In this document: positions 1-41,145 of the stretch, one piece after another
How the letters are laid out: each line of letters starts with the position of its first letter
How positions within the stretch are numbered: position 1 is the first letter of the stretch
Source: a virus
Reading direction: 5' to 3' (one strand)
IMG/VR virus record: IMGVR_UViG_3300048672_000412
Span: 1 to 41,145 of that record
DNA: 41,145 nucleotides
Position numbers and translations under genes: made by a program
The notes under the pieces: generated by a model
Databases searched by the model: none
What the model was told of the DNA's origin: nothing
What the model saw: the letters and a program-made list of their open reading frames with translations, nothing else

Positions 1-12
1 CCTTATGACCTA

Positions 13-49
13 GCGGGGGGTTTTTAAAAAAACAGCAAAACGCCCCCGC
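13..49. repeat. GC-rich inverted repeat at the left end
   Basis: Arms GCGGGGG (13-19) and CCCCCGC (43-49) enclose an A/T-rich loop, and a run of eight C follows. It lies just past the stop of the leftward primase gene, so it could act as a terminator. The homopolymers could also mark a contig end or an assembly weakness. Confidence 0.4.
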
Positions 50-59
50 CCCCCCCATA

Positions 60-1964
60 TCAAACAAGCCAATAATATAAGCCGTCATTCTGCACAACCT
101 TATGATTTATAAGCTCTTTTAAACCATCACGCAATGGTCTGTCTGGTTTTTTTGCGGTGATAAAATCGTAAGCATGGGGGCGTAATTGCTCCAAAGTCAA
201 AACGCACTTGTCCGCCCCATCGATGGTTAGCCCCGCCCCCAAATTTTGATGTGTTTCTAAAGCCTGATTAAATCCTTCGAGTACCTGTTTTGCAATTTTA
301 CCCAACTCATTTTTAGCAATGGCATCACCAATTAAAAGCAAATTAACACTGGTTAATTGCGCGTCTTCGTCTTCGTCATAAAAAACATCACCAATCAACT
401 CAACTTCGTTAATACCAAATTGATGCGGTTTTATTTTTTTACCGTCTTTTAGTTTGGTGCATGAAATGGTCGAAACAAAATCACTATCTTTTGTTACGCA
501 AAATTCGCCATCGTGAGCTGCTTTTAACGCACTACTACCCCTTACCCTGTCTTTATCACCGTGACCGCTATGATGAACCGTAATGACCGCGCAATTGTAC
601 TTTTTACAAAGATACTCGATACCCTTAACGTATATAGCTACATCTGATGCCTTGCTTTCATCTCCTGTAAAGTTCCTCGCTAACGTGTCGATAAATATCG
701 CAACGGGATTAACACTTTTTTCGCAAATCAAATCTATTTGCCTTATCACGTCTTCTACCTCGTTTTCTTTGAAAAAATCAAATGATTTTTTGCTAAAATG
801 GATGTTGTTGTTAGGTTTTGAGTCATATTTTTGCATAATGGCTTGCATTCGCATTGCAAGCCCCATCTGCCCCTCTCCAGCAATGTAAATAACACTCCCT
901 TGTTGCTTACACTTTGAAAACTCCCAATCTTGACCGCGTGAAATACTGTAAGCCCAATCGAGCGCAAACAATGATTTTCCCGCGCCACTTTCACCAAAAA
1001 GAATGTTGATTGATTGACGCGCCAAAATACTTTTTAAAATCCATTCTGGCTTGACTAAGTTTTTCATCATGTCAGAAAAACATAAAAAATCCGTTTCAGG
1101 TCTAACATTAAAAATTGATTTTACCGCGCCTAATCCTTGCTCTTTGTGTAAATCGTTAAAATCAGTGCTTTTGTTATTTAAAATCGGTGGCACAAAAATG
1201 TTTTCTTTTTTAATTCCTTCGCACTTTTGCGCCCCTTTGATACCTGCCCCGCTTTTGTCATTATCAGCCGCTATCTTGATATTGCAATGCGCTTTGAAAT
1301 TATCATAAACCGCCGATAAATTTGACGCGCTAAACGCCACAATAACAGGTAAATCCGTTGCTAAATTAACTGAATAACCCGTTGCTAAACCTTCGCACAA
1401 CAAAGCATCTTTGCCTATTTCTATTTGACCAATAACAAAACAACCTCCTTTAATTTTCCCACCAGTTAAAAACTGTTTATTACCATCGTGAGTTATGAAC
1501 TGCAACGATTGAATGTTTTGGTCTTTGTCGTACACTGGAATAATTAGCCGATTATCAGCATCAATTCTAAAATCTCCAGCTGGTGCAATGCCTTTTTTGT
1601 CAAAATAAGCGTGCTTATCACACGGTAAAGCGTTTTCCCATATCGCAGCAGCTTCAATAGCAGCGCGTTTATATTCTGCGTTGCGTTCATTTTCTGCTTT
1701 TGTTCGCGCAATCCAACGCTGTTCATCACGTTGCATCTTTTGTTCATCAGTTAGCTTTTCAGTTTCACCACCCAAAAACCAGTCATGTTTTTCACCTGTC
1801 AACCAATCGCCAAATGACGCGCCTTTGCCATCATCAAACGGATAAACCCAGCCAGTTTTATCTTTTGGTTTTGTAGTTACAAACCGTGTAACCACGCCAT
1901 AAACAGGGAATGATTCAATTAAAAAACCATGCTCGCGCATTGCATCAAATAAATTATCGTGCAT
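60..1964 (-). CDS. TOPRIM primase / AAA ATPase helicase
   Basis: A 634-aa replication protein that should prime and unwind phage DNA. Residues 185-240 form a TOPRIM-like domain with the acidic E191 (motif CEGLATGY) and D234/D236 (AADND). A RecA/RepA-like ATPase follows, with Walker A GESGAGKS at 324-331, Walker B VAIFIDT near 423, and a VRGSSALKAAHDG segment typical of phage and plasmid RepA-like helicases. The N-terminal 100 residues contain no clear zinc-finger cysteines, so the usual primase zinc ribbon seems absent. The start overlaps the end of the upstream HTH gene by 11 nt, which suggests translational coupling. It is transcribed leftward, away from the other replication genes. The TOPRIM-plus-helicase class is well supported; its exact biochemical activity is inferred. 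Confidence 0.9.
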   Translation of the reverse strand: MHDNLFDAMREHGFLIESFPVYGVVTRFVTTKPKDKTGWVYPFDDGKGASFGDWLTGEKHDWFLGGETEKLTDEQKMQRDEQRWIARTKAENERNAEYKRAAIEAAAIWENALPCDKHAYFDKKGIAPAGDFRIDADNRLIIPVYDKDQNIQSLQFITHDGNKQFLTGGKIKGGCFVIGQIEIGKDALLCEGLATGYSVNLATDLPVIVAFSASNLSAVYDNFKAHCNIKIAADNDKSGAGIKGAQKCEGIKKENIFVPPILNNKSTDFNDLHKEQGLGAVKSIFNVRPETDFLCFSDMMKNLVKPEWILKSILARQSINILFGESGAGKSLFALDWAYSISRGQDWEFSKCKQQGSVIYIAGEGQMGLAMRMQAIMQKYDSKPNNNIHFSKKSFDFFKENEVEDVIRQIDLICEKSVNPVAIFIDTLARNFTGDESKASDVAIYVKGIEYLCKKYNCAVITVHHSGHGDKDRVRGSSALKAAHDGEFCVTKDSDFVSTISCTKLKDGKKIKPHQFGINEVELIGDVFYDEDEDAQLTSVNLLLIGDAIAKNELGKIAKQVLEGFNQALETHQNLGAGLTIDGADKCVLTLEQLRPHAYDFITAKKPDRPLRDGLKELINHKVVQNDGLYYWLV

Positions 1965-2136
1965 TTTGCGCTTCCAAGTAGTCAGATAAACGCTTTACAA
2001 CTTCATAATTCACGCGCATTTTTTGATTTACTGTTTTCCACAACAAACCGTATTTAATACCTGATTCATTACTTACAACTCGTAAATTCATTGGTTTTAA
2101 TCGTTCCTGCACCTGCTCTAATGTCAACATATCCAA
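1954..2136 (-). CDS. Small helix-turn-helix protein (Cro/repressor-like)
   Basis: A 60-aa basic protein whose central part (about 12-50, LKPMNLRVVSNESGIKYGLL) reads as a compact helix-turn-helix, in the size range of Cro-like or plasmid/phage XRE proteins. It is the first gene of the leftward transcript. It faces an 18-bp palindrome at 2167-2184 in the divergent promoter region, which fits an autoregulated switch between leftward and rightward transcription. No larger repressor or integrase accompanies it, so lysogeny is not indicated. DNA binding is inferred from size, fold pattern and context. Confidence 0.6.
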   Translation of the reverse strand: MDMLTLEQVQERLKPMNLRVVSNESGIKYGLLWKTVNQKMRVNYEVVKRLSDYLEAQNAR

Positions 2137-2166
2137 TTCTCCATAGTTATTTTGGTAGGCGCATAA

Positions 2167-2184
2167 TATAGTATTTTCACTATA
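2167..2184. promoter_or_regulatory. Palindromic operator in the divergent promoter region
   Basis: TATAGT and ACTATA arms flank a 6-nt spacer. The palindrome lies between the HTH gene and the early rightward promoter and overlaps possible leftward -10 sequences. It is a likely binding site for the small HTH protein. Confidence 0.5.
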
Positions 2185-2219
2185 ATAAAAATTTATTTTT
2201 TTAAAATAGAAAATATTTG

Positions 2220-2247
2220 TTTACTTTTCAATTTTTGAGCGTATAAT
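2220..2247 (+). promoter_or_regulatory. Early rightward promoter
   Basis: A -35-like TTTACT (2220-2225) is followed after 16 nt by a consensus -10 TATAAT (2242-2247). The first early gene starts 49 nt downstream with a GGAG ribosome site. Confidence 0.6.
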
Positions 2248-2295
2248 TTTTAACCGTAGGAAATTACCTGCACAATTTAACCAATGGAGTAAATC

Positions 2296-3069
2296 ATGTT
2301 AAACACAATTTCAAAACCAGTTGACAAGTTCAAACTGTTCACAATTTACGGTGGTGCTGGTATTGGAAAAACAAACCTTGCAGCGACATTTCCAAAACCA
2401 ATCTTTATTCGTTTTGAAGATGGTATGCAGTCAATTCCAAATTCAAACCGCCCTGACGCTTTTCCAGTGTGTAATTCATTTAATGACTCAGTTTCACAAC
2501 TAATGGCATTAATTAGTGAAGAACACGACTACAAAACGCTAGTCATCGACAGCATCACGAAAGCTGAACGTATTTTTATTGAAGAGATTGTACAAGGTAG
2601 CTCTAAAAGTGGCACAAACCAATTCGACAATAAAGCATTGGCTAAGGCAGGCGGCGGTTACGGTGCGGGTTATCAAATTCTAAGCAACTATCACCAGCGC
2701 ATTCGTAACGCTTGCGGAATTTTGGTTGAAAAGAAAAACATTAATATCGTGTTTATCGGTCATGCAGAAATTGAAACAATCGACCTGCCAGATGCACCAG
2801 CGCATAACCGTTTCGGATTAAAAATGAACAAGCAGTCATTGGCGCATTATGTAGATGATGTTGACTTAGTTGGATTCTTACGTCTAGAAACCTTTGTCAT
2901 GACAGACGACAACAAGAAATCAAAAGCACGCTCCAGTGGAGAACGTATTTTGCAATGCACTAGCGCAGCATCGAGTATCAGTAAAAACCGCATGGGCATC
3001 GCGGACGATATTGCCGTGCAATTCGGCATCAATCCTTTATCACAATTTTTAAATAACATCGGAGAGTAA
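2296..3069 (+). CDS. Sak4-like RecA-fold ATPase (AAA_24 family)
   Basis: A 257-aa phage nucleotide-binding protein of the AAA_24/Sak4 type, expected to act in recombination-dependent replication with the SSB-like and exonuclease genes that follow. Walker A is YGGAGIGKT (about 19-27) and Walker B is the hydrophobic strand ending KTLVIDSIT (about 80-88). A further conserved strand, NIVFIGHAE, lies near 155. The start follows a good GGAG site (accaatggag). The next gene begins 2 nt after its stop, as in many phages where this ATPase and the DUF669 protein are paired. Strand-annealing or recombinase activity is known for some relatives but not proven for this subfamily. Confidence 0.85.
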   Translation: MLNTISKPVDKFKLFTIYGGAGIGKTNLAATFPKPIFIRFEDGMQSIPNSNRPDAFPVCNSFNDSVSQLMALISEEHDYKTLVIDSITKAERIFIEEIVQGSSKSGTNQFDNKALAKAGGGYGAGYQILSNYHQRIRNACGILVEKKNINIVFIGHAEIETIDLPDAPAHNRFGLKMNKQSLAHYVDDVDLVGFLRLETFVMTDDNKKSKARSSGERILQCTSAASSISKNRMGIADDIAVQFGINPLSQFLNNIGE

Positions 3070-3071
3070 AA

Positions 3072-3572
3072 ATGAGTTTTTTTAAATTAAGCACTGGCGA
3101 AACAGTAAAAAGCACGGGTGAAGTAGAACAGGGTAATTTTGAGTTAATTCCAGACAATACAACGTGTGAAGCAATTATCACAGAGTGCGGTTGGACTAGC
3201 TACGAAGGAAAAAGCCACATTAACACTAAGTGGCAAGTAACAAAGCCATCGCAATACGCAAATCGCATCGTCTTTAAAAAAATCTATTTAATGGAAACAG
3301 ATAGCAAAAAGTTAGACAGTGCAATTAAACTTTTTGCGGCGATTGACAAAAATGCAACGGGAGGTAAGTTAGTTGCAAGTGGCAACAAGCCAGATAACGC
3401 AGCATTGTTTGCATTATTAAACAAACCAATGCTGATTAAAGTCACAGTGTGGAACAAGGACGGAAAGACGGGTAACACTATTAGCGCGGTAAAACCACGT
3501 TCACAGCAAGCGGCACCCGTAGCACAACCTGCACCAGTAGTTGAACAACCAGACTTCGATATTCCTTTTTGA
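3072..3572 (+). CDS. SSB-like protein (DUF669)
   Basis: A 166-aa protein of the DUF669 type. The body (about 20-140) is a beta-rich segment, followed by an Ala/Pro/Gln linker and the acidic tip DFDIPF. That tip closely matches the bacterial SSB C-terminal peptide that recruits DNA-repair partners, so this is very probably the phage single-strand binding protein. It sits between the Sak4-like ATPase and the exonuclease, forming a recombination module. Confidence 0.85.
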   Translation: MSFFKLSTGETVKSTGEVEQGNFELIPDNTTCEAIITECGWTSYEGKSHINTKWQVTKPSQYANRIVFKKIYLMETDSKKLDSAIKLFAAIDKNATGGKLVASGNKPDNAALFALLNKPMLIKVTVWNKDGKTGNTISAVKPRSQQAAPVAQPAPVVEQPDFDIPF

Positions 3573-3605
3573 TGTAATTTAACGGACTTTAACGTACAAG
3601 GATTG

Positions 3606-3640
3606 TGCATTTACTTAACTTTTTAGGAATACAAAAATGG
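3606..3640 (+). repeat. Repeated translation leader, copy 1
   Basis: The segment ending in acttaactttttaggaata just before the exonuclease ATG nearly repeats the leader before the gene at 8358. Both contain the ribosome site TAGGAATA and both genes start ATGGCAAA. A small hairpin (gtacaa/ttgtgc arms) lies immediately upstream. Confidence 0.55.
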
Positions 3641-4500
3641 CAAATACAACAGAATTACAACAGGGCAGCGACGATTGGTTTAACGCTCGTATCGGTCGTG
3701 TAACGGCTTCAAATGTCGGTGCTATTTTAGGGATTTCACCATTTCGCAAGCGTCAAGATGTTGTGCGTGCAATGGTTCGTGAATGGCATGGCGCATTGAG
3801 TGAGTTCGATGGAAATGTTGCAACTGAATATGGAAACATGAATGAACATTTAGCTCGTACTGATTACCAACTCAAAACTGGAAACATTGTTGAAACAACA
3901 GGATTTCACACGCATGATTTATGGTTAGGTGCAAGCCCAGACGGTTTTATTGAGGATGGAATTGTTGAGTTTAAATGCCCTTATTCATTGCGTAACGGAG
4001 GTGATTTCAAATCAATCTTTGACCAGCAACACTATTACGCACAAGTACAAATCCAAATGTATGTTACTAAAACACCGTTATGTGATTTTGTTCAATGGCA
4101 TAAAGATGACATGATGATTGAAACTGTGCAATTTGATAAAGGCTACATTGATGAAATCATGCCAAAACTACGCGCATTTTATGATGAATTCCTCGAAGAG
4201 TTACACAATCCAGCTCATTTAAAATCACGTCATGATGATGTTAAAGATGAAGCAGTAAATTTACTTGTTGAGCAATATTTAAGCGTTAAATCACAAATCA
4301 AAGAATTGAATGAATGCTCCGAATTACTACTAAAGCAAATCATTGAAGAATGTGGCGAAAATGAATCAACCATTGGTGAACACAAACTAACGCGCGTTAA
4401 TCGCAAGTCAATTGGTTATGCAAAAGCAGTTAAGGATTTACTACCCGATGCTGACTTATCGGCGTATGAATCAACAACAAGTTACTGGACTTTGAAATAA
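3637..4500 (+). CDS. YqaJ-type phage exonuclease
   Basis: A 287-aa PD-(D/E)XK nuclease of the YqaJ viral recombinase family, expected to resect double-strand ends for annealing. It shows the family's features in order: the N-terminal LQQGSDDWFNARIGRVTAS motif, ILGISPF, the catalytic core ASPDGF...GIVEFKCP (Asp near 102, Glu-x-Lys near 111-113), and a Gln/Tyr helix HYYAQVQIQMY. A coiled segment (about 205-245) follows. It belongs with the ATPase and SSB-like genes as the recombination set. The stop codon overlaps the next start (TAATG). Confidence 0.9.
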   Translation: MANTTELQQGSDDWFNARIGRVTASNVGAILGISPFRKRQDVVRAMVREWHGALSEFDGNVATEYGNMNEHLARTDYQLKTGNIVETTGFHTHDLWLGASPDGFIEDGIVEFKCPYSLRNGGDFKSIFDQQHYYAQVQIQMYVTKTPLCDFVQWHKDDMMIETVQFDKGYIDEIMPKLRAFYDEFLEELHNPAHLKSRHDDVKDEAVNLLVEQYLSVKSQIKELNECSELLLKQIIEECGENESTIGEHKLTRVNRKSIGYAKAVKDLLPDADLSAYESTTSYWTLK

Positions 4501-4733
4501 TGTTTGTTGAAATCGAAACCAAATCAGAAGAATTATTGCTGATTAACAGTGAGCAAGTGTCATTCATTCGTGTTGGTTTAGATTCGAAAGGTTTACCTCG
4601 CGCTATTGTGTTTTTTAGCGCGGGCGAACCACTTGAATTATCGACACAAGACGGACACCCAAACCAAATGCGTAGTTTGGTGGAATTCGATAACGCACTG
4701 GAATTATTGACCGATAAGCAAGGCAGGTTTTAA
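4500..4733 (+). CDS. Hypothetical 77-aa protein
   Basis: I do not recognise this family. It is a soluble, beta-strand-rich 77-aa protein with no membrane segment or metal motif. Its start overlaps the exonuclease stop, and the next gene follows with no gap, so it is a genuine member of the recombination operon. Confidence 0.7.
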   Translation: MFVEIETKSEELLLINSEQVSFIRVGLDSKGLPRAIVFFSAGEPLELSTQDGHPNQMRSLVEFDNALELLTDKQGRF

Positions 4734-4997
4734 ATGAAAAAAGAAATAGTGAAAGATTCAAAAGGAAAACCGATTGTTTGCGCTAAAAACGCTGTAATTC
4801 TTGGTTACTGGTGGGTTTTTAACAATCAAAGAAAAAGATTTAAAGAAGATGTTATGATGTTTTTTGAGGTATTTTTATCTTTTTTAGCGTTATTGGCAGT
4901 TGGTTTATTTTATCCATTTATGCCATTTATTCGCGCTTTTGTAATTTGGAATCAAGCAAAAAAAGACGTTGAACGCGAAGGCGGTTTTGATGATTAA
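4734..4997 (+). CDS. Small membrane protein
   Basis: An 87-aa protein with a polar N-terminus (about 1-40) and a long hydrophobic stretch (about 42-70, FFEVFLSFLALLAVGLFYPF) that could span the membrane once or as a hairpin, followed by a charged tail. No family is recognised. It overlaps the helicase start by 8 nt and is therefore co-translated with it. Confidence 0.65.
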   Translation: MKKEIVKDSKGKPIVCAKNAVILGYWWVFNNQRKRFKEDVMMFFEVFLSFLALLAVGLFYPFMPFIRAFVIWNQAKKDVEREGGFDD

Positions 4998-6759
4998 CCC
5001 ACGCTACTATCAACAAGAAAGCCACGACAGCGTTATTTCGTGGGTAAAATCAACTGCTGAATCGTGCGTTATTGAATTGCCGACAGGCGCAGGTAAAAGC
5101 GTAGTTGTTGCCATGATTGCAAACACGCTGAATCAAATTAGCAAAGGCAAACACGTTTTGTGCATCGTTCCCAAAAAAGAATTAGTTGAACAAAATGCAG
5201 AAAAACTACGTTTGGTTGGCGGCAAATGCTCGATGTTTAGCGCAAGCGTTGGCGAAACGTGCTTAAAACACGCGCTTGTGGTTGGTACACCTGTTAGCAT
5301 TAAAAACCAGATACACCGATTCGGTGCTAAGTTTTGCGCTGTGATTATTGATGAATGTCACCAGATTACGCCAACGGTAAAAACAATCATCGAATCATTG
5401 CGTGAACACAATCCTAATTTGCGTGTTATTGGTTTATCAGCTACCCCGTACCGTTTAGGCAGTGGTTTTGTGTACGGTATTGATGCAAACGGTAAGGTGC
5501 TAGATGATACGCAAGCGAAAGAGCCTTATTTTAAGCGGCTAGTTTATCGTTTAGAAGCTCGTGAATTGATTGAGCAAGGTTTTCTATCAAATCCAGTCAT
5601 CGGCGCAACCAACGCGCATTATGATACCAGCGGATTGACACTAAATAGAACGGGTAATTTTGACAGCGCAACCGTTGATAAAGCTTTTATTGGCAAAGGT
5701 CGTTTAACATCAAGTATCGTTGCTGATATTGTTGAAAAGTCGCAAGGTCGCAAAGGTGTAATGATATTTGCCGCAACGATTCAGCACGCGCATGAGGTCA
5801 TGGAATCATTACCGCGTGGATTATCGCAAATCGTAACAGGTGAAACACCAGCGAATGAACGAGCTGAAATTTTAGTAATGTTCAAAAGTGGTGGGATTAA
5901 ATATCTTGTGAATGTTTCTGTATTGACTACAGGTTTTGATGCCCCTAATTGCGACACTATAGCTATTTTACGCGCCACTGAAAGCGTGTCATTGCTTCAA
6001 CAGATTATCGGGCGTGGTTTGCGTATTTGTGACGGTAAAAGCGACTGCTTAGTTTTGGATTATGCTGAAAACATCGAAAGGCACTGCCCCGATGGTGACG
6101 TGTTTAATCCTGAAATCAAAGCAAGCGGTGGTGGTGAAGTAGGTGTACCAGTCAAGGCAAAATGCCCTAGTTGTAATGGTGTTAATGAGTTTTCAAAACG
6201 CCGTGACGTTGACGCAGAACAACCAATTGATGATAACGGTTATTTGTTGGATTTAGAAGGTAACAGAATCGAAGTTGAAGGCTTAGGCGCAATGCCAGCG
6301 CATTATGGCAGGCGTTGTACTTTTACAGTTGTGAATCATGGTGTGATTGATAGATGTTCGTATCGCTGGACGTTTAAAGAATGCCTTGAATGCAACCATG
6401 AAAATGATATAGCGGCGCGTTACTGTGCGAACTGTAAAACCGAATTGATTGACCCCAATGACAAGCTAAAACTTGAACACGCGCAAATCAAAGATGCAGC
6501 GGTTTTACAAACAGAAGAATGTTTAGATGTTCAAGTTACACCGACACTAAGCAAAGCAGGTAATGAATGCTTAAAAGTGAAATTCACAACACCTACGCGC
6601 TCGTTTTTGGTGTGGTTTAATAAGTCAACGCCAAAACAAATGTGCTTGCAAATAGAGTTTGAATTGGCACAAAACTTGAGTATCAAAACGGTGACATACC
6701 AGAAAGATAAAACAGGTTTTTTTAAAATTTACGGTTACAACAAAGAGGTTTTGGTGTAA
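4990..6759 (+). CDS. DEAD/DEAH-box superfamily 2 helicase
   Basis: A 589-aa SF2 helicase, probably for replication or recombination. From the ATG at 4990 the motifs are: motif I TGAGKS near residue 34, motif II IIDECHQ near 117, motif III SATPYR near 148, and motif VI QQIIGRGLR near 336. The C-terminal part carries two zinc-ribbon-like elements, CPSCNG and CLECN...CANC. A TTG at 4969 would extend the protein by seven residues. The ATG is preferred because an aggcgg-like ribosome site lies 8-13 nt upstream and it gives a typical 8-nt overlap with the preceding gene. The stop codon overlaps the -10 box of the downstream RNA. Confidence 0.9.
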   Translation: MINPRYYQQESHDSVISWVKSTAESCVIELPTGAGKSVVVAMIANTLNQISKGKHVLCIVPKKELVEQNAEKLRLVGGKCSMFSASVGETCLKHALVVGTPVSIKNQIHRFGAKFCAVIIDECHQITPTVKTIIESLREHNPNLRVIGLSATPYRLGSGFVYGIDANGKVLDDTQAKEPYFKRLVYRLEARELIEQGFLSNPVIGATNAHYDTSGLTLNRTGNFDSATVDKAFIGKGRLTSSIVADIVEKSQGRKGVMIFAATIQHAHEVMESLPRGLSQIVTGETPANERAEILVMFKSGGIKYLVNVSVLTTGFDAPNCDTIAILRATESVSLLQQIIGRGLRICDGKSDCLVLDYAENIERHCPDGDVFNPEIKASGGGEVGVPVKAKCPSCNGVNEFSKRRDVDAEQPIDDNGYLLDLEGNRIEVEGLGAMPAHYGRRCTFTVVNHGVIDRCSYRWTFKECLECNHENDIAARYCANCKTELIDPNDKLKLEHAQIKDAAVLQTEECLDVQVTPTLSKAGNECLKVKFTTPTRSFLVWFNKSTPKQMCLQIEFELAQNLSIKTVTYQKDKTGFFKIYGYNKEVLV

Positions 6760-6762
6760 AAT
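6757..6762 (+). promoter_or_regulatory. -10 box of pseudoknot RNA copy A
   Basis: TAAAAT overlaps the helicase stop codon and lies 8 nt before the conserved TGGTGT that begins the RNA. A 4-of-6 -35 (GTTACA, 6734-6739) sits 17 nt upstream. Confidence 0.5.
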
Positions 6763-6770
6763 GTGTTTTG

Positions 6771-6873
6771 TGGTGTGACAGCCCTTAAATAAGAAATTAA
6801 ACAAAACCAATTTAGCGAAGCGTGCGGCTCATTTCTTAGCCACTGTCACCATGCCAGCAGATTGGTTTTTTTT
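6771..6873 (+). ncRNA. Five-stem pseudoknot RNA, copy A (before Rha)
   Basis: A roughly 103-nt RNA whose stems are conserved by compensatory changes in two other copies (12357 and 29646). P1 pairs GTGACAG 6775-6781 with CTGTCAC 6843-6849. P2 pairs AAGAAAT 6791-6797 with ATTTCTT 6831-6837. P3 pairs 6803-6811 with 6861-6869 and is followed by a U run. P4 pairs GGCT 6826-6829 with AGCC 6838-6841. P5 pairs GCGTG 6820-6824 with CATGC 6850-6854. The 3' strand of P2 fills the 8-nt P4 loop, and P1 crosses P3 and P5, giving a nested pseudoknot. Unpaired TGGTGT, CC(T)TAAA and TAAAC are conserved. P3 plus the U run is a rho-independent terminator 15 nt before the Rha gene. It could be an independent small RNA or an attenuator. 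Confidence 0.85.
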
Positions 6874-6887
6874 ATGCGAGAAATAAA

Positions 6888-7547
6888 ATGAGTAAAGCAA
6901 TTGCAATCGTTACTGCAAAACGTAACAAACCAACAACCACATCGTTAATAGTTGCTGAAAGCTGTGGCGTTCAACACAAAAACACAATCGCGTTAATCCG
7001 TAAGTATCAAGCCGATTTTGAAACATTTGCACCACTCGCGTTTGAAACGCTTGTGGTAAAACGTAAGCAGGGCGGAGGTGAAGCAACAGAATATGCGGTT
7101 TTGAATGAATCGCAAGCAACGTACTTGATTACACTATTCAAAAACACTGAAATAGTAAGGGCGTTTAAATTGCGCCTTGTTCAAGAATTTGCAATTATGC
7201 GCGAATCTTTGAGCAATCCAACACGCAATAAAATCATTCAAGACAAACGCGATTCGCATTCATTTATGACTGACAGCTTAATGTTGCATCGCGATTTATT
7301 AGGCATTGAAACAAAAGGCTATCATTATGCGAATGAGAACCTTATTTGCAATTTGGCTTTATGTGGCGAATCAAGACCAATTGAAGAAAGTGAGCTTGAT
7401 AATTACGATGCGTTGTTGTTGCGTAAAATACGCGAAAGAAACGCGCTTTTAATCCAACGTAACATTGATTTTGATGCACGAAAAGAATTGCTGGTTGAGT
7501 TTGCTAATCAGTATCGAACCAAAAAACCACGCTTGCAATTGGTTTAG
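6888..7547 (+). CDS. Rha-family phage regulatory protein
   Basis: A 219-aa protein with an N-terminal Rha-type domain (about 10-105): hydrophobic start, a helix-turn-helix-like segment VAESCGVQHKNTIALIRKY, then YAVLNESQATYLITLF and the helix AFKLRLVQEF. The C-terminal half (about 120-219) is unassigned and ends in a basic segment. Rha proteins are phage regulators that can interfere with superinfecting phages lacking host factors; the role here is inferred. It stands behind its own RNA leader, and a hairpin (7557-7570) follows its stop, so it behaves as a separate cassette inside the early operon. A second Rha-type gene lies at 29765. Confidence 0.8.
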   Translation: MSKAIAIVTAKRNKPTTTSLIVAESCGVQHKNTIALIRKYQADFETFAPLAFETLVVKRKQGGGEATEYAVLNESQATYLITLFKNTEIVRAFKLRLVQEFAIMRESLSNPTRNKIIQDKRDSHSFMTDSLMLHRDLLGIETKGYHYANENLICNLALCGESRPIEESELDNYDALLLRKIRERNALLIQRNIDFDARKELLVEFANQYRTKKPRLQLV

Positions 7548-7556
7548 TTTTTAAAC

Positions 7557-7570
7557 GCACAAGGACGTGC
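7557..7570 (+). repeat. Small hairpin after the Rha gene
   Basis: GCAC/GTGC arms surround the loop AAGGAC. A similar hairpin with loop ACGGAC follows the second Rha-type gene at 30480-30493, so the two cassettes share a 3' element as well as a 5' RNA. Confidence 0.45.
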
Positions 7571-7586
7571 AAAACTGGAATTATTT

Positions 7587-7772
7587 ATGATAACACAACA
7601 AGAAACACGGTTAAAAAAGGCAATTGATAAACTCGATGGTCGGCAATCAAACGATGTTGTTATGGCGTTGAAAAATGCCGATATAGCTCGTTTAGTCAAA
7701 GGTTGCATAATCAATGCAGTAATCAAACAATTAGCCAAAAACAATCAGATAAAAGAGTTAAAAAAGCATTGA
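7587..7772 (+). CDS. Hypothetical 61-aa basic protein
   Basis: A 61-aa helical protein, unrecognised, with charged residues and no membrane segment. It starts at an ATG preceded by ggaattattt, which provides a modest ribosome site. It lies between the Rha gene and the VRR-NUC nuclease in the same direction. A further 31-codon frame starts at a TTG overlapping its stop but is not supported well enough to call. Confidence 0.5.
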   Translation: MITQQETRLKKAIDKLDGRQSNDVVMALKNADIARLVKGCIINAVIKQLAKNNQIKELKKH

Positions 7773-7844
7773 TTGAATTGGCTCGTCATTCAAACACAAT
7801 CGAAGGCGTAGATTTTATGTTTAATACTGGATTCGGAGAAAATT

Positions 7845-8240
7845 ATGAAACTACCCCCTGAAATAAAGTTATTCGGCACACCAGATAAAGCAGACACAGC
7901 AAGCGAATCACAACACGCTATGACATTCTTTGCAAAGCTACGCCGTGAATATCCCGAATATGGCGCGATTGCAACGCACGTTAGAAATGAAGGGAAACGG
8001 TCAAATATGCAGATTCAAAAGCAGAAAGCTGAGGGCTTAACAACTGGTGTTTCTGACATAATCATTCCATGTAACCCGCCTTTTGTATGTGAATTAAAGT
8101 CACGAAGTCCACGCGCTACCATTTCACAAGAACAAATTGAATATCTTTTACAAGCTCAAAAGCTAGGCGCGTTCGCGTGTGTAGCGATTGGATATCAAGG
8201 CGCGATTGAAGCATTTAAAAAATGTTATTGCATTCAGTGA
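7845..8240 (+). CDS. VRR-NUC domain nuclease
   Basis: A 131-aa protein matching the compact phage VRR-NUC family, a PD-(D/E)XK-fold nuclease often acting on branched DNA. It shows SESQHAMTFF (Glu near 21), the core GVSDIIIPCNPPFVCELKS with catalytic Asp near 70 and Glu-x-Lys near 80-82, and QEQIEYLLQAQKLGAFACVAIGY, the usual C-terminal helix and strand. GGAG lies just upstream of the ATG. It fits with the helicase and recombination genes. Confidence 0.88.
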   Translation: MKLPPEIKLFGTPDKADTASESQHAMTFFAKLRREYPEYGAIATHVRNEGKRSNMQIQKQKAEGLTTGVSDIIIPCNPPFVCELKSRSPRATISQEQIEYLLQAQKLGAFACVAIGYQGAIEAFKKCYCIQ

Positions 8241-8324
8241 ACATATAATATATATTATTAACCACTGGAGAGCAGTTATTTAAATGTAGAATCTATGCGG
8301 GATATTACAAACGGTTGCTTTCCA

Positions 8325-8361
8325 GTATTTCACTTAACTTTATTTAGGAATAAAACAATGG
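8325..8361 (+). repeat. Repeated translation leader, copy 2
   Basis: cacttaactttatttaggaa followed by taaaaca and ATGGCAAA closely repeats the leader before the exonuclease gene at 3637. An AT-rich stretch with TATAAT (about 8244-8249) lies upstream and may be a promoter. Confidence 0.5.
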
Positions 8362-8594
8362 CAAACGAAATCATTAACGAACTAATTAAAAGCGGTGCAA
8401 TTATGATAGGTTCATTTTTTGCACAAATGCAAGCAGATTATCCAAGACTTTACGAAGTATCAAAACAGCTAAAAAAAGAAATTACAGATAGAACTCAAGA
8501 AAAATACATCAATGGCATTCATAACGAAAAAACGTGTGATTGCGTTGACTGTGTAGATGCAAGAGAAATGAGTCAATCATTTCGCTGGGCGTAA
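8358..8594 (+). CDS. Hypothetical 78-aa protein
   Basis: A 78-aa helical protein of unknown function with a CDCVDC cysteine cluster near residue 62 that could bind metal. The ATG at 8358 is preferred over the upstream ATG at 8295 because it has the ribosome site AGGAATA and shares its leader with the exonuclease gene. A strong terminator follows. Confidence 0.65.
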   Translation: MANEIINELIKSGAIMIGSFFAQMQADYPRLYEVSKQLKKEITDRTQEKYINGIHNEKTCDCVDCVDAREMSQSFRWA

Positions 8595-8614
8595 AATTTA
8601 ATAGCACTCCTCTC

Positions 8615-8640
8615 GAACCGCACACGCGGTTCATTTTTTT
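8615..8640 (+). terminator. Rho-independent terminator
   Basis: GAACCGC/GCGGTTC arms with loop ACAC are followed by seven T. It separates the replication genes from the membrane-protein/hydrolase pair. Confidence 0.85.
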
Positions 8641-8651
8641 ACAGGTGACTT

Positions 8652-8765
8652 ATGAAAGATTGGATTCCTTTTTTGTGGGCTTGCGTTGATGTTTTGGCTG
8701 GATTTACTTTTGTTTTGTACTTGGTTGTTATGGATGAATTGGAAGATAAAAAATGGCAGCGGTAA
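8652..8765 (+). CDS. 37-aa single-span membrane protein, holin-like
   Basis: A short ORF starting with MKDWIPFLW and ending KKWQR, with a hydrophobic core of about 20 residues (FLWACVDVLAGFTFVLYLVV) and a charged tail. The ribosome site aggtgact precedes it. Its end overlaps the start of the SleB-like hydrolase by 13 nt. That coupling, plus the single membrane span, suggests a holin or export partner, although the size is small for a classical holin. The function is inferred from context. Confidence 0.55.
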   Translation: MKDWIPFLWACVDVLAGFTFVLYLVVMDELEDKKWQR

Positions 8766-9130
8766 CAGCGGCATTGTGCTTTGCGTTGGTTTCATACCGT
8801 GAAGCACGCAGCGAGCCAATAGCAGCGCAAATTGCCACAATGCAAATACTGAAAAACCGTTCAAAGCTAAACCGAGAAAAACCATGCAAAGAATTAGCAA
8901 AACACAGGCAGTTTGCATGGACATCAAAGTATAAAATCACACATCCTAAAACAATTGGCGAAAAGGATAAAAGCGCATGGCAACTATCACAGTCGCTGTC
9001 AAAATCACTCGAAAAGGTAAGTGTAAAGGGCATAAAACCAAATTACGTTTATTTCAACACGTTAAAGTTAGGCAAGAGATACAAGACGAAAACCACGCCG
9101 ATAAAGCTAGGCGGGTTACTATTTTATTAA
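8753..9130 (+). CDS. SleB-type cell-wall hydrolase
   Basis: A 125-aa protein resembling the Hydrolase_2/SleB lytic domain. It has the motif ALVSYREARSEPIAAQIATM with the likely catalytic Glu near residue 17, the following ILKNR helix, a Cys/QFAW segment (about 45-56), and the end pattern KLGGLLFY where relatives usually have an IG-x-H-x-FY motif. The absence of that His is worth noting. A Gram-negative phage would use it to cut peptidoglycan. It is encoded in the early operon, far from the late lysozyme, and is coupled to a small membrane protein. The family is inferred from motifs only. Confidence 0.7.
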   Translation: MAAVTAALCFALVSYREARSEPIAAQIATMQILKNRSKLNREKPCKELAKHRQFAWTSKYKITHPKTIGEKDKSAWQLSQSLSKSLEKVSVKGIKPNYVYFNTLKLGKRYKTKTTPIKLGGLLFY

Positions 9131-9308
9131 AAACCTAGATAGCGGGTGACGTTTAAAACGTCGTGGCTATACAGCTCAAGGCAGCAAGTGAGTTGCATTA
9201 GAATAACACTGCCAGCAAGGGCGCGGTTTTTTGTCGTTTAGAACTCTTTTTCGATTATCCTACCGCGTGACCTTGCATCTTAATTACTTCAATTTAATTA
9301 CTTCAATT
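9131..9308 (+). other. Non-coding stretch with hairpins and a tandem repeat
   Basis: No gene is visible here. A two-part hairpin pairs ATAGC with GCTAT around the palindrome GACGTT-TAA-AACGTC (about 9140-9170). GGCAG pairs with CTGCC further on, and GCGCGGTTTTTTG at about 9220-9233 resembles a terminator end. Its GGTTTTT could pair with AAAAACC at the start of the region. A 14-bp tandem repeat (TTAATTACTTCAAT twice, 9280-9307) directly abuts the next ATG. It may encode a small structured RNA. Confidence 0.4.
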
Positions 9309-9482
9309 ATGTATAAATGCCCAATTTGCAAACACAGTAGAACGCATAAACTCCACACTGATAAATGCTCAAAATTAGCGCGTGAAACGCTTGAACCAAC
9401 AACACCAGAACCTAAGACAGACTGGAGCGCATTGCCAACAAATGACAATGTAAAATTTAGAAAAACATTAAGCAGGTTTTAA
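9309..9482 (+). CDS. Small zinc-finger-like protein
   Basis: A 57-aa protein beginning MYKCPICKHSRTHKLH, with a CPIC...H...H...C pattern (residues 4-20) that looks like a zinc finger, followed by a Pro/Thr-rich linker. The ATG at 9309 is chosen because the upstream frame is not protein-like and the finger then sits at the N-terminus. It is followed after 3 nt by thyX. Confidence 0.6.
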   Translation: MYKCPICKHSRTHKLHTDKCSKLARETLEPTTPEPKTDWSALPTNDNVKFRKTLSRF

Positions 9483-9485
9483 ACA

Positions 9486-10370
9486 ATGACAAAAGCAAAA
9501 ATAATAGCTGATTCAATCAGTGAAAGTGGTATCAGAATTACAACTTTAGAATTGGAATTCCCAAGATTCCTGCTTTCGCAGTTCAATACGCACAGACAGT
9601 TCTCGCGGTCAGCACAATCAAGCCGTGCAGTTCCTGTGCAAAAGATGATTGATGCAATAAAAAATTATGATTCACGCCCGAAATTCATGAAAAATGAAAG
9701 CGGTATGCAATCCAATGAACCATTGAAATCATGGGAATTTCATCATGCCAGCGTTTGCTGGAATGAAGCAAAAGAAAAAGCAATCAATGCCGCGTCCGCT
9801 TTATTGGATTGCAATGTCCACAAACAATTTGCAAATAGACTTCTCGAACCATTTGCAACGGTTAAAGTCGTTGTAACTGCGACAGAATGGGATAATTTCT
9901 TTGCATTGCGATTGCACCATGCTGCACAACCTGAAATGCAGGAATTGGCGCAAGCAATGCGAGATGCAATTGATGAATCTGTGCCTGAAATGATAATTGG
10001 TTCATGGCACTTGCCTTATGTTGATTACGATACGATTGACTTAAAAGGATTAACGGATTGCGGTGACGAAGCACTAGAGTTGTGCAAGCTAATCAGCGCG
10101 GCACGTTGCGCTCGTGTTTCGTATTTGAATCATGACAATTCAACGCCTGACATTCAGAAAGATTTAGAACTCGCTCAACGGTTGCTTGCTGATAAGCACC
10201 TTTCTCCATTTGAGCATCAGGCGAGACCAATGAATGTAGCTCACGCCGAATATCATACTTTTGGCAGCAATGGATTTATTGACGGCGCAACGCATCTTGA
10301 TAAGGATTTAAATTTTTGGTCAGGAAACTTTAAGTCATGGATTCAACATCGTCAATTGGTGGATTTATGA
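9486..10370 (+). CDS. thyX: Flavin-dependent thymidylate synthase
   Basis: A 294-aa ThyX protein that makes dTMP from dUMP using FAD and methylenetetrahydrofolate. The signature RHR-x7-S region reads THRQFSRSAQSSRAVP (about 37-52), so the first Arg is replaced by Thr. The downstream EWDNFFALRLHHAAQPEMQ helix carries the substrate- and flavin-binding residues, and AARCARVSY and SPFEHQA are also typical. Together with the dUTPase at 11032 it forms a thymidylate-supply module. The stop overlaps the next start (ATGA). Confidence 0.93.
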   Translation: MTKAKIIADSISESGIRITTLELEFPRFLLSQFNTHRQFSRSAQSSRAVPVQKMIDAIKNYDSRPKFMKNESGMQSNEPLKSWEFHHASVCWNEAKEKAINAASALLDCNVHKQFANRLLEPFATVKVVVTATEWDNFFALRLHHAAQPEMQELAQAMRDAIDESVPEMIIGSWHLPYVDYDTIDLKGLTDCGDEALELCKLISAARCARVSYLNHDNSTPDIQKDLELAQRLLADKHLSPFEHQARPMNVAHAEYHTFGSNGFIDGATHLDKDLNFWSGNFKSWIQHRQLVDL

Positions 10371-10534
10371 TTTTTTTATATATTGGTATTGCTGGTGCAA
10401 TTTGTTTTTTGTTTATGGTTTATGCAGTTCGTGAACATACCAACTGCAAACACACCAATTTTGTAGAGTATCGAAGCAGAAAGAAAAAGGTTTGTATTGA
10501 TTGCGGTTTTGAGGTGGGATGTGCTTGGTATTAA
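10367..10534 (+). CDS. Membrane-anchored zinc-ribbon-like small protein
   Basis: A 55-aa protein with an N-terminal membrane span (about 2-21, FLYIGIAGAICFLFMVY) followed by CKH and CIDCGFE, a possible two-part zinc ribbon. The ATG overlapping the thyX stop is the natural start. The function is unknown. Confidence 0.55.
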   Translation: MIFLYIGIAGAICFLFMVYAVREHTNCKHTNFVEYRSRKKKVCIDCGFEVGCAWY

Positions 10535-11054
10535 CAATTATTTAGTGCGTATGAATGTTAGGCGTGAAACACCGCCTATTGCATTTGTTGACGATGATTT
10601 AAGTGTGATTACTTATCGCAATAATAAACACGCAAAATTAACTCAGGTAGGATTAGTTGCTAGAAAATACGGCTATCAAAAAAAACTACAAAATGAACGT
10701 GAAAGATATTACGCAAACAAAGAAAAACGATTGCAGCAAATCAAACAATACCGCGCCAAAAATCCAGAAAAGGTCAAAGAATGGAGAGATAAAAACAACA
10801 AAAGAAACAAAGGGTATCAAAGCGAATGGCGAAAGAAAAACACCAAAAAATGCGCGCAGTACACTTACAAATACCGTAATAAAAAACTTGCTGCAATGAC
10901 ACCAGAACAGCAAAAAGAGTACAAAAAACAGCAATACCAGAAAAACCGTGAGCGCATGATTGAAAAGCATGGCTTAGAAGGATGGAGAAAAATCTGCAAT
11001 GAACGAACTAAAATATCAAGGGAGAAAAAACGTGATAAAAATAGCAAAAGTTAG
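10521..11054 (+). CDS. Lysine-rich protein resembling an HNH N-terminal region
   Basis: A 177-aa, very basic helical protein. Segments such as YRAKNPEKVKEWRDKNN and WRKKN resemble the Lys/Arg/Asn-rich DNA-binding part of the HNH protein at 36629, but I see no HNH motif (no DH...N...H set) in it. It may be a nuclease-less relative or a DNA-binding protein. The GTG at 10521 has GAGG six nt upstream; the ATG at 10551 is the alternative. It overlaps the dUTPase start. Confidence 0.5.
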   Translation: MLGINNYLVRMNVRRETPPIAFVDDDLSVITYRNNKHAKLTQVGLVARKYGYQKKLQNERERYYANKEKRLQQIKQYRAKNPEKVKEWRDKNNKRNKGYQSEWRKKNTKKCAQYTYKYRNKKLAAMTPEQQKEYKKQQYQKNRERMIEKHGLEGWRKICNERTKISREKKRDKNSKS

Positions 11055-11469
11055 AGACGGCGCGAAAATTCCAAAATTTCAAACACAAGGGGCTGCAGGT
11101 GTGGATTTGCACGCCTGTATTACTCACTCAAAGATTATCGCGCCAGATGAATGCGTGTTAATTCCAACAGGTTTAGCAATGGCAATTCCCACAGGTTGGA
11201 CAGGTTTAATTGCACCACGAAGCGGTTTAGGTCATAAACACGGTATTGTTTTAGGTAATTTAGTCGGTGTTATTGATTCTGATTTTCGTGGTGAAATTCA
11301 AGTATCTTTATGGAATCGCAGCAGCGAAGTATATAAAGTCAACCCAGACGATAGAATTGCTCAAATGCTATTTTTACCTTTAGCGCGCGTTGATTCATTT
11401 AGCGAGGTTGATTCACTCAATAATGATACAGACCGCAACAGTGAAGGTTTCGGAACAACGGGATTATGA
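11032..11469 (+). CDS. dut: dUTPase
   Basis: A 145-aa trimeric-type dUTPase that hydrolyses dUTP to dUMP and PPi, sparing phage DNA from uracil and feeding ThyX. All five motifs are present: AGVDLHA (1), PRSGLG (2), GVIDSDFRGEI (3), DRIAQMLF (4) and RNSEGFGTTG (5). The GTG at 11032 is chosen because GGGAG lies about eight nt upstream and the protein then begins MIKIAKV, as relatives do. The ATG at 10999 would add eleven residues. It overlaps the basic protein upstream and the HTH gene downstream. Confidence 0.93.
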   Translation: MIKIAKVRDGAKIPKFQTQGAAGVDLHACITHSKIIAPDECVLIPTGLAMAIPTGWTGLIAPRSGLGHKHGIVLGNLVGVIDSDFRGEIQVSLWNRSSEVYKVNPDDRIAQMLFLPLARVDSFSEVDSLNNDTDRNSEGFGTTGL

Positions 11470-11693
11470 ATCTAATAACGATTAGGGATTTCGCCAATGA
11501 AAAAGGCGTTAGTCCAATTAACATTTATAAGCTAGTGGCATCTCGAAAAATAGAATATGTTACAAAAATGGACGGAATTAAAAAACCGTTCCTTTTATAC
11601 GACAAAAACGAACTTGAAAGAATGTTTTCAAAAAGGCGCGATAAACAACCGCCAAAACAAAAAGATAGGATAAATGTGAGTAAATTATGGTAA
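11466..11693 (+). CDS. Excisionase/MerR-like HTH protein
   Basis: A 75-aa protein with an N-terminal helix-turn-helix (ITIRDFANEKGVSPINIYKLV, about 4-24) and a wing-like KPFLLYDKNELERMF segment, as in the HTH_17/excisionase group, then a basic tail. It overlaps the dUTPase stop (ATGA) and the next gene. No integrase is present, so a regulatory role is more likely than excision. Confidence 0.65.
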   Translation: MNLITIRDFANEKGVSPINIYKLVASRKIEYVTKMDGIKKPFLLYDKNELERMFSKRRDKQPPKQKDRINVSKLW

Positions 11694-12325
11694 ACATTGA
11701 AAAAGAAATTGCAATAGCATTACGAAGTAGCCAATTAACGGCAACACAACTAGCTGAACAAATTGGGGAAAATTACAAAACCGTTTATGGTTATTTAACA
11801 AAGATGCGTGAATCAAATTTAGTTGAAAAACTTGATGACAAGACGTATGTGTTGACTGATTTAGGAATAGTTCAATATCCAGTAGAGCCACAAAAAATAG
11901 ACGCATTGCTGCCTAAAATTACGCCTAAAATTCAAGAAAAAACAAACTTGACAAGAATTACACGGAAAATAAATGATGCTAATGATGATATGGAAAAGTC
12001 TGCACATGATTTTTGTGAAGAATTAAAACCAGCAATTCAATCATTTAACGAACTATTCGAAACACGCGCAATAAAACCAATCAATGAAAAAACGGTTAAT
12101 GAAATCAAGCGCACCGTAAATTACGACGCAACAACACCATCACACTATCAAGGAAAAACAATTCAAGTTTTTGATGTGTTGAATGAGTTTTTAACACCAG
12201 AAGCAAATCAAGGTTTCTACGTTGGAAACATTATCAAATATGTTGTGCGATTTAAGGGTAAAAACGGAAAAGAAGACTTACTGAAAGCAAGTGAGTATTT
12301 GAACAAGTTAATTGATTCGCTGTAA
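11687..12325 (+). CDS. Winged-helix / DUF3310 fusion protein
   Basis: A 212-aa two-part protein. The N-terminus (about 1-65) is a winged helix-turn-helix (QLTATQLAEQIGENYKTVYGYL, then YVLTDLG). The C-terminus (about 145-212) matches DUF3310, with PSHYQGKTIQVFDVL and the helix GNIIKYVVRFKGKNGKEDLLKA. DUF3310 is common in phage nucleotide-metabolism regions, with unproven enzymatic role. The fusion could couple DNA binding to sensing of a small molecule, which is speculation. It is the last gene before RNA copy B. Confidence 0.75.
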   Translation: MVNIEKEIAIALRSSQLTATQLAEQIGENYKTVYGYLTKMRESNLVEKLDDKTYVLTDLGIVQYPVEPQKIDALLPKITPKIQEKTNLTRITRKINDANDDMEKSAHDFCEELKPAIQSFNELFETRAIKPINEKTVNEIKRTVNYDATTPSHYQGKTIQVFDVLNEFLTPEANQGFYVGNIIKYVVRFKGKNGKEDLLKASEYLNKLIDSL

Positions 12326-12340
12326 ATTGAAAGCCATAAG

Positions 12341-12349
12341 TGTTATAAT
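12341..12349 (+). promoter_or_regulatory. Extended -10 promoter of RNA copy B
   Basis: TGTTATAAT is a perfect extended -10 with no convincing -35. It lies 7 nt before the conserved TGGTGT. Confidence 0.65.
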
Positions 12350-12356
12350 GCGCTTA

Positions 12357-12459
12357 TGGTGTCGTTACCTAAAGTAAGATTTTAAACAAATCCGTTTCTG
12401 ATTTATGCGTGGCTCAAATCTTAGCCATAACGACCGCATAAATTAGAGCGGATTTTTTT
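12357..12459 (+). ncRNA. Five-stem pseudoknot RNA, copy B (before AP2 gene)
   Basis: Same architecture as the copies at 6771 and 29646, with different stem sequences. P1 is GTCGTTA 12361-12367 / TAACGAC 12428-12434. P2 is AAGATTT 12376-12382 / AAATCTT 12416-12422. P3 is AAATCCG 12388-12394 / CGGATTT 12449-12455, then a U run. P4 is GGCT 12411-12414 / AGCC 12423-12426, with the 8-nt loop holding P2 3'. P5 is a perfect 9-bp stem, 12401-12409 / 12435-12443. P1 3' abuts P5 3' directly, as in copy A, suggesting coaxial stacking. Unpaired TGGTGT, CCTAAA and TAAAC are conserved. Confidence 0.87.
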
Positions 12460-12476
12460 ATTGAGTAAAAGTTTTA

Positions 12477-13258
12477 TGGCAAATTTACCATCGCGCGAGT
12501 ATTTACTCGAATGCTTTGATTATGATAAAGAAACAGACACGCTAACATGGCGCAAACGTCCTGCTGAACATTTTAAAAGTGCTAAGTCTTATCGGAAATT
12601 CAATACACAGTTTGCTAATAAAGAAATAAAAGAATCTATAACTATTGGAAAAATAAGAGCAAGGAAATCAAAAGTTATATTCAAAATAGTTAATGGTTTT
12701 GAACCGCCAAGAATGACGCACCAGAAAGGATTTATACAAAAACAGGGCAATTATATTCGCGGAATCTTCAAGTGTGAAAACAAGGTATTTCAAAAATCAT
12801 TTAAAACAGAACCAGAAGCTAAAAACTGGGTAAAAGAAATGCGTATTAAATTTGAAAAAAATAGATTGCCGATTGTAAAAAATAAAAAAGTTTCAAAACA
12901 TGGTTTTCACGGAGTTTATGTTATAAAAGGTATTTTTTATGCTCATATTGGATTTAATAAAGAGTATTATAGAATTAGATGTAATTCAGCAAAAGAAGCA
13001 AGTAACGCTTATCAATTGGCAAAACAACAAATAAAAGATGGTGTTTTTGTACCGCCTAAAAAGTTAATATCAAATACTGGATATAAAGGAGTTAAGGCTG
13101 TTTATGGAGGAAGATTTCAGGCAAGATACAAAGGGAAAAGCGCTGGCACATTCTACACAGCCGAAGAATCGCACGCGGCATATTTAAAAGCTAAAAACCA
13201 TAAAACATTTGACGATGGTTTAGATATTTTGGCTAAACTAGCACAGCAATACGGATAA
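12477..13258 (+). CDS. AP2-repeat DNA-binding protein, HNH-less homing-endonuclease relative
   Basis: A 260-aa protein. The N-terminus LPSREYLLECFDYDKETDTLTWRKRP matches the usual start of phage HNH/AP2 homing endonucleases. The HNH core that normally follows (HR...IDHINGD...N) is missing. Instead there are about three AP2-like or integrase-AP2-like repeats: near 80-120, 142-185 (HGFHGVYVIKGIFYAHIGF) and 200-245 (TGYKGVKAVYGGRFQARY). It may bind DNA without cutting, or represent a decayed endonuclease. The ATG at 12477 is preferred to the TTG at 12461, which falls next to the RNA terminator. A bidirectional terminator follows. Confidence 0.7.
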
Positions 13259-13260
13259 TA

Positions 13261-13287
13261 AAAAACCCTCTTTCGAGGGCTTTTTTA
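13261..13287. terminator. Bidirectional terminator between early and late operons
   Basis: CCCTC/GAGGG arms with loop TTTC have T runs on both strands. It sits in the 29 nt between the convergent AP2 and tape-measure genes. Confidence 0.9.
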
Positions 13288-16200
13288 TTATGCAGCGCGT
13301 TTTAGTCGTGTATCAGTTCGCAACCCTTCAATTTCACTCACTAACGCTGCATTTTGTTTTCTACTTTCTTGAGCTGCTGCAATTAGCGTGTTAATCATAA
13401 TCTCTTGTTTGCGGTTCATTTCTTCTAATTGCACAACGGTTTGTGTGGATGCAACAGAATCATTTGCGGCATTTGTTGATAGACCGATATTGTTAGGCAA
13501 TGTTAAAACGCTACTAGGTGTGTAATTAGTAGTTCCAGTCCCTTGATATTGGTTGCTCAAAGGGCTACTTGATTGGTATGGATTAGGCATAACGGGATTT
13601 ACAAGCCATGCACGCATTGCGGCTTCGTCCGTGTAATCGCCACTGTAGCCAGCATTTACCGCCTGTACTTCAAGTGATGGAGTTGCAGCCGCCTGCATTT
13701 CTGCTTGTATTTTAGCCGCATCAGCCATTGCCAACGCACTTATTGCATCTCTAGCTTTATTCGCGCTTTCTTCAATTTGCTTAAACGATGCAACAGTTGA
13801 TTCGACTGATTCAGCATTTAAACCAAATTTTGTATTATTTGCTGTGTTGCTGAAATCAATAATCTTTTTGCCTGTATCTGTTGTTTTAAACATAACAAAA
13901 TCATACTCACCATTCAATCCTTTTAATCCTCCTGTTAAGCCTATAACGCTTGTTTTTGCGTTATCTGTTGCAGTTGTTGGAAGTTCAACTGATTTCCATG
14001 AGTTATTTACGCGCTCAACTTCAGTTTCAAACGATTTAGCAACATCAAAGTTAATTTGTCTATTGAAGTCAGCCATCACGCCGTTAATGATTGATTCTTT
14101 TTGAGATGCGCTAAACTCAGCACTATCAACAATCAACCGAACACCAGCAGCTAAACCGTCTTTGCCATCAACACTTGAAATCAACTTATCAATAAACCCT
14201 GATTCTGCTCCACCATTAGCTGATTTATCAATAGTTAAAATCATACTCGCATAAGCGTCATATCGAAGCAAATTATCAGTAGTTGGATTTTGTTTAGCTG
14301 ATAATGCGGCAATTTGCGCGTTTTCAATCAGATTTTTAAAAATAACTTCACTTTTTAAGCTTATACCTTTTGGAATTTCAATAGTGCTTGCTTCAATTGC
14401 ATCTTTGATTAGCTGCAATTCATTTAGCTGCAACTCTTGAATATCTAATCCTTTTTCAAGTCCTGAAACTTCTTTGATGACTTGCTCAATTGCATTAACT
14501 CCTTCTTCACTAGACGCATAATAATTTTTCAAAGCGTTAATGTAAGTATCAGCATATCCAGTGATTCCGCTTAATGCTTGGCGTTTAATTTCAGCAGTTG
14601 CGCCAAATTGAGCAAGCTTCATTTGTTCGCTAAAATTTGACTGTGACGCTTTTAATTGGCTTTCAGGAGTTCCTAATTGCGTTGCGCGTAAATTCTTAAC
14701 CCACGCATCAATCGAGCGGCTAAAGTCCATTAAATACTTTCCGCCTTCGCTTAGTTTTTTTAGTTCTTTTCCAGTATCTATTAATTGGTCAGTAAATGTT
14801 TTATATTCTGACGCGGTTATCATCACAACTTTTTTACCGACTTCTAAGGTCGAAACGTAATCCTTTCCGAATTTATCAATAAATGAATCCGTAGCTTTTA
14901 GAGCGTCTGTAATTTCATAAGTGTACTTTTCAGGATTTGCTTTAAGCATTGCATCTGTGACTGGGTTTAAATTAGCAAAGTCACGAACGTTTATTTTTAA
15001 ATCTTTGTATTGTTCATCAATAATGCGATTACGCTCAATTGCTAACCATTGCTCTTCATTCATTGTTGTTTTCAAGTATTCATCTTGCAAAGATGATATA
15101 TTTTTCATGGTTTTTTCAGTTTCTTTCAAATACTGAGTTGCATCAACTTGTTTTGCTGCCAATAATCCTAGCGTCTCGATTTCTGCATTGGCATCGTTAA
15201 TCTGTGAAGTTAGAGTTTTTAAATCAACAGATGCACCACCTTTAGATGCAGCTGCTGCTTTAATGTTTTCTTTTTCTAATACGAATTCCGCCGCGCTTCT
15301 CCACGTTGGAATGGTTGATTTTGTCATTGCTTCAATTGTTGTTACGCCAGCTTTTGCAATAGTTTCAACTGTTGCCGATTCAAAATCTGTAACACCTAGA
15401 AGTTTCTGCCAATCGGATTTGTATTGTGTCCCTAATGAACCAAGATATTCTGTAAGCGATGTTGCAGGAGTTGGATTATTGTATGCTTCAACTGGTTCTT
15501 TTAATTTTCTTAGGTTATCTTGAGCTGCTGTTGTTTCTGCAATGGTTTTAGCACTCATTTCTGATAGTTGTAGCATTGCAGCTTTTACAGTTATCGTGTC
15601 AGTAATATCAACATTCAAGCCTAAATCTTTTAATGCTTGTTCGCCTTTTGTAAATCCTAATTGTGACTTTTGACCTTGATTTGTTGAAAATTCATAAACT
15701 TCATTCATGCCCTGGATAAAGTTTTTCAAACCGTCATCAGCTTTCGCGCTCGATTGAAAGATTTGTACCATCGTGTCAGAGAAATGAATCAAGCCTAAAT
15801 TAGTTTCGCCTAAACTAAAGCCAAGTTTTGCATAAGCACCTTTTACACCAGCTACTTGAATTGCCAATCGAGACACAGTTTCCATCATGCCTTCGTTTAG
15901 TTTTTGATATTCACCAAATAAGATACCAAAAACATTTTTAGCGGCTCTATCTGCCCATGCGTTGATTTGGTCAGTTAAAACCTTATTTACGTCATCAACG
16001 CGCTTTCCATCTTTGAAAAAGTCAATTTTTAAAAACGGACGGCTTGCAACGTCTGTGAATTTGTACATTAAAACATCTAACACGTTTAAATTTTTAGCGA
16101 TACTTAGCATTCCGCCCGTTAAATTATCACTTACACCTTGCAATGTACCCGCTATTTCATCACTAAGTTGCCCGTAGGTTTCGACTATTTTTTTTGTGTC

Positions 16201-19200
16201 GCTGAACCAACCTTTTGTTTTAAATTCATCTTTGCGCCATGTTTGAGCATCAACCGCAGTGGTCATTCCGTCCTGTAGCAATTTCCCTGAGTTGATGACA
16301 ATGCCTTCGCCTAATTGCGTGATTTTTGTTTTTCCAATGCCTAATAATTTGCCTAATCCATAAGCTAAACCCGCAATCAACAAGCCACCTGCAATACCTA
16401 AAATTGCACCGCCCGATAATTGCGCCCCTAAAATTGAGGTTGCACCAGCCGAAAAACCTACACCACCTGCGACAGTTCCTGCTCCAACACCAGTTACCAT
16501 GCCTAAACCAACACCTAATGCACCACCTCCAGTTACTGCGCCGATAGCCCCTCCTGCACCAATTAGAGCAGCGTTTGAACCAGTACTACCAATCGGACTT
16601 TGTGATTTAGCACCAGTAGCTTGACTTGGAATGCCGATGTTTTGAGTATTGGTGAAATTAACCGTTGCACGCGCCATTTGTTGCTGCAATTTGTACATAT
16701 TGCGGTCAATACCTTTGAAATTATCAGCCATTGCTTTTAATTCTGGATATTCTTGCGAGTGAATGTCGTTAAGTGTATTTACGATATTTTCAACACTATT
16801 AGATGTTGCGTTGTTATCACCTAAAATTGTTCCTATGGATTTTGTAGCAGGTGTTGTATTGTCTACGGTTTTTCCACTACCGCTCGACATAGCAAAACCC
16901 AATCCACCCATCACAGCCGCCATTGCCGCAACTCCTGCAAACCCAGCAAAACCGCCTTGTGCAAACATATTTGCCGCACCTGCGGCAACATCGACAATCA
17001 TTTTTTTCGCAGACATTGCCATTTCGACAACAGCAAGCCCCATTTCAATTCCATGAAAGGCTTTACGCGCAGCGGATTTTTCACTGAACATTTTAGCCGT
17101 TGCGCCTGCTATTGAACGTGCGCCGCTGATTTCTGCTTGGAATGATGCGCTTTCGTAGGCTTGCTTATCTTTGTAGTATTTTTCAGTTAATGCCGTTTTT
17201 TCTGCCTGTGTCGCACCTTCCATTTGCATTAACTTTGAATAATTCGCACCGTAATCCGCCCATTTCTTATCAATGGAATCAATACTTTTTTCAAACTCTG
17301 AAAACGCACTCGCCACTGAACTAATGCCACCTAAAATTCCATCAAACGCCATTTTTCCGCTGTTACTCACATCGTAAAATACAGCAGTTGTTTTAGCGAG
17401 TTCATCTTTGAAGGCTTTTTGTGCTTCTGTGGCTAAATCGATTTGTGTTTTAGCGTCTTTGTTTTGCCCTGTGTCATGCAAATAATCCACGCTGATTTTG
17501 TCTTGTTTGTTGGCGTATTCAGCTTGCGACATGAACGGTTTTTGAGCGCGTAACTCGTCAGTGGATTTCTCGAATTTACCACGGGCAGTTTGCTCAAAAA
17601 CACGTTGACGCTCGCGCTCTGCCTCGGTTAGTTTTTCAATTCCGACAGTAGATTTCTCAAATTCAGCGGCGATTTTTTGCTCATTTAACAAAAAGGTTTC
17701 TGGCAATAATTTTCCTCGTAATTTTGCCAAATCCCGCATATCTGCAAGGTATTTTTGCAATGGGTCGTTGTCGTTTGCTTTATCGATTGCAGCTTGTTCT
17801 TTTTTTGCTGCACGTTGTGCATCCGTTAATCCTTTATGTGCTTTGGTGATTTTTTCTGCTTCGGCGGCATTTGTCCCTAATGATACGGCATGTTTTTCAG
17901 TCGCTTTGGTATGTGCTTCAATAACAGGAATATCGGCTTTTATTGGGTTGTTGGCGTAATAAATTTGTTCAGCTTGGCGTTGTTCGAGAACTTTTAAAAT
18001 CGCTGTATTTTCTTGACCTGTTCTACCGCCGCTTACGAAGTCTTTAGCTTTTTCTTTAAAGCTATTCATCTTTTCACGTTGCATCGCAAGTTTTTGACTG
18101 GCTTCTTCAACGCTGTTTGATTTGCTCATGATGTCAACGCCTTTTTTCATTTCTTCGTTGCGTTGTGCCAATCCTAAACCAATACCTGCCCCCACCATCG
18201 TTGCGCCCATCACAAAAGGATTTGCCCGTGATGCCGCATTGAAGGCAATCATTGCTGTATTTGCCGCCCAAATCACACTGGTTACGGCAACAATGCCACC
18301 TACTGCACCACCAATCAAATGCAATTCACTGGCAACACTTTTTAAGTTTTCATATTGTTCTTTTGTGAGCTTATTCGATTTTGAAAACTCATCGCCCAAG
18401 CCTTCATAAATTGAAATCACACCTGTTGCTTCTTGAATCAAGCGCGTTAAACTGCCTGTCACGCCGCCACCGTTTGGTTCACCAATTTGCAAATAGGATT
18501 CGGTCATCACACCTTTCAAGGCATCCCATGCTTTGGCTAAACCCTGATTGAGAATATCCGCCATTTCTTGCGCCGTGCCGATTAGCTTTTTATAGGCGGT
18601 TTCATTTTCAAGAATTTTATCGACGTTTTTACCTAAAATAATTCCTGCATTAAAGGCATCTGTACCGAATAATTTAGTTGCATCCGTTGCACCGATATTG
18701 GCTTCTTTTAAATTTGATAAGACTTTTGTATAACCCAGCGTTTCAACACTTAGGTCTTTATAAGTCATTTTGTGTTTGTCTAAGCCGATAGTGTAATGAC
18801 CTAAAATTTCGACGTTTTCTTTGGTGTCATTCACCAACGCAGTAAAAAGGGATTTGATGTTGTCACCAATGCTTCCCGCTTCAATGCCATTTTCTTTTAG
18901 AATCCCGATTGATGACGCAACCGCTTCAAGGCTTACACCATAAGCATTTGCTGTAGCGGATGCTTCACCCATTGCATGACCTACTTGCTTGACATTGATG
19001 GTGTAATCGGCGGCAACTTTAGTTAAAACATCATTGATATGACCTAAATCACCTAGTGCTAAACCCATGCCGTGCATGGTTGCAATGGCAATTTCTGCCG
19101 ATTTTGCGAGTTCTAAATTACCCGCTGCGGCAAGTTGTAAAATTTGTGGCGTAGCTTTTAAAATTTCGTTTGTTTTTAAACCCGCAGATGCTAAAACGCC

Positions 19201-19572
19201 TTGTGCTTCGGCGGCTTGCTGTGCTGAAAATGCTGTCGTTGCACCTAAAACACGCGCTTGTTTTTCCATTGACCGCATTTGTGTTTCATTTGCCATTGTC
19301 AACGCTTTAAGCTGTAGCATTTTGGTTTCAAAAGATGACATTTCTTGCACGGCTTGACGAAACGAAATAGCCGCAATTGAAGTCGCTGCAATTTTTGCAA
19401 CACTTGCTAACCCCGATAAAGATGCAGCCGCCGCCCGTGCCGCGCTTGACGTATTATTTAATTCGCGCTCAGTTTGTGTAACTGTGCTATTTAAGCGGTT
19501 TAAATTAGCTTGCGCCTGTGTTGCGCTTGAACTATCTACGTTAATGCGAATGCTATAATCTTCGGCTGCCAT
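13288..19572 (-). CDS. Tail tape measure protein
   Basis: A 2094-aa protein that templates tail length and is ejected with the DNA. The N-terminus is coiled-coil, followed by the TP901-type core (about 110-330, with ATTAFSAQQAAEAQGVLASAG and KEANIGATDATKLFGTDAF). A hydrophobic Gly/Ala-rich region lies near 1040-1110 and long helical repeats follow to the C-terminal coiled coil. At roughly 1.5 angstrom per residue, the length predicts a tail of about 0.3 micrometre. It follows the chaperone frames by 1 nt and is the last gene of the late operon, so the tail-tip genes are not in their usual downstream place. Confidence 0.95.
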   Translation of the reverse strand: MAAEDYSIRINVDSSSATQAQANLNRLNSTVTQTERELNNTSSAARAAAASLSGLASVAKIAATSIAAISFRQAVQEMSSFETKMLQLKALTMANETQMRSMEKQARVLGATTAFSAQQAAEAQGVLASAGLKTNEILKATPQILQLAAAGNLELAKSAEIAIATMHGMGLALGDLGHINDVLTKVAADYTINVKQVGHAMGEASATANAYGVSLEAVASSIGILKENGIEAGSIGDNIKSLFTALVNDTKENVEILGHYTIGLDKHKMTYKDLSVETLGYTKVLSNLKEANIGATDATKLFGTDAFNAGIILGKNVDKILENETAYKKLIGTAQEMADILNQGLAKAWDALKGVMTESYLQIGEPNGGGVTGSLTRLIQEATGVISIYEGLGDEFSKSNKLTKEQYENLKSVASELHLIGGAVGGIVAVTSVIWAANTAMIAFNAASRANPFVMGATMVGAGIGLGLAQRNEEMKKGVDIMSKSNSVEEASQKLAMQREKMNSFKEKAKDFVSGGRTGQENTAILKVLEQRQAEQIYYANNPIKADIPVIEAHTKATEKHAVSLGTNAAEAEKITKAHKGLTDAQRAAKKEQAAIDKANDNDPLQKYLADMRDLAKLRGKLLPETFLLNEQKIAAEFEKSTVGIEKLTEAERERQRVFEQTARGKFEKSTDELRAQKPFMSQAEYANKQDKISVDYLHDTGQNKDAKTQIDLATEAQKAFKDELAKTTAVFYDVSNSGKMAFDGILGGISSVASAFSEFEKSIDSIDKKWADYGANYSKLMQMEGATQAEKTALTEKYYKDKQAYESASFQAEISGARSIAGATAKMFSEKSAARKAFHGIEMGLAVVEMAMSAKKMIVDVAAGAANMFAQGGFAGFAGVAAMAAVMGGLGFAMSSGSGKTVDNTTPATKSIGTILGDNNATSNSVENIVNTLNDIHSQEYPELKAMADNFKGIDRNMYKLQQQMARATVNFTNTQNIGIPSQATGAKSQSPIGSTGSNAALIGAGGAIGAVTGGGALGVGLGMVTGVGAGTVAGGVGFSAGATSILGAQLSGGAILGIAGGLLIAGLAYGLGKLLGIGKTKITQLGEGIVINSGKLLQDGMTTAVDAQTWRKDEFKTKGWFSDTKKIVETYGQLSDEIAGTLQGVSDNLTGGMLSIAKNLNVLDVLMYKFTDVASRPFLKIDFFKDGKRVDDVNKVLTDQINAWADRAAKNVFGILFGEYQKLNEGMMETVSRLAIQVAGVKGAYAKLGFSLGETNLGLIHFSDTMVQIFQSSAKADDGLKNFIQGMNEVYEFSTNQGQKSQLGFTKGEQALKDLGLNVDITDTITVKAAMLQLSEMSAKTIAETTAAQDNLRKLKEPVEAYNNPTPATSLTEYLGSLGTQYKSDWQKLLGVTDFESATVETIAKAGVTTIEAMTKSTIPTWRSAAEFVLEKENIKAAAASKGGASVDLKTLTSQINDANAEIETLGLLAAKQVDATQYLKETEKTMKNISSLQDEYLKTTMNEEQWLAIERNRIIDEQYKDLKINVRDFANLNPVTDAMLKANPEKYTYEITDALKATDSFIDKFGKDYVSTLEVGKKVVMITASEYKTFTDQLIDTGKELKKLSEGGKYLMDFSRSIDAWVKNLRATQLGTPESQLKASQSNFSEQMKLAQFGATAEIKRQALSGITGYADTYINALKNYYASSEEGVNAIEQVIKEVSGLEKGLDIQELQLNELQLIKDAIEASTIEIPKGISLKSEVIFKNLIENAQIAALSAKQNPTTDNLLRYDAYASMILTIDKSANGGAESGFIDKLISSVDGKDGLAAGVRLIVDSAEFSASQKESIINGVMADFNRQINFDVAKSFETEVERVNNSWKSVELPTTATDNAKTSVIGLTGGLKGLNGEYDFVMFKTTDTGKKIIDFSNTANNTKFGLNAESVESTVASFKQIEESANKARDAISALAMADAAKIQAEMQAAATPSLEVQAVNAGYSGDYTDEAAMRAWLVNPVMPNPYQSSSPLSNQYQGTGTTNYTPSSVLTLPNNIGLSTNAANDSVASTQTVVQLEEMNRKQEIMINTLIAAAQESRKQNAALVSEIEGLRTDTRLKRAA

Positions 19573-19573
19573 C

Positions 19574-20349
19574 TTATTTACCTTTTTTCTTTTGTGACTG
19601 TTTCGCTTGCACTGTTAAAAATGCTGCGTCGATTTGTGTTAATGCTCTAATTTCTAAAGCCGTAGGCTTGCGCCTTGTTAATCTTGCCCATGCGTCAATG
19701 TCGATATAAGTTATAGGATTCATTCCAAAACCATTGCTTGTACGACATCGATGCAATTCAATAAACCACTCCCAAATATGGCTAACCAAATCAGGGAATG
19801 GCAAAGATAAATACTCAGGTGGAACAAATGCTCCTTGTCTCTCTAAACTTTGAGCATCGTCGCGTAACGTCCCACCATGTTCATCTACAGCATTTAACTC
19901 AAATTCGCGCGTTGCATACTCAACCAGCTCGCGTATCAGTCTTTGCTGTAGTTTCCCAATTCATTTGACGCTTGCAACACTTGCATTCTAATGTGGACAT
20001 TTCGCCCCATTAAACGAGTGGCGTTATCTTTGCTGTATGGTTCAGCTAAACCAGACCAACCAATAACACGAATTGCCGCGCTTTCGATGATATATTCATC
20101 ATCCTCTTCTGCTGTGCGTACTTTTTCCTTTCCTGTTACGCTTTTTTGGGTTGCTTGCGTGCGAATTCGGTTTGCTTGTCTGTTTGTCCATTCTTGTACT
20201 TTTTCGCTTTCGCTGCCCAAAACTTGCAAAGTCACGCCTGTTTTAACGCCTTTTGTATTGAGTAATTCCAAATCGAATGGCGTATCGCTTGCCGCAGTTA
20301 AATCTAAGTCGTCAATGGATAATAATTTTGTTTCTGTTGCTTTTGTCAT
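19574..20349 (-). CDS. Tail assembly chaperone gpGT (-1 frameshift product)
   Basis: A fusion made when ribosomes slip -1 at GGGAAAC (19957-19951 on the minus strand). The first 133 codons are those of the short chaperone, then 125 codons continue in the -1 frame to the stop at 19574. I checked that this frame is open throughout. The extension contains ELVEYATREFELNAVDEHGG, then PFPDLVSHIWEWFIELHRCR and PTALEIRALTQID, a pattern typical of the DUF1799-like T domain of tail chaperones. In lambda-like phages the G and GT products coat the tape measure and recruit tail-tube subunits. The internal ATG at 19804 is probably not a real start. Confidence 0.8.
19936..20349 (-). CDS. Tail assembly chaperone gpG (short form)
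   Basis: A 137-aa acidic/helical protein between the tail tube and the tape measure, the standard place for the G chaperone. Its last codons contain the slip site: TTG GGA AAC TAC AGC AAA GAC then TGA. Without slippage it ends four codons later. The start lies behind an AGG ribosome site that can pair into an upstream stem (20424-20430). It should hold the tape measure soluble during assembly. Confidence 0.85.
   Translation of the reverse strand: MTKATETKLLSIDDLDLTAASDTPFDLELLNTKGVKTGVTLQVLGSESEKVQEWTNRQANRIRTQATQKSVTGKEKVRTAEEDDEYIIESAAIRVIGWSGLAEPYSKDNATRLMGRNVHIRMQVLQASNELGNYSKD
19951..19957 (-). promoter_or_regulatory. -1 ribosomal frameshift heptamer GGGAAAC
   Basis: This matches X XXY YYZ (G GGA AAC) in the exact zero-frame phase required, 12 nt before the zero-frame stop, with the -1 frame open for 125 codons beyond. 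Confidence 0.85.
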
Positions 20350-20357
20350 GGTATTTA

Positions 20358-20430
20358 CCTGTCGTTAAATTAAAAAACCGCCACACTCAAAATTAATGTG
20401 ACGGTTTCCATTGTAGCATAATCGACAGGA
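20358..20430 (-). terminator. Terminator/attenuator between tail tube and chaperone genes
   Basis: The inner hairpin (AAACCG/CGGTTT plus CACA/TGTG, 20375-20407) is followed on the minus strand by a T run. An outer 7-bp stem (CCTGTCG 20358-20364 / CGACAGG 20424-20430) places the chaperone ribosome site in a stem. This would lower chaperone expression relative to the abundant tube protein. An extended -10-like TGCTACAAT lies inside. Confidence 0.6.
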
Positions 20431-20436
20431 TTTACA

Positions 20437-21651
20437 CTACGCAGCCTGTGAATCTTGAATTTGAATTGTTGTCACTTCAAGACCTGTTCCAGTTACTTCA
20501 TTTTTGATTGCAGTAAATGGCAACGTAATTTTTAAACCTGTTTGAACATCGTCACGGTCAGCACCGCTAAACTTAACGCGAGGTAACGTGAATGCAATAA
20601 AATCAGTGTTTTTTGCAGTCGTAGCCGCCAACGCTACAACAACGCTAACTTCGCTTTCATTAAAGAATGCGTCGCGCAATGTCACACTGTCAAAATGTGC
20701 GGTAATTGTACCAGTTACGTTAATTGTTCCACTAAACACGTCGGGGCGCGAAGCAGAACCAACAACGCCATCTGCTGCTGCAACATTACCGTTAATATCA
20801 AAGTCAATCGAAGTTATCGTTGCGTAAGTTGTGCCACCCACAGCCAAAACACCATTTGCACCAGAATTAATGCCTGTTGTTGTTGTTGTGTTAGTTGAAG
20901 TGATTTGTTGCGTTGTATTAGTTGTTAAATTCAAGCCAACAAGCGGGAAGTCAACTGTAGCCATTTCTTTTGCAGGGATTTTAACCTGGGCGTTTGTTGG
21001 CTTAACGTCTGTATAAAGCTCTGATTGTGCAATATCAGAATAGAATCGCTCAATCGAATAATAGTCGTTTGTGTGACCGATTGCAGGAACAAAAGTTGAT
21101 TTTCCTGCGCTTGCCAATGTGCATGATGCAATCGCGCCTTCTGCAACCATTGCAGTAGTGCCTAACGGTTTAACAGTTAATACCGTTGCAGTGATACCAA
21201 TAACAACAACATGGTTATTTAAGTTAGCCGCATTTACACTACCTGCGCTAATTTTAACAACGTGACCAACACGCACACCACCAGCGATAAAGTCACCAGT
21301 TCCGCGTGTGATGGTAAAGTTTGAGCCACTAGCGGCAATCGTCAAAGATAAACCAGTAATATCAGTGAATGCAGATGCCCACGCTTTACGAACCACAGAC
21401 GAAAAGAAATCACTGTAAGTTTTCGCAGATAATTCTCCGCTTAACGTCCCATTGATTTGCTTTGTACCATGGCGCATATCCGCGACCTGTTGGTCAGGTC
21501 GAATTTCGTTGCTTTGGTAAGTTTCTTTTGCAAGATTTAACGCCGCAGTGGTACGTCGCAAATCTTGACCGCCTGCACCCGTTGCAGGAACACCTAAGCC
21601 TGTTTGTTTTTTGTAAATTGTTTTGGCAAAAATGCCTTGTGCGATTGTCAT
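20437..21651 (-). CDS. Major tail tube protein
   Basis: A 404-aa beta-rich protein with many Thr/Ala/Gly strands. The start, TIAQGIFAKTIYKKQTGLGVP, matches tail tube proteins of siphoviruses (FKKETTFG-like opening), with repeated Ig-like strands in the second half. It sits between the tail terminator and the chaperones. Tube assignment rests on size, composition and position. The terminator that follows should keep its expression above that of downstream genes. Confidence 0.82.
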   Translation of the reverse strand: MTIAQGIFAKTIYKKQTGLGVPATGAGGQDLRRTTAALNLAKETYQSNEIRPDQQVADMRHGTKQINGTLSGELSAKTYSDFFSSVVRKAWASAFTDITGLSLTIAASGSNFTITRGTGDFIAGGVRVGHVVKISAGSVNAANLNNHVVVIGITATVLTVKPLGTTAMVAEGAIASCTLASAGKSTFVPAIGHTNDYYSIERFYSDIAQSELYTDVKPTNAQVKIPAKEMATVDFPLVGLNLTTNTTQQITSTNTTTTTGINSGANGVLAVGGTTYATITSIDFDINGNVAAADGVVGSASRPDVFSGTINVTGTITAHFDSVTLRDAFFNESEVSVVVALAATTAKNTDFIAFTLPRVKFSGADRDDVQTGLKITLPFTAIKNEVTGTGLEVTTIQIQDSQAA

Positions 21652-21671
21652 AATTTTTCTCGATTTAAAGT

Positions 21672-22076
21672 TTAAAAAATGTCAGCTTGCCAATAAATAC
21701 TAATGGCAATTCGTATTCTATCACCATCGGTAATGAATTGTGATTTAGCGGGCGTTTTATGGATTAAAACATCGATACCGCTGTTTGTAATAGTTGTACC
21801 GCGCTTGAAATGAGTACACAGTAAATCAGCGCGTTGCGTTGCTGTCTTTGTTCCTACGTTAGACGGATAACAAAGCGTCACTTGAAATATGCCTTTTTCA
21901 CGATAATGACCATCGCCAATAGAGGGGTTCAAAGTATCGGACGGCAAAAGATTAACCGCTTGATATGGTGTACCGCTAACTGGTGTAAATGGCACGCCCT
22001 CCCATGCTGTAGAAATGATAGGTGTGAGTGCATTAAGTTTTGATTCCAATGCGGTTTTGATTGCTGTGATACTCAT
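21672..22076 (-). CDS. Tail terminator protein (DUF4128-like)
   Basis: A 134-aa protein in the usual slot before the tail tube. The pattern of an N-terminal helix (ITAIKTALESKLNAL), then a strand with GHYREKGIFQVTLCYP, and the ending RIRIAISIYWQADIF fits the DUF4128/lambda U-like tail terminator group, which caps the tail tube. Its start overlaps the upstream gene by 4 nt. Confidence 0.75.
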   Translation of the reverse strand: MSITAIKTALESKLNALTPIISTAWEGVPFTPVSGTPYQAVNLLPSDTLNPSIGDGHYREKGIFQVTLCYPSNVGTKTATQRADLLCTHFKRGTTITNSGIDVLIHKTPAKSQFITDGDRIRIAISIYWQADIF

Positions 22077-22408
22077 TGCGCGAACCTGTCTATAGAAATT
22101 CTAACCATGCCGCTAGGTGCTTGTGTACTGTGGCCATATTCAAGTTTTTGAATGTATGGCAAGTTATTAGTTAAATAAACTTTGTGACCTGCTTCATTTG
22201 GTACAGTTGCAATCATTGCGCTTTCACTATCACTTTGCCAATTTTGCGTATTAGCAGGACTACTAATTGTGCATTGCCAGTTACCTTTAGCCCTACCAGT
22301 GTCAACAGGTGTCATTTTAATAACACTTGAAAAAACGCCAATAGTAACCGCGCGCACTTGCTCATTAACTCTTTGTTGTATTCGTGACGTGACATCATTA
22401 AAGCTCAT
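22073..22408 (-). CDS. Neck / tail completion protein (HK97 gp10-like)
   Basis: A 111-aa protein with TPVDTGRAKGNWQ (about 36-48) and the later YIQKLEYGHSTQAPSGMV, both characteristic of HK97 gp10-type neck proteins that link head and tail. It overlaps the genes on both sides by 4 nt, as is usual for connector operons. Confidence 0.85.
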   Translation of the reverse strand: MSFNDVTSRIQQRVNEQVRAVTIGVFSSVIKMTPVDTGRAKGNWQCTISSPANTQNWQSDSESAMIATVPNEAGHKVYLTNNLPYIQKLEYGHSTQAPSGMVRISIDRFAQ

Positions 22409-22764
22409 TTTCTCACCTGCAATTCATAAATAGCCGCTTTTTCACCAGACCACGTTGTTTTAACCGCAAGTACATTATAAACCATCGAATCAACGGTAAT
22501 TGTATCGCCTATTTGCGGTTCTGCTGCGTTTAATGCCGCAATACTAACCTTTCTATCTCCTGCTTGAATTGCGCCGCTTAAAAGCTCAATTCCATTAAAG
22601 TCTTTAACCAATGCCGCTACGGTTTGAGTAGTTGTTGAGCCACCAGATAATTCACCAGTAGTAGGGTCGTAAGTGCCTTCAGTTACGCGCGTTAAAGTGA
22701 CTTGCTTACCGAATTTACCAATAAGTCTATCAGCGGTTGCCCTTGCTCTAATATCTAAGGTCAT
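22405..22764 (-). CDS. Head closure / head-tail joining protein
   Basis: A 119-aa beta-rich protein with KQVTLTRVTEGTYDPTTG, typical of head-closure (stopper) proteins, and the ending YNVLAVKTTWSGEKAAIYELQV. Position between the connector adaptor and the gp10-like neck protein supports it. Confidence 0.78.
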   Translation of the reverse strand: MTLDIRARATADRLIGKFGKQVTLTRVTEGTYDPTTGELSGGSTTTQTVAALVKDFNGIELLSGAIQAGDRKVSIAALNAAEPQIGDTITVDSMVYNVLAVKTTWSGEKAAIYELQVRK

Positions 22765-23295
22765 TTAGGCGCGTACAGTTTTAGCTTCAAAGCTATTTGT
22801 TGATTGTAGCAAAGTAGCCAACATAGCGTCGATTTGAGAATATCTTGTTTGAGCAGGTGAAAATTCACTATATTCAACCTCAATAACATCTACTTTCTCC
22901 CTGATTACAGTTTGACCAACATCAACCATCAACGCGCCATCATTCGCTTTTAATGCCAATTCAGCGCACGCATTTTTTACTTCATTAGGCACAACATCAT
23001 CTGCCAATAAAAACGGATATGCACCAACAGCACCATAAACAAAAGGCTCTAAATAACAAAATGAACGTGGGAAATCTAACGGCTGCGTTGCGGTTTTACG
23101 ATATCCTCGCCATTGCGTGCGATAACGTGCAACCATGTAATCAGTTGACTTGCGTAATAATTGCTCTTTAACTGCTGTAGTTAAAGCAGTCCAATTAGTA
23201 TTACCGCGATTTGAATGATAAGTATCGGCATCTGTAACGCTAATGTAGCTTTCAGCTCCAGTAACGATACTGCCATCTTCTACAATTAGTGTCAT
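22765..23295 (-). CDS. Head-tail adaptor ("DnaT-like" connector)
   Basis: A 176-aa protein with SYISVTDADTYHSNRGNTNW at residues 17-36 and QPLDFPRS near 71, the standard features of phage connector proteins that databases often label DnaT-like. It binds under the portal in related phages. It directly precedes the closure protein. The non-coding island at 23296-23621 lies upstream of it. Confidence 0.85.
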   Translation of the reverse strand: MTLIVEDGSIVTGAESYISVTDADTYHSNRGNTNWTALTTAVKEQLLRKSTDYMVARYRTQWRGYRKTATQPLDFPRSFCYLEPFVYGAVGAYPFLLADDVVPNEVKNACAELALKANDGALMVDVGQTVIREKVDVIEVEYSEFSPAQTRYSQIDAMLATLLQSTNSFEAKTVRA

Positions 23296-23339
23296 ACATA
23301 AATACCGAAAAAATGAGTTGATAATTTTGGCGCTTAGAA

Positions 23340-23387
23340 AAATACACTACCACTACGCGCTATGGCGCTAGTGTAGTGTATTTTTTT
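23340..23387. terminator. Long bidirectional terminator hairpin
   Basis: A 10-bp AAATACACTA/TAGTGTATTT stem is followed, after one bulge, by CACTA/TAGTG and then by GCGC/GCGC with loop TATG. T runs follow on both strands. Confidence 0.85.
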
Positions 23388-23579
23388 GCTAAAATCAAAT
23401 TACAAAATCAAAATGTATTTTCTTTTAAAATCAATAGATTATAAAATACATTATAAAAATTGTGGTATACATACAGCAAAATGTATCGTATGTATTTATG
23501 TATTTTAAATATAAATCAATAACTTACAAAAAACTATACCGTTACATATACCGTGGTATTTATGGCGGTATAGTCAATA

Positions 23580-23608
23580 AAAAACCGCCTTTCGGCGGTT
23601 TCTTTTTT
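23580..23608. terminator. Bidirectional terminator
   Basis: AAACCGCC/GGCGGTTT arms with loop TTTC have T-rich tails on both strands. It lies just after the stop of the minus-strand gene at 23622. Confidence 0.85.
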
Positions 23609-23621
23609 GTATTTCGGTTTT

Positions 23622-24290
23622 TTATCCGCAGGTTATGAGGGTGACTGTTAGATTTGTGACCGTCAATGTTTCGGTGGTTCCAAATGACATATTTCCCCAG
23701 ATTCCAACATAAATGCCGTTTGTTAAATGCGTCCCTGCTGAGTTAGTCACTGGAGTTTGTATGCCTGAACCTGAACCAAATCCGCTCTGCTGAGATTGGT
23801 TCCCTATTAGGGATATACTTGTATTGGAATCTATCTTTAGAGTTATTTGCTGACTGTGTATTTGGTAAACTCCTTGATAGATGTTAACACCTGTGTTCGA
23901 GTTGTAGACAAGCGTTGAAGAGTTTGATGTGTTGCTACTACCGATATTCCAGTTTAGCGTTGTTGTGTACGATACACCAGATTTTATGACTACTGCTTGA
24001 CAAAGCAGTTGGTCTCCCGCTTGAACTGCCCTTATAATTGGCGTTGCAAGTAATTTTGTCGATGAAGTCACATTTCCTGAGGCTGTGCCACCTCCGTTAT
24101 GCACGACCACTTGCCCACCTACCGCTCTCCATCTTGTACCGTCGCTATACCACTCGCTGCCACCAACGCCAACGTCAGAAACAAAGAATATATCAATATA
24201 AGGACTAACATTTGTTGCACCAATTTCAGATAACGCAGCCCATGTTTTAACTTGTATTTTTGATGCTGAAAAACTTGATTGTCTTGGCAT
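23622..24290 (-). CDS. Structural protein of unknown role (possible head decoration or fibre)
   Basis: A 222-aa Ser/Thr/Gly/Asn-rich beta protein. Residues 30-60 contain DIFFVSDVGVGGSEWYSDGTRWRA, a short motif frequent in phage fibre and capsid-decorating proteins, and the rest looks like a jelly-roll or receptor-binding fold. It is placed between the capsid genes and the connector genes, an unusual spot for a tail fibre, so head decoration is possible. It ends at a terminator. Confidence 0.55.
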   Translation of the reverse strand: MPRQSSFSASKIQVKTWAALSEIGATNVSPYIDIFFVSDVGVGGSEWYSDGTRWRAVGGQVVVHNGGGTASGNVTSSTKLLATPIIRAVQAGDQLLCQAVVIKSGVSYTTTLNWNIGSSNTSNSSTLVYNSNTGVNIYQGVYQIHSQQITLKIDSNTSISLIGNQSQQSGFGSGSGIQTPVTNSAGTHLTNGIYVGIWGNMSFGTTETLTVTNLTVTLITCG

Positions 24291-24291
24291 A

Positions 24292-24570
24292 CTAACCTAC
24301 CTTATGGAATTGCAATGTTCCAGTGCCAGTCGCGGTAATTGCGCCAATTTTTCGCAAGTCATCAACAAAAAGCGTTATAACATTATTCGCAAATAGAACA
24401 TAACCGTTAGCGGTTGTCACACCTGTAGCAGTTTCATCAACGCGCAAATAACAATCAATTGTTGACCAAACATCGTAATAACCTAGTGCTAATGAACTAG
24501 ACTGAGCAGCAGTTGGCGATATTGCAAACGATTCCTGCTTTTGGTTTTCGATGTAAATAGCATCATTCAT
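24292..24570 (-). CDS. Hypothetical 92-aa structural-region protein
   Basis: A 92-aa beta-rich protein of unrecognised family, with ETATGVTTANGYVLFANN and an ending LQFHKVG like small virion proteins. It overlaps the preceding small gene by 8 nt and precedes the 222-aa protein by 1 nt, so it belongs to the head-gene cluster. Confidence 0.65.
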   Translation of the reverse strand: MNDAIYIENQKQESFAISPTAAQSSSLALGYYDVWSTIDCYLRVDETATGVTTANGYVLFANNVITLFVDDLRKIGAITATGTGTLQFHKVG

Positions 24571-24736
24571 CGTCTTTTACCGAATTAGAACGACGTGTTT
24601 TTGGTTCAACTGATACTTCAACTGATTCAACTGGTTTAGGTGTTGCAGTTGCTAAACCAGCTGCTAAACGTTCATTCGCATCGACTTTGTTTAATGTAAT
24701 TGGTTCGCCTGTTTTTGAATCATAAACGGTTTTCAT
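24563..24736 (-). CDS. 57-aa hypothetical protein
   Basis: A short ORF beginning MKTVYDSKTGEPITLNKVDA and ending with a charged KTRR...KDDE tail, with alternating Val/Glu/Pro in between. It overlaps the next start (ATGAATGA) and follows a terminator hairpin, both consistent with a real gene. The N-terminal pattern (MKTVYDSKTGE) is typical of small phage head-region proteins of unknown role. Confidence 0.6.
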   Translation of the reverse strand: MKTVYDSKTGEPITLNKVDANERLAAGLATATPKPVESVEVSVEPKTRRSNSVKDDE

Positions 24737-24764
24737 AATTTTACCTTTTTGATAGATACAAAAA

Positions 24765-24788
24765 TGGCGTGACTATAAAGCCACGCCA
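24765..24788 (-). terminator. Terminator after the head-stabilising gene
   Basis: TGGCGTG/CACGCCA arms are followed on the minus strand by TTTTTG. Read-through would be needed to express the downstream small genes, so this tunes dosage. Confidence 0.7.
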
Positions 24789-24794
24789 CTATTT

Positions 24795-25226
24795 TTATTC
24801 GTCTTTAGCAATCCACGCGCTAAAGTCAATTGATGGCGAAGTACCAGCAATTAACGTGTATAAACGCGCATAACGATAAGTCGTGCCATTGCGTTCGTTT
24901 CTGAACGGTAACACAAAACGACCGATTGAATCAGCCGCTCCATTTGGCGAAGTGGCTGTTGCGCCACCGATGTGTAATTGTGCAATAACGCGGATATTAC
25001 CAGCAGTACCGAATGCAGCATCTGGTGAAAACTCAAGCATAAATTTATAGCTTTCATCGCCTGTTGTAACATCCAATGCGGTAACGTCAAAAACCACATA
25101 AGCATCGATAGTGCCGTTGCCTAAGTCAAGGATAGTAGAGCTTGTTTCAGTGCTTGTAATTGCCGCGCCATCAGCACGCAATAACAACGCATTATCATAA
25201 GTAAATTGTGAATATAAATTAGCCAT
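24795..25226 (-). CDS. Capsid stabilising protein (Bbp16-like)
   Basis: A 143-aa protein immediately after the major capsid gene. The pattern YDNALLLRADGAAITSTETSS, then VVFDVTALDVTTGDESYKFMLEFS and FRNERNGTTYRYARLYTLIAG, fits Bbp16-type capsid cement proteins seen in other phages with this order. An identical role is inferred. A terminator follows. Confidence 0.72.
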   Translation of the reverse strand: MANLYSQFTYDNALLLRADGAAITSTETSSTILDLGNGTIDAYVVFDVTALDVTTGDESYKFMLEFSPDAAFGTAGNIRVIAQLHIGGATATSPNGAADSIGRFVLPFRNERNGTTYRYARLYTLIAGTSPSIDFSAWIAKDE

Positions 25227-25235
25227 GATTCCTCC

Positions 25236-26177
25236 TTACGCTACGATAGCTGAATTTGCGATAGAACCCAATCGAGTTACAGCGCGACCATTGAAAATTG
25301 CTAAGCCGTTGTACCATTCGATTCGAGTTCGGAAAACTGGAGCAGTTGGCAACTCACCTAAATCACGCACATCAATTGTACCGTTCTGTAAACCTGTTAA
25401 AGCATCAGCACCCATTGAAACGATGTAAATAGACGTGCCAGTAGCAGTACCACCCCACGCGCTTGATGTATAAGTTACTTCGTTAAAATCAAGAATTTTT
25501 GCGCCTGTGTTGTCCAAATCAACCGTAACAATTGGAATGCCATTGTATGACATGACTCGATTACCGAATGCGCCTAAATCCCAACTGATATAACCAGCAA
25601 TTGATGTACTACGAGCTGCGGCTGCAAATTTACGCGCCATTGCTTTAGACATAATCAAATGCGTTGGATTCAACGTTTGGTCAATTGCTTCATCGAGTTT
25701 AGCCAATGACAACGCAGTACCGCCATCGGTTGTACCAGCCGCTATTTTTTGGTCACCAACAACACGCACTTGTAAGCCATCAAAATCACGCGGGTCGCTT
25801 TGATTATCACCTTTGATAAATTTCTTAGTCCACGCTAACGATAATGCACGGATTTTCATTTGTTCATGCGTGGTGCGTTGAGCCATACCCATTGTATCGA
25901 CAATGAATTTGTCAACATCCAAATCACCACCAGCAATTACCAAAGATTCAGTAAGGGGATTTAATACACCAGTTGATGCGGTATAAGTTTCATTGACACC
26001 ACGAAAGCCAACATTAGGCAATGATTCTTCGCGTGTGTATGACATCGCGTTGCCTGTGATATTTTCAAATGGTAAGTTTGTGAGAATTTCGCTTGAACCC
26101 GCATATAACTCGATAACGCCGCTTTTATAAGCGTTGCCTGTTTCAAGTTTTGCAGCTTCCAATAATGTTAAAGCCAT
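25236..26177 (-). CDS. Major capsid protein
   Basis: A 313-aa HK97-fold-type capsid subunit. The start TLLEAAKLETGNAYKSGVIE, the NPTHLIMSKAMARKFAAAAR segment (about 169-188) and the ending GLAIFNGRAVTRLGSI are typical of this capsid group. It lies after the scaffold and before the cement protein. Its start is preceded by GGAG inside a hairpin (26187-26223), so translation may be controlled. Confidence 0.88.
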   Translation of the reverse strand: MALTLLEAAKLETGNAYKSGVIELYAGSSEILTNLPFENITGNAMSYTREESLPNVGFRGVNETYTASTGVLNPLTESLVIAGGDLDVDKFIVDTMGMAQRTTHEQMKIRALSLAWTKKFIKGDNQSDPRDFDGLQVRVVGDQKIAAGTTDGGTALSLAKLDEAIDQTLNPTHLIMSKAMARKFAAAARSTSIAGYISWDLGAFGNRVMSYNGIPIVTVDLDNTGAKILDFNEVTYTSSAWGGTATGTSIYIVSMGADALTGLQNGTIDVRDLGELPTAPVFRTRIEWYNGLAIFNGRAVTRLGSIANSAIVA

Positions 26178-26186
26178 GTTTTTACT

Positions 26187-26223
26187 CCATAGTTAAACTG
26201 ATATTGCACCAGCCTAACTATGG
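26187..26223 (-). promoter_or_regulatory. Hairpin sequestering the capsid ribosome site
   Basis: Perfect 9-bp arms CCATAGTTA (26187-26195) and TAACTATGG (26215-26223) enclose a 19-nt loop. On the minus-strand RNA the 3' arm runs into GGAG of the capsid gene. Confidence 0.65.
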
Positions 26224-26235
26224 ACGATTAGCTTT

Positions 26236-26826
26236 TTAGCCTTGTTGGCTGCGTGCTGCGTTCATGCGTTCGACTGGTGACAACTTCATTAAGTCGTTTG
26301 TGTTTGGGGTCTTACTACCATCAGCACCACCGCCCCCGTTGGCAGGTGCTTGTACAAAATGTTTTCCTTCGTCACTAGCTGACCACTCAGTTACGAATGC
26401 TGATAATTCTTTATCTCCGATTACAGCCTTGCGACTTTCGCCATCAGCAATTACCTTTGCTTGTGTTGATAGCAAAGACTTAGCAGCAGGTAATAATTCT
26501 TTTTTAATTCCAGCTTTTACTAACGCATCAGTCAATCCATTGTCCAAAAGCAATTTACTTGTGAAACCTGATTCACTTTCTAATTGTTTTGTAACGGTTT
26601 CTAATTGTTTAGTTGTTTCTTTTGTTTGTTTTACTAACGTGTCGCGCTCGTTTTCGATTGCTTCAATGCGTTCATGTAACTTTTCAATGTCACCGACGTT
26701 TTCAAGGTTTTTTCGTGCAACCTTTAATTCTTTGAGTAATTCATCGCGCTTTTTAATTAGTGGCTGTGTTGCTTCTTCAACGGAATTCGCAACAGCTTCG
26801 TCTAGTTGCTCTTGTGTATATTTCAT
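26236..26826 (-). CDS. Capsid scaffolding protein
   Basis: A 196-aa protein with a long coiled coil (about 15-105), a helical middle and a C-terminal Gly-rich hinge ending in a small basic helix (SPVERMNAARSQQG). This is the standard form of phage scaffold proteins, in which the C-terminal helix binds the capsid. It sits directly upstream of the capsid gene. No protease domain is visible. Confidence 0.85.
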   Translation of the reverse strand: MKYTQEQLDEAVANSVEEATQPLIKKRDELLKELKVARKNLENVGDIEKLHERIEAIENERDTLVKQTKETTKQLETVTKQLESESGFTSKLLLDNGLTDALVKAGIKKELLPAAKSLLSTQAKVIADGESRKAVIGDKELSAFVTEWSASDEGKHFVQAPANGGGGADGSKTPNTNDLMKLSPVERMNAARSQQG

Positions 26827-26829
26827 TTT

Positions 26830-26858
26830 AATCCTCTGGATTGTTTAGGCTCTGCCTA
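26830..26858 (-). promoter_or_regulatory. Twin mini-hairpins over the scaffold ribosome site
   Basis: AATCC/GGATT (26830-26842) and TAGGC/GCCTA (26846-26858) both have the loop TCT. The first contains AGAGGA, the scaffold ribosome site, on the minus-strand RNA. The rest of 26859-27037 holds no gene that I can support. Confidence 0.5.
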
Positions 26859-27037
26859 TAAAGTTTAATGCCGCGTAACTTAATCACTGCTAGAACTCTG
26901 CAATTCTATTTTAAGCCGTGTTTGCAATCTTAGGCTTTTTACTAATTTAGGAATCTAACCAATGGCGTTGTTTAGATGCGCGGATTATCTATTAAAAAAT
27001 AAATAAAAAAAAGTGTATACAATTAAAAAATAATGTG

Positions 27038-27043
27038 TATAAT
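27038..27043 (+). promoter_or_regulatory. Promoter of the small plus-strand cassette
   Basis: TATAAT lies 45 nt before the first ATG of the cassette. GTGTATA is repeated just upstream, but there is no good -35. Confidence 0.45.
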
Positions 27044-27087
27044 TAAATTACGGTTTAAATTTGAATCGCATTTAAGAGGATAAGAAA

Positions 27088-27262
27088 ATGAGTATTAAAA
27101 AAGGCGACTTTGTAAAGATTAAAAATGATGCTGAAAATGCCAATTTATCAAATAATTGGCATTGCATATGAATTTTGCGGTACATTTGCAGCACTATCAA
27201 ATTATGATACTGTGCCAATCAATGATTTAATTTTGTTCAATCCAAAAGAAGATTTAGACTAA
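27088..27262 (+). pseudogene. Frameshifted 57-aa small protein gene
   Basis: An AGAGGA site precedes ATG, which opens MSIKKGDFVKIKNDAENANL and then stops after 27 codons. From 27149 the +1 frame continues with QIIGIAYEFCGTFAALSNYD and ends in NPKEDLD, with a stop that overlaps the next start (TAATG). The two halves read as one protein interrupted near 27148 by a lost or gained base. It could be a sequencing error, a broken gene, or less likely a +1 recoding site. Confidence 0.6.
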
Positions 27263-27408
27263 TGAAAGGACGTAAAAAGTTAGGTGATACCAGTGAGCGC
27301 GTAGTTCGAGCTCAAATCTGCTTAAAGCCGTCACAGTTGGAATGGTTAAAACAACAAGGCGGCATAAGCTCAACGATTAGTAAATTAGTTACGGAGATAA
27401 TGAAGTGA
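27262..27408 (+). CDS. Ribbon-helix-helix-like small protein
   Basis: A 48-aa basic protein starting MKGRKKLGDTSERVVRAQIC, then LKPSQLEWLKQQGGISSTIS. A short strand followed by two helices fits the ribbon-helix-helix pattern of CopG/Arc-type DNA-binding proteins. The start overlaps the previous stop, and the next gene starts inside its end. Confidence 0.55.
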   Translation: MKGRKKLGDTSERVVRAQICLKPSQLEWLKQQGGISSTISKLVTEIMK

Positions 27409-27575
27409 GTGAAATTACAATAGATAAGATTTACAACATAAAATTAACCGAAAATGAATTGTTTATGCTGGCTTATTACATTCATAATAACAACGGTTAT
27501 TGCGACAACGAAAAAATAAACAAATTTGTTAAAGAGTTAGCAAGCGACATTGATGTAGCTAGATGTAAAGTTTAA
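27405..27575 (+). CDS. Hypothetical 56-aa protein
   Basis: A 56-aa protein with GTG start overlapping the previous stop (GTGA). It is helical and charged, with NELFMLAYYIHNNNGY in the middle. No family is recognised. It is the last gene of the three-gene plus-strand cassette and is followed by a strong terminator. Confidence 0.5.
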   Translation: MSEITIDKIYNIKLTENELFMLAYYIHNNNGYCDNEKINKFVKELASDIDVARCKV

Positions 27576-27580
27576 ACCTA

Positions 27581-27606
27581 AGCCGCCCCACAAAGGCGGC
27601 TTTTTT
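27581..27606 (+). terminator. Terminator of the plus-strand cassette
   Basis: AGCCGCC/GGCGGCT arms enclose a 7-nt loop and are followed by six T on the plus strand. It keeps cassette transcription from running antisense into the MuF gene. Confidence 0.88.
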
Positions 27607-29590
27607 ATTTCTCAATTTTCTTTAATTGTTCAAGCGTGTATTGCTTTCCGCTATCATCAACGAATCTGTCAAGCGTTGTGCCATTCCTAAACATTTCACC
27701 GCGTGCTTTTCCTAAAACTTCATCTTGAAATTCTGGTGATTTTTTAGACAACCATGTTTGATAGGTTTCAGTTTCTGGAATTTGACCGTCAAGGCTGGAG
27801 CGTGTCCCTGCCGTTGGTTCTTTTAAACCTAATTCTTTCCATGACTTCAAAACCGCTGTAACTACTGAGCGACAATTATGTGTTATAATGTTGTTTGCAG
27901 TAAATACATTATCATCACAACCAAGATTATAAACATGACCAGAAAAACTTGTGAAACCAAGCTCAACAACGCTCTCAAAATGCTCAACAACGGGCTTAAT
28001 GCGGTCGAAATCAGCAATAAACTCAATATCGGAACTTCTATTATTTACAGGCTCGCTAAACAGAACGGCATCAATACTAAGCGCATCAATATCAGTGATA
28101 GCATCGATGTTAATGCTGTTTTGGAGTTGTTCAATAAAGGCATTGGCGTTGGTGGCATCGCTAAACATTTCGGCGTATCTGATTCCGCTATCAAAACAGT
28201 TTTCAGAAAAAACGGCATCGCCACACGCAACCGTTCTGAGCAACAACAAGCCAGAATGGACAATACAAGCCCTGAGCAAATCAAATTGCTTACCAGTAAA
28301 GCTAACGCCGCAATGCGTGGTAGAGAAGTGCCGCATGATATGCTTGTTAAACAAGCGGCTGGTAGATTCAGAAATCAAAGTGCTTTGAGTTCGTATCTTG
28401 AAGAAACTTTTGACGTATTGATGCGCGATAAAGGGTATGAAGGAATCCGCCAATTTCAAATCGATAAGTACAACGCTGATTTCGTTTTCGGTAACGTCGT
28501 TGTGGAAATCTTCGGTGGTTGTTGGCACTGGACAGGCACACATCTTGCCCATTCTAAGGATAGAATTAAAACTATTCTCGATGCTGGATTCCATTTGATT
28601 ATCGTTGCCGCTAGAAATGAAGGTGTTTCTTTTGAAACCGCACGCGAGGTTGTCACCCTTATTCAAGAATTTAGCTTGAATGAATCCTCTATCCGTCATT
28701 ATCGGATGATTCGGAGTAACGGTGAGAATGTTATCACCAGAACTTCTAATGACGATGACTTGACCATTGAATGGGCGTTTAGAAATGTAAGAAACACTAC
28801 CACTGGGCGTTACATGAGTGTCAGGTAGCACACATCTAAAATGCAATGGAGGGCGCGGATAAGCTGTAAGCGGATAAACTTGACCATCTTTAGCGCGGCA
28901 TATCGGCGTGGTTCTCATATCCAATGTAGCTACAAATTGAACCGATTTAACCAAATCATCATTCGCCTTGTAAAACTCATCACGCGCGGCATTAGTTGAA
29001 TGTGCAACAGCCGTTAATACTAATGCCTGCGTTTTGGTTCTATTCAAGTGCATAACGCCATCGCTATATTGCAATGCTTTCGTTCCAATTATGCGCCGTG
29101 TAATATCACTATAGCTTGTGCCTTCTATCAAGCCCATTCTAACCGCCGATTGAATTGAATTAAACGATTCGGTATCGAGTTTATCAATCCACTCTTTGAG
29201 CAATTTACCCTGAAAAGGCGTGTCTTCGATTGCTGCAAATAACGTCACAGGTGCAGCCATGACTAAATTTAACTCAATAGGAATAGCGTTTGTTATGGTT
29301 TTATGTTGCCATTCTTGTTCATAAACAGCCGCGTCTTTCATTTCCTGCAACAAGTCGCGCCCCATTAAGTCGTAGCCTTCATTTAAAACCGTGCGTATTG
29401 ATTCTAGTTGTTTATCGACTTGCTTAATAGTTGTATTGCTATCAATATCAAGCGTTTTTAGCTTCAACACTAAATCTTTCTCAACCGTTCGCAATAAATC
29501 CATCACTTTTTTGGTTGTATTGGAGTAATACCGATTTAATAGTATTTCATGTGCAATGGTTTTATCGCGTAATAATTCATTGGATGTCAT
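27605..29590 (-). CDS. MuF-like head morphogenesis protein with intein
   Basis: A 661-aa precursor. Residues 1-252 and 573-661 form a 341-aa MuF/SPP1 gp7-like minor head protein, with VATLDMRTTPICRAKDGQVY and the conserved PPLHFR-CRSVV site. Residues 253-572 are an intein inserted between HFR and CRS, the most conserved motif of the family. Splicing should restore HFRCRS. MuF proteins associate with the portal and help DNA packaging or ejection. The gene lies downstream of the portal but is separated from it by the plus-strand Rha-P63C cassette. It is overlapped antisense by the endonuclease ORF within the intein. Confidence 0.88.
   Translation of the reverse strand: MTSNELLRDKTIAHEILLNRYYSNTTKKVMDLLRTVEKDLVLKLKTLDIDSNTTIKQVDKQLESIRTVLNEGYDLMGRDLLQEMKDAAVYEQEWQHKTITNAIPIELNLVMAAPVTLFAAIEDTPFQGKLLKEWIDKLDTESFNSIQSAVRMGLIEGTSYSDITRRIIGTKALQYSDGVMHLNRTKTQALVLTAVAHSTNAARDEFYKANDDLVKSVQFVATLDMRTTPICRAKDGQVYPLTAYPRPPLHFRCVLPDTHVTPSGSVSYISKRPFNGQVIVIRSSGDNILTVTPNHPIMTDRGFIQAKFLNKGDNLACGFKRNTFISSGNDNQMESSIENSFNSILRMGKMCACPVPTTTEDFHNDVTENEISVVLIDLKLADSFIPFIAHQYVKSFFKIRTQSTLISESTSRLFNKHIMRHFSTTHCGVSFTGKQFDLLRACIVHSGLLLLRTVACGDAVFSENCFDSGIRYAEMFSDATNANAFIEQLQNSINIDAITDIDALSIDAVLFSEPVNNRSSDIEFIADFDRIKPVVEHFESVVELGFTSFSGHVYNLGCDDNVFTANNIITHNCRSVVTAVLKSWKELGLKEPTAGTRSSLDGQIPETETYQTWLSKKSPEFQDEVLGKARGEMFRNGTTLDRFVDDSGKQYTLEQLKKIEK
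27881..27889 (+). promoter_or_regulatory. Extended -10 promoter of the antisense endonuclease
   Basis: TGTTATAAT matches the extended -10 consensus. Read on the other strand, it encodes Ile-Ile-Thr of the intein's conserved ANNIITHN motif. No good -35 is seen. The proposed start ATG lies 45 nt downstream. Confidence 0.6.
27935..28828 (+). CDS. Vsr-like (EDxHD) homing endonuclease, antisense within the intein
   Basis: A 297-aa protein encoded opposite the intein, in exact codon register. Residues 10-45 and 60-95 are two helix-turn-helix units (NAVEISNKLNIGTSIIYRLA; GVGGIAKHFGVSDSAIKTVF). Residues 150-240 form a Vsr-like PD-(D/E)XK nuclease: LEETF (E156/157), YNADFVF (D182), VVVEIFGGCWHW (H198), then D209 and the LDAGFHLIIV strand. 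This fits the EDxHD homing endonuclease class known from introns and split inteins. An in-frame ATG at 27878 would add 19 residues, but it lies on the -10 box, so the ATG at 27935 is preferred. Expression would also yield RNA antisense to the MuF message. Confidence 0.85.
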   Translation: MTRKTCETKLNNALKMLNNGLNAVEISNKLNIGTSIIYRLAKQNGINTKRINISDSIDVNAVLELFNKGIGVGGIAKHFGVSDSAIKTVFRKNGIATRNRSEQQQARMDNTSPEQIKLLTSKANAAMRGREVPHDMLVKQAAGRFRNQSALSSYLEETFDVLMRDKGYEGIRQFQIDKYNADFVFGNVVVEIFGGCWHWTGTHLAHSKDRIKTILDAGFHLIIVAARNEGVSFETAREVVTLIQEFSLNESSIRHYRMIRSNGENVITRTSNDDDLTIEWAFRNVRNTTTGRYMSVR

Positions 29591-29630
29591 AAATTCCTCT
29601 TTGTTTTATTTTAATTATAGCACTGATTAT

Positions 29631-29638
29631 GGTATAAT
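29631..29638 (+). promoter_or_regulatory. Extended -10 promoter of RNA copy C
   Basis: The segment reads TGGTATAAT (beginning at 29630) 7 nt before TGGTGT. The preceding GATTATGG and following TTG are identical to the promoter of the right-end RNA on the other strand. Confidence 0.65.
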
Positions 29639-29645
29639 TTGTTCA

Positions 29646-29748
29646 TGGTGTGATGACCTAAAAAGAAAATTTAAACAAAGGCATTTCTTAGTATTCGGCG
29701 GGTTCAATTTTCTACCCATCATCACCCGAATTATAAGAATGCCTTTTT
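29646..29748 (+). ncRNA. Five-stem pseudoknot RNA, copy C (before Rha-P63C gene)
   Basis: Third copy of the structured RNA. P1 is GTGATGA 29650-29656 / TCATCAC 29719-29725. P2 is AGAAAATT 29664-29671 / AATTTTCT 29706-29713. P3 is 29677-29690 / 29734-29746 with one bulge, then a U run. P4 is GGGT 29700-29703 / ACCC 29714-29717, changed on both sides from GGCT/AGCC in the other copies. P5 is ATTCGG 29693-29698 / CCGAAT 29726-29731. Again P1 3' abuts P5 3' and P2 3' fills the P4 loop. TGGTGT, CCTAAA and TAAAC are conserved. Confidence 0.87.
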
Positions 29749-29764
29749 TTATTGAGTAAATTTT

Positions 29765-30469
29765 ATGCAAGATTTAATTTTAAGAGATTCAAAAGGCGAA
29801 TTGGTTGTAACTAGCTTAACAATTGCCGATGTTTTTGGAAGACCACACGATGCTGTTTTAAAAAGCATTGATAAAGTAAATAAGCAACTTGTTGATTTTG
29901 CTGGAGAAGTTAAAATTAACTTTTTGAAAGGAAAGTGCGCTAAAGGTATTTCAAACACTCGCACAGCGTATTTAAACGAGCGTCAATTCTTAATGGTGAT
30001 GCCTTTTGTTGGCGGTGAAAAAGCATTGCAAGGGCAGATAAAGCTTGTTGATGAATTTATGCGTTTACGCGCAGCAACAAAAACACTTGAACAACAACGC
30101 CGCGAATTATTACTTGATGCTCCAGATGCGTGGGTAAAATTGTTTGATGAAACGTTTTACACGGCAATCATGCTTTTGCACAATGATACTTTTACGACAA
30201 ATTCAAAAACGCCGATGTATTGCGCTAATATCACTTATCGCCACATTTACAGCGTTGTTTTGGGTCATGAATTGTTGCGCGAATTAAAAGACCGCAAACA
30301 CAGTGAAAAATTGCACCAGTGGTTTAAAGATGGTGGACGTTTAGAGCTTGCAAAACAAATTGAACGAGTAACAATGATTGCGAGAATGTGTGTTAATCGC
30401 AGCGAATTTGAATCTAAATGCGCGATTATGTTTTACGGTAAGCCGCTTCAATTAACTGCTTTTAACTAA
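29765..30469 (+). CDS. Rha-family protein with P63C-like C-terminal domain
   Basis: A 234-aa regulator. Residues 1-95 are a Rha domain: the LTIADVFGRPHDAVLKSIDK helix-turn-helix segment, then TAYLNERQFLMVMPFVGG and the KLVDEFMRLRA helix. Residues 118-225 resemble a P63C domain: WVKLFDETFYTAIMLL, YRHIYSVVLGHELLRELKDR, HQWFKDGG. Such genes are phage antirepressor-like regulators; this role is inferred. The gene lies in a plus-strand cassette inside the minus-strand late operon, behind RNA copy C, and a small hairpin follows its stop as in the other Rha cassette. Confidence 0.8.
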   Translation: MQDLILRDSKGELVVTSLTIADVFGRPHDAVLKSIDKVNKQLVDFAGEVKINFLKGKCAKGISNTRTAYLNERQFLMVMPFVGGEKALQGQIKLVDEFMRLRAATKTLEQQRRELLLDAPDAWVKLFDETFYTAIMLLHNDTFTTNSKTPMYCANITYRHIYSVVLGHELLRELKDRKHSEKLHQWFKDGGRLELAKQIERVTMIARMCVNRSEFESKCAIMFYGKPLQLTAFN

Positions 30470-30479
30470 CCCCGCCCAC

Positions 30480-30496
30480 AGCCACGGACGGCTTTT
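30480..30496 (+). terminator. Short hairpin/terminator after the Rha-P63C gene
   Basis: AGCC/GGCT arms with loop ACGGAC are followed by four T. It mirrors the hairpin after the first Rha gene (7557-7570). Confidence 0.5.
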
Positions 30497-30512
30497 ATTG
30501 AGAGAATTATTT

Positions 30513-30740
30513 ATGACAACAATTATTTATTTTATATTTGCGGTAATAGCTGGATGTTTAGTTATTGCAAAATCAGTTATATGGTTCATTGAACGCAAAT
30601 GGGGCAAACACTACCGAGTTAAATTCAAAGACTACAATGGAAATCCAGCGGTAATTCACGTTTGGACTAAAGATGACTTATATGCCCTTATAATTCAAGA
30701 AACGCATAATTTATTAGCTAAAGACATTCAACAAGACTAA
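30513..30740 (+). CDS. Small membrane protein
   Basis: A 75-aa protein with one strong N-terminal membrane span (about 3-24, IYFIFAVIAGCLVIAKSVIWF) and a soluble charged tail with HYRVKFKDYNGNP. The ATG at 30513 has ttgagagaat upstream, the same ribosome-site pattern as the RNA-led genes. Its function is unknown. A terminator follows. Confidence 0.6.
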   Translation: MTTIIYFIFAVIAGCLVIAKSVIWFIERKWGKHYRVKFKDYNGNPAVIHVWTKDDLYALIIQETHNLLAKDIQQD

Positions 30741-30746
30741 CAAACT

Positions 30747-30774
30747 AAGCCCGTTGTTTAGACTGGCTTTTTTA
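30747..30774 (+). terminator. Terminator of the Rha-P63C cassette
   Basis: AAGCC/GGCTT arms with a 13-nt loop are followed by a T run. It overlaps nothing coding on the plus strand. Confidence 0.6.
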
Positions 30775-30777
30775 TTT

Positions 30778-30924
30778 CTACATTAAAACAGCACCATGAG
30801 TAAGATTTTTAAATCCTACTTTATTAGCTAACTTTCTATATGCTTTAACCATTTTTCTGTTTCTTGGCTTTTCACATACTGCAACAAAGTTTCTAAATAA
30901 TGTGCGTCTTTGTTTTGAGTTCAT
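30778..30924 (-). CDS. 48-aa basic protein after the portal
   Basis: A short ORF starting MNSKQRRTLFRNFVAVCEKP, very rich in Lys/Arg. Its start overlaps the portal stop (ATGA), which supports translation. It may be a small DNA-binding or capsid-internal protein. No family is recognised. Confidence 0.6.
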   Translation of the reverse strand: MNSKQRRTLFRNFVAVCEKPRNRKMVKAYRKLANKVGFKNLTHGAVLM

Positions 30925-32303
30925 AGAGTAATTCCCACTGGATTCATTGCAATCAATTCTTTTTCATCATCTACGGTTTTATCCGCCGCGATAATGTCAT
31001 TCTGTTTCAGATTGTCAAATAACGTGTCAAACGATATTGCCCCAGCCTGCCAACTTTGTACCAACGCAGTTAAATCTTGAGCAGTCATTGTCGGTGGTAC
31101 AAAATCACGGTTTAATTCAACACTAACATCACCAGCGATATTTGACCAATCACGCAACCATTCCAAAATGTGCGTTAATGAAATACTAATCGACTGCGAT
31201 ATTGAAGCCAACACGCTATTTTCACCAGCACGATGAATTGACGCTGTTTGAGCGGATTCAATTCCTTTGCTTTCAGGTGCTAACATTCTCGCTCCTAATG
31301 TTGCCATCATTGACTCTTTTTCGCGCATTGCTTCGCGTAATTCACCTAAACCTTGACCTGTGAATTCTAAAAATGATGCGCTTGCTTGCGGGTCAGGAAA
31401 TACCCACGCTTTCGCACTACCAATAGATAATGATTGCCCCGATTCAAGTTGAACGCCACAAACAATAGGCGTAGGCAATCCTGTAAAGTGTCTACCATGC
31501 TCTAAATCAGCACTGGTGAGATAGTGCGACAAATTAACATCGACTAAATCCAATAATGGCGGTTTATCAACACGGGGCGAATTATCACGAACGCCGATAA
31601 ACTCAAATGGTATGAATGTCATCGTGTTGCCGTTCATTAGCGGGTAAATATCATCGCCGACCTGTTTAATGTTTCCGTGCTTATCTTCTTCAAATACACG
31701 TTGGCGATACACTTCAACTAAATCAAGCACGCGATAACGCGTCACTGATTCTGATTCAAATTCATCTTTTGCAATATCAGCAGATTCTTTTAAAACAACC
31801 ATCGACAACATTTGTATGTTATTAACGCGCTTAGTTTTCCAGTTGATAATTGATTCAGCATCATACTTTGTTGCGTATGGTCTTGCGCCTAACCGTGCCA
31901 TTTCTGCCATTGTTGATGCGTTGGTAATTGGCGGATAATCTACCAACACACCGCAACGACCTACCGTTACAATGTCATCCGCTACCATTTCTGAGAATTG
32001 ATGCAACGACAATCCACTCATTGAAATATCATCAATAATTGGCTGCATTGATGTTGGATATTCAACTTTAGGCGGCTTTAAAAACAGCATACCTGTCAAT
32101 CCATCAAGCGTTCTACCAGTTGCGTTGTAATACAATGCGCGTTTCACATACGCTCGATATTCAGCATCGTTTTGACCGCTTAGTTTTGGCAGATACATTT
32201 CACCATGTTCATGGATTTCATGTTGACCAGCTACGGAGTGCTTGCATTTACGCCATAGCTTTTTGTTTTCGGTATATTCGTGATGCTCAGTATTTACAGG
32301 CAT
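30921..32303 (-). CDS. Portal protein (DUF4055)
   Basis: A 460-aa protein matching the DUF4055 portal family. It has the N-terminal LWRKCKHSVAGQHEIHEHGE, LPKLSGQNDAEYRAYVKRALYYNAT and LDGLTGMLFLKPP segments, then HYLTSADLEHGRHFTGLPTP (about 258-277) and a C-terminal helical tail. The portal forms the dodecameric DNA entry channel. In transcription order it follows the fibre-like genes and precedes the MuF protein, unusual because the terminase lies about 5 kb away with tail genes in between. Confidence 0.88.
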   Translation of the reverse strand: MPVNTEHHEYTENKKLWRKCKHSVAGQHEIHEHGEMYLPKLSGQNDAEYRAYVKRALYYNATGRTLDGLTGMLFLKPPKVEYPTSMQPIIDDISMSGLSLHQFSEMVADDIVTVGRCGVLVDYPPITNASTMAEMARLGARPYATKYDAESIINWKTKRVNNIQMLSMVVLKESADIAKDEFESESVTRYRVLDLVEVYRQRVFEEDKHGNIKQVGDDIYPLMNGNTMTFIPFEFIGVRDNSPRVDKPPLLDLVDVNLSHYLTSADLEHGRHFTGLPTPIVCGVQLESGQSLSIGSAKAWVFPDPQASASFLEFTGQGLGELREAMREKESMMATLGARMLAPESKGIESAQTASIHRAGENSVLASISQSISISLTHILEWLRDWSNIAGDVSVELNRDFVPPTMTAQDLTALVQSWQAGAISFDTLFDNLKQNDIIAADKTVDDEKELIAMNPVGITL

Positions 32304-32306
32304 AAT

Positions 32307-32669
32307 TTATGACCACGTTAATGATGGTAATGGTTCGTTATTGTAAAACGCTTGCCATGTTGCGTTCCATAACTCAATTGCATGAGCTGACTCATTTTTC
32401 CATTCTGCATTTGTTGAATTTAACAACGCAGCAGCCTCACCAATCGAATCTATGTTTTTCAAATCCAAAAACGCTTGAAAGTCTTGCTCTATTTGCGTTT
32501 CAGGACGAATCACAATAATCGGCGGATGAAAATTTAAGCCGTCATAAGCACTACCAAGCAACGATACGTCATAAGAATCAATCGTGATTAAATCGGGTGA
32601 TTCGGGTAATTCTTCGGCTGTTTCCGTGATGCTTGCCACTATTCCATTTGTTAATTGTGCATAATACAT
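32307..32669 (-). CDS. Tail-fibre-assembly-like protein
   Basis: A 120-aa protein opening MYYAQLTNGIVASITETAEE and ending ELWNATWQAFYNNEPLP, a layout common in small phage proteins encoded after fibre genes and acting as fibre chaperones or tail accessories. The assignment is tentative. It is separated from the portal by 3 nt. Confidence 0.45.
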   Translation of the reverse strand: MYYAQLTNGIVASITETAEELPESPDLITIDSYDVSLLGSAYDGLNFHPPIIVIRPETQIEQDFQAFLDLKNIDSIGEAAALLNSTNAEWKNESAHAIELWNATWQAFYNNEPLPSLTWS

Positions 32670-32670
32670 T

Positions 32671-32934
32671 TTAATAAAACTCCGTTAGTTCCCATGATAC
32701 TTTCAAGTTTTGCCCGCCACTAGCATCACATGACGCAGTAATTGTCGTTGAGTTTGTTAATGTAAGAGTAGCTCCAAAAAAATTCCCTGCACTGGTGGCT
32801 CCTAAGTGCCTCAGTTCTGTTTTGCTTGGATTAACAGGCGTTATCGTTATTGCAGAAGAACCAGGAAATATAAAGTTAGTTATCCCCCGCTGTATCGATT
32901 TAATACCAGTTTGAATTGTTAAATTCTGCCCCAT
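32671..32934 (-). CDS. Hypothetical 87-aa structural protein
   Basis: An 87-aa beta-rich, Thr/Ser-rich protein with IKSIQRGITNFIFPGSSAIT, a pattern seen in phage proteins encoded beside fibre genes. No membrane segment is present. It is packed tightly between neighbours of the same strand, so it is part of the virion fibre cluster. Confidence 0.6.
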   Translation of the reverse strand: MGQNLTIQTGIKSIQRGITNFIFPGSSAITITPVNPSKTELRHLGATSAGNFFGATLTLTNSTTITASCDASGGQNLKVSWELTEFY

Positions 32935-32937
32935 AAA

Positions 32938-33249
32938 TTACTCCTCAAAACCGTAAGCATTGACGCTAACACCTACCGCACTTACATAAGCCACGATATT
33001 TTTAGTCGCTATAGCAACTAAACCTGAAAACTCAATTGCTGAATTTCCTGCAAGCGAATAATCGTAAACACGCCATTCTGCGTTTGCAGGAGTTGTCGTT
33101 GCGGCTGCGTGTGCAAGTCTGATATTGATTGCCGCCGCAGTGCGATTTGCAAAACTAACGCTAAATACGCCTGTTAATCCCGTTGTAATTGTCCGCAGCG
33201 TCGTGTTTGTTGTTGCGGCTAAATCAGCCGAGGAATTGAAATATGCCAT
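32938..33249 (-). CDS. Hypothetical 103-aa structural protein
   Basis: A 103-aa Ala/Thr-rich beta protein (RTITTGLTGVFSVSFANRTA), reminiscent of small virion decorating or tail-associated proteins. It is 3 nt from each neighbour. No specific function can be assigned. Confidence 0.62.
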   Translation of the reverse strand: MAYFNSSADLAATTNTTLRTITTGLTGVFSVSFANRTAAAINIRLAHAAATTTPANAEWRVYDYSLAGNSAIEFSGLVAIATKNIVAYVSAVGVSVNAYGFEE

Positions 33250-33252
33250 TTT

Positions 33253-33879
33253 TTACCCTCCCATTAAAAAAAGTGTTTTACTGCGTGAAAACTTCTCAGT
33301 ATCGAGTTCATTTAATGCTGCTTGAACATTTGTTGCTGAAATTCCACCTACGGGCGTATTTGTTACGTTAGTTGCCGTTGTGTTAGCACCCGCCGCGCCT
33401 GTTGCACCTTGAATACCGCTTACACTGATATTCCAATCTGCAAACGTACCGCTACCACCAACTAATTCAACATTGAAAACGAGCGAGGTTGTCGAATAAC
33501 TTGACACCGTCCCAGTCATGTAATTATTGCTGTTGGCTTGCGAGACAATCTTTAAAGTTTGTCCAGCCTGAAATTGCTTGCCGCTTTGCGTGGTAAATGT
33601 TTTTGAACCAGTACCAATTAAAACGCTTGTTGCGCTTGTTGCTGTAAGTGTTGCTGCGCTATTAGCTGCACTTGCTGCACTTGCAGCAGCAGATGCAGCG
33701 TCTGCACCTGTACCATTTGCCTCGGTTACAACGGTATTTGCAACCGCTATAACTTGCGCCATCATTGGAACAAGCCTTAATAATGAGCCGCCATTTCCCA
33801 AACCTGTACTTGGGTTATCATCATCTGTAACGGTTGAACCGTCACCACCAACAACTGTATCAAATGTTACACTTGCCAT
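33253..33879 (-). CDS. Tail-fibre-like protein with collagen-like repeat
   Basis: A 208-aa protein. An Ala-rich helix (about 56-80) is followed by a beta domain (about 82-155, SVLIGTGSKTFTTQSGKQF to FADWNISVSG). A short collagen-like GIQGATGAAGA follows, then the trimer-stalk motif NVQAALNELDTEK. This fits a short fibre or tail-tip adhesin. The beta domain recurs in the next protein upstream (33879-35039). The C-terminus is short and ends LMGG, so a longer receptor-binding tip is absent. Confidence 0.7.
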   Translation of the reverse strand: MASVTFDTVVGGDGSTVTDDDNPSTGLGNGGSLLRLVPMMAQVIAVANTVVTEANGTGADAASAAASAASAANSAATLTATSATSVLIGTGSKTFTTQSGKQFQAGQTLKIVSQANSNNYMTGTVSSYSTTSLVFNVELVGGSGTFADWNISVSGIQGATGAAGANTTATNVTNTPVGGISATNVQAALNELDTEKFSRSKTLFLMGG

Positions 33880-35039
33880 TAAACTATTTCCTCTAATTTG
33901 AGAGCTGTTTGAAACCGACCTACGAATGGATTGTCAATTGGACTTAATTCTGAAAAGTTACATAAAAAAGTTCGTGCGTAGAAATTCTTATCAACCGTCA
34001 TGTTAATGTCGCCAATATATTCAGGTTTGCTATATGTGTAAAGTAATTCGCCACTTAAACCTACTTCACGCTGTGCATCGTAAAAACCGCTAAATGCCTC
34101 GGACTGCGACAATGACTTAAACACACACGACAATGTTCGCATTTTTGGCTTAACGTAAAAATACTTTGTGTTGTCAATCGAGCGTTGAATTTCTGTTAAA
34201 TCAACGTACCCCTGAGAAATATCACCATATTCTGGATTGATACGCGGCTCTACTGTGCGACCTAAAAAGATGCGCCCGATTTCAAGGTAATTGTCACCAT
34301 TGATTAGTGACCACGCACTGTGCGAACCAGTACCACTGTACATCGTAGCATTCAACACTAACGCGCCTGTGGCGCTATTGTATGATTTAATTTTACCACT
34401 GACAAATGTACTAATATCACTGGTTTTATAGATTGTGACTTCTTGACCTGCGATTAAGGTTAAACCAGTACCAATAGTAAATGACTTATCACCTAAACCA
34501 ACCGTAACAGATGTTGTGCTAGTTGTTGCAGCGGTTGTTGTGTCATCAATAACAATCTTAACACTACGAATCATTTGATTGTCAGTCAGGTAATAAGTAC
34601 ACATTGAAGTGTAACTTTTGCGCTGCTCATCTTCAATTGTACCTGCCCACCAATTGCGTGATTCCCACGGTACAGCTTCACTCGCTAAACCATTTGCATA
34701 AATCGGGTGCAGGATTGTCCAAGCTCTAAAATTTGAGCCGCTATCAAAACGAACATCTCCGCCAAAGTCTAACTCACTGTAACCAATGAAACGCACTTTT
34801 GCCGATGTTGTGAAGTTATGATTGATAACTGACACAACGCCAATTGAACGCGACTCATAAGGAAAGTTTATTTTTAATTCAGACGTTCGTTTTCCGATGT
34901 CAGTACGAGCTACACGCTTGATGACTTTGTTCTGAATGTTGGTTAATGGTAAATTTGATTGCCACGTTGCTGTTCCAGTTTCGGAAATTGAGCATTCATC
35001 GCATCGATTGGGGTACGACAAACTGATGTTTGATGTCAT
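33879..35039 (-). CDS. Tail tip / distal-tail-like protein
   Basis: A 386-aa protein with YPNRCDECSISETGTATWQ at the start and an N-terminal beta fold, in the place and style of distal tail or baseplate proteins. Residues 170-245 contain the same domain as in the fibre-like protein (TSVTVGLGDKSFTIG to SHSAWSLING). It overlaps the upstream gene by 4 nt and the fibre gene by 1 nt. A precise role (attaching fibres to the tip) is inferred. Confidence 0.6.
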   Translation of the reverse strand: MTSNISLSYPNRCDECSISETGTATWQSNLPLTNIQNKVIKRVARTDIGKRTSELKINFPYESRSIGVVSVINHNFTTSAKVRFIGYSELDFGGDVRFDSGSNFRAWTILHPIYANGLASEAVPWESRNWWAGTIEDEQRKSYTSMCTYYLTDNQMIRSVKIVIDDTTTAATTSTTSVTVGLGDKSFTIGTGLTLIAGQEVTIYKTSDISTFVSGKIKSYNSATGALVLNATMYSGTGSHSAWSLINGDNYLEIGRIFLGRTVEPRINPEYGDISQGYVDLTEIQRSIDNTKYFYVKPKMRTLSCVFKSLSQSEAFSGFYDAQREVGLSGELLYTYSKPEYIGDINMTVDKNFYARTFLCNFSELSPIDNPFVGRFQTALKLEEIV

Positions 35040-36505
35040 CCTATTGTTTCCAAAATAATCAGCTTTTTCTTCGCGTCAATTGTAAAGCCGATAATGGTTA
35101 AAATTTTGCCGTTATCATACCCGATTTTGTCAGTTGTCACTAGCACACCATCACCTAAATCAATAGTAGGAATTTCATTTACTACCGCTGTTATATTAAC
35201 CACATCAACACGCCCCTTTGACAAGCTTAACAAATCAGTTGCAACAGTTATGGCGTTTGATTCACTACGCAAACAACTCTCTATCTGAATTGCACCTGCT
35301 AATGGATGCCGTGTAATCACAGCCGTATCAGTGATAAATGCACTGCGATATTGATTAGATAAAACAGCCTTTCTATCAGTCGTTACACTGCCCGCTAATT
35401 CAGTTTCTTGTTGCGTGGTTTCGATTTTATCGTATTTAAACGTGATAGCAGAAACAGGCAAGCCATTAGTACCTAATCCAGTACCAACGCGCTCAAATGA
35501 GATATTTTCAGAATTTGTTAAATCAAAAACATGACTTGTTGCAAGTGCAATCTTTTTGGCGTAAACAACATTATTGAGAAAGTACCAATAAAATCCGCAT
35601 GATTGCACTATTTGGTTAAGTAACGCTGTTGTGCTTGTTTCGCCTGTTACGAATAAACCAACTGTGCCAATTGCATTCAAATTGGTTTTACTTGTTGAAT
35701 TAAGTGTTAGTGATTCTTCAACAAGTATCGTTTCAAACACATCACCAGCGTTTGTTGTGCTATCCGCGCAATCACCTGTAATTGTTCCAACTGGTGTACT
35801 TCCTAATTTCACATAACCAGCACAACGGTTGAATTGCCCTGCTGTAACAGCCGCCGTTTGAAAAGTCGCAAAGTTAGCCCATGTGTAAGTTGTGCCTAAA
35901 GTAATGCTTGCGCCTTTATCATAAACCGCGCTAACCGTTGCGGTTTCACGGTCTGAAAACTGATAAATCAAACGTGACGTATTAACCAAAACAGGCGTGG
36001 CGTTTAACACACTACCAAAAACACGCGGCTTTACATTGCCTTTAATATCACCTGCAACGCCTTCAACTCCTGCGGGCAGTGAGTTATTTCCTAAAAACTT
36101 ATTATTGACGTGATTACGCGATAAAACTTCACTCATAGAACGCACTGTTAAATAAAACTTATCACCACGAAACGCCATGTTTTCGACTTTACCTCTTAAA
36201 TAGTCAGTTTTTTGACCTGTTTCACCAATTAACGAAAGATTGATTGTGCCATTATCTAGCGCGTAATCAGCTAGATAATTCAAACCGCCATCAATGTTAA
36301 TCAATTCAATTTCACCAATTGACGGGCTACTAAACACACCAAACGTGCCTCCGTCGTCAGGTGATACTTTAATCAATGCTGGTTGCGTCATGCGGTTTTC
36401 GTAATAATAACCATCGTTGTCGATATACGCGCCGTCGCTAAATCGAAGTGTAACACTTACATCACTACTATCTAACGCACCAATTGTTGCAATCCATGTT
36501 GACAT
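35036..36505 (-). CDS. Tail hub / baseplate-like protein
   Basis: A 489-aa beta-rich protein. The ending DLGDGVLVTTDKIGYDNG, then ILTIIGFTIDAKKKLIIL, is typical of phage tail-tip hub proteins, and the N-terminal repeated strands fit the same group. The ATG overlaps the stop of a terL remnant (TAATG), showing that the terminase gene originally joined it directly. It lies upstream of the portal, not after the tape measure. Confidence 0.65.
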   Translation of the reverse strand: MSTWIATIGALDSSDVSVTLRFSDGAYIDNDGYYYENRMTQPALIKVSPDDGGTFGVFSSPSIGEIELINIDGGLNYLADYALDNGTINLSLIGETGQKTDYLRGKVENMAFRGDKFYLTVRSMSEVLSRNHVNNKFLGNNSLPAGVEGVAGDIKGNVKPRVFGSVLNATPVLVNTSRLIYQFSDRETATVSAVYDKGASITLGTTYTWANFATFQTAAVTAGQFNRCAGYVKLGSTPVGTITGDCADSTTNAGDVFETILVEESLTLNSTSKTNLNAIGTVGLFVTGETSTTALLNQIVQSCGFYWYFLNNVVYAKKIALATSHVFDLTNSENISFERVGTGLGTNGLPVSAITFKYDKIETTQQETELAGSVTTDRKAVLSNQYRSAFITDTAVITRHPLAGAIQIESCLRSESNAITVATDLLSLSKGRVDVVNITAVVNEIPTIDLGDGVLVTTDKIGYDNGKILTIIGFTIDAKKKLIILETIG

Positions 36506-36639
36506 TAAATACCTACTATCTGAGCAAATGACGGTCTGTTATTAACAACAGGATAGCGATAAGCAATGAAATAACCCGTTGCATCTGCCACATGGTCAAA
36601 ACCGCCCTTCTTATCTGGCTCTCCGTTTTTAAATGATTT
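36505..36639 (-). pseudogene. Remnant of a terL 3' end
   Basis: The frame reads KSFKNGEPDKKGGFDHVADA, then YFIAYRYPVV...PSFAQIVGI and TAA. It aligns with the end of the intact terminase (YFIDYEYPII...PSFATIIGI) at amino-acid level and with clear but imperfect nucleotide identity. Its stop overlaps the hub start, so it was the original terL tail. It has lost its gene body and is overlapped by the end of the HNH gene. Confidence 0.85.
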
Positions 36640-37255
36640 CAAATTTATTTCCTTTTTTTGAATTTTCTGACAATGTTAATAATTGTAGGTTATTTTCAAC
36701 GTGCAATCCACAAACCAATTTGCCGTTTAAAGGAATTATATGGTCAACAGTCATATTTAATTCTGTGGCTAATTTATAAAATTCAGCTATCTTTTTTTTA
36801 TCTGCCCAAGATGGCGTGGCTTGTGTTTTTGCGGCGCGGCGTTGGTTAGTGTAAAAGTTTTTTTGATGGCTGTGTGTTTTATTTCTTTCTCTATAGTATG
36901 CGTTTATTTTTTCTCTATTTTCTTCACGAAACTTTCTGCATCTTGCAATAATGACATCTTTGTTTTTTAATCTGTATTTTTCGTTTATTTGTTTGTTTTT
37001 TTCGGGATTGCGCCTTTTCCATTCAGTTTTGTATTTGTTGCATCTTGATGGATTTAATTTTCTTCTTTTTTCTTCATAAACTCGCAAAGATTCTTTGTTA
37101 TTCAAACGCCATTTTTTTGTGGCTATTTTGCTGCATTCTACACAATAATCTGTTTTAATTAAAAATTCGCTTAAATGACCATTTTTGCATGGCATTCCTG
37201 TGAAGTATCTCTTTAAGCCTTGCGACTTTGCATTTTCTTTGCTTATGATTTGCAT
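36629..37255 (-). CDS. HNH homing endonuclease
   Basis: A 208-aa HNH endonuclease. The N-terminus has LKRYFTGMPCKNGH...CVECSK, a zinc-binding module common in phage HNH proteins. A long Lys/Arg-rich helical DNA-binding region follows, then the nuclease motif DHIIPLNGKLVCGLHVENNLQLLTLSENSKKGN with the H, N and H positions. The ATG at 37255 has AAAGGA upstream; TTG at 37262-37264 is less likely. It lies between intact terL and a terL-tail remnant, so it is a mobile gene that invaded the terL end. Homing there is inferred. Confidence 0.88.
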   Translation of the reverse strand: MQIISKENAKSQGLKRYFTGMPCKNGHLSEFLIKTDYCVECSKIATKKWRLNNKESLRVYEEKRRKLNPSRCNKYKTEWKRRNPEKNKQINEKYRLKNKDVIIARCRKFREENREKINAYYRERNKTHSHQKNFYTNQRRAAKTQATPSWADKKKIAEFYKLATELNMTVDHIIPLNGKLVCGLHVENNLQLLTLSENSKKGNKFEII

Positions 37256-37264
37256 TTTTGACAA

Positions 37265-37359
37265 TCCTTTTATCAGTTGGATTATGTTATCGAAAAGTTA
37301 TGTGCCAACGGGTGATAAATCCGCGTTCGACCGCTAAGTCTAGGCACAAAGTAATTATA
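37265..37359 (-). ncRNA. Pseudoknotted leader before the HNH gene
   Basis: TGATATAAT (with TTGCAA 17 nt upstream) begins at the terL stop. The transcript then pairs TGTGCC (37348-37343) with GGCACA (37306-37301). An inner stem AACGcGG/CCCGTT presents the 8-nt loop ATTTATCA. TTTATCA in that loop can pair with TGATAAA (37275-37269), beside the AAAGGA ribosome site. It resembles the loop-pairing design of the other RNAs, but lacks their conserved TGGTGT and terminator. Confidence 0.5.
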
Positions 37360-38685
37360 TCAAATTCCGATTATTGTTGCAAATGAAGGAGTTGACTTAA
37401 TAATTGGATATTCATAATCAATAAAATAACGAATTGCCGTACCAATATGTTGATAATCACTATCAGCCTCAAGGAATGTTGAGCCTTCTTTTAGCTGTCC
37501 AGTTGCTAATGATTTGTGAGCATAAACAGCCTTATTCGGATTAACAAACAAAAAGCATTCACCGTTAGCGTTTCTTATTTTTGCCCTTACTGAATTTTGA
37601 CCGTCTTTAATTGAGCGGGTCGATGGTTTTACACGTCTTGAATATGTCCAGCCATTTTCGCGCAAAGTTCGCTCTATTTCAGTGTAGTCCGATTCATGCC
37701 CATGTTTTTCCCCTGCTTTTCCAGCAGGGTCGCCATAAACTAAAACGTGTTTGTTTTTATGATTTTTGAATTTTTCAACAAATTCCATTGCTGACTGTTT
37801 AGCAACCGCGCTAATTAAAATTATTTCATCAAGTACAAGAATTTTATTGCCGCGAATAACAGCAACGCCGCTTGATAATGGCGTAAAGTTAAAGTCATGA
37901 AACCAACACAACTGCTCATGCTCTTTTATGGTTTCGTCGGTGTAATTGTCGGCGCAATACTCTTCGTAAATTCTGCCGCTTGCTGTTTCAAAACTTGCTT
38001 CAAATTCTTGTTTAAATTGCTTTTCGCTCATTACTCGGCGTGCTGATTCGATTACATCTTTTGGTAAAATCTCACTGCTTTTCCAGTGAAACAATGCCCA
38101 GTCAGGGTCGCCGCTATTTTTGGCATATTCTGCCATTTCGTAATAATGATTCAATCCATCAGGAACACCAAGCAACCAACACCACGCGCGATAATCAGGG
38201 CGTAAAGGGTGGACTGTATTTAATGCGGGCAAGATGTTTTCTGCCCACGCATTCGCTTTAATATCCGCAATTTCATCAATACCGCCGCCTGTCCATGCAA
38301 TACCCTCAATACGTTCAGGCTTATCTAATCCGATTAGATGTATTTCGGTTTCGTTTGGTAGCGTGATAATTAAATCTGTTTCACTAGGTCGTTTATCGTG
38401 AGTACATGAAAACGTGAGTGCCTTCATATCTTGCCAATAAATCTTTTTTACTTGGCTGTATGTTGGCGCGGCAATAAAGTATTTTTCGCCGTCGTTTAGA
38501 ATTGCTTGCTTTGCTAAAAAGCGTTTGAACCGTTCAGTTTTTCCGCTACGTCTACCAGCGGGAACAACAGGAAATCTAACGCCGTTATCAATTGCTTTAA
38601 TCAATGCCAATTGAACGGGGTGGTCAATTAGTTTGTACCACCGATTATGCTGATTTTCTAGCTGTGTTTGCTGTCTTGTTTTCAT
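37360..38685 (-). CDS. terL: Large terminase subunit
   Basis: A 441-aa packaging motor. Walker A is GRRSGKT at 44-50, Walker B is GGGIDEIADI with D137/E138, and the nuclease part shows HDFNFTP near 265, VYGDPAG near 315, and the last acidic cluster DSDYQHIGTAIRYFIDY. It powers DNA translocation and cuts packaged DNA. The C-terminal tail differs in sequence from the remnant at 36505, indicating it came from a different terL allele. It shares a 1-nt overlap with the small subunit. Confidence 0.95.
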   Translation of the reverse strand: MKTRQQTQLENQHNRWYKLIDHPVQLALIKAIDNGVRFPVVPAGRRSGKTERFKRFLAKQAILNDGEKYFIAAPTYSQVKKIYWQDMKALTFSCTHDKRPSETDLIITLPNETEIHLIGLDKPERIEGIAWTGGGIDEIADIKANAWAENILPALNTVHPLRPDYRAWCWLLGVPDGLNHYYEMAEYAKNSGDPDWALFHWKSSEILPKDVIESARRVMSEKQFKQEFEASFETASGRIYEEYCADNYTDETIKEHEQLCWFHDFNFTPLSSGVAVIRGNKILVLDEIILISAVAKQSAMEFVEKFKNHKNKHVLVYGDPAGKAGEKHGHESDYTEIERTLRENGWTYSRRVKPSTRSIKDGQNSVRAKIRNANGECFLFVNPNKAVYAHKSLATGQLKEGSTFLEADSDYQHIGTAIRYFIDYEYPIIKSTPSFATIIGI

Positions 38686-39062
38686 TAGTCGGGCAATTTA
38701 TTGACTAAATCCTTTAAAACATCTGTCATGCTTGTTTCTTTTATTTCTACACGCTCAATAAACATACCGCCTGATTTTGCTAGTATCTCGCTAGCCTTTA
38801 ATCTATCTGTCATTTTTTCGGAATCTTCACGCATTACACTTGACCAAAACTCTTTAATTTCATTCGCGCTTGCAATGCGTTTGTTTTCAATTGGATTTGC
38901 CAATTCTGCGATATATTCTTGAATGTCTAGTTTAGACAAGTTTTCAGAACCTATCTGCTTTGCGTTTTCTTCACTGTAACCAGCCAAAAGAGCTGATTTT
39001 GTTGCATTGCCATTAGCTGCGTAATGCTCGCAAAAAGCCTTCTGTTTTGGTGTCAATGCCAC
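38685..39062 (-). CDS. Small terminase subunit
   Basis: A 125-aa protein of the Terminase_2/XtmA type, opening ALTPKQKAFCEHYAANGNAT, then SALLAGYSEENAKQIGSENL, the DNA-binding domain, and a helical oligomerisation region. It recognises phage DNA and loads the large subunit. The start is GTG with AAGGG upstream, just after the holin stop. Confidence 0.9.
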   Translation of the reverse strand: MALTPKQKAFCEHYAANGNATKSALLAGYSEENAKQIGSENLSKLDIQEYIAELANPIENKRIASANEIKEFWSSVMREDSEKMTDRLKASEILAKSGGMFIERVEIKETSMTDVLKDLVNKLPD

Positions 39063-39065
39063 AAA

Positions 39066-39215
39066 TCAACCCTTGCTGACAAAAATAGCACCTGCAAGCA
39101 TCGTAACAGCCGCTTGTTGGTCTGGTGTTAGGTCTAAGCCAAAGAACGCACCAGCAACAGCAAATAATGCCCCCCATGTGCTAGGCTCGCGTAATCGTGC
39201 AATTAAATAATTCAT
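39066..39215 (-). CDS. 49-aa holin-like protein
   Basis: Too short for ordinary ORF calling, but clear: MNYLIARLREPSTWGALFAV, then GAFFGLDLTPDQQ and AVTMLAGAIFVSKG. Two hydrophobic segments around a polar turn, with the LREPSTW motif near the N-terminus, match a common family of small phage holins that make pores and release lysozyme. It starts directly after the stop of the coiled-coil protein. Confidence 0.78.
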   Translation of the reverse strand: MNYLIARLREPSTWGALFAVAGAFFGLDLTPDQQAAVTMLAGAIFVSKG

Positions 39216-39566
39216 TTAACTTAATCCTAATTTATTGCCGATAACAATTGCTGCACACGTTGCAATAGCCCATCCAATGCGTTCAATCATTCCAATGCTT
39301 TGTTTTTGGTTTTCAAAATTACTTCTAAGCTCAAGCAATCTATCTGATAATTCTTTGTTTTGTTTTCTTAATTCTTCAATCATTGTATTCAAGCGTTCAA
39401 TATCTTTTGATTGCGTCAATACTTGCTGTTCAAGTTTAATCATTGTTCGCATTTCGTCGCTTAAGTCATCAACTTTTGCCTCAATTCTTACCAGTGACGT
39501 AGCAATGTTTGCGAATGTATCGAGCTTGTTACATTCTGACTTTTTAGCCAAGTCAAATTCAGCCAT
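39216..39566 (-). CDS. Coiled-coil, tail-anchored membrane protein (XhlA-like)
   Basis: A 116-aa protein. Residues 20-90 are a long coiled coil with heptads (EMRTMIKLEQQVLTQSKDIERLNTMIEEL), and the C-terminus ends in one membrane span (IGWAIATCAAIVIGNKLG). This layout matches XhlA-type holin-associated proteins. The ATG at 39566 overlaps the lysozyme stop by 8 nt. A membrane-anchored lysis role is inferred. Confidence 0.65.
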   Translation of the reverse strand: MAEFDLAKKSECNKLDTFANIATSLVRIEAKVDDLSDEMRTMIKLEQQVLTQSKDIERLNTMIEELRKQNKELSDRLLELRSNFENQKQSIGMIERIGWAIATCAAIVIGNKLGLS

Positions 39567-40026
39567 GAGCAAATACTCCAAGTTCCATTTGTTTTGCCAA
39601 TTCAGTTGCTCGACCGTGAACCTGTGTTGCCCATTTGCTTTTAAGCATTGCATCGGCGGCTAATTTATAGTCACCTGCTTTAATCATTGCCAGCGTGTTT
39701 TTGAATTGCATTAAGCCACCAATACCAAGATTAAAGCACATGTTGATTAAAACCGCCTGTCTAACTTCATCGAGTGATTCAAACCATGTGATTGATTCAA
39801 CTAAATCTGTGTGGCATTTATCAACCATACGCATTAACAACCATTCTGCCACGTTCTGTTCAATGCCTTCTTTTCTAAATTTAACCAATTCGTAATTAGT
39901 CAATTTAAGTGGGTTAGCATCCATGTTGTAGCCATAGCCGATTGTGTCACATCCAGCAGTGCATTTATAAACGCGACTGCGGAATCCTTCGTGCTTTTTG
40001 AGTTGTTGAATAAGTTGGTTGTTCAT
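39559..40026 (-). CDS. Endolysin (GH24, T4-type lysozyme)
   Basis: A 155-aa peptidoglycan muramidase. The signature HEGFRSRVYKCTAGCDTIGYG gives catalytic Glu near residue 12, with the usual Asp/Cys and Thr positions of GH24, and RQAVLINMCFNLGIGGLMQF is the typical helix. ATG at 40026 is chosen because homologues start about ten residues before HEG; ATG at 40038 would add four. A promoter with a palindrome lies upstream. It is the first gene of the lysis module, followed by the holin-like genes. Confidence 0.9.
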   Translation of the reverse strand: MNNQLIQQLKKHEGFRSRVYKCTAGCDTIGYGYNMDANPLKLTNYELVKFRKEGIEQNVAEWLLMRMVDKCHTDLVESITWFESLDEVRQAVLINMCFNLGIGGLMQFKNTLAMIKAGDYKLAADAMLKSKWATQVHGRATELAKQMELGVFAHG

Positions 40027-40054
40027 AAAAATAACCATTATTAAAAATTTAAGT

Positions 40055-40082
40055 TAGCGCGATTATAACCACAATCGCGCTA
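40055..40082. promoter_or_regulatory. Palindrome over the late promoter
   Basis: Ten-bp arms TAGCGCGATT and AATCGCGCTA flank an 8-nt spacer. It overlaps the -10 and most of the spacer of the promoter at 40062-40090, so it could be an operator, or a terminator for the upstream gene. Confidence 0.55.
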
Positions 40083-40090
40083 GGTGTCAC
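40062..40090 (-). promoter_or_regulatory. Probable late promoter
   Basis: On the minus strand GTGACA (40090-40085) and TATAAT (40067-40062) are separated by exactly 17 nt. It is one of the best sigma70-type matches in the window and stands ahead of lysozyme, holin, terminase and structural genes. Confidence 0.65.
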
Positions 40091-40094
40091 ATTT

Positions 40095-40961
40095 TTAGTT
40101 AATGAGCTCGAACTTAGCAAGGAAATCTTCTAGCGTGCGGGTGTATTCTTTGGGCTCTTGTTCTTTTTCTTGCAACCAATAAGTAACTAAAACTAAATTC
40201 TTTACCCATTCACCGCTATTTACTTTTACTTCGCCTTCCAAAGTTTTAATGCGCTTAATAATGTAATGATTTTTGTTTTTAGCGCATAACCAAACCTGCC
40301 CAACCTCAACGCGAGGTTCTGGTGGGGTGGGTTTAAAGTTAACCGCTAAAACATCTTTGCATCTCACAGATACGTTTTTTTCATTACGATAATCAATAAA
40401 TACTGTTGCACTTACAGCATCTGGTGCATCGTCCCAATTAGGCTGCCATTGCTGCGCTTTAAGCTTCAAGCATTCTTCTTTAAGCGAAACAAAGCTACCT
40501 GCAACAGATTCATAATCCGCTTTGTAATCAGTCACAGAACCGTCTAACCCGTAAACCTTTCCTTCGTTGTTGTAGTGTGCAAAGTTTTTGGTTTTAGCCC
40601 ATTCATGGTACGTTTCTATTCGTGTAGATGATTCATTTTGAGAGTTATCATAAAAGCGTAATAACTCCCTAGCTTGTTCATCACTAAGCCCGACAGGGAC
40701 TTCTTTTACTTCAGGTTGTGCAAGGGTTTGGGTTTTAGCCCATTCTTTGTAAATCTCATGAATACACTCTTTGTCACTAGCATTATAAGCTCGTTGAAAT
40801 TCTACTAACGGCTCATCACTAAGCCAGACAACCATTGGTTTGATTGGGTTTTGCTCGAACCATTCATCAATCAAGCAAAGAACTTCAACGATGCTAGTTT
40901 CGTCATCTTTTCTGTTGCTAATCACATATTCTTTTAATTTTATAATTTGTTCTTTTTTCAT
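40095..40961 (-). CDS. Hypothetical 288-aa accessory protein
   Basis: I do not recognise a family with certainty. An internal duplication is visible: LSDEPLVEFQRAYNAS...YKEWAKT (about 47-82) and LSDEQARELLRFYDNS...YHEWAKT (about 95-130). The middle contains QPNWDDAPDAVSATVFIDY, reminiscent of the W-D-x-AP segment in many phage accessory proteins. The C-terminal part has VEVGQVWLCAKNKNHYIIKR, a beta pattern. It has its own promoter, structured RNA leader and GGAG site, so it behaves as a separate cassette ahead of the lysis operon. Confidence 0.6.
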   Translation of the reverse strand: MKKEQIIKLKEYVISNRKDDETSIVEVLCLIDEWFEQNPIKPMVVWLSDEPLVEFQRAYNASDKECIHEIYKEWAKTQTLAQPEVKEVPVGLSDEQARELLRFYDNSQNESSTRIETYHEWAKTKNFAHYNNEGKVYGLDGSVTDYKADYESVAGSFVSLKEECLKLKAQQWQPNWDDAPDAVSATVFIDYRNEKNVSVRCKDVLAVNFKPTPPEPRVEVGQVWLCAKNKNHYIIKRIKTLEGEVKVNSGEWVKNLVLVTYWLQEKEQEPKEYTRTLEDFLAKFELIN

Positions 40962-40975
40962 AAAATAAACTCCAA

Positions 40976-41080
40976 TAAAAAACCGTTAAATAAAACCGCG
41001 ACCAGACGGAATAATTTAACGGTTAAAAATTAGATTTTTAAAACTTATAACTCTGGTCGAAGTCAGTTTTAAAAATCCAC
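40976..41080 (-). ncRNA. Kissing-loop RNA / attenuator at the right end
   Basis: On the minus strand, TGGTATAAT (41095-41087) is followed by hairpin H1, a perfect 13-bp stem (41065-41077 / 41033-41045). Hairpin H2 follows, an 11-bp stem (41014-41024 / 40981-40991) that is itself followed by a U run, making a terminator. The H1 loop contains CGACCAGA (41059-41052), and the H2 loop contains TCTGGTCG (41006-40999) on a CCG/CGG stem, a perfect 8-bp kissing match. GGAG and the gene start follow within 20 nt. The promoter octet matches that of RNA copy C. Confidence 0.75.
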
Positions 41081-41145
41081 AATCAAATTATACCATAATC
41101 AACCCAAAATAGTACCTAAAAATTCTATTCGGGGTCTCAGGGGTG

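Follow-up and report, generated by a model that had tools for sequence, protein, structure and literature searches.

Why should one phage contig carry the same small RNA three times, each time between a promoter-like box and a gene? The window analysed here, the whole stretch of 41,145 bases in an IMG/VR record of an uncultivated phage, contains three copies (A, B and C), all on the + strand, and a search with the whole-family covariance model R2 returned exactly these three and no others. Each RNA is about 104 nt long and ends in a terminator stem followed by seven or eight U residues, and the start codon of the gene lies 14–16 nt 3′ of the U run in all three copies. The features are as follows.

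6757..6762, +, –10 box of copy A (TAAAAT, one mismatch), 8 nt before the RNA, overlapping the region of the helicase stop codon
6771..6873, +, copy A of the pseudoknot RNA, U8 at its end (R2, 100 bits)
6888..7547, +, gene behind copy A, Rha (Phage_pRha, PF09669, by Pfam), ATG at 6888
12341..12349, +, extended –10 box of copy B (TGTTATAAT), 7 nt before the RNA
12357..12459, +, copy B of the pseudoknot RNA (R2, 100 bits)
12358..12369, +, P0 hairpin of copy B (GG/CC, from the sequence), closing the loop that holds P1a
12361..12367, +, P1a of copy B (GTCGTTA), pairing with 12428–12434
12376..12382, +, pk-a of copy B (AAGATTT), pairing with the inner loop at 12416–12422
12383..12387, +, conserved linker UAAAC of copy B
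12388..12409, +, 5′ strand of P3 and P2 of copy B, 22 nt (20–23 nt across 17 members)
12410..12427, +, inner hairpin of copy B (TGGCT/AGCCA), its loop pairing with pk-a
12428..12434, +, P1b of copy B, flush against the inner hairpin and P2b (P1b–P2b gap 0 in 17/17)
12435..12459, +, 3′ strand of P2 and P3 of copy B plus U7 (12453–12459), an end like that of an intrinsic terminator
12476..13258, +, gene behind copy B, N-terminal part HNH-endonuclease-like (phrog_99, E 9e-16), ATG at 12476
29633..29638, +, –10 box of copy C (TATAAT, extended by TGG), 7 nt before the RNA
29646..29750, +, copy C of the pseudoknot RNA (R2, 92 bits)
29765..30469, +, gene behind copy C, Rha plus P63C (Pfam), ATG at 29765

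An earlier note on this DNA had placed a –10 box 7–8 nt before the RNA in each copy, and the distances are indeed 8, 7 and 7 nt for A, B and C. It had also read P3 with the U run as a terminator; U7–8 directly follows P3 in the sequence of each copy, a terminator-like arrangement, and the shared stretch that it reported before the ATG, TTTTTTTATTGAGTAAA, is common to copies B and C. Its gene labels hold for Rha (A) and Rha-P63C (C), both confirmed by Pfam; the protein behind copy B, which it had called an AP2-repeat protein, is HNH-like by PHROGs and has no Pfam family above the cut-off.

Elsewhere the contig encodes a primase/helicase, Sak4-like, RecE-like, ThyX, portal, head and lysis proteins, and no integrase was found among the contig proteins scanned (part of the ORFs). 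The Mu-F-like head gene (27605–29590, –) has an intein-like insertion with a weak Pfam intein match and is overlapped on the opposite strand by a 316-aa ORF with helix-turn-helix similarity (27878–28828, +); an HNH-like ORF at 36629–37264 (–) adjoins the terminase gene. The hexamer TGGTGT occurs 38 times in the whole contig where 18.8 would be expected, a count reached in 0 of 100 shuffles, and only 3 of the 38 sites are RNA starts.

An RNA family in uncultivated phages

Pattern scans and covariance models applied to IMG/VR gave 20 distinct members from uncultivated phage contigs that were aligned, and 17 members were parsed for geometry. A loose pattern yielded 82 stretches, from which a pairing filter kept L017, L018, L025/L054 and L029/L051; further patterns, one of them anchored on TATAAT, had L236 and L291 among the matches listed, and additional patterns added L272, L342, L347 and L355. 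The covariance model R1, built from 13 sequences, located more copies in the same records (L373, L374, L375 and the weak L379), and a pattern for the L373–L375 subtype led to L405. Two weak members, L346 and L379, were excluded from the alignments. Nearly all raw pattern matches were due to chance and were removed by the structural filter; in a pattern scan of genome contigs, too, nearly all of the matches listed were chance ones. A pattern covering only the linker and the terminator returned L449, L451 and L452, which differ at their 5′-ends and score 52–61 bits with R1. By inspection they have the same P0/P1/pk arrangement and, since neither P0 nor P1 was part of the pattern, they provide an independent test of the fold.

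The relatives are all metagenomic, from collections that may omit records very near the contig. BLAST of the RNA copies against cultured phages gave short chance matches only. Two strict patterns found no cellular copy in 369 gammaproteobacterial and 398 Pseudomonadota genomes, nor did a covariance model search of Pseudomonadota genomes, a weak one in which only 10 candidates per genome were scored. In Rfam 15 no family exceeded its curated gathering threshold (best E 0.33, far below gathering scores; model E-values are rough), and the sole Rfam match among the relatives was a tRNA elsewhere in L291. The RNA forms a structured family that Rfam does not contain.

Fold and geometry

The RNA begins with a short hairpin, P0 (GG/CC), seven loop bases of which pair (P1) with the strand between the inner hairpin and P2. 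In a second pseudoknot, the pk-a strand pairs with the loop of the inner hairpin, which is enclosed by P2 and P3, and P3 runs into U7–8 like an intrinsic terminator. The double pseudoknot includes the terminator stem, a point absent from the earlier note.

Covariation was evaluated for this five-helix structure in three nested alignments. With 7 sequences 95.5% of cells were paired and the covariation score was 0.69 (shuffled mean 0.22); with 13 sequences the values were 92.3% (shuffled 72%) and 0.60 (shuffled mean 0.18), and with 20 sequences 86.7%, a figure lowered partly by misaligned variable 5′-ends, and 0.55 (shuffled mean 0.19). In each alignment the observed covariation was above all 500 shuffles and every slid control; sliding the helix partners collapses the score. 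P1 was paired in 13 of 13 sequences of the second alignment, P0 keeps its pairing while varying in sequence (L374, L375, L449, L451 and L452), and U7–8 directly follows the covarying P3 in all members. The minimum-energy fold computed without pseudoknots already yields P3, P2 and the inner hairpin; z-scores against shuffles, pseudoknots excluded, were –5.4 for B, –3.9 for C and only –1.6 for A.

The geometry is narrowly confined among the 17 parsed members. P1 is 7 bp long in 15 of them and 6 or 8 in the other two, P1b always abuts P2b with zero gap, and 0–1 nt separate it from the inner hairpin. The pk helix measures 5–9 bp, the A-rich linker to P3 4–6 nt, and the distance from the start of P3 to the end of P2a 20–23 nt. 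Unpaired or junction nucleotides (GGUGU, CC and the AAAC linker) are invariant. An RNA family with such clear geometry has a structure that can be solved and tested, and a small natural terminator with its stem in a double pseudoknot would be useful for studying the effect of co-transcriptional folding on termination.

When the helices were modelled as rigid A-form rods, all joints closed with P2 plus P3 of 14 to ~26 bp, not with 30 bp; few restarts were run, and the test is a coarse one of geometry rather than a prediction of structure. The modelling thus indicates that, with helices of the observed lengths, a complete terminator is compatible with both pseudoknots at once, and mutual exclusion of the pk helix and the full terminator, which we had considered, finds no support in it. 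The known helices are all mutually compatible in pairing, with no competing antiterminator pairing among them. Together with the closure of the model, this means that a simple either/or switch would not be forced by the structure. Because no competing pairing was found among the known helices, folding kinetics, the binding of a protein or ligand, or an RNA acting in trans may exert the control, rather than a classical two-state switch.

Promoter-like boxes and the exchange of RNA and gene

A hexamer that matches TATAAT at five or all six positions lies 5–8 nt before the RNA in 16 of 17 members, with an extended TGn at the –10 box in 11. In 14 of 17 the start codon lies 11–16 nt beyond the U run, whatever the gene; the exceptions are L025, cut by the end of the locus, L029, with a nearby ATG, and L355, with a later one. 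At the level of sequence, therefore, the layout is that of an attenuator leader: a promoter-like box, a structured RNA and a putative intrinsic terminator directly before the start codon.

The earlier note had named three types of downstream gene and had proposed a survey of them. The variety that it saw is real, the list incomplete. By Pfam or PHROGs, Rha stands behind A and L236, with L017 just under the curated cut-off; the downstream protein of L054 is 90% identical to the Rha of copy A. Rha plus P63C stands behind C and, assigned by 96% identity, behind L029. AntA is found behind L291, L272 and L375, Bro-N behind L342, GIY-YIG/NUMOD3 behind L018, the HNH-like protein behind B (PHROGs) and RecT behind L449. 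Two DNA methyltransferases complete the assignments, a ParB+N6/N4 methylase (L374) and an MT-A70 (L451), and some downstream proteins have no assigned family.

Comparison of related loci revealed three at which the flank with the promoter-like box is kept while the RNA subtype or the gene is swapped. At the helicase-gene locus, copy A and L374 are 88% identical upstream up to the RNA start and 63% within the RNA, and their genes are unrelated. The locus of copy C and that of L373 share 80% identity upstream and 62% in the RNA, with a different gene behind. At the locus of copy B the RNA is 84% identical to that of L029 and is followed by an HNH-like gene in copy B and by Rha-P63C in L029; the Rha-P63C DNA of copy C is 92% identical to that of L029, where it lies behind a B-type RNA. 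An A-type RNA (92%) with Rha also occurs in L025/L054 with different upstream sequence. Finally, in L416 a Rha with 88% protein identity lies behind an unrelated leader that has its own –10 box, hairpin and terminator, and in which two loops are complementary, CTACCACA and, in the terminator, TGTGGTAG. These swaps at three loci and the L416 leader indicate that RNA and gene are separable modules, not an obligate pair.

Since the fold is kept while the sequence and the attached gene change, the RNA looks like an undescribed, exchangeable gene-control leader. It would provide a concrete route by which phages swap early or accessory genes, in cassettes of promoter, RNA and gene that have defined joints. 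The pk helix may be changing faster than its surroundings: between A and L025, the closest relatives, 6 of 8 substitutions counted by hand (5 by alignment column) fall in it, and three of its base pairs are changed on both sides. This compensated change hints at a change of specificity, in few pairs.

Candidate roles of the RNA

We favour, with moderate confidence, a modular 5′ leader in which the double-pseudoknot terminator ends most transcripts and a fraction controlled by the knot reads into the gene. Transcription would begin at the first conserved base of the RNA, which would fold into the double pseudoknot including the intrinsic terminator hairpin; most transcripts would end at the U run, giving the RNA of ~104 nt, and the rest would read through into the gene, the ribosome site beginning right after the U run. 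The knot would set the read-through fraction and would probably do so in response to a phage or host factor that all copies share; the presence of up to three copies per phage suggests a regulon. From the sequence, the covarying structure, the spacing and the exchange of genes we infer promoter activity, termination and regulated read-through. The attenuator mobilised with varied cassette genes, one of two roles offered in the earlier note, fits the start spacing and the swaps at fixed loci well, and its interpretation as a whole is partly supported.

The spacing would be equally expected of an RNA that is itself the main product, with the gene carried along as a passenger through read-through. 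The main rival, possible though rather unlikely in our estimation, is a trans-acting small RNA: the terminated ~104-nt species would be stable and would act on RNAs or proteins of the phage or the host, the gene being expressed by incidental read-through or being itself a target, as with IsrK. A compact, strongly constrained fold with what appear to be its own promoter and terminator would suit such a role, as would the U7–8 tail, which is suited to Hfq, and the concentration of A versus L025 differences in the pk helix, which could reflect a changing specificity. Against it, the RNA is always directly 5′ of a gene, co-directional with it and at near-constant distance, and rapid pk change is clear in one or two pairs only.

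Antirepressors are already known to be controlled by RNA in P1, P4 and Gifsy-1, and a knotted leader would be another mechanism of this kind. The c4 antisense RNA of P1/P7 and the CI RNA of P4 are short leader RNAs of antirepressor or early operons that control the genes behind them; they undergo processing and find their pairing partners at separate target sites. The present RNA resembles them as a short leader before genes that it would control, whereas its pairing partners all lie inside one compact terminated RNA; no Rfam match to the c4 model was found. The closest worked-out case is IsrK of the Salmonella prophage Gifsy-1. There, a short terminated RNA and a read-through transcript carrying the antirepressor gene anrP downstream jointly control the antirepressor, with an intervening ORF, orf45, and action by opening translation (PMC4825925). 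Like IsrK, the present RNA is a phage RNA with its own presumed promoter and terminator; unlike IsrK, it differs in sequence, is followed by the gene after 11–16 nt and precedes varied gene types. A search of the Rfam families, whether or not these include an IsrK model, gave no match at gathering threshold.

An unlikely extension of the leader reading would treat these RNAs as portable knotted terminators: the conserved fold would serve a phage-wide regulon for one factor, and the fast-changing pk helix would act as a tag, with RNA cross-talk between co-infecting phages. If so, a short RNA made by one phage might recognise another phage's leaders or spare them, and the unrelated L416 and L448 leaders, in which a 5′ loop likewise pairs with the terminator loop, would be further solutions of one kind.

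A metabolite-binding riboswitch, its terminator clamped upon ligand binding, appears improbable. It would account for the invariant unpaired and junction nucleotides, the tight junctions, the terminator-linked pseudoknot and the several copies per genome, yet the downstream genes found so far are for phage DNA-binding, endonuclease, methyltransferase and recombination proteins, none of them metabolic, and the strict patterns gave no cellular copy. In fluoride, preQ1-I and ZTP riboswitches a 5′ pseudoknot is likewise joined to an intrinsic terminator before the start codon; there it competes with terminator pairing, whereas here the knotted fold contains the terminator stem and none of the helices conflict. 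The topology of the Pistol ribozyme was also considered and rejected: relative to the inner hairpin, the partner strand is on the opposite side, and Rfam gave no match.

We regard as highly improbable a plain constitutive promoter with a leaky terminator, the pseudoknot merely protecting RNA ends or insulating the cassette from upstream transcription. The extended –10 boxes, the strong terminator-like end and the lack of a switch partner among the sequences found would agree with it, but the 7-bp P1, zero-length junctions and 20–23-nt spacing, kept across wide divergence, go beyond an insulator's needs. A pair of the type III toxin-antitoxin kind, whose RNA would neutralise the protein encoded behind it, shares the ToxI-type order of promoter, pseudoknot RNA, terminator and gene and is rejected as extremely improbable because RNA and gene exchange independently; the protein changes freely, a near-identical Rha stands behind the unrelated L416 leader, each locus has a single unit without tandem pseudoknot repeats, and no ToxN/AbiQ-like ribonuclease was found among the downstream proteins (Pfam: Rha, AntA, Bro-N, GIY-YIG, RecT and methyltransferases).

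Pairing between a 5′ element and a terminator loop may be generally enriched in these contigs, which is only suggestive, the set being biased towards the family. Upstream of AntA, L418–L420 carry two elements reminiscent of the fold but lacking the U run (R1 16.8 bits, not significant): a GTG[TCTCAG]CAC hairpin, and a GGCGG..CCGCC stem that CTGAGA directly abuts. Terminator-like hairpins before ORFs in L086, L102, L253 and L307 have 7–8 bases in the sequence upstream that are complementary to the loop of the terminator, which may be chance. In sequence-unrelated Rha and AntA leaders (L416, 1370–1515; L448, 1370–1500; L424/L426/L447, 5′ of an AntA match), a 5′ loop or strand pairs inside the intrinsic terminator, with 8/8, 9/9 and ~14 complementary bases, respectively.

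Follow-up and report, generated by a model that had tools for sequence, protein, structure and literature searches.

Can an intein carry its homing endonuclease as a separate gene on the opposite DNA strand? Inteins are the textbook case of in-frame nested endonucleases, and the question is raised by a phage locus in the IMG/VR record IMGVR_UViG_3300048672_000412, of which positions 1-41,145 (41,145 nucleotides; hereafter the window) are considered here. A first-pass annotation of this DNA had proposed that one and the same segment encodes an intein of a MuF gene on the minus strand and an endonuclease on the plus strand.

A MuF gene interrupted by an intein

The MuF gene and a 320-codon intein with all its splicing residues, as originally proposed, are both confirmed:

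27605-29590, minus strand: MuF-like minor capsid (head morphogenesis) gene with intein (PF04233 Phage_Mu_F, 4.7e-9; Intein_splicing PF14890; phrog_241 head morphogenesis, 7e-111)
28835-29590, minus strand: N-extein of MuF
27875-28834, minus strand: intein, 320 codons, from Cys1 to His319-Asn320, then Cys+1 (invariant residues in homologues; AF2 model matches inteins)
27605-27874, minus strand: C-extein of MuF

Cys1 occupies 28832-28834 and Asn320 27875-27877, with Cys+1 following directly. The class-1-type splicing residues C1, T40, N42 and H43 (block B), H319 and N320 are invariant in 38 homologues, and Cys+1 is present. The AF2 model matches the Mtu RecA intein (2imz) and other inteins of the Hint fold, and the intein profile matches 2jmz (8.6e-10). 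Only the first ~105 residues, a short loop excepted, and residues 275-320 are modelled with confidence, and these are the parts that match intein structures; pLDDT exceeds 90 in 275-320 and drops below 50 at residues 154-226 and 241-266. Between the splicing blocks the intein's own frame holds no endonuclease: this middle part is unconstrained and disordered in the sense frame, and the nuclease is found antisense to it.

Between the MuF and portal genes, and in the opposite orientation, the window carries a Rha/P63C-type phage regulatory gene (Phage_pRha, P63C; 29765-30469, plus strand). A strong terminator-like hairpin with a T-run (27580-27602) is located immediately 3' of the MuF stop, on the 5' side of the antisense nuclease, and would shield this nuclease from plus-strand read-through out of the small ORFs at 27060-27575. 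It should be noted that in PHROG 15127 and in many GenBank jerseyvirus records inteins are not marked in the head-protein models or CDS products, so that spliced and unspliced MuF lengths are mixed. The name NAD+-asparagine ADP-ribosyltransferase, borne by several MuF records, was set aside, as it describes the host protein and not the element.

An antisense gene in exact register

The plus-strand gene and its parts are as follows:

27935-28828, plus strand: antisense homing-endonuclease-like gene, 297 aa plus TAG (Met1 invariant in 38 homologues; AF2 pLDDT 91)
27935-28069, plus strand: helix-turn-helix unit 1, residues 1-45 (VIA-align to gamma-delta resolvase 1gdt and paired domain 1pdn, Z 6.5-6.6)
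28091-28228, plus strand: helix-turn-helix unit 2, residues 53-98 (Pfam HTH_7, 4e-6)
28382-28744, plus strand: predicted Vsr/EDxHD-like nuclease domain, residues 150-270 (fold match, PF18741, invariant residues)
28400, 28478, 28505, 28526 and 28562, plus strand: conserved nuclease residues E156, D182, E191, H198 and R210, respectively

The plus-strand frame had been described as open nearly from edge to edge of the intein and as its codon-for-codon reverse complement. The frame indeed has no stop from 27878 to the TAG at 28826-28828 (316 codons), and the register is exact, each nuclease codon being the reverse complement of an intein codon. The start could be refined: 27878, which gives the longest ORF, was rejected because in many homologues stop codons interrupt the stretch from the intein edge to block F, whereas the Met in block F never varies in the main alignment, and the true start is probably the ATG at 27935. 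The gene covers the whole intein, splicing blocks included, and not the linker alone. If the intein protein is taken as fixed and its codons follow the usage of the gene's own exteins, codons 4-300 would be free of antisense stops with a probability of 1.1e-11, and 50 divergent homologues contain a single antisense stop (442 expected) and no sense stop (313 expected). This confirms that the antisense ORF is real and not due to chance.

A predicted Vsr-like nuclease with two DNA-binding units

The AF2 model of the nuclease, built from a 38-row alignment, has a mean pLDDT of 91. Residues 151-269 match Vsr (1cw0; Z 11.7, 111 residues, 2.3 A) and residues 153-248 the homing endonuclease I-Bth0305I (3r3p; Z 10.3, 93 residues, 2.5 A), the latter also being the best Foldseek match. 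A direct PDB sequence search with the single nuclease gave no match; the alignment profile did match 3r3p (0.007-0.019) and 3hrl (9e-5), and PF18741 MTES_1575 (Vsr-like) was recognised in 21 of the 38 members. Over residues 9-98, the helix-turn-helix region, the profile matches the CRISPR-repeat-binding protein 2lvs (1.3e-7).

In the 38-member alignment, D182 and E191 are invariant and E156 is present in at least 90%, while H198 is found in most members, a few having Ser instead. At the position of D182, the deposited 3r3p sequence carries Ala. The final D of the EDxHD signature is not conserved near residue 209, the site taken as equivalent (K/E/D in alignment A3). Of the initial description of this protein as a Vsr-like EDxHD endonuclease with two helix-turn-helix units, the Vsr fold and the DNA-binding units are supported by profile, fold and selection, and a Vsr-like nuclease fold is predicted with high confidence; in view of the unconserved last acidic residue we do not claim strict EDxHD membership.

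Purifying selection acts on both frames

Selection was assessed on 50 inteins less than 60% identical by fixing one protein, shuffling synonymous codons within each sequence and scoring conservation of the other frame, the alignment always being that of the fixed frame. As the sequences are related, the resulting z-scores are not probabilities, and extein controls provide the scale of residual shared ancestry. With the sense protein fixed, antisense conservation reached a z of 151 over the intein and was above 10 in every 15-column window except the last, compared to 2.4 and 3.4 in the extein controls. With the antisense protein fixed, sense conservation gave a z of 93 overall but was confined to the splicing regions: sense constraint beyond expectation was seen only in approximately the first 125 columns (blocks A, N2 and B and the EDFHGD motif) and the last 45 (blocks F and G), with z around 0 between columns 135 and 270 (largest 2.8). 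The element thereby divides into three zones:

28460-28834: double-coding zone 1, intein residues 1 to ~125; minus strand, blocks A, N2, B and EDFHGD; plus strand, end of the nuclease domain and C-terminal region
28025-28447: nuclease-only zone, intein residues ~130-270, the minus frame merely open (sense z ~0, low intein pLDDT, close-pair differences)
27875-28012: double-coding zone 2, intein residues 275-320; minus strand, blocks F and G; plus strand, promoter, RBS and nuclease start (intein pLDDT >90)

Per window, zone 1 shows sense beyond antisense constraint with z of 6.5-46 (to about column 120) and antisense beyond sense constraint with z of 10-45; in zone 2 the sense z is 44 in the last columns. 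The structure model and the selection test agree on the zone boundary.

Differences between close relatives (15 disjoint pairs) follow the same division. Sense position 1 is the wobble position of the nuclease, and differences fall on sense positions 1/2/3 as 57/13/30% in the middle, 44/15/41% in the N-terminal zone and 36/12/52% in the C-terminal zone, compared to 25/17/59% in the exteins. Change per codon amounts to 0.47-0.59 in the intein vs 0.89 in the exteins, i.e. about half to two thirds.

The homologue comparison that the first-pass annotation had called for accordingly finds both frames selected (synonymous randomisation, stop counts and close pairs): purifying selection acts on both overlapping frames, and the middle of the intein belongs to the nuclease alone. 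The suggestion that the linker codes for the endonuclease on the other strand is thus upheld in that the linker is essentially nuclease-only, and needs correction in that the gene also spans the splicing blocks, where selection on the two frames overlaps. Chance openness and pure mirror conservation were both ruled out by the randomisation, the stop counts, the close-pair differences and the 1.1e-11 probability.

Putative expression signals lie in splicing-motif codons

Three short elements of the plus strand coincide with codons of the intein:

27881-27889, plus strand: extended -10 promoter element TGTTATAAT, reverse complement of the block G codons ATT ATA ACA (Ile-Ile-Thr) (sequence and family statistics)
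27923-27926, plus strand: weak Shine-Dalgarno-like AAGA shortly 5' of the ATG; on the minus strand these bases belong to codons at the 'NL' end of GHVYNL
28826-28828, plus strand: nuclease stop TAG, complement of intein codon 3 (CTA, Leu) (sequence)

Across the family, the -10 element reads TGTTATAAT or TGTTACAAT on the plus strand, six bases inside the intein edge, where the block G codons specify Ile-Ile/Val-Thr. The best -10 match falls at the identical offset in 36 of 50 representatives, and the -10 score lies above that of synonymous randomisation (z 15.6), a score of 8.5 being reached by 29 representatives, whereas 6.3 were expected and none of 500 trials exceeded 14; the codons ATT, ATA/GTA and ACA are enriched 2.4- to 4-fold in block G. 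The element is retained in genomes of 67-68% GC and also where stop codons part it from the nuclease frame, and protein coding therefore does not explain its conservation. One distant clade (Gordonia, Edwardsiella, Klebsiella and Pseudomonas phages) lacks the block G promoter or has it displaced, the -10 of Aaphi23 lying about 15 nt further in. A sigma-70 consensus scan of the window did not list the block G promoter because its -35 is poor, and no -35 is evident.

For translation, the family consensus is GAGG/AAGG, from the codons at the Asn-Leu end of GHVYNL, and a Shine-Dalgarno match of at least 4 nt occurs in 40 of 48 representatives vs 21.6 expected (z 7.4); the Shine-Dalgarno of the source locus itself is weak compared to this consensus. 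The ATG at 27935 is the complement of the codon for block F His300 in GHVYNL, and Met1, invariant in the 38 aligned nucleases, is the complement of this block F His. That His is encoded by CAT, which yields an ATG start, in 41 of 48 dereplicated homologues where 21.3 were expected, and by CAC, giving GTG, in the remainder; in L005 a TAA at the block F start position places the start elsewhere. At the other end, most nuclease genes of the family stop at intein codon 2, rather than at codon 3 as in the source locus, and where codon 2 specifies Leu it is TTA or CTA, an opposite-strand stop, in 26 of 27 homologues (6.0 expected); in the distant clade the stop lies 5-19 codons into the intein. Promoter, RBS, start and stop are conserved beyond the requirement of either protein.

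The antisense nuclease is a trait of the intein family

When phage genomes were searched by tblastn, both frames were found at the same places on opposite strands in ~115 phage records, whose hosts include Salmonella, Escherichia, Vibrio, Pantoea, Klebsiella, Edwardsiella, Pseudomonas, Acinetobacter, Haemophilus, Gordonia and others. A scan of viral contigs with the nuclease alignment gave 273 relatives, the best 80 of which were sampled (as for each scan), and a scan of prokaryote genomes added 9 (Rubellimicrobium, Gemmatimonadales, Arcobacter, Firmicutes, Micromonospora, Lamprocystis, Massilioclostridium, Scytonema and a PVC bacterium). The strand opposite the nuclease is an open in-register intein frame in all 110 nuclease-bearing loci examined (samples being the best 80 per scan), and complete inteins could be bounded automatically in 89 of the 110.

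Scanning with the intein alignment, we obtained a further sample of 81 loci, namely the best 80 together with the deaminase-borne L114, and every one has an antisense nuclease (E <1e-40) without an in-gene stop. This sample overlaps the nuclease-based one, with some contigs in common, and because its confirmation relied on a query spanning the full length of the intein, members of the family whose nuclease has been deleted may be too few in it. Inteins of the same length without the antisense frame, which would have refuted the original proposal, were sought and not found, the gene being intact in 81/81. The antisense nuclease is thus a family trait. Apparently degenerate nucleases in L114, L166, L171, L174 and L189 were dismissed, as their stops lie only outside the gene. 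Nucleotide searches of the phage collection with the source-locus element gave no match.

Several variants deserve mention. Members of the distant clade, e.g. L017 (Cronobacter phage ES2), L025 and other Pseudomonas phages, have shorter inteins (269 aa) with the nuclease stop 15 codons inside the edge, and lack the block G promoter. Gordonia phage Nordenberg (L026) carries a MuF intein at the same site without a nuclease match, GHVYNL or the -10 element, possibly an unrelated or nuclease-less occupant of that site. A second, ordinary-looking intein is present in the same MuF frame upstream of the antisense-nuclease intein in L112 (a Scytonema contig) and also in L003. Among the GenBank records listed, only a few (PK1, PK2 and sam) have an unnamed hypothetical ORF under the nuclease match.

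Indirect evidence for mobility

The spliced MuF of Escherichia phage Snoke aligns as one contiguous match, 91-97.5% identical, with the intein-less MuF of fEg-Eco19, phiEc3, K1G and 536P11, and in two pieces with that of the intein-bearing relatives BPS11T2, TS6 and MET_P1. For fEg-Eco19, phiEc3 and K1G, which are uninterrupted at the insertion site, MuF identity is 93-97.5%. The Snoke announcement recognises the intein and mentions an intein-less relative, K1ind2 (PMC6776784). Intein and extein histories are incongruent: L101 is 96-97% identical to L064, L066 and L070 in the extein but only 77-79% in the nuclease, while L100 and L101 share only 58% identity in the extein but 86% in the nuclease.

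Two large viruses carry the same element within a gene for a dCMP/cytidine deaminase with a PCxxC motif, namely Rctr197k (L028, 1593-2999), in which it is annotated as a head morphogenesis protein, and the 177-kb contig L114. The insertion precedes a cysteine of the zinc-binding motif, as it does in MuF, and the deaminase-borne element keeps the RBS, a GTG start and, in the corresponding position, a -10-like sequence (TGTTATGGT/TGCTATGAT). Scans with the deaminase-borne nuclease for further host genes yielded one more locus only. The near-identical intein-less MuF genes, the incongruence and the deaminase host indicate mobility, albeit by comparison of sequences alone; cleavage and homing are inferred.

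Discussion

We consider it very likely that the element is a mobile, self-contained and bidirectionally coding homing intein, the homing endonuclease of which is a separate gene, in register on the opposite strand and nearly end to end with it, although experimental data on splicing, transcription, cleavage and homing are lacking. Judging from its motifs, the intein would splice itself out of the MuF precursor when this is made late in infection, and by self-splicing it would leave the phage its head protein. The conserved sequence elements suggest that the nuclease may be transcribed from the extended -10 in block G and translated from the Shine-Dalgarno and ATG in block F, and with internal signals of its own, its expression would be independent of late structural-gene transcription. 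By analogy to its fold and family, the two helix-turn-helix units could bind an intein-less MuF allele and the Vsr/EDxHD-type domain cut it; intein-less alleles of co-infecting phages would be cleaved and the break repaired from the intein-bearing copy, with transcription timing, cleavage and repair all inferred. A conceivable benefit of the layout is that homing need not wait for structural-gene expression.

Could the antisense ORF instead be a by-product of intein composition and codon use, with a conservation that merely mirrors that of the intein? In-register antisense frames do inherit sense conservation, and the GC-rich, nuclease-less control L026 also has a long open antisense stretch, but composition would not yield an antisense z of 151 with the sense protein fixed when exteins give 2.4-3.4. 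Moreover, the mirror is reversed in the middle, where sense constraint is nil, and the antisense protein is modelled at pLDDT 91 with a Vsr fold against a disordered intein middle; we find this explanation hardly credible. Only slightly more credit can be given to an intein that is no longer spliced, with MuF functioning despite the insert and the nuclease gene alone being of consequence. The literature searched contained no splicing assay for this intein family; still, the splicing residues are all invariant in 38 homologues, strong sense selection is seen in the Hint halves but not in the middle, and intein-less MuF alleles exist without any of the insert.

A more serious contender, albeit in our judgement an improbable one, is a genuine Vsr-fold DNA-binding nuclease that serves the phage, e.g. 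by exclusion of intein-less competitors or in repair, and not intein homing. In the homing cycle, an endonuclease is expected to decay once it has become fixed. The cycle is treated in the abstract of PMC1654191. Contrary to this expectation, the nuclease is almost never degenerate in our samples; a cut in a competitor lacking the intein would, in addition, keep that competitor out. A role in the service of the phage is, however, difficult to reconcile with a nuclease that is found only inside an intein whose insertion site is conserved, is sporadically present between near-identical phages, moves between divergent exteins and occurs in an unrelated host gene. Homing thus remains our preferred reading. 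For the family at large, we think it probable that these are autonomous two-strand elements, with an intein on one strand and a complete nuclease transcription unit on the other, whose signals reside in the codons of blocks G, F and A, such that splicing motifs and signals have co-evolved and expression for homing does not rely on the gene invaded, across phages of many bacterial phyla.

EDxHD enzymes are also found between the halves of split inteins. Known EDxHD/Vsr-like enzymes (I-Bth0305I and the 'fractured gene' split-intein loci) share with the MuF-intein nuclease the catalytic fold, tethered DNA-binding modules, a phage setting and the association with splicing elements; as far as the sources at hand extend, they are free-standing or intron-borne, whereas the MuF family has its enzyme antisense inside a contiguous intein and lacks conservation of the last signature acid. 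The EDxHD work of Dassa 2009 and Taylor 2011 was accessible only through citations in PMC10448857, PMC3943268 and PMC12350094, and the available portions of these three make no mention of an antisense site inside a contiguous intein. Conventional homing inteins of the PI-SceI type (LAGLIDADG; PMC3943268) likewise combine a protein-splicing element, a conserved host-gene site, a homing endonuclease and sporadic distribution, but their endonuclease lies in-frame between the splicing blocks as part of the precursor, in contrast to the separate antisense gene of the MuF family, which overlaps the blocks and apparently has its own signals. As in the case of I-DsqI of the Didymium nuclear rDNA group I introns (PMC9548176), a homing gene runs antisense to a self-splicing element and needs its own transcription; I-DsqI, however, is a His-Cys box enzyme inserted in the peripheral P9.2 of an RNA intron and is not described as double-coding over the catalytic core.

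The MuF inteins of Guernseyvirinae, i.e. those of Snoke (L011; PMC6776784) and the Salmonella UPWr phages (H69; PMC8425127), are members of the same family, and the antisense nuclease goes unmentioned in the parts of both reports available to us. The first-pass annotation knew of no described antisense-nested case, and our search of the open-access literature found no antisense intein endonuclease either; the founding EDxHD papers (Dassa 2009, Taylor 2011) fell outside its scope, and an earlier mention there is not excluded.

The element places two unrelated folds on one DNA segment of 0.8-1.2 kb, both measurably selected and with the splicing domain itself double-coding, and is among the cleanest natural systems for the study of in-register antisense overlapping genes. 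It accounts for a conservation of the intein 'linker' that would otherwise be mysterious, and offers a possible route by which an intein in a late structural gene could make its nuclease at another time. A nuclease gene has been overlooked in many sequenced Salmonella, Escherichia, Vibrio, Klebsiella, Pseudomonas and Gordonia phages. If active, these enzymes would constitute new site-specific nucleases, and pairs of intein-bearing and intein-less phages make homing directly testable.

What the first reader, a model, noticed from the sequence alone, without database searches (positions are those of the whole stretch)
27881..27889. Endonuclease promoter written into the intein's conserved C-terminal codons
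TGTTATAAT, an extended -10, reads on the other strand as Ile-Ile-Thr of the splicing motif ANNIITHN. The promoter therefore travels with the intein and is protected from loss by splicing constraint. It would allow endonuclease expression independent of late transcription and produce antisense RNA over the capsid-associated gene.
Basis: partly seen in the sequence, partly recalled or inferred. Interest (0 to 1): 0.7.

Follow-up and report, generated by a model that had tools for sequence, protein, structure and literature searches.

The report
Promoter hidden in intein splicing codons
A phage "protein intron" carries its DNA-cutting spreading gene on the opposite DNA strand, and codon choices in its self-splicing motif look as if they were selected to spell a promoter that switches that hidden gene on.

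Summary
TGTTATAAT lies at 27881-27889 and is antisense to I316-I317-T318 of an intein in a MuF-type head gene. The word alone is at chance level. Comparison shows more. In 104 of 104 and 77 of 77 relative loci a Vsr/I-Bth0305I-like homing endonuclease is encoded antisense, codon-on-codon, with the intein frame open across it. In 147 distinct inteins the Ile/Val/Leu codon before T-H-N ends in A in 111 of 139 cases (24.0 expected); ordinary inteins give 7 of 29 (6.0 expected). Of 39 inteins with the same I-I-T, 32 spell TATAAT and 28 TGnTATAAT. Neighbouring promoter-making wobble bases are biased too, in three sets; the main bias also holds in GC-rich phages and on a tree. An extended -10 promoter for the antisense endonuclease is the best reading; no transcript has been measured. 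Corrections: the endonuclease starts at 27935, not 27878; splicing fixes six of nine bases, the other three are kept by separate selection; 41 of 147 relatives lack TAnnnT there. A possibly overlapping preprint could not be read.

The parts
27605..29590 (-). MuF-type minor head gene interrupted by the intein (661 aa precursor)
   Evidence: Pfam Phage_Mu_F 4.7e-9 and Intein_splicing 1.5e-4, the latter below Pfam's cut-off; PHROG head morphogenesis 7e-111
27875..28834 (-). Intein C1..N320 (splicing domain = residues 1-97 and 279-320; residues 98-278 lie antisense to the endonuclease and are predicted disordered)
   Evidence: borders; AlphaFold model; Foldseek RecA mini-intein prob 1.00; exact empty allele in L001
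27935..28828 (+). Homing endonuclease gene, 297 aa, helix-turn-helix regions plus a Vsr/I-Bth0305I-like nuclease, in codon register antisense to the intein
27881..27889 (+). Extended -10 element TGT-TATAAT, antisense of I316-I317-T318
   Evidence: codon bias in relatives
27896..27896 (+). Predicted transcription start (not measured)
   Evidence: inference: 7 nt after the -7 base at 27889
27923..27937 (+). Translation start region of the endonuclease: weak Shine-Dalgarno here (relatives GAGGTT/AAGGTT) and ATG, antisense of intein block F H300-V-Y-N-L304
27878..27880 (+). Upstream ATG (antisense of H319) from which the mechanical ORF starts; judged not to be the real start
   Evidence: in-frame stops between it and the conserved ATG in several relatives, e.g. 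L018, L020, L022
27580..27602 (+). Intrinsic terminator-like site on + that would end transcription from the small + genes upstream

Best explanation
TGTTATAAT is a sigma-70-type extended -10 promoter that drives a stand-alone homing endonuclease gene encoded antisense, codon-on-codon, inside a mobile intein. The intein is translated with the head protein and should splice itself out. The endonuclease is transcribed from the other strand, starting about 27896, with its ribosome site and ATG (27935) lying antisense to intein block F (H-V-Y-N-L). Selection on endonuclease expression keeps particular synonymous codons in the splicing motif (ATA/GTA/TTA/CTA before T-H-N, ACA for Thr, ATT for the preceding Ile) that spell TGnTAtAaT. 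Shown: the double-coding architecture, the codon bias, its recurrence across relatives, the exact empty allele. Inferred: transcription from the site, cleavage of the empty head gene, protein splicing.
For: Exploratory set, 72 inteins: wobble A at the codon before T-H-N in 62 of 71 degenerate codons vs 15.1 expected, the strongest bias of 50 codon positions; Thr wobble A 32 of 72 vs 15.6; next-codon wobble T 47 of 72 vs 23.8. Second set, 35 inteins: 22 vs 4.4, 18 vs 4.3, 25 vs 8.7. Third set, 40 inteins: 33 vs 6.5, 22 vs 5.5, 26 vs 11.1. Synonymous resampling, 107 inteins: TATAAT 30 vs 2.7, TGnTATAAT 23 vs 0.8, TAnnnT 76 vs 16.9, none of 5000 runs reach; one per 50% cluster (39): 12 vs 0.84, 8 vs 0.17, 26 vs 4.3. 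Exteins over 60% GC: 38 of 57 vs 4.6. On a tree of 107 the codon changes amino acid at least 29 times but wobble only 21 times vs 50.5 if resampled, the lowest ratio of 29 positions. Control: 47 ordinary inteins, 7 vs 6.3. + profile of 78 representatives: T-15 .59, G-14 .76, T-12 .76, A-11 .94, T-10 .58, A-9 .78, A-8 1.0, T-7 .82. Among 31 inteins without the canonical site 8 have a displaced or degenerate -10 better than resampling at p<0.05, about 1.6 expected. SD-like 4-mers at the endonuclease start 69 of 107 vs 38.9. A + terminator-like site at 27580-27602 separates the gene from upstream + genes.
Against: No transcript data. No -35 box. 31 of 107 and 41 of 147 relatives lack TAnnnT at this place. 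The window's own Shine-Dalgarno is weak. Most control inteins are bacterial (39 of 47) and of other lineages; no HEG-free intein of this same lineage was found. The bias could in principle serve another DNA-level function.
Confidence: 0.8

Rival explanations
1. The conserved bases are an operator: the endonuclease's own helix-turn-helix domains (or a host factor) bind the intein end, for autorepression or to mark the occupied site, and the resemblance to a -10 is incidental or secondary.
For: The endonuclease carries several HTH-like matches and the biased bases lie just upstream of its start.
Against: The conserved pattern is T-15 G-14 T-12 A-11 A-9 A-8 T-7 with -10 the least constrained base of the hexamer, which is promoter-like; in some relatives a similar hexamer is displaced by a codon or more (L184, L194, L212, L219, L167), which fits a promoter better than a fixed operator.
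Confidence: 0.08
2. The match is a by-product of the splicing motif plus shared ancestry and codon usage; there is no promoter, and the endonuclease is read from long + transcripts or not at all.
For: Six of nine bases follow from I-I-T; the 9-mer alone is at chance level.
Against: Wobble bias in three sets, in GC-rich exteins and on a tree, absent from control inteins; neighbouring extein wobble positions are saturated (ratios 0.89-1.05).
Confidence: 0.06
3. The bias acts on the sense strand: A-ending codons before T-H-N slow the ribosome or shape the mRNA so that the splicing domain can fold.
For: ATA, GTA, TTA and CTA are minority codons in the pooled exteins.
Against: Ordinary inteins show no such bias. 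A pausing role does not explain the matching bias for ATT in the previous codon or the ATG and Shine-Dalgarno bias at block F.
Confidence: 0.04

Closest known systems
Canonical large inteins with an in-frame homing endonuclease domain (e.g. LAGLIDADG inteins; review PMC3943268, passages seen)
   Same: Splicing blocks of the usual kind, exact insertion with an intein-free allele, endonuclease carried by the intein.
   Different: There the endonuclease is translated as part of the intein from the host gene's mRNA; here it is a separate frame on the opposite strand with its own apparent promoter and start site.
I-Bth0305I / EDxHD homing endonucleases (PDB 3r3p) and Vsr (PDB 1cw0)
   Same: Catalytic fold: Foldseek probability 1.00 to both; profile E 7.4e-6 to 3r3p.
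   Different: I-Bth0305I sits in a group I intron (recalled); here the gene lies antisense in an intein, with HTH-like N-terminal regions.
ShiLan element (Arsenault, Gosselin, Gogarten 2025, PMC11855218; abstract, introduction, section 3.6, discussion and references read)
   Same: Endonuclease hidden in another frame of an open, in-frame insertion in a phage gene.
Fractured genes with split inteins and a new endonuclease family (Dassa et al. 2009; recalled, seen only as a citation, not held)
   Same: Vsr-like endonuclease associated with intein halves (recalled).
   Different: Here the host gene is one continuous frame through the intein, and the endonuclease overlaps it instead of splitting it.
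Antisense homing endonuclease genes in group I introns, and intron endonucleases with their own promoters such as T4 td/I-TevI (both recalled)
   Same: Endonuclease expressed independently of the host gene from inside the element.
   Different: Intron sequence is not translated in the host protein; here promoter and start site are also codons of the splicing blocks.

Membership tests
Intein (self-splicing, class 1 type) | N-terminal Cys/Ser, block B TxxH, C-terminal HN followed by Cys/Ser/Thr | tested here: met
   C1, T40, H43, H319, N320 invariant in 26 aligned inteins; +1 Cys
Intein (self-splicing, class 1 type) | HINT fold | tested here: met
   Model residues 1-97 and 279-320 mostly confident; best PDB hits are RecA mini-inteins, hedgehog also matched
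Intein (self-splicing, class 1 type) | Exact insertion relative to an uninterrupted allele | tested here: met
   L001: N-extein match ends at 5753 and the C-extein match extrapolates to 5754; likewise L002 and L006
Intein (self-splicing, class 1 type) | Protein splicing activity | not testable with these tools
   needs expression
EDxHD (I-Bth0305I-like) homing endonuclease | Catalytic domain fold | tested here: met
   Foldseek 3r3p and Vsr prob 1.00 (E 2e-3 to 1e-2); hmmsearch 3r3p 7.4e-6
EDxHD (I-Bth0305I-like) homing endonuclease | The motif residues E..D..x..H..D (motif recalled) | tested here: inconclusive
   D182 and E191 invariant, E156 and H198 at least 90% conserved, but the alignment to 3r3p pairs D182 with Ala and does not settle all motif positions
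EDxHD (I-Bth0305I-like) homing endonuclease | Cleavage of the intein-free allele | not testable with these tools
   needs an enzyme assay
Sigma-70 extended -10 promoter | TGn-TATAAT, conserved beyond what the protein requires | tested here: met
Sigma-70 extended -10 promoter | -35 element (optional: weak or absent is usual for the extended -10 type; recalled) | tested here: inconclusive
   no partner in scans and no -35 signal in the profile; its absence does not exclude this type
Sigma-70 extended -10 promoter | Transcript starting there | not testable with these tools
   no RNA data
ShiLan-type hidden endonuclease insertion | No splicing domain; endonuclease in another frame (PMC11855218) | tested here: not met
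   a splicing domain is present and the endonuclease is on the opposite strand
Split intein / fractured gene | Host gene split into separate frames around the endonuclease | tested here: not met
   one open 661-aa frame; antisense frame open across the endonuclease match in 104 of 104 and 77 of 77 loci

The most novel reading that the evidence does not exclude
A widespread class of phage inteins is a fully double-stranded coding element: one strand encodes the splicing protein, the other an independently expressed Vsr/EDxHD-like homing endonuclease, and the splicing blocks themselves double as its extended -10 promoter (antisense of block G, I-I-T-H-N) and its Shine-Dalgarno and start codon (antisense of block F, H-V-Y-N-L). 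The self-splicing motif is thus under two codes at once; loss of the promoter without a protein change is possible but selected against.
Probability: 0.72. Interest if true: 0.87.

Novelty: new variant of a known kind. Interest (0 to 1): 0.77.

Why it matters
Inteins are usually described as making their endonuclease only as part of the host protein. Here the endonuclease could be made at another time and level than the head protein, so that homing could begin without late gene expression, and antisense RNA would be laid over a capsid-assembly gene. It is also a measurable case of a promoter embedded in the codons of a catalytic motif, with an amino-acid-neutral test built in. Practically, many phage genomes carry this mostly unannotated antisense endonuclease, including well-studied Salmonella and E. 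coli phages in which the test is easy.

Tried and rejected
Rejected: that the 9-mer is significant by itself. Rejected: ATG 27878 as start, because relatives have stops after it. Considered: antisense openness as a trivial effect of the protein; for this window 17.4 antisense stops are expected in the 297-codon gene and P(none) is 6.6e-11, over 107 inteins 664 are expected and none seen, and in Acinetobacter phage P1068 the same family stands alone beside the MuF gene with 10 antisense stops. Considered: the codon bias as a GC effect; the GC>0.6 subset speaks against it. Considered: a -35; none seen. Tried: to find HEG-free inteins of the same lineage as a negative control; 80 of 80 loci kept from the intein-alignment scan had the endonuclease, but one of its two search patterns is itself the shadow of the endonuclease, so this scan is biased towards HEG carriers. 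Tried: Morganella phage IME1369_01 as a possible HEG-free intein; it gave no endonuclease hit, and its 353-codon gene looks intein-free (inference from length). Rows dropped before counts: duplicates, and loci without the expected intein end near the expected place (5 of 77; 13 of 48; 4 of 80); four control loci with an endonuclease-family hit. Papers: ten searches listed no description that I recognised of an antisense endonuclease in an intein; Gosselin et al. 2025 (bioRxiv 10.1101/2025.01.02.630785, whose title speaks of non-canonical architecture of actinobacteriophage inteins) and Dassa 2009 are not held and could already report the architecture.

Full report
Observation. TGTTATAAT stands at 27881-27889 on the + strand. 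Read on the - strand it is ATT-ATA-ACA, residues I316-I317-T318 of an intein that ends TANNIITHN|C. The 9-mer by itself is at chance level in the window (2 found, 0.95 expected). It has no -35 partner by consensus scan.

Setting. The - strand frame 27605-29590 encodes a MuF-like minor head protein (Pfam 4.7e-9; PHROG 7e-111) with an intein of 320 aa at 27875-28834. Relatives with 83-90% DNA identity in the flanks have the uninterrupted gene; in L001 the N-extein match ends at 5753 and the C-extein match extrapolates to 5754, an exact empty site. The + strand carries an endonuclease whose frame nearly fills the intein. Its model is confident (mean pLDDT 87.8) and its nuclease domain resembles I-Bth0305I and Vsr (Foldseek probability 1.00, E 2e-3 to 1e-2; profile E 7.4e-6). 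The intein model is confident mainly in residues 1-97 and 279-320; residues 98-278, antisense to the endonuclease, have pLDDT below 50; the best structural matches are RecA mini-inteins.

Double coding is a class property. Among loci found with endonuclease queries, the in-register antisense frame is open over the endonuclease match in 104 of 104 (the window and three named phage records included; coverage 0.99-1.00) and in 77 of 77 of a second scan. In 80 of 80 loci kept from an intein-alignment scan the endonuclease family is on the opposite strand. Some contigs recur between sets; duplicates were removed before the codon counts. The alignment scans reported 273, 202 and 570 relatives in IMG/VR, of which the best 80 each were kept, and 10 in bacterial genomes. 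Named phages with the arrangement include Snoke, Salmonella PK2 and Vibrio 1.113.A, and Aaphi23, Gordonia Vivi2, Klebsiella RCIP0054 and Edwardsiella MSW-3. Of ten unusual host frames, five matched MuF and four portal protein, two of these both; three matched only the intein. For this window 17.4 antisense stops would be expected and P(none) is 6.6e-11. Acinetobacter phage P1068 gives a natural control: a free-standing member beside a head gene, with 10 antisense stops.

Where the endonuclease starts. Relatives share an ATG (78 of 107) or GTG (8 of 107) antisense to the residue before V-Y-N-L of block F, and several have in-frame stops between the ATG opposite His-319 and that start. In the window the start is 27935. 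SD-like 4-mers precede it in 69 of 107 relatives, 38.9 expected from synonymous resampling; the window's own is weak.

The promoter test. For the codon just before T-H-N the promoter hypothesis predicts a wobble A (T at -12), for Thr a wobble A (T at -15) and for the previous Ile a wobble T (A at -9). Expected values use each locus's own extein codon usage with a small pooled prior. Exploratory set of 72: 62 of 71 vs 15.1, 32 of 72 vs 15.6, 47 of 72 vs 23.8; the first is the strongest of 50 positions. Second set of 35: 22 vs 4.4, 18 vs 4.3, 25 vs 8.7. Third set of 40: 33 vs 6.5, 22 vs 5.5, 26 vs 11.1. Together, Ile/Val/Leu codons there end in A in 111 of 139 vs 24.0 expected (Ile 54 of 69, Val 27 of 39, Leu 30 of 31); in exteins above 60% GC, 38 of 57 vs 4.6. 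In 47 ordinary inteins (39 bacterial, 8 viral) the count is 7 of 47 vs 6.3 over all degenerate codons and 7 of 29 vs 6.0 for Ile/Val/Leu (Fisher p 1.7e-8 against the class, not corrected for relatedness). Synonymous resampling of 107: TATAAT 30 vs 2.7, TGnTATAAT 23 vs 0.8, TAnnnT 76 vs 16.9, no run of 5000 reaching; with one per 50%-identity cluster (39) 12 vs 0.84, 8 vs 0.17, 26 vs 4.3. On a tree of the 107 endonucleases the codon's amino acid changes at least 29 times and its wobble 21 times against 50.5 if resampled, ratio 0.42, the lowest of 29 positions; the next is the neighbouring codon at 0.46, while eight extein codons give 0.89-1.05. The amino acid thus moves among Ile, Val and Leu while the base that makes T-12 stays.

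Same protein, same promoter. Of 39 inteins with I-I-T exactly as in the window, 32 have TATAAT and 28 TGnTATAAT; the other seven are TATGAT (4), TATTAT (2) and GATAAT (1). Over all 147 the hexamer is TATAAT in 43, TACAAT in 22, TAAAAT in 11, TAGGAT in 9; TAnnnT in 106.

Against. 41 of 147 have no TAnnnT at the place. Among 31 such in the first 107, eight have a displaced or degenerate -10 better than resampling at p<0.05, about 1.6 expected, and the rest do not. There is no -35 signal. The controls are not the nearest relatives, and no HEG-free intein of the lineage was found. No RNA was measured, so promoter activity is an inference from selection on codons.

Mechanism. Head genes are transcribed and translated into the precursor, which should splice. 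From the other strand RNA polymerase would start about 27896 and make a separate endonuclease, ending inside the intein at 28828. The + terminator-like site at 27580-27602 would stop transcription from the small + genes upstream, so a local promoter is to be expected. Of the nine bases, six are fixed by I-I-T; -15, -12 and -9 are free wobble bases and are the ones whose bias points to separate selection.

Comparison with the known. The review PMC3943268 (passages) describes intein endonucleases as fusions with the intein. The ShiLan element (PMC11855218, sections read) hides an HNH enzyme in another frame without a splicing domain. The Snoke paper notes the intein and its passages mention no endonuclease (PMC6776784). 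Antisense endonuclease genes in group I introns and intron endonucleases with their own promoters are recalled, not looked up. Ten paper searches listed no antisense endonuclease in an intein, but a 2025 preprint on non-canonical intein architecture was not readable, so priority for the architecture is open; the promoter in the splicing codons is the part I consider most likely new.

Noticed in passing
window 12341-12462 (+): The only other TGTTATAAT in the window is intergenic and is followed at once by a strongly structured stretch (RNA fold -35.2 kcal/mol, z -6.1) ending in a hairpin and T run: a candidate small RNA gene with the same extended -10; no significant Rfam match.
   Followed up: partly
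L263 (Acinetobacter phage P1068), 2007-2900: A free-standing member of the endonuclease family lies opposite the end of a head gene without an intein around it: a possible before- or after-stage of intein capture.
   Followed up: partly
window intein residues about 104-113 (28496-28525): The best conserved block in the middle of the intein protein (EDFHGD in relatives) lies antisense to the endonuclease motif VEIFGG, so conservation there says little about splicing (by coordinates).
   Followed up: partly
window 27955-27926 (-): An 11-of-12 sigma-70 match (TTCACA-18-TATAAT) on the sense strand at intein block F, reading towards the C-extein; it falls on the VYN codons and may be chance.
   Followed up: no
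L117:1786-4575: A frame in a Scytonema contig with a weak MuF match and two HINT-type stretches, PT-HINT at 72-195 and the antisense-HEG intein at 230-554.
   Followed up: no
L256 (Salmonella phage GE_vB_M5) and L264 (Vibrio phage vB_VaM_H2): One stop inside the endonuclease match in each while the intein frame stays open over it, perhaps decaying endonucleases or sequencing errors.
   Followed up: no
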